This document shows positions 1-7,755 of a stretch of DNA of 7,755 nt, one piece after another. How positions within the stretch are numbered: the first letter of the stretch is position 1; each line of letters begins with the position of its first letter. A program made the translations under genes and the position numbers. The notes under the pieces were generated by a model. The model was not told where the DNA came from and ran no database searches. It worked only from the letters and a program-made list of their open reading frames with translations. This DNA comes from Gemmatimonadota bacterium (GTDB lineage Bacteria > 4572-55 > J002). The DNA is taken from positions 1-7,755 of the forward strand of contig RFFQ01000060.1 in assembly GCA_003697105.1 (NCBI GenBank), written 5' to 3'.

Positions 1-185
1 CTCATAAGGGGATGTTTTTTTTGCATATAGCTTTCGGGATCAAACATCAAGTGGAATTTCACCGCATTCAGACCCATTTCGGCCATATCATCGATCATGC
101 GGATTAAATAATCCATATCGCCTTCATGATGATAAGCCGTTTCGCCGATAATATAAGGGTATTGTGGGTTCAATGCTTTTTTCAT
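1..185 (-). CDS. Second, divergent NeuB-like (N-acetylneuraminate synthase family) protein, N-terminal part only
   Basis: Only the first 61 codons are in the window; the rest lies beyond the left edge. The visible residues begin MKKALNPQYPYIIGETAYHH and continue with a helix and then AVKFHLM (about residues 41-47). This lines up with the start of the true NeuB in this window: IIGETAYHHEGD against IIAEAGVNHNGD, and NAVKFH against DAVKFQ. That points to the same TIM-barrel fold that condenses phosphoenolpyruvate with an aldose. Two family signatures differ: HNG becomes HEG, and the Q of KFQT is H. The substrate may therefore differ, or the protein may not be a classical synthase. The start is an ATG overlapping the methyltransferase stop by four bases (ATGA), with AGGGA nine bases upstream (195-199). 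Family membership is inferred from the N-terminus alone. Confidence 0.72.
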   Translation of the reverse strand, partial: MKKALNPQYPYIIGETAYHHEGDMDYLIRMIDDMAEMGLNAVKFHLMFDPESYMQKKHPLM

Positions 186-1000
186 GAGCCTATATCCCTT
201 TGAATCTGTTGGTAGGTTTTGGAATATAAGTCGGAAATCGGGAGGTTCACTGCGCTCGGTAACCCTGATTTTATTTTTTGGAGAACGATCATATATTCAT
301 AAAATTGAGCCGGCATTTCTGTAGTGTAATTATTCTTAGCAAAGTCGCCGCGCCGGTGATAATAACGTCCCGAAACCAGCGAAAACCCGAAATCATCCAA
401 ATGAGAAAAAAGAAGAGGAATATCCGTAAAGTAATTGGGGTGCCCTTTTTTTCGAGCATTTTTTTCTGCAATCAAGGCGTGTTCATCATCGGCAAAATAC
501 CGATCATTTTTTCCGGTGATCAGCACCGTACCACCGGTTTTAAGAACCCGATTGATTTCTAGCAAGGTTTGATTCTGGTATGTCGTGTCAAACATTGCAT
601 AGCAAATCACATGATCAAAAAAATCGGAGTCAAACCCGGTGTGTTCCGCTTCTACAACCTTAAATTGAACGTGTTCATATGCTTGACAAGTTTCCTTGGC
701 GGCATCAACCATTGCCTGAGAAATATCAATAGCGTAAATATTCTGAGTTTTAGTATACAAAAACGGGATGCTACGTCCAAAGCCACAACCCATTTCCAGT
801 ATATTCGCCCCCTCGTGAATATTTAAGCTATCGATAGCATCAAAATAGATCTGATCGCTGGCACAGGCGTTGTCATTTTTGACTAATGTTGATTGACTGC
901 CCGGTTTTTGATTCGCTTCTTCAACCCGTGCTTTCCAATATTGATAATAAGTATCGTTCCAATAGTGTTTTCGGGCTTCGGGATCGATTGTTTTTTTCAT
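182..1000 (-). CDS. Class I SAM-dependent methyltransferase
   Basis: A 272-residue protein with a Rossmann-type methyltransferase core. Motif I is ILEMGCGFGRS (about residues 67-77), the glycine-rich SAM-binding loop. The acidic end of beta-2 is in YAIDIS (89-94), an acidic residue sits in VVEAEH (about 115-120), and the post-core strand is VLKTGGTVLITG (152-163). The N-terminal 60 residues are helical and aromatic-rich (HYWNDTYYQYW) and may cap the substrate site. There is no signal peptide or membrane segment, so it is cytoplasmic. The acceptor cannot be read from sequence; the setting in a nonulosonate operon suggests a sugar or sugar nucleotide. An in-frame start at 1084 exists, but I chose the ATG at 1000: it has AGGAAG seven bases upstream and makes a four-base ATGA overlap with the sulfotransferase stop, whereas the longer form adds only low-complexity Arg/Pro residues read from inside that gene. 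Confidence 0.88.
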   Translation of the reverse strand: MKKTIDPEARKHYWNDTYYQYWKARVEEANQKPGSQSTLVKNDNACASDQIYFDAIDSLNIHEGANILEMGCGFGRSIPFLYTKTQNIYAIDISQAMVDAAKETCQAYEHVQFKVVEAEHTGFDSDFFDHVICYAMFDTTYQNQTLLEINRVLKTGGTVLITGKNDRYFADDEHALIAEKNARKKGHPNYFTDIPLLFSHLDDFGFSLVSGRYYHRRGDFAKNNYTTEMPAQFYEYMIVLQKIKSGLPSAVNLPISDLYSKTYQQIQRDIGS

Positions 1001-1992
1001 GAGACATCTTCCTGGGTGGGGGGTTCTTCGTATGCGCCGGGTGTGTCGGGGTAGGCTTGCACCCCATCCCCATGCGTTAACCAATACCTGTATCGCTTAT
1101 GCAAAAAGTCCGTATGAAGCATGTCATAGAGTTGGTACCATTCTTCTGAATTTAGATCGATACCGGTGAAATCGTAGCCATATGTTTTGAGTTTGTCTTT
1201 TAACACCATTTCGGTGAGGTAAATTTCAATCGGAGATAAGGTGTTCTGCCACAGATGGGCTGTTGTGCTATCAATGGTTGCTCGATTTCCGGTATGAGAC
1301 GAATTTCCGTCAAATGGATTACCGAGTTGATCCTGAAATGAGCTTACATCCAGCATCTGGGGTATAAAATCAATCTCCAAAAAATCACAAACGGATTTGA
1401 GGGTATGTTCGGGGTTTGCAACCAAATTTTCGTATTTCAACAGATAAATCTGAGGATGGTTGCGGATGCTTTCTTGACCAATGAAATTAAACATTGCCAA
1501 AGACGCAAAAATGGAATCCATATACATCAAACCCGGATGATACGTCATTTTTTTATAAGAAGCTAATACCGCTCTCGGGTCACGATACGTATGAATAACT
1601 TTTCCCTGAGGAAACATATTCAGAAAATGGGGAATAGATTCCCATTTGACCGCCGTCCGGTCAAGCCACCGTTCACCGGGTTTTAAGTCCAAAAAAGAGC
1701 GCATAATTTCGTCATAAACAACGCCTTCGGTAATCACCTCATGGCGGCGAATCGCGGACTCAATTTGATCGAGTTTTAACTCAATGCCACGACGTTCTTT
1801 TACCCGTTGGAAGGTATCGGCGAGAAGCTCTGGGAATCGTTCTGCTATGGGATGATACTTTCCGTAAGAAAACCGCATAAAATGGACAGTATCATAAGAA
1901 ATTTTGATCTGAGGGCTTTGTCCTAGTGCCAGAATGAGGACGGTGCTCCCACTGCGATATAATAAACTAATAAAAATGGGACTTGAATTCAT
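997..1992 (-). CDS. PAPS-dependent sulfotransferase family protein
   Basis: A 331-residue protein with both PAPS-binding signatures of the sulfotransferase superfamily. The 5'-phosphosulfate loop is YRSGSTVL at residues 12-19. The 3'-phosphate motif is HTYRDPRAVLASY at 134-146, with the expected Arg137 and Ser145. Further family features are LKYENLVANPEHTL (185-198) and a helix plus GY near 255-273. Length is normal for the Sulfotransfer_1/3 type. No signal peptide is seen, so transfer of sulfate from PAPS probably occurs in the cytoplasm. The C-terminal tail (about 308-331) is polar and Pro-rich and looks disordered. The ATG overlaps the upstream stop by four bases (ATGA), with no good ribosome site of its own, so coupling to the deacetylase-like gene is likely. 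The acceptor is unknown; from context a nonulosonic acid, its precursor or the glycan carrying it are the candidates. Confidence 0.88.
   Translation of the reverse strand: MNSSPIFISLLYRSGSTVLILALGQSPQIKISYDTVHFMRFSYGKYHPIAERFPELLADTFQRVKERRGIELKLDQIESAIRRHEVITEGVVYDEIMRSFLDLKPGERWLDRTAVKWESIPHFLNMFPQGKVIHTYRDPRAVLASYKKMTYHPGLMYMDSIFASLAMFNFIGQESIRNHPQIYLLKYENLVANPEHTLKSVCDFLEIDFIPQMLDVSSFQDQLGNPFDGNSSHTGNRATIDSTTAHLWQNTLSPIEIYLTEMVLKDKLKTYGYDFTGIDLNSEEWYQLYDMLHTDFLHKRYRYWLTHGDGVQAYPDTPGAYEEPPTQEDVS
1008..1013 (-). promoter_or_regulatory. Shine-Dalgarno site of the methyltransferase gene
   Basis: AGGAAG on the minus strand, seven bases before the ATG at 1000, inside the last codons of the sulfotransferase gene. 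It supports the short 272-residue start over the longer in-frame start at 1084. Confidence 0.6.
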
Positions 1993-3356
1993 GATGTATG
2001 CACAGACTCTTGATTGTGAACGGTTCGGCGGAGGGTTCCGGATGCAACATCCAGATTGACGACCTCAACAACACCTGCTGATGTATTTGCCGCGATACCG
2101 ATGGTCTCGATCTGGTCAATCCATACGTTATTGAAATCGAAAGTGTATGACCATTGTTGCGTATCATCAAAGTCCAGATTTTCCCAGTAAAACTGATTCC
2201 CCCGGGTCTTCAGGGCGAGGAAGGGTTGGGGACCAAAAATGGGGTGCTGACTTCGAACGGTCAGTACTGACGCCGCTTTTTTTCGCTGAAGTTCCACCTC
2301 AAATTCTGGAGCATATAGGTCATTTATTCCCAACGTCTTACGCATCCCTTCAATGGCGGTAACATGCTTAAATTTCACCTTGGGATATTGTCGGTCCACC
2401 TTCACGATCATGTTCCAGACTTTATCAATTTCAGGACTCATATCCCGAAAGTCATGGTTAGTGAAGGATAATAAGGATGCACCATGTGTTTGGGCTTCAC
2501 GATACGCGAGATCAATATCAGCGTGGGTAATTTCACGTAATCGGGCTTCCATATTCAAACAACGGGCAATCCACCTCCGGCAATTTCCCGGCGTTTGGTA
2601 ATCATCATGGCTAGGGTGGTACGGGATCCATGTTTTCGGTGCCCGGCGCCAATCACCGAAACGGGACCCAGAGAGGTCAGGTTGCCCTTGATAATTCTCC
2701 GTTGCCTGATTAGCGTAATCGAAAGGAATCCATTGTTCCAAAAAAAAGTTGGAGTCGGGGCGTTCTGTGTGAAAGCCCGGACGGTAAACGGCAGGAAACC
2801 ACTCTCGTTCAATTACCCGGCGGGTCAAAATATTATAGATGTGGTCAGAATTTAAGAAGGTCGTACCGGAGCGGTGGGCATCTTTATTGATGGGCAACGG
2901 GTGAAAATGCCATTGAATGGAGTCACAGGTAATCCCGTGATACCGGTTGTAACGCCGATAATGGTCGAAAACGTTATGGTAGCCTAAATCCCGACGGCGA
3001 GGATTCAAACCCGTGTAGCCCACATTATCCAAACAAAACCAATTGTAAATCCAGCCGTTACCGTAGGAATCGGCATATCGCGCCCGAAATTCGGCAGAGG
3101 TAATCCGATCCAGCATGGCATCAATTTGATCCCAAGTCTCATTCATCTGAATTCGTTTTGGTGCGACTAAATTGGCAACGGCATCTTCATTACCGTTCAA
3201 ATCAATTTCTTTATTTTGAAGTTTTTTCAAAGTGGATTTCGAGGGCTCAAAATCATAGCCAAAAATATCGTGAATGCGTTCAAAGGTTGCTTCCAAAGAT
3301 TCATATACGGGTCCTTCGGTATCAATACAATGGACCACATAGACTATATTTTCCAC
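1989..3356 (-). CDS. Divergent polysaccharide-deacetylase-like (NodB-type fold) protein
   Basis: A 455-residue protein with no clear assignment to a named enzyme. Several segments resemble, in order, the motifs of metal-dependent NodB/CE4-like deacetylases: HCIDTEGP (residues 9-16, with the Asp of motif 1), QWHFHPL (148-154, an HxH like the metal-binding histidines of motif 2), YRPGFHTERP (191-200, like the R-x-G of motif 3), a Trp/His-rich WIPYHPSHDDY (243-253), and SFTNHDFRDM (297-306, a His-Asp near the barrel end). The last 100 residues are beta-rich and may be a separate domain. There is no secretion signal, unlike most envelope deacetylases. It lies directly after neuB and is coupled to the sulfotransferase, so the substrate may be a sugar of this pathway. 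The start is GTG, chosen because AGGAG lies nine bases upstream and the N-terminal strand IVYVVHCIDTEG begins at once. Fold inferred; activity unproven. Confidence 0.68.
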   Translation of the reverse strand: MENIVYVVHCIDTEGPVYESLEATFERIHDIFGYDFEPSKSTLKKLQNKEIDLNGNEDAVANLVAPKRIQMNETWDQIDAMLDRITSAEFRARYADSYGNGWIYNWFCLDNVGYTGLNPRRRDLGYHNVFDHYRRYNRYHGITCDSIQWHFHPLPINKDAHRSGTTFLNSDHIYNILTRRVIEREWFPAVYRPGFHTERPDSNFFLEQWIPFDYANQATENYQGQPDLSGSRFGDWRRAPKTWIPYHPSHDDYQTPGNCRRWIARCLNMEARLREITHADIDLAYREAQTHGASLLSFTNHDFRDMSPEIDKVWNMIVKVDRQYPKVKFKHVTAIEGMRKTLGINDLYAPEFEVELQRKKAASVLTVRSQHPIFGPQPFLALKTRGNQFYWENLDFDDTQQWSYTFDFNNVWIDQIETIGIAANTSAGVVEVVNLDVASGTLRRTVHNQESVHTS

Positions 3357-3360
3357 GAGG

Positions 3361-4401
3361 TTATGCTCCTAAAAAATGGTCCCACGTTAAAGGTTCGCCC
3401 GGGTGTATATCCACAAGAACGGTTTTACCTATAATTCGGTCAATCTCCGTTGGAGTGATGCCGGTTCCGGGGCGTTTGATAGCAATTTTATCAGGAGTAA
3501 TACGCTCTCCAGCAGAAATAAGTTGAGTGGCAACAAGGCTTTTCCGAACGGCAAACATGATTTCCATTTCACTCGGGTTAGGTTGTTTAATCCCTGTACC
3601 TAAGCTGGTTTCCACATGACGGATTGCAGAAACCATCTGCTTGAGTTCATGGGGCTCTAACGAGGCTTTATGATCCGGCCCAGGCAACGTTCGATCCAGA
3701 GTAAAATGTTTTTCGATCACGGTTGCACCCAGTGCGGCTGCCGCTGTTGGAATTTCGATCCCCATCGTATGATCAGAATATCCTACTGGCAGTTGAAAAG
3801 CATTTTTCAAGGTTTGCATTGCACGCAAATTAACCTCTTCATAGGGGCACGGGTAATTGGTGGTACAGTGTAGTAAGGTCAGGGGAGAAAAGGCGGTTGG
3901 GGGGGTGGTGCTAGATTGAACCGTCTGAATGGTTTGTACCGCACGTTCTACTTCACCTAAGTTACACATGCCGGTGGAGAGGATAATCGGCTTTCCTTTT
4001 GTGGCAATGTGCTTTAAAAACGGCAAATTGATAACTTCACCAGAGGATATTTTATATATCTTGACTAAATCTTCAATAAAATCAGCACTTTCCCGGTCAA
4101 AAGGTGTAGTCAAAAACTGGATTCCAGCGTGGTCGCAGTCGGTTTTTAGTTGAACAAACTCATTATAAGTTAATTCGAGTGCTCGAAGCATTTCGAGTTG
4201 TGACGCTTGACCATCTCCCATATTGTCAATTTGATATTGGGCGCGCTCGGCATATTGCGAAACCAATGCTTCGGCTTTGAATGTTTGAAATTTAACAGCA
4301 TCCACTTTTGCTTCTACGGCGACATCTATCAATTGGCGCGCGAGATTAATATCACCATTATGGTTAACGCCAGCTTCGGCGATAATGAATACACGGGGCA
4401 T
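3361..4401 (-). CDS. neuB: Nonulosonic acid synthase (NeuB/LegI family)
   Basis: A 346-residue, full-length synthase that condenses phosphoenolpyruvate with an N-acetylated aldose to give a nine-carbon 2-keto acid. The N-terminal TIM barrel shows AEAGVNHNG (8-16), VDAVKFQTF (33-41), ISSGE (118-122), LSTGM (141-145), HCTTNYPCP (178-186), GYSDHTMG (207-214) and EKHFTLD (230-236). His211 and His232 correspond to the metal ligands known in NeuB. The C-terminal SAF (antifreeze-like) domain covers about 285-346 and carries KRPGTGI (309-315), which favours the NeuB/LegI branch over PseI. With LegC and a PglD-like enzyme upstream, legionaminic acid synthase (LegI) is the likeliest role, but sialic acid cannot be excluded. 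The ATG overlaps the epimerase stop by one base (TGATG), with GGAG five bases upstream. A Thr/Pro-rich loop (about 164-172) interrupts the barrel before HCTTNYP. Confidence 0.95.
   Translation of the reverse strand: MPRVFIIAEAGVNHNGDINLARQLIDVAVEAKVDAVKFQTFKAEALVSQYAERAQYQIDNMGDGQASQLEMLRALELTYNEFVQLKTDCDHAGIQFLTTPFDRESADFIEDLVKIYKISSGEVINLPFLKHIATKGKPIILSTGMCNLGEVERAVQTIQTVQSSTTPPTAFSPLTLLHCTTNYPCPYEEVNLRAMQTLKNAFQLPVGYSDHTMGIEIPTAAAALGATVIEKHFTLDRTLPGPDHKASLEPHELKQMVSAIRHVETSLGTGIKQPNPSEMEIMFAVRKSLVATQLISAGERITPDKIAIKRPGTGITPTEIDRIIGKTVLVDIHPGEPLTWDHFLGA
3366..3370 (-). promoter_or_regulatory. Shine-Dalgarno site supporting a GTG start
   Basis: AGGAG on the minus strand, within the last codons of neuB and nine bases before the GTG at 3356. 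It is the best evidence that the deacetylase-like gene begins at this GTG, four bases after the neuB stop. Confidence 0.6.
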
Positions 4402-5567
4402 CAGTTCTCCGGGAAATCGAGTACTTTACGAATAAATTGTTGATTAATATCTATCGATTTGATGCTGTTCACAATTTTCGGTGCCGCCTGACCGTTGCCA
4501 AATTTGAAAGTCATCTTTGTTAATGATTTTCGAAATTCAACATCTTGTGCTTTATGGATTCCAGACATGATTGACGGCACACTGTAATCGGTGTCGATGA
4601 TACTCAGATGCCGCAACCGGCCTTGCTGACGGTCACCGATGTTAACCGTAGGTATACGGAAAAAGGGAACTTCTAAAATACCACTTGATGAATTACCGAT
4701 AACAAATAAACAATGGGGAATCAAGCTATGGTAGCGTAAAACACCTAGGGAATCGAAGTAGTGATAATGGTCGTTTTTAGCAACATTTTCCTTGATTAGT
4801 CGAAGTAATTTATCTCGATTGACTTCAATATTGGGAGCCGTAACAACCACTTGAAACTTAAAATGGCTTAACGCTTCAAATAGGTTCGAAATTTGTTTTT
4901 CAGGAGGCACTTCAAATTCTAGCGTAACAGGATGATATGTCAGTAGGACGGTTTGTTGATCGGGGTTTAATCCTAAATTTTCATATAGATCGCTTTTGGG
5001 TATTTTTTTAAGGTTGACGATATTATCGATTCCAAGGGCACCGGTTATGATAATCCGATTCGCAGGCTCACCCATTCGGCGCACATTCTGGGCATATTCC
5101 TCACATGCCACAAAATGAAGATGGGAGGCTTTTGTCACCATGTGCCGAATCTGTTCATCAATGACCCCCTCGGTTTTTTCTCCTCCATTAATGTGAAAAA
5201 TGGGTTTTTTGAATAAAATAGCAGTCGTAACAATTGGTAATAACTCATAACGGTCACCTAAAATACAGATGGCATCAAAGGAATAGTGCTGAAATAGATG
5301 TGCTAATTCAATCGAGGCAACTCCCATTGATCGAGAAAGTGAAAAACTTGTATTTTCATTCAATAGATAATCAAAAGTGTCAGTGACAGGATATTTCTGT
5401 TCCTGAATTTCAGTTAAGGTATACCCGTGTTCAACTGCCAGATGTGTTCCTCCCACAAACAATAAGTAACGGAGGTCTGGGTCAGCATTGATCGCTTGTA
5501 AAAGAGGTAAAAATAGTCCAAATTCCGCCCGTGTCGTTGTAAAAATAGCGATAGTACGTTGTGTCAT
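4401..5567 (-). CDS. neuC: Hydrolysing nucleotide-sugar 2-epimerase (NeuC/LegG family)
   Basis: A 388-residue, two-Rossmann-domain (GT-B-like) enzyme of the UDP-GlcNAc 2-epimerase family, hydrolysing branch. It releases the nucleotide and inverts C2 to give the free manno-configured sugar used by NeuB. Visible signatures are TTTRAEFGLF (10-19), GGTHL (39-43), LGDRYELL (103-110), HINGGEKTEGVIDEQIRH (125-142), TYHPVT (210-215), GNSSSGILE (291-299) for nucleotide-phosphate binding, and VNIGDRQQGR (308-317). Length is normal. In the Leg pathway the equivalent is LegG, acting on a nucleotide-linked N,N'-diacetylbacillosamine; the neighbouring legC and acetyltransferase make that reading likelier than UDP-GlcNAc. 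It follows a 232-bp gap, the only sizeable break in the operon. The ATG at 5567 has only a weak ribosome site (GGTAG six bases upstream). Confidence 0.93.
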   Translation of the reverse strand: MTQRTIAIFTTTRAEFGLFLPLLQAINADPDLRYLLFVGGTHLAVEHGYTLTEIQEQKYPVTDTFDYLLNENTSFSLSRSMGVASIELAHLFQHYSFDAICILGDRYELLPIVTTAILFKKPIFHINGGEKTEGVIDEQIRHMVTKASHLHFVACEEYAQNVRRMGEPANRIIITGALGIDNIVNLKKIPKSDLYENLGLNPDQQTVLLTYHPVTLEFEVPPEKQISNLFEALSHFKFQVVVTAPNIEVNRDKLLRLIKENVAKNDHYHYFDSLGVLRYHSLIPHCLFVIGNSSSGILEVPFFRIPTVNIGDRQQGRLRHLSIIDTDYSVPSIMSGIHKAQDVEFRKSLTKMTFKFGNGQAAPKIVNSIKSIDINQQFIRKVLDFPEN

Positions 5568-5624
5568 AAAATACTACCAACCTGAAGTCTCCAAACAACT
5601 CCATAACGCACTGATAAAAAAGAT

Positions 5625-5638
5625 ATTATAAAATTATA
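5625..5638 (-). promoter_or_regulatory. Possible internal promoter -10 boxes upstream of neuC
   Basis: Two TATAAT hexamers in tandem on the minus strand (5638-5633 and 5630-5625) in an AT-rich stretch 58-71 bases before the neuC start. A TTGTAA lies upstream, but its spacing to the first box is 14 bases and to the second 22, so no well-spaced -35 is seen. A secondary promoter for neuC and the genes after it is possible but weakly supported. Confidence 0.25.
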
Positions 5639-5713
5639 ACGAAATATAGGGTTTACAACTTGACGGGAAAACATTCTGAAATCCAGTAACCGTCTATGTT
5701 TTCGGCGATCGTA

Positions 5714-5731
5714 TCTTGAGATATTTCAAGA
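5714..5731. repeat. Short inverted repeat (hairpin)
   Basis: TCTTGA and TCAAGA form a perfect six-base stem around a six-base loop; on the minus strand a G-U and a further T-A pair can extend it. It sits on the stop codon of the 25-codon ORF. No T-run follows in either direction, so it is not a typical intrinsic terminator. Confidence 0.4.
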
Positions 5732-5803
5732 CAAATTAGAAGTCAAAAACCCTAGATTCCGTCTCATTTTCCAGACTTCTGCAGAGACTTCAGCATTTTT
5801 CAT
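5726..5803 (-). CDS. Possible 25-residue ORF coupled to the acetyltransferase stop
   Basis: MKNAEVSAEVWKMRRNLGFL plus five residues. Its ATG overlaps the TGA of the acetyltransferase by four bases (ATGA), the same junction used at three other places in this operon. I recognise no family. It may be a real small protein, the surviving N-terminus of a deleted gene, or chance. The GAAGTCT repeats lie inside it, which weakens the case for a conserved protein. Confidence 0.2.
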   Translation of the reverse strand: MKNAEVSAEVWKMRRNLGFLTSNLS

Positions 5804-6429
5804 TGTAAGCCTCTTGCAGGGATTCCGAGATAAGTGCCGGCACATAACAGATCCGTGGTGACAACCGAACCGGCTCCGACAACACACCCTGAACAGATTT
5901 TTTTGTATTGAATTACGGTAGCTCCGGTACCGATTAAACAATCATCCTCAATGGTCACGCCTCCACTGAGCGTCACGCCTGGGGCAACATGGACAAAATT
6001 TCCCACCTGGCAGTCATGATCAATGGATGAACGGGTATTCACGATCGAAAAACACCCAATACGAGACCCCGAATTTACGACTACGCCATCCATGACCACC
6101 GTGCCGGCGCCGATATGAACATCTTCGTTAATAATGGCTGTTGGCGATATAACCGCTGGAAACACATAACCGATTTTGATCGCTTTATCACGCAATCGAC
6201 GCCTTAATTCTGCTGTTTTTAGCTGGCCGATTCCCAAAGTAGCCAGGTTCGTACCTCGAGCAAACTGTCCCGGTAAAACATCATCGGTCCCTAAATAGGG
6301 TACACCTAAAATAACACCGTGATTTACGGTATCCACGTAACCGACAACCTGATACTCTCTGATTTTATTCAATAGGGAAATCACGACTTTCGCATGACCT
6401 CCCCCGCCAATAACGAGTATTCTAGGCAT
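5800..6429 (-). CDS. neuD: NeuD/PglD-family sugar acetyltransferase
   Basis: A 209-residue enzyme with the two domains of PglD-type acyltransferases. The N-terminal Rossmann-like domain starts RILVIGGGGHAKVV (3-16), the nucleotide-sugar binding loop. From about residue 97 a left-handed beta-helix of hexapeptide repeats follows (IGAGT, IGCFS, VGNFV, IGTGA, VGAGS), ending in GIPAR (202-206). His138 in SSIDHDC matches the position of the catalytic base in PglD. The expected reaction is transfer of acetyl from acetyl-CoA to the C4 amine made by the LegC aminotransferase next door, the LegH step if the product is legionaminic acid. The alternative is O-acetylation, as for NeuD in sialic acid operons. 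The ATG overlaps the legC stop by eight bases. Length is typical and no residue is obviously missing. Confidence 0.9.
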   Translation of the reverse strand: MPRILVIGGGGHAKVVISLLNKIREYQVVGYVDTVNHGVILGVPYLGTDDVLPGQFARGTNLATLGIGQLKTAELRRRLRDKAIKIGYVFPAVISPTAIINEDVHIGAGTVVMDGVVVNSGSRIGCFSIVNTRSSIDHDCQVGNFVHVAPGVTLSGGVTIEDDCLIGTGATVIQYKKICSGCVVGAGSVVTTDLLCAGTYLGIPARGLQ

Positions 6430-7576
6430 GTTTCAACACCGATACCACATACGCCACATCATTGGGAGTTAAATCCACCGAACAGGGAAGATTCAAGGTT
6501 TTTTCCCATAAGGCCCAAGCGGTCTCAATTTGATACGACTGGCAATGGCGGTACGGCTTTTGGCGATGATTCAAATACCAGACTGGCCGGGCTTGAACCC
6601 CTTTGGCGGCTAAAAATGCCATCAATTGTTCGCGATCCTTGCCATAAATATCTTTATCAATTTGAAGACAATAAAACCAATAATTGGAACAAGCATAATT
6701 CGGTGTTTCGGCAATATGTAACCCGCGAATGTGCTCGATTTCCTGTTGATACCGTTTGTAATTTCGGGTTTTAATCTCAATATATTCTGCTAATTTTTCC
6801 AATTGTGCCACGCCCATCGCTGCCTGAATATTGGTGAGTCTGAAATTATAACCCACCTCATGGTGAATATACCGCACGGGATCATCTTTTGCCTGAGTGG
6901 TTAAGTAGCGTGCTTTTTGGGCAACGGCTTCGTTGGAAGTGACGATCATTCCCCCTCCACCGGTGGTAATGATCTTATTACCATTAAAGGAATAGCACCC
7001 GACATCTCCAATTGTTCCCGTATACTGTCCGTTCAAGTTCCCTTGTGTATAATATGTTCCTAAACTCTCGGTGGCATCCTCGACGATTTTAATATTCCGC
7101 TCTTGGCAGATCGGAACCAGCGATTCTAAATCCACTGCATTTCCGTAGATATGAACCGGAATAATGGCTGAAATCCGTTTCCCACTGGTTTTATTATAAC
7201 TGAAACCCTCTCGAAAAACCGTTTCGTTCTGGATAAATTGAATGGTTTTCTCAACATCAATATTGTAAAACGCATCGGCATCCATAAAAATTGGATTTGC
7301 ATTTAAATAGCGAATGGTATTGACCGGCGCAATAAACGTGAGGGTCGGGACCATCACTTCGTCGTCTGCTTGAACACCCACCACCTGCAGCGCAACTTGA
7401 AGTGCCGCTGAGCCGTTGACACATGCTACGGCATAATCGGCACCGGTGACCCGGCAAATATCCTGTTCAAAGCGCTCGACGTACGCCCCCGCAGAGGAAA
7501 CCCAACCGGTATCCAGACAGTCTTTGATATACACCCATTCATTACCCCGAATGGAAGGAACAGATAAAGGGATCAT
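6422..7576 (-). CDS. legC: LegC-family PLP-dependent sugar aminotransferase
   Basis: A 384-residue aminotransferase of the DegT/DnrJ/EryC1 (type I fold) family. It closely follows the LegC pattern: N-terminus MIPLSVPSIRGNEW, then LDTGWVSSAG (21-30), VNGSAALQ (53-60), VEDATESLGTYY (165-176) with Asp167 placed to hold the PLP pyridine nitrogen, and SFNGNKIITTGGGGM (196-210) with Lys201 as the Schiff-base lysine. YNFRLTNIQAAMGVAQLE (243-260) is also typical. It should convert a nucleotide-linked 4-keto-6-deoxy-HexNAc to the 4-amino sugar with glutamate as donor, the second step towards legionaminic acid. The 4,6-dehydratase that makes its substrate is not in the window. It appears to be the first gene of the operon, as nothing comparable in length precedes it on this strand. 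The ribosome site is weak, with GAGG 16 bases upstream. Confidence 0.93.
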   Translation of the reverse strand: MIPLSVPSIRGNEWVYIKDCLDTGWVSSAGAYVERFEQDICRVTGADYAVACVNGSAALQVALQVVGVQADDEVMVPTLTFIAPVNTIRYLNANPIFMDADAFYNIDVEKTIQFIQNETVFREGFSYNKTSGKRISAIIPVHIYGNAVDLESLVPICQERNIKIVEDATESLGTYYTQGNLNGQYTGTIGDVGCYSFNGNKIITTGGGGMIVTSNEAVAQKARYLTTQAKDDPVRYIHHEVGYNFRLTNIQAAMGVAQLEKLAEYIEIKTRNYKRYQQEIEHIRGLHIAETPNYACSNYWFYCLQIDKDIYGKDREQLMAFLAAKGVQARPVWYLNHRQKPYRHCQSYQIETAWALWEKTLNLPCSVDLTPNDVAYVVSVLKHA

Positions 7577-7586
7577 GCTATTTATC

Positions 7587-7706
7587 TTACGACCTCAATG
7601 TATAAAGGTCTTTCAGGACAAATATTATCAAATTTAGACCCGCTAATTTCATATTATAACCCAAGTTGCTACCAAAGAAAGTCTTGAAATAGGCCACTCC
7701 TTTCAT
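7587..7706 (-). CDS. Doubtful 39-residue ORF in the legC leader
   Basis: An ATG at 7706 opens a frame of 39 residues (MKGVAYFKTFFGSNLG...) that stops ten bases before the legC start. It has a mildly hydrophobic patch (LAGLNLIIFVL). There is no ribosome site upstream and no family is recognised. It would also span the best -10 box, so the two calls compete. Probably chance; a leader peptide is the other option. Confidence 0.12.
   Translation of the reverse strand: MKGVAYFKTFFGSNLGYNMKLAGLNLIIFVLKDLYTLRS
7591..7610 (-). promoter_or_regulatory. Leader hairpin just upstream of legC
   Basis: GACCT and AGGTC pair on the minus strand (five base pairs, plus an inner T-G) around a loop of about eight to ten bases, ending 15 bases before the legC ATG. 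The only GAGG near the start lies in the 3' arm. The stem is short and may be chance; if real it could limit legC translation. Confidence 0.25.
7653..7658 (-). promoter_or_regulatory. Candidate -10 box of the operon promoter
   Basis: A perfect TATAAT on the minus strand, 76 bases before the legC ATG, in the AT-rich stretch at the head of the operon. The sequence 16-18 bases upstream (around CTTTCTT) is a poor -35. It would give an untranslated leader of roughly 70 bases containing the short hairpin. Confidence 0.35.
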
Positions 7707-7712
7707 GTAGAC

Positions 7713-7738
7713 TTATCATATCTATATCTTATTGATAA
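7713..7738. repeat. TTATCA/TGATAA inverted repeat upstream of the candidate promoter
   Basis: TTATCA and TGATAA are inverted around a 14-base AT-rich spacer, about 55 bases upstream of the TATAAT box. This size and placement would suit a regulator site, but six-base arms in AT-rich DNA occur often by chance. Confidence 0.2.
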
Positions 7739-7755
7739 CTCTAACGTCTAACGAA

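Follow-up and report, generated by a model that had tools for sequence, protein, structure and literature searches.

A candidate tailoring block built around an unnamed deacetylase-fold family adjoins a legionaminic-type nonulosonate operon

Introduction

Nonulosonic acids occur on flagella, LPS and capsules, where they influence motility, antigenicity and the interaction with both host and phage. For several nonulosonic acid modifications we know of no enzyme. Among the described systems closest to the locus analysed here is the legionaminic acid pathway, encoded by the leg/ptm genes of Campylobacter jejuni and by nab clusters. PtmH (Cj1325) is the N-methyltransferase of CMP-Leg5Am7Ac, the amidino sugar made by PtmG. 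In Legionella pneumophila Sg1, the methyltransferase ORF8 N-methylates legionaminic acid, and its gene adjoins a second neuB-family gene (PMC3766260). Two further systems, the NodB/CE4 deacetylases and heparan sulfate NDST1 (8ccy), serve as comparisons for individual proteins. CE4 enzymes are defined by motif 1, TFDD (the base Asp and the metal Asp), motif 2, H(S/T)xxH, and motif 5, I(V/I)LxHD (PMC5855634), while NDST1 is a single bifunctional polypeptide with a deacetylase-fold domain and a sulfotransferase. The locus described below would be a variant of nonulosonate tailoring that has an unnamed protein family, here called DEAC, at its core.

Results and discussion

The window, i.e. the entire 7,755-nt stretch that we analysed, is one whole contig (C127) ending on the side of position 1, and all of its genes lie on the minus strand. 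Four of these correspond to the core of the legionaminic acid pathway, each scoring above its NCBIfam cut-off: a LegC-like aminotransferase (6422–7576, 384 aa; TIGR04181 LegC family, 479 bits against a cut-off of 420), a NeuD/PglD-type sugar N-acetyltransferase in the LegH role (5800–6429, 209 aa; TIGR03570, 202 bits against 160.8; Pfam hexapeptide repeats and PglD_N), a NeuC/LegG-type hydrolysing nucleotide-sugar 2-epimerase (4401–5567, 388 aa; TIGR03568, 384.5 bits against 235.9) and a NeuB/LegI-type nonulosonate synthase with a SAF domain (3361–4401, 346 aa; PF03102 at 1.9e-98 plus SAF; TIGR03569, 471 bits against 400).

The preliminary description had placed four more genes after neuB, and this is where they lie: DEAC (1989–3356, 455 aa, GTG start), the PAPS-type sulfotransferase ST (997–1992, 331 aa; Pfam Sulfotransfer_3, 2.6e-23), the SAM-dependent methyltransferase MT (182–1000, 272 aa; Pfam Methyltransf_11, 1.5e-18) and the divergent neuB-like gene neuB2 (1–185), of which only an N-terminal fragment of 61 codons is present because the contig ends there (TIGR03569 positions 1–43, 1e-4). 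The ATGA coupling that had been proposed for the block holds at three junctions, DEAC/ST, ST/MT and MT/neuB2, each with a 4-base overlap; it does not extend to neuB, the TAA of which is separated from the DEAC GTG by a 4-base gap. An Rfam search of the window and of contigs C126, C128 and C129 gave no RNA element. None of DEAC, ST and the MT subfamily corresponds to a leg/ptm gene named in the literature examined. As judged by its description, the LPS O-antigen modification region of L. pneumophila Sg1 (ORF8, ORF9) likewise pairs a methyltransferase gene with a second neuB-family gene, both lying apart from the core legionaminic genes, although neither a sulfotransferase nor DEAC is described there in the available portion of that account (PMC3766260).

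Our preferred reading, which we give about an even chance of being right, is that the block serves to tailor a legionaminic-type nonulosonic acid, with DEAC as an N-deacetylase, MT and ST as decorating enzymes and the second synthase adding a second acidic sugar. The N-acyl hydrolysis, its substrate, the order of the steps and the product that we infer for the block are as follows. LegC, NeuD, NeuC and NeuB would yield a 5,7-diamino sugar; DEAC would strip an N-acyl group, probably acetyl, from the sugar as such, from its CMP-activated form or from a glycan bearing it; MT would methylate and ST would sulfate this sugar or glycan, with either hydroxyls or the newly exposed amine as the site; and NeuB2, probably with a cytidylyltransferase of its own, would produce a second acidic sugar for the same surface glycan.

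The window differs from the legionaminic pathway in having neither a LegB nor a CMP-synthetase gene. A LegB profile search of the 4.18 Mb genome returned 15 related dehydratase/epimerase matches, the best at 167.6 bits against a cut-off of 475. The genome has only two neuB genes, on C127 and C126, in addition to a weak DAHP-synthase match. Contig C126 has a CMP-nonulosonate-synthetase-like (NeuA/PseF-like) gene at its terminus (142 bits against a cut-off of 205.7), followed by the other neuB and glycosyltransferases, and further encodes two sulfotransferases and an FkbM methyltransferase. We infer that the window operon and C126 are adjacent in the genome, with the NeuA-like gene just past the contig edge; the suggested contrast with operons that continue into a CMP-sugar synthetase and glycosyltransferases, genes that C126 does have, would thus probably vanish there. 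The genome, which is 97% complete, has no TIGR03573 match for the amidotransferase WbuX/PtmG, and for this reason the PtmG–PtmH route to an N-methyl-acetimidoyl sugar was set aside. PtmH, like MT, is a SAM methyltransferase of a legionaminic locus, but its substrate is the amidino product of PtmG, which has no match in this genome. When 199 genomes from the order that includes Helicobacter cinaedi were searched, the full MT turned up in that species only (one genome).

By sequence, DEAC has no match in Pfam (even at E 10), NCBIfam, PHROG or the PDB; PDB profile matches to influenza haemagglutinin (E 0.01) are best taken as chance. PF01522 is not among the Pfam families listed for the 72 DEAC members, and hhalign of the DEAC profile against 30 classical CE4 proteins gave a probability of 0. 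Relatives are absent from the phage, plasmid and viral-contig collections searched, and so nothing in those collections links DEAC to mobile elements. The structure model is confident (pLDDT 94.9), with a NodB/CE4-like barrel in residues 1–345 and a beta-sandwich at about 350–440. With the full model, the top fold matches are CE4/NodB deacetylases (Z 14.3–11.6 over 219–240 residues), deacetylases also come first when the barrel domain is searched in isolation, and the barrel is shared with HP0310, ArnD, chitin deacetylase and WbmS (Z 10.4–14.1). The earlier call of a deacetylase-like protein is therefore borne out at the level of the fold.

Across the 72 members, 31 columns are invariant, including D12, E14, H150, H152, R192, D213, H301 and D302, and Asp12, His150, His152 and His301-Asp302 occupy the topological places of CE4 motifs 1, 2 and 5. 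Motif 5 is conserved, with its His-Asp pair at the end of a barrel strand. The other two motifs deviate from the canonical form: in place of TFDD, DEAC has DTEG (70/72) or DAEG (2/72), such that the base Asp is kept, the metal Asp is replaced by Thr or Ala and Glu14 is invariant; in place of H(S/T)xxH it has HxH, the two His being spaced by two. Extra helical insertions and the C-terminal beta-sandwich are further differences from NodB/CE4 deacetylases. As modelled, DEAC is rightly described as a NodB-type (beta/alpha)7 barrel that is deacetylase-like at the level of fold, with two canonical CE4 motifs altered, and it is probably a cytosolic, metal-dependent hydrolase.

N-acetyl hydrolysis is not established by this, since GH57 and GH38 glycosidases and the PuuE allantoinase belong to the same fold superfamily (Z ~9–12). 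It is possible, if on the unlikely side, that DEAC serves nonulosonate loci as another hydrolase of the barrel superfamily, acting in glycan trimming or amide cleavage, and that MT and ST modify the same surface polymer elsewhere, on another sugar or on its carrier. The altered metal motifs are consistent with this, as are the C-terminal sandwich, which resembles the CBM56/Ig type often seen in polysaccharide-acting enzymes (Z 8.7), and the additional sulfotransferases, methyltransferase and glycosyltransferases of C126. Against it, the ten structures closest in fold to the full model are without exception deacetylases, and the motif 5 His-Asp and the motif 1 base Asp are invariant.

ST retains N-terminal RSG(T/S)T and RDPR motifs that are conserved in 22 relatives. 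NDST1 also ranks high among the folds matching DEAC (Z 12.8–13.2), and DEAC and ST are here encoded together, as two overlapping genes where NDST1 is one polypeptide. In a special case of the preferred reading, DEAC would remove the N-acetyl group of the nonulosonic acid and ST would then sulfate the amine, reproducing with two separate genes what NDST does to heparan sulfate in animals; in other species MT would methylate the free amine. Polymers of granular sludge carry both N-linked sulfate and legionaminic or pseudaminic acids, though the two were not found together on a single molecule (PMC10483923), and ST lies on the same strand within 300 bases of DEAC in 15 loci. We nevertheless consider this case improbable: the nearest PDB sequences of ST are tyrosine O-sulfotransferases and not NDST, many DEAC loci have no ST, and our literature search turned up no N-sulfated nonulosonic acid.

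Further evidence for the preferred reading comes from the surroundings of DEAC in other genomes. We found 122 encoded relatives and surveyed 74 loci, counting 45 as full-length (at least 18 kb of sequence available). The assembly of the window genome contains no SSU rRNA by which to place it, and its phylum is represented by only two species in the genome collection compared. In 41 of the 45 full-length loci, DEAC has neuA, neuB, neuC or a ptmE-like gene no more than 10 kb away, and at least one of these nonulosonate genes occurs in the available stretch of 64 of all 74. Given two neuB genes in a 4.18 Mb genome, this linkage is not expected by chance. The remaining 10 loci have no marker nonulosonate gene in the available stretch; in one of them (L036) DEAC–ST stands alone amid housekeeping genes. 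As in the legionaminic pathway, ptmE-, ptmA-, ptmF- and WbuX/ptmG-like genes are found in many DEAC loci. By record title, DEAC adjoins nonulosonate genes in more than 15 phyla, and the module recurs next to neuB, neuA or legC in many phyla, which agrees with the proposal of a tailoring module on a legionaminic-type operon.

MT occurs in 22 and ST in 23 of the 74 loci, MT being on the same strand within 300 bases of DEAC in 15. Many loci have neither, and the two are thus not obligatory partners; on the DEAC tree each was gained or lost at least 13–14 times. Of 386 diverse genomes, two carry MT (E ≤ 1e-20); these are also the only ones with full-length DEAC, and each has the genes together in one short block. 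It is present in 18 of 50 DEAC genomes, always as a single copy inside the DEAC locus, and the DEAC-linked subfamily (22 aligned members) has 26 invariant columns. In each of three genome sets examined separately, MT was never found apart from DEAC, and the family appears to be bound to DEAC as a dedicated partner. Cultured environmental carriers of DEAC include Cohnella xylanilytica, Desulfospira joergensenii and Roseovarius sp. ZX-A-9 (L058), the last of which encodes DEAC, MT and ST together. ST is a frequent but looser partner: its family is found in 22 of the 386 genomes, mostly without DEAC, and a strict partnership was rejected. A chance run of generic surface-polysaccharide genes with no common function, which the abundance of sulfotransferases and SAM methyltransferases, the repeated gains and losses and the DEAC-free ST genes might suggest, is very improbable, and for DEAC and MT it is already contradicted by the exclusive pairing and by the linkage across phyla.

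Together these observations point to the DEAC cassette as a widespread way of decorating sialic-acid-like sugars, with a chemistry that is uncharacterised. Without a Pfam, NCBIfam or PDB entry and yet tied to nonulosonate pathways in so many phyla, DEAC may well account for a step that has so far been assigned to no enzyme, and the dedicated MT makes the pathway testable: a genome encoding both DEAC and MT would be predicted to yield a modified nonulosonic acid. A bolder extension, which we regard as unlikely, is that DEAC is a general 'unmask and re-decorate' step, exposing an amine on a legionaminic-type acid for a partner to cap by N-methylation (MT) or N-sulfation (ST), an NDST-like chemistry in bacteria and possibly Asgard archaea. 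Amine unmasking, if true, would explain the origin of non-acetyl N-substituents on nonulosonic acids.

The preliminary description had proposed looking for the same four genes next to neuB elsewhere. DEAC with MT and DEAC with ST do recur, MT and ST being optional, and for these two pairs the outcomes named there as refuting the proposal did not arise; the intact set of DEAC, ST, MT and neuB2 was not seen in any other locus examined. The window DEAC clusters with those of L022, L023 and L024 (SH-aLRT 95); in each of these loci ST adjoins DEAC and a divergent neuB is also present. This nearest clade comprises Asgard, Omnitrophota and gammaproteobacterial MAGs, with DEAC–ST and a divergent neuB common to it, and the closest match to the window block is the DEAC–ST–divergent neuB arrangement of L023. 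Among about 55 clustered neuB-type genes from the loci and contigs compared, just four belong to the divergent kind, three of them in this clade, and a second neuB was accordingly rejected as a general part of the module. The NeuB2 N-terminus reads GETAYHHEGD instead of AEAGVNHNGD, and its best relative, at 5172–6158 of L042, has ETAFHHEGD.

Gene content and coupling of the window

The window covers the whole of contig C127 from a 4.18-Mb draft genome, in a phylum represented by only two species in our collection. All genes lie on the minus strand: legC, neuD, neuC and neuB, followed by four extra genes: those for a deacetylase-like protein of 455 aa (DEAC), a sulfotransferase (ST) and a SAM methyltransferase (MT), and neuB2, a divergent neuB that runs into the contig end after its first 61 codons. 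Since the four core genes all exceed their NCBIfam cut-offs, the encoding of a legionaminic-type pathway is well supported by sequence. The preliminary description had the four extra genes joined by ATGA overlaps into one block after neuB; this is correct apart from a detail at the neuB/DEAC boundary: the overlaps are present at the DEAC/ST, ST/MT and MT/neuB2 junctions, but DEAC itself starts with GTG after a four-base gap past the neuB stop. Contigs C128 and C129 from this genome each carry a terminal copy, 99% identical, of the last 104–106 bases of the window (7650–7755), for which an Rfam search returned no match, and this dispersed repeat just upstream of legC is the point where the assembly broke.

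Linkage of DEAC to nonulosonate genes

A scan of GTDB genome contigs yielded 122 encoded DEAC relatives, and the 78 retained loci span more than 15 bacterial phyla plus two Asgard archaeal MAG contigs (taxonomy per record titles). Loci were picked on DEAC similarity alone; they are the best-scoring ones, many on MAG contigs. A neuA, neuB, neuC or ptmE-like gene is present in 64 of the 74 loci in which DEAC was called as a gene and in 41 of the 45 loci of at least 18 kb. At the neuB density of the window's genome (two per 4 Mb), about 1% of random 20-kb stretches would contain neuB. By tblastn with the window proteins, neuA was detected in 57, neuB in 53, neuD in 47, legC in 44 and neuC in 39 of 80 loci. 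The cassette is a genuine tailoring set of nonulosonic acid pathways, conserved and as yet unnamed; a search of the open-access literature found no description of it.

Two further families of ~410 aa with no Pfam match above cut-off (L084 11359–12585, 18 members; L075 14688–15917, 13 members) adjoin or lie near DEAC in many proteobacterial loci. A Flavobacteriales MAG (L036 9911–12351) carries a DEAC–ST pair alone amid housekeeping genes, with nonulosonate genes absent within 10 kb. A distantly related gene pair, possibly MptE/DUF115-like or sialyltransferase-like, lies beside MT and/or DEAC in loci without core nonulosonate genes (L095 11299–12162 and L046 306–1118).

MT and ST as partners of DEAC

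Judged by its distribution, MT appears to be a dedicated partner of DEAC. A protein search of 386 diverse genomes gave two MT matches at E≤1e-20, in the window's genome and in one other, G351, and full-length DEAC is found among the 386 only in these two. MT is present in 18 of 50 DEAC-carrying genomes, in single copy each; as each of those 18 DEAC loci contains MT, this copy is that of the DEAC locus. Among 199 genomes of its order, only Helicobacter cinaedi encodes full-length MT. ST is a looser partner: the wider ST family occurs in 22 of the 386 genomes. In 15 loci each, MT and ST are no more than 300 bases away from DEAC; the two occur together in nine loci by gene clustering and, by tblastn, also in L070 and L079. 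On the DEAC tree the presence of MT and of ST changes at least 13–14 times each, and the partners have therefore been exchanged.

The window DEAC clusters (SH-aLRT 95) with those of a Heimdallarchaeota MAG (L022), an Omnitrophota MAG (L023) and a gammaproteobacterial MAG (L024). In all four ST directly follows DEAC, and L023 has DEAC, ST and neuB consecutively. The divergent neuB of L022, L023 and L024 reads EMA(W/C)SH(D/E)G where NHNG is usual, and neuB2 similarly has ETAYHHEG at this position. That the clade mates share ST and a divergent neuB supports assigning neuB2 to a window-type sub-version of the cassette. The DEAC–ST pairs of L022 and L061, in which DEAC is 59% identical to the window DEAC, are on contigs assigned to Heimdallarchaeota/Asgard archaea, with bin contamination possible.

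Fold of DEAC

Searches of Pfam, NCBIfam and PHROGs with DEAC returned no family, and no consistent Pfam match was found across 72 relatives; the family at the centre of the cassette is new to the databases searched. Its alignment has 31 invariant columns. The predicted model is confident (pLDDT 94.9), and NodB/CE4-type deacetylases, some putative, fill the first ten places in its structural comparison (Z 14.3 to 11.6), with HP0310, chitin deacetylase, ArnD and the NDST1 deacetylase domain among them; unrelated structures start at Z 8.7 and match the C-terminal domain. The isolated barrel again retrieves NodB/CE4 proteins; structures from elsewhere in the superfamily (GH57, GH38 and allantoinase) are interspersed with them or rank below. 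However, DTEG replaces the CE4 motif TFDD, HxH replaces H(S/T)xxH, and profile comparison with 30 classical CE4 proteins detected no similarity. Because the fold matches while both motifs are altered and profile similarity is lacking, DEAC most likely acts like a CE4 hydrolase, yet should not be classed as CE4.

Distant matches, L014 and L016 included, are proteins of 600–945 aa whose N-terminal part is 25–29% similar to the DEAC barrel, with signal-like N-termini and, in at least two, C-terminal sorting-like tails; they form a second, apparently exported branch of the family. Deacetylase genes with ordinary CE4 motifs (TFDD, H(S/G)xxH), separate from DEAC, also occur inside DEAC loci (L088 8146–9135; L052, L056 and L059).

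Proposed tailoring chemistry

The legionaminic pathway is known to yield an N-acetylated 5,7-diamino nonulosonic acid, and the legC/neuD/neuC/neuB core would make such a sugar. DEAC sits in the biosynthesis operon, with no obvious secretion signal by inspection, and ST carries motifs of PAPS-dependent transfer. Sequence and fold establish gene identity, coupling, linkage, the DEAC fold and these motifs. Every chemical step is inferred: DEAC could strip one acyl group from the sugar, whether free, CMP-linked or lipid-linked, and methylation by MT or sulfation by ST would follow at the freed amine or at hydroxyls.

Systems that decorate bacterial sialic-acid-like sugars enzymatically are already known. 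There is a precedent in PMC3766260 and PMC13306086: Legionella makes a methylated legionaminic acid, its methyltransferase gene adjoining a second neuB-family gene. The chemistry in the window should differ, because the Legionella methyl group is carried on an acetimidoyl group whereas no WbuX/PtmG match was found in the window's genome.

Beyond the contig edge

A genome-wide NeuB search recovered only the complete neuB of the window, one neuB on contig C126 and, weakly, a C9 sequence whose ORF resembles a DAHP synthase; the rest of neuB2 is absent from the assembly. The end of C126 cuts into a CMP-nonulosonate-synthetase-like gene; neuB3, glycosyltransferases, two sulfotransferases and an FkbM methyltransferase come after it with the same orientation (271–8362). 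C126 is probably the continuation of the window locus; its genes possibly point to a heavily sulfated surface polymer. This third neuB has no SAF domain. The gene order of L024 is parallel, from divergent neuB through a cytidylyltransferase to another neuB, and a cytidylyltransferase also adjoins the divergent neuB in L022 and L042.
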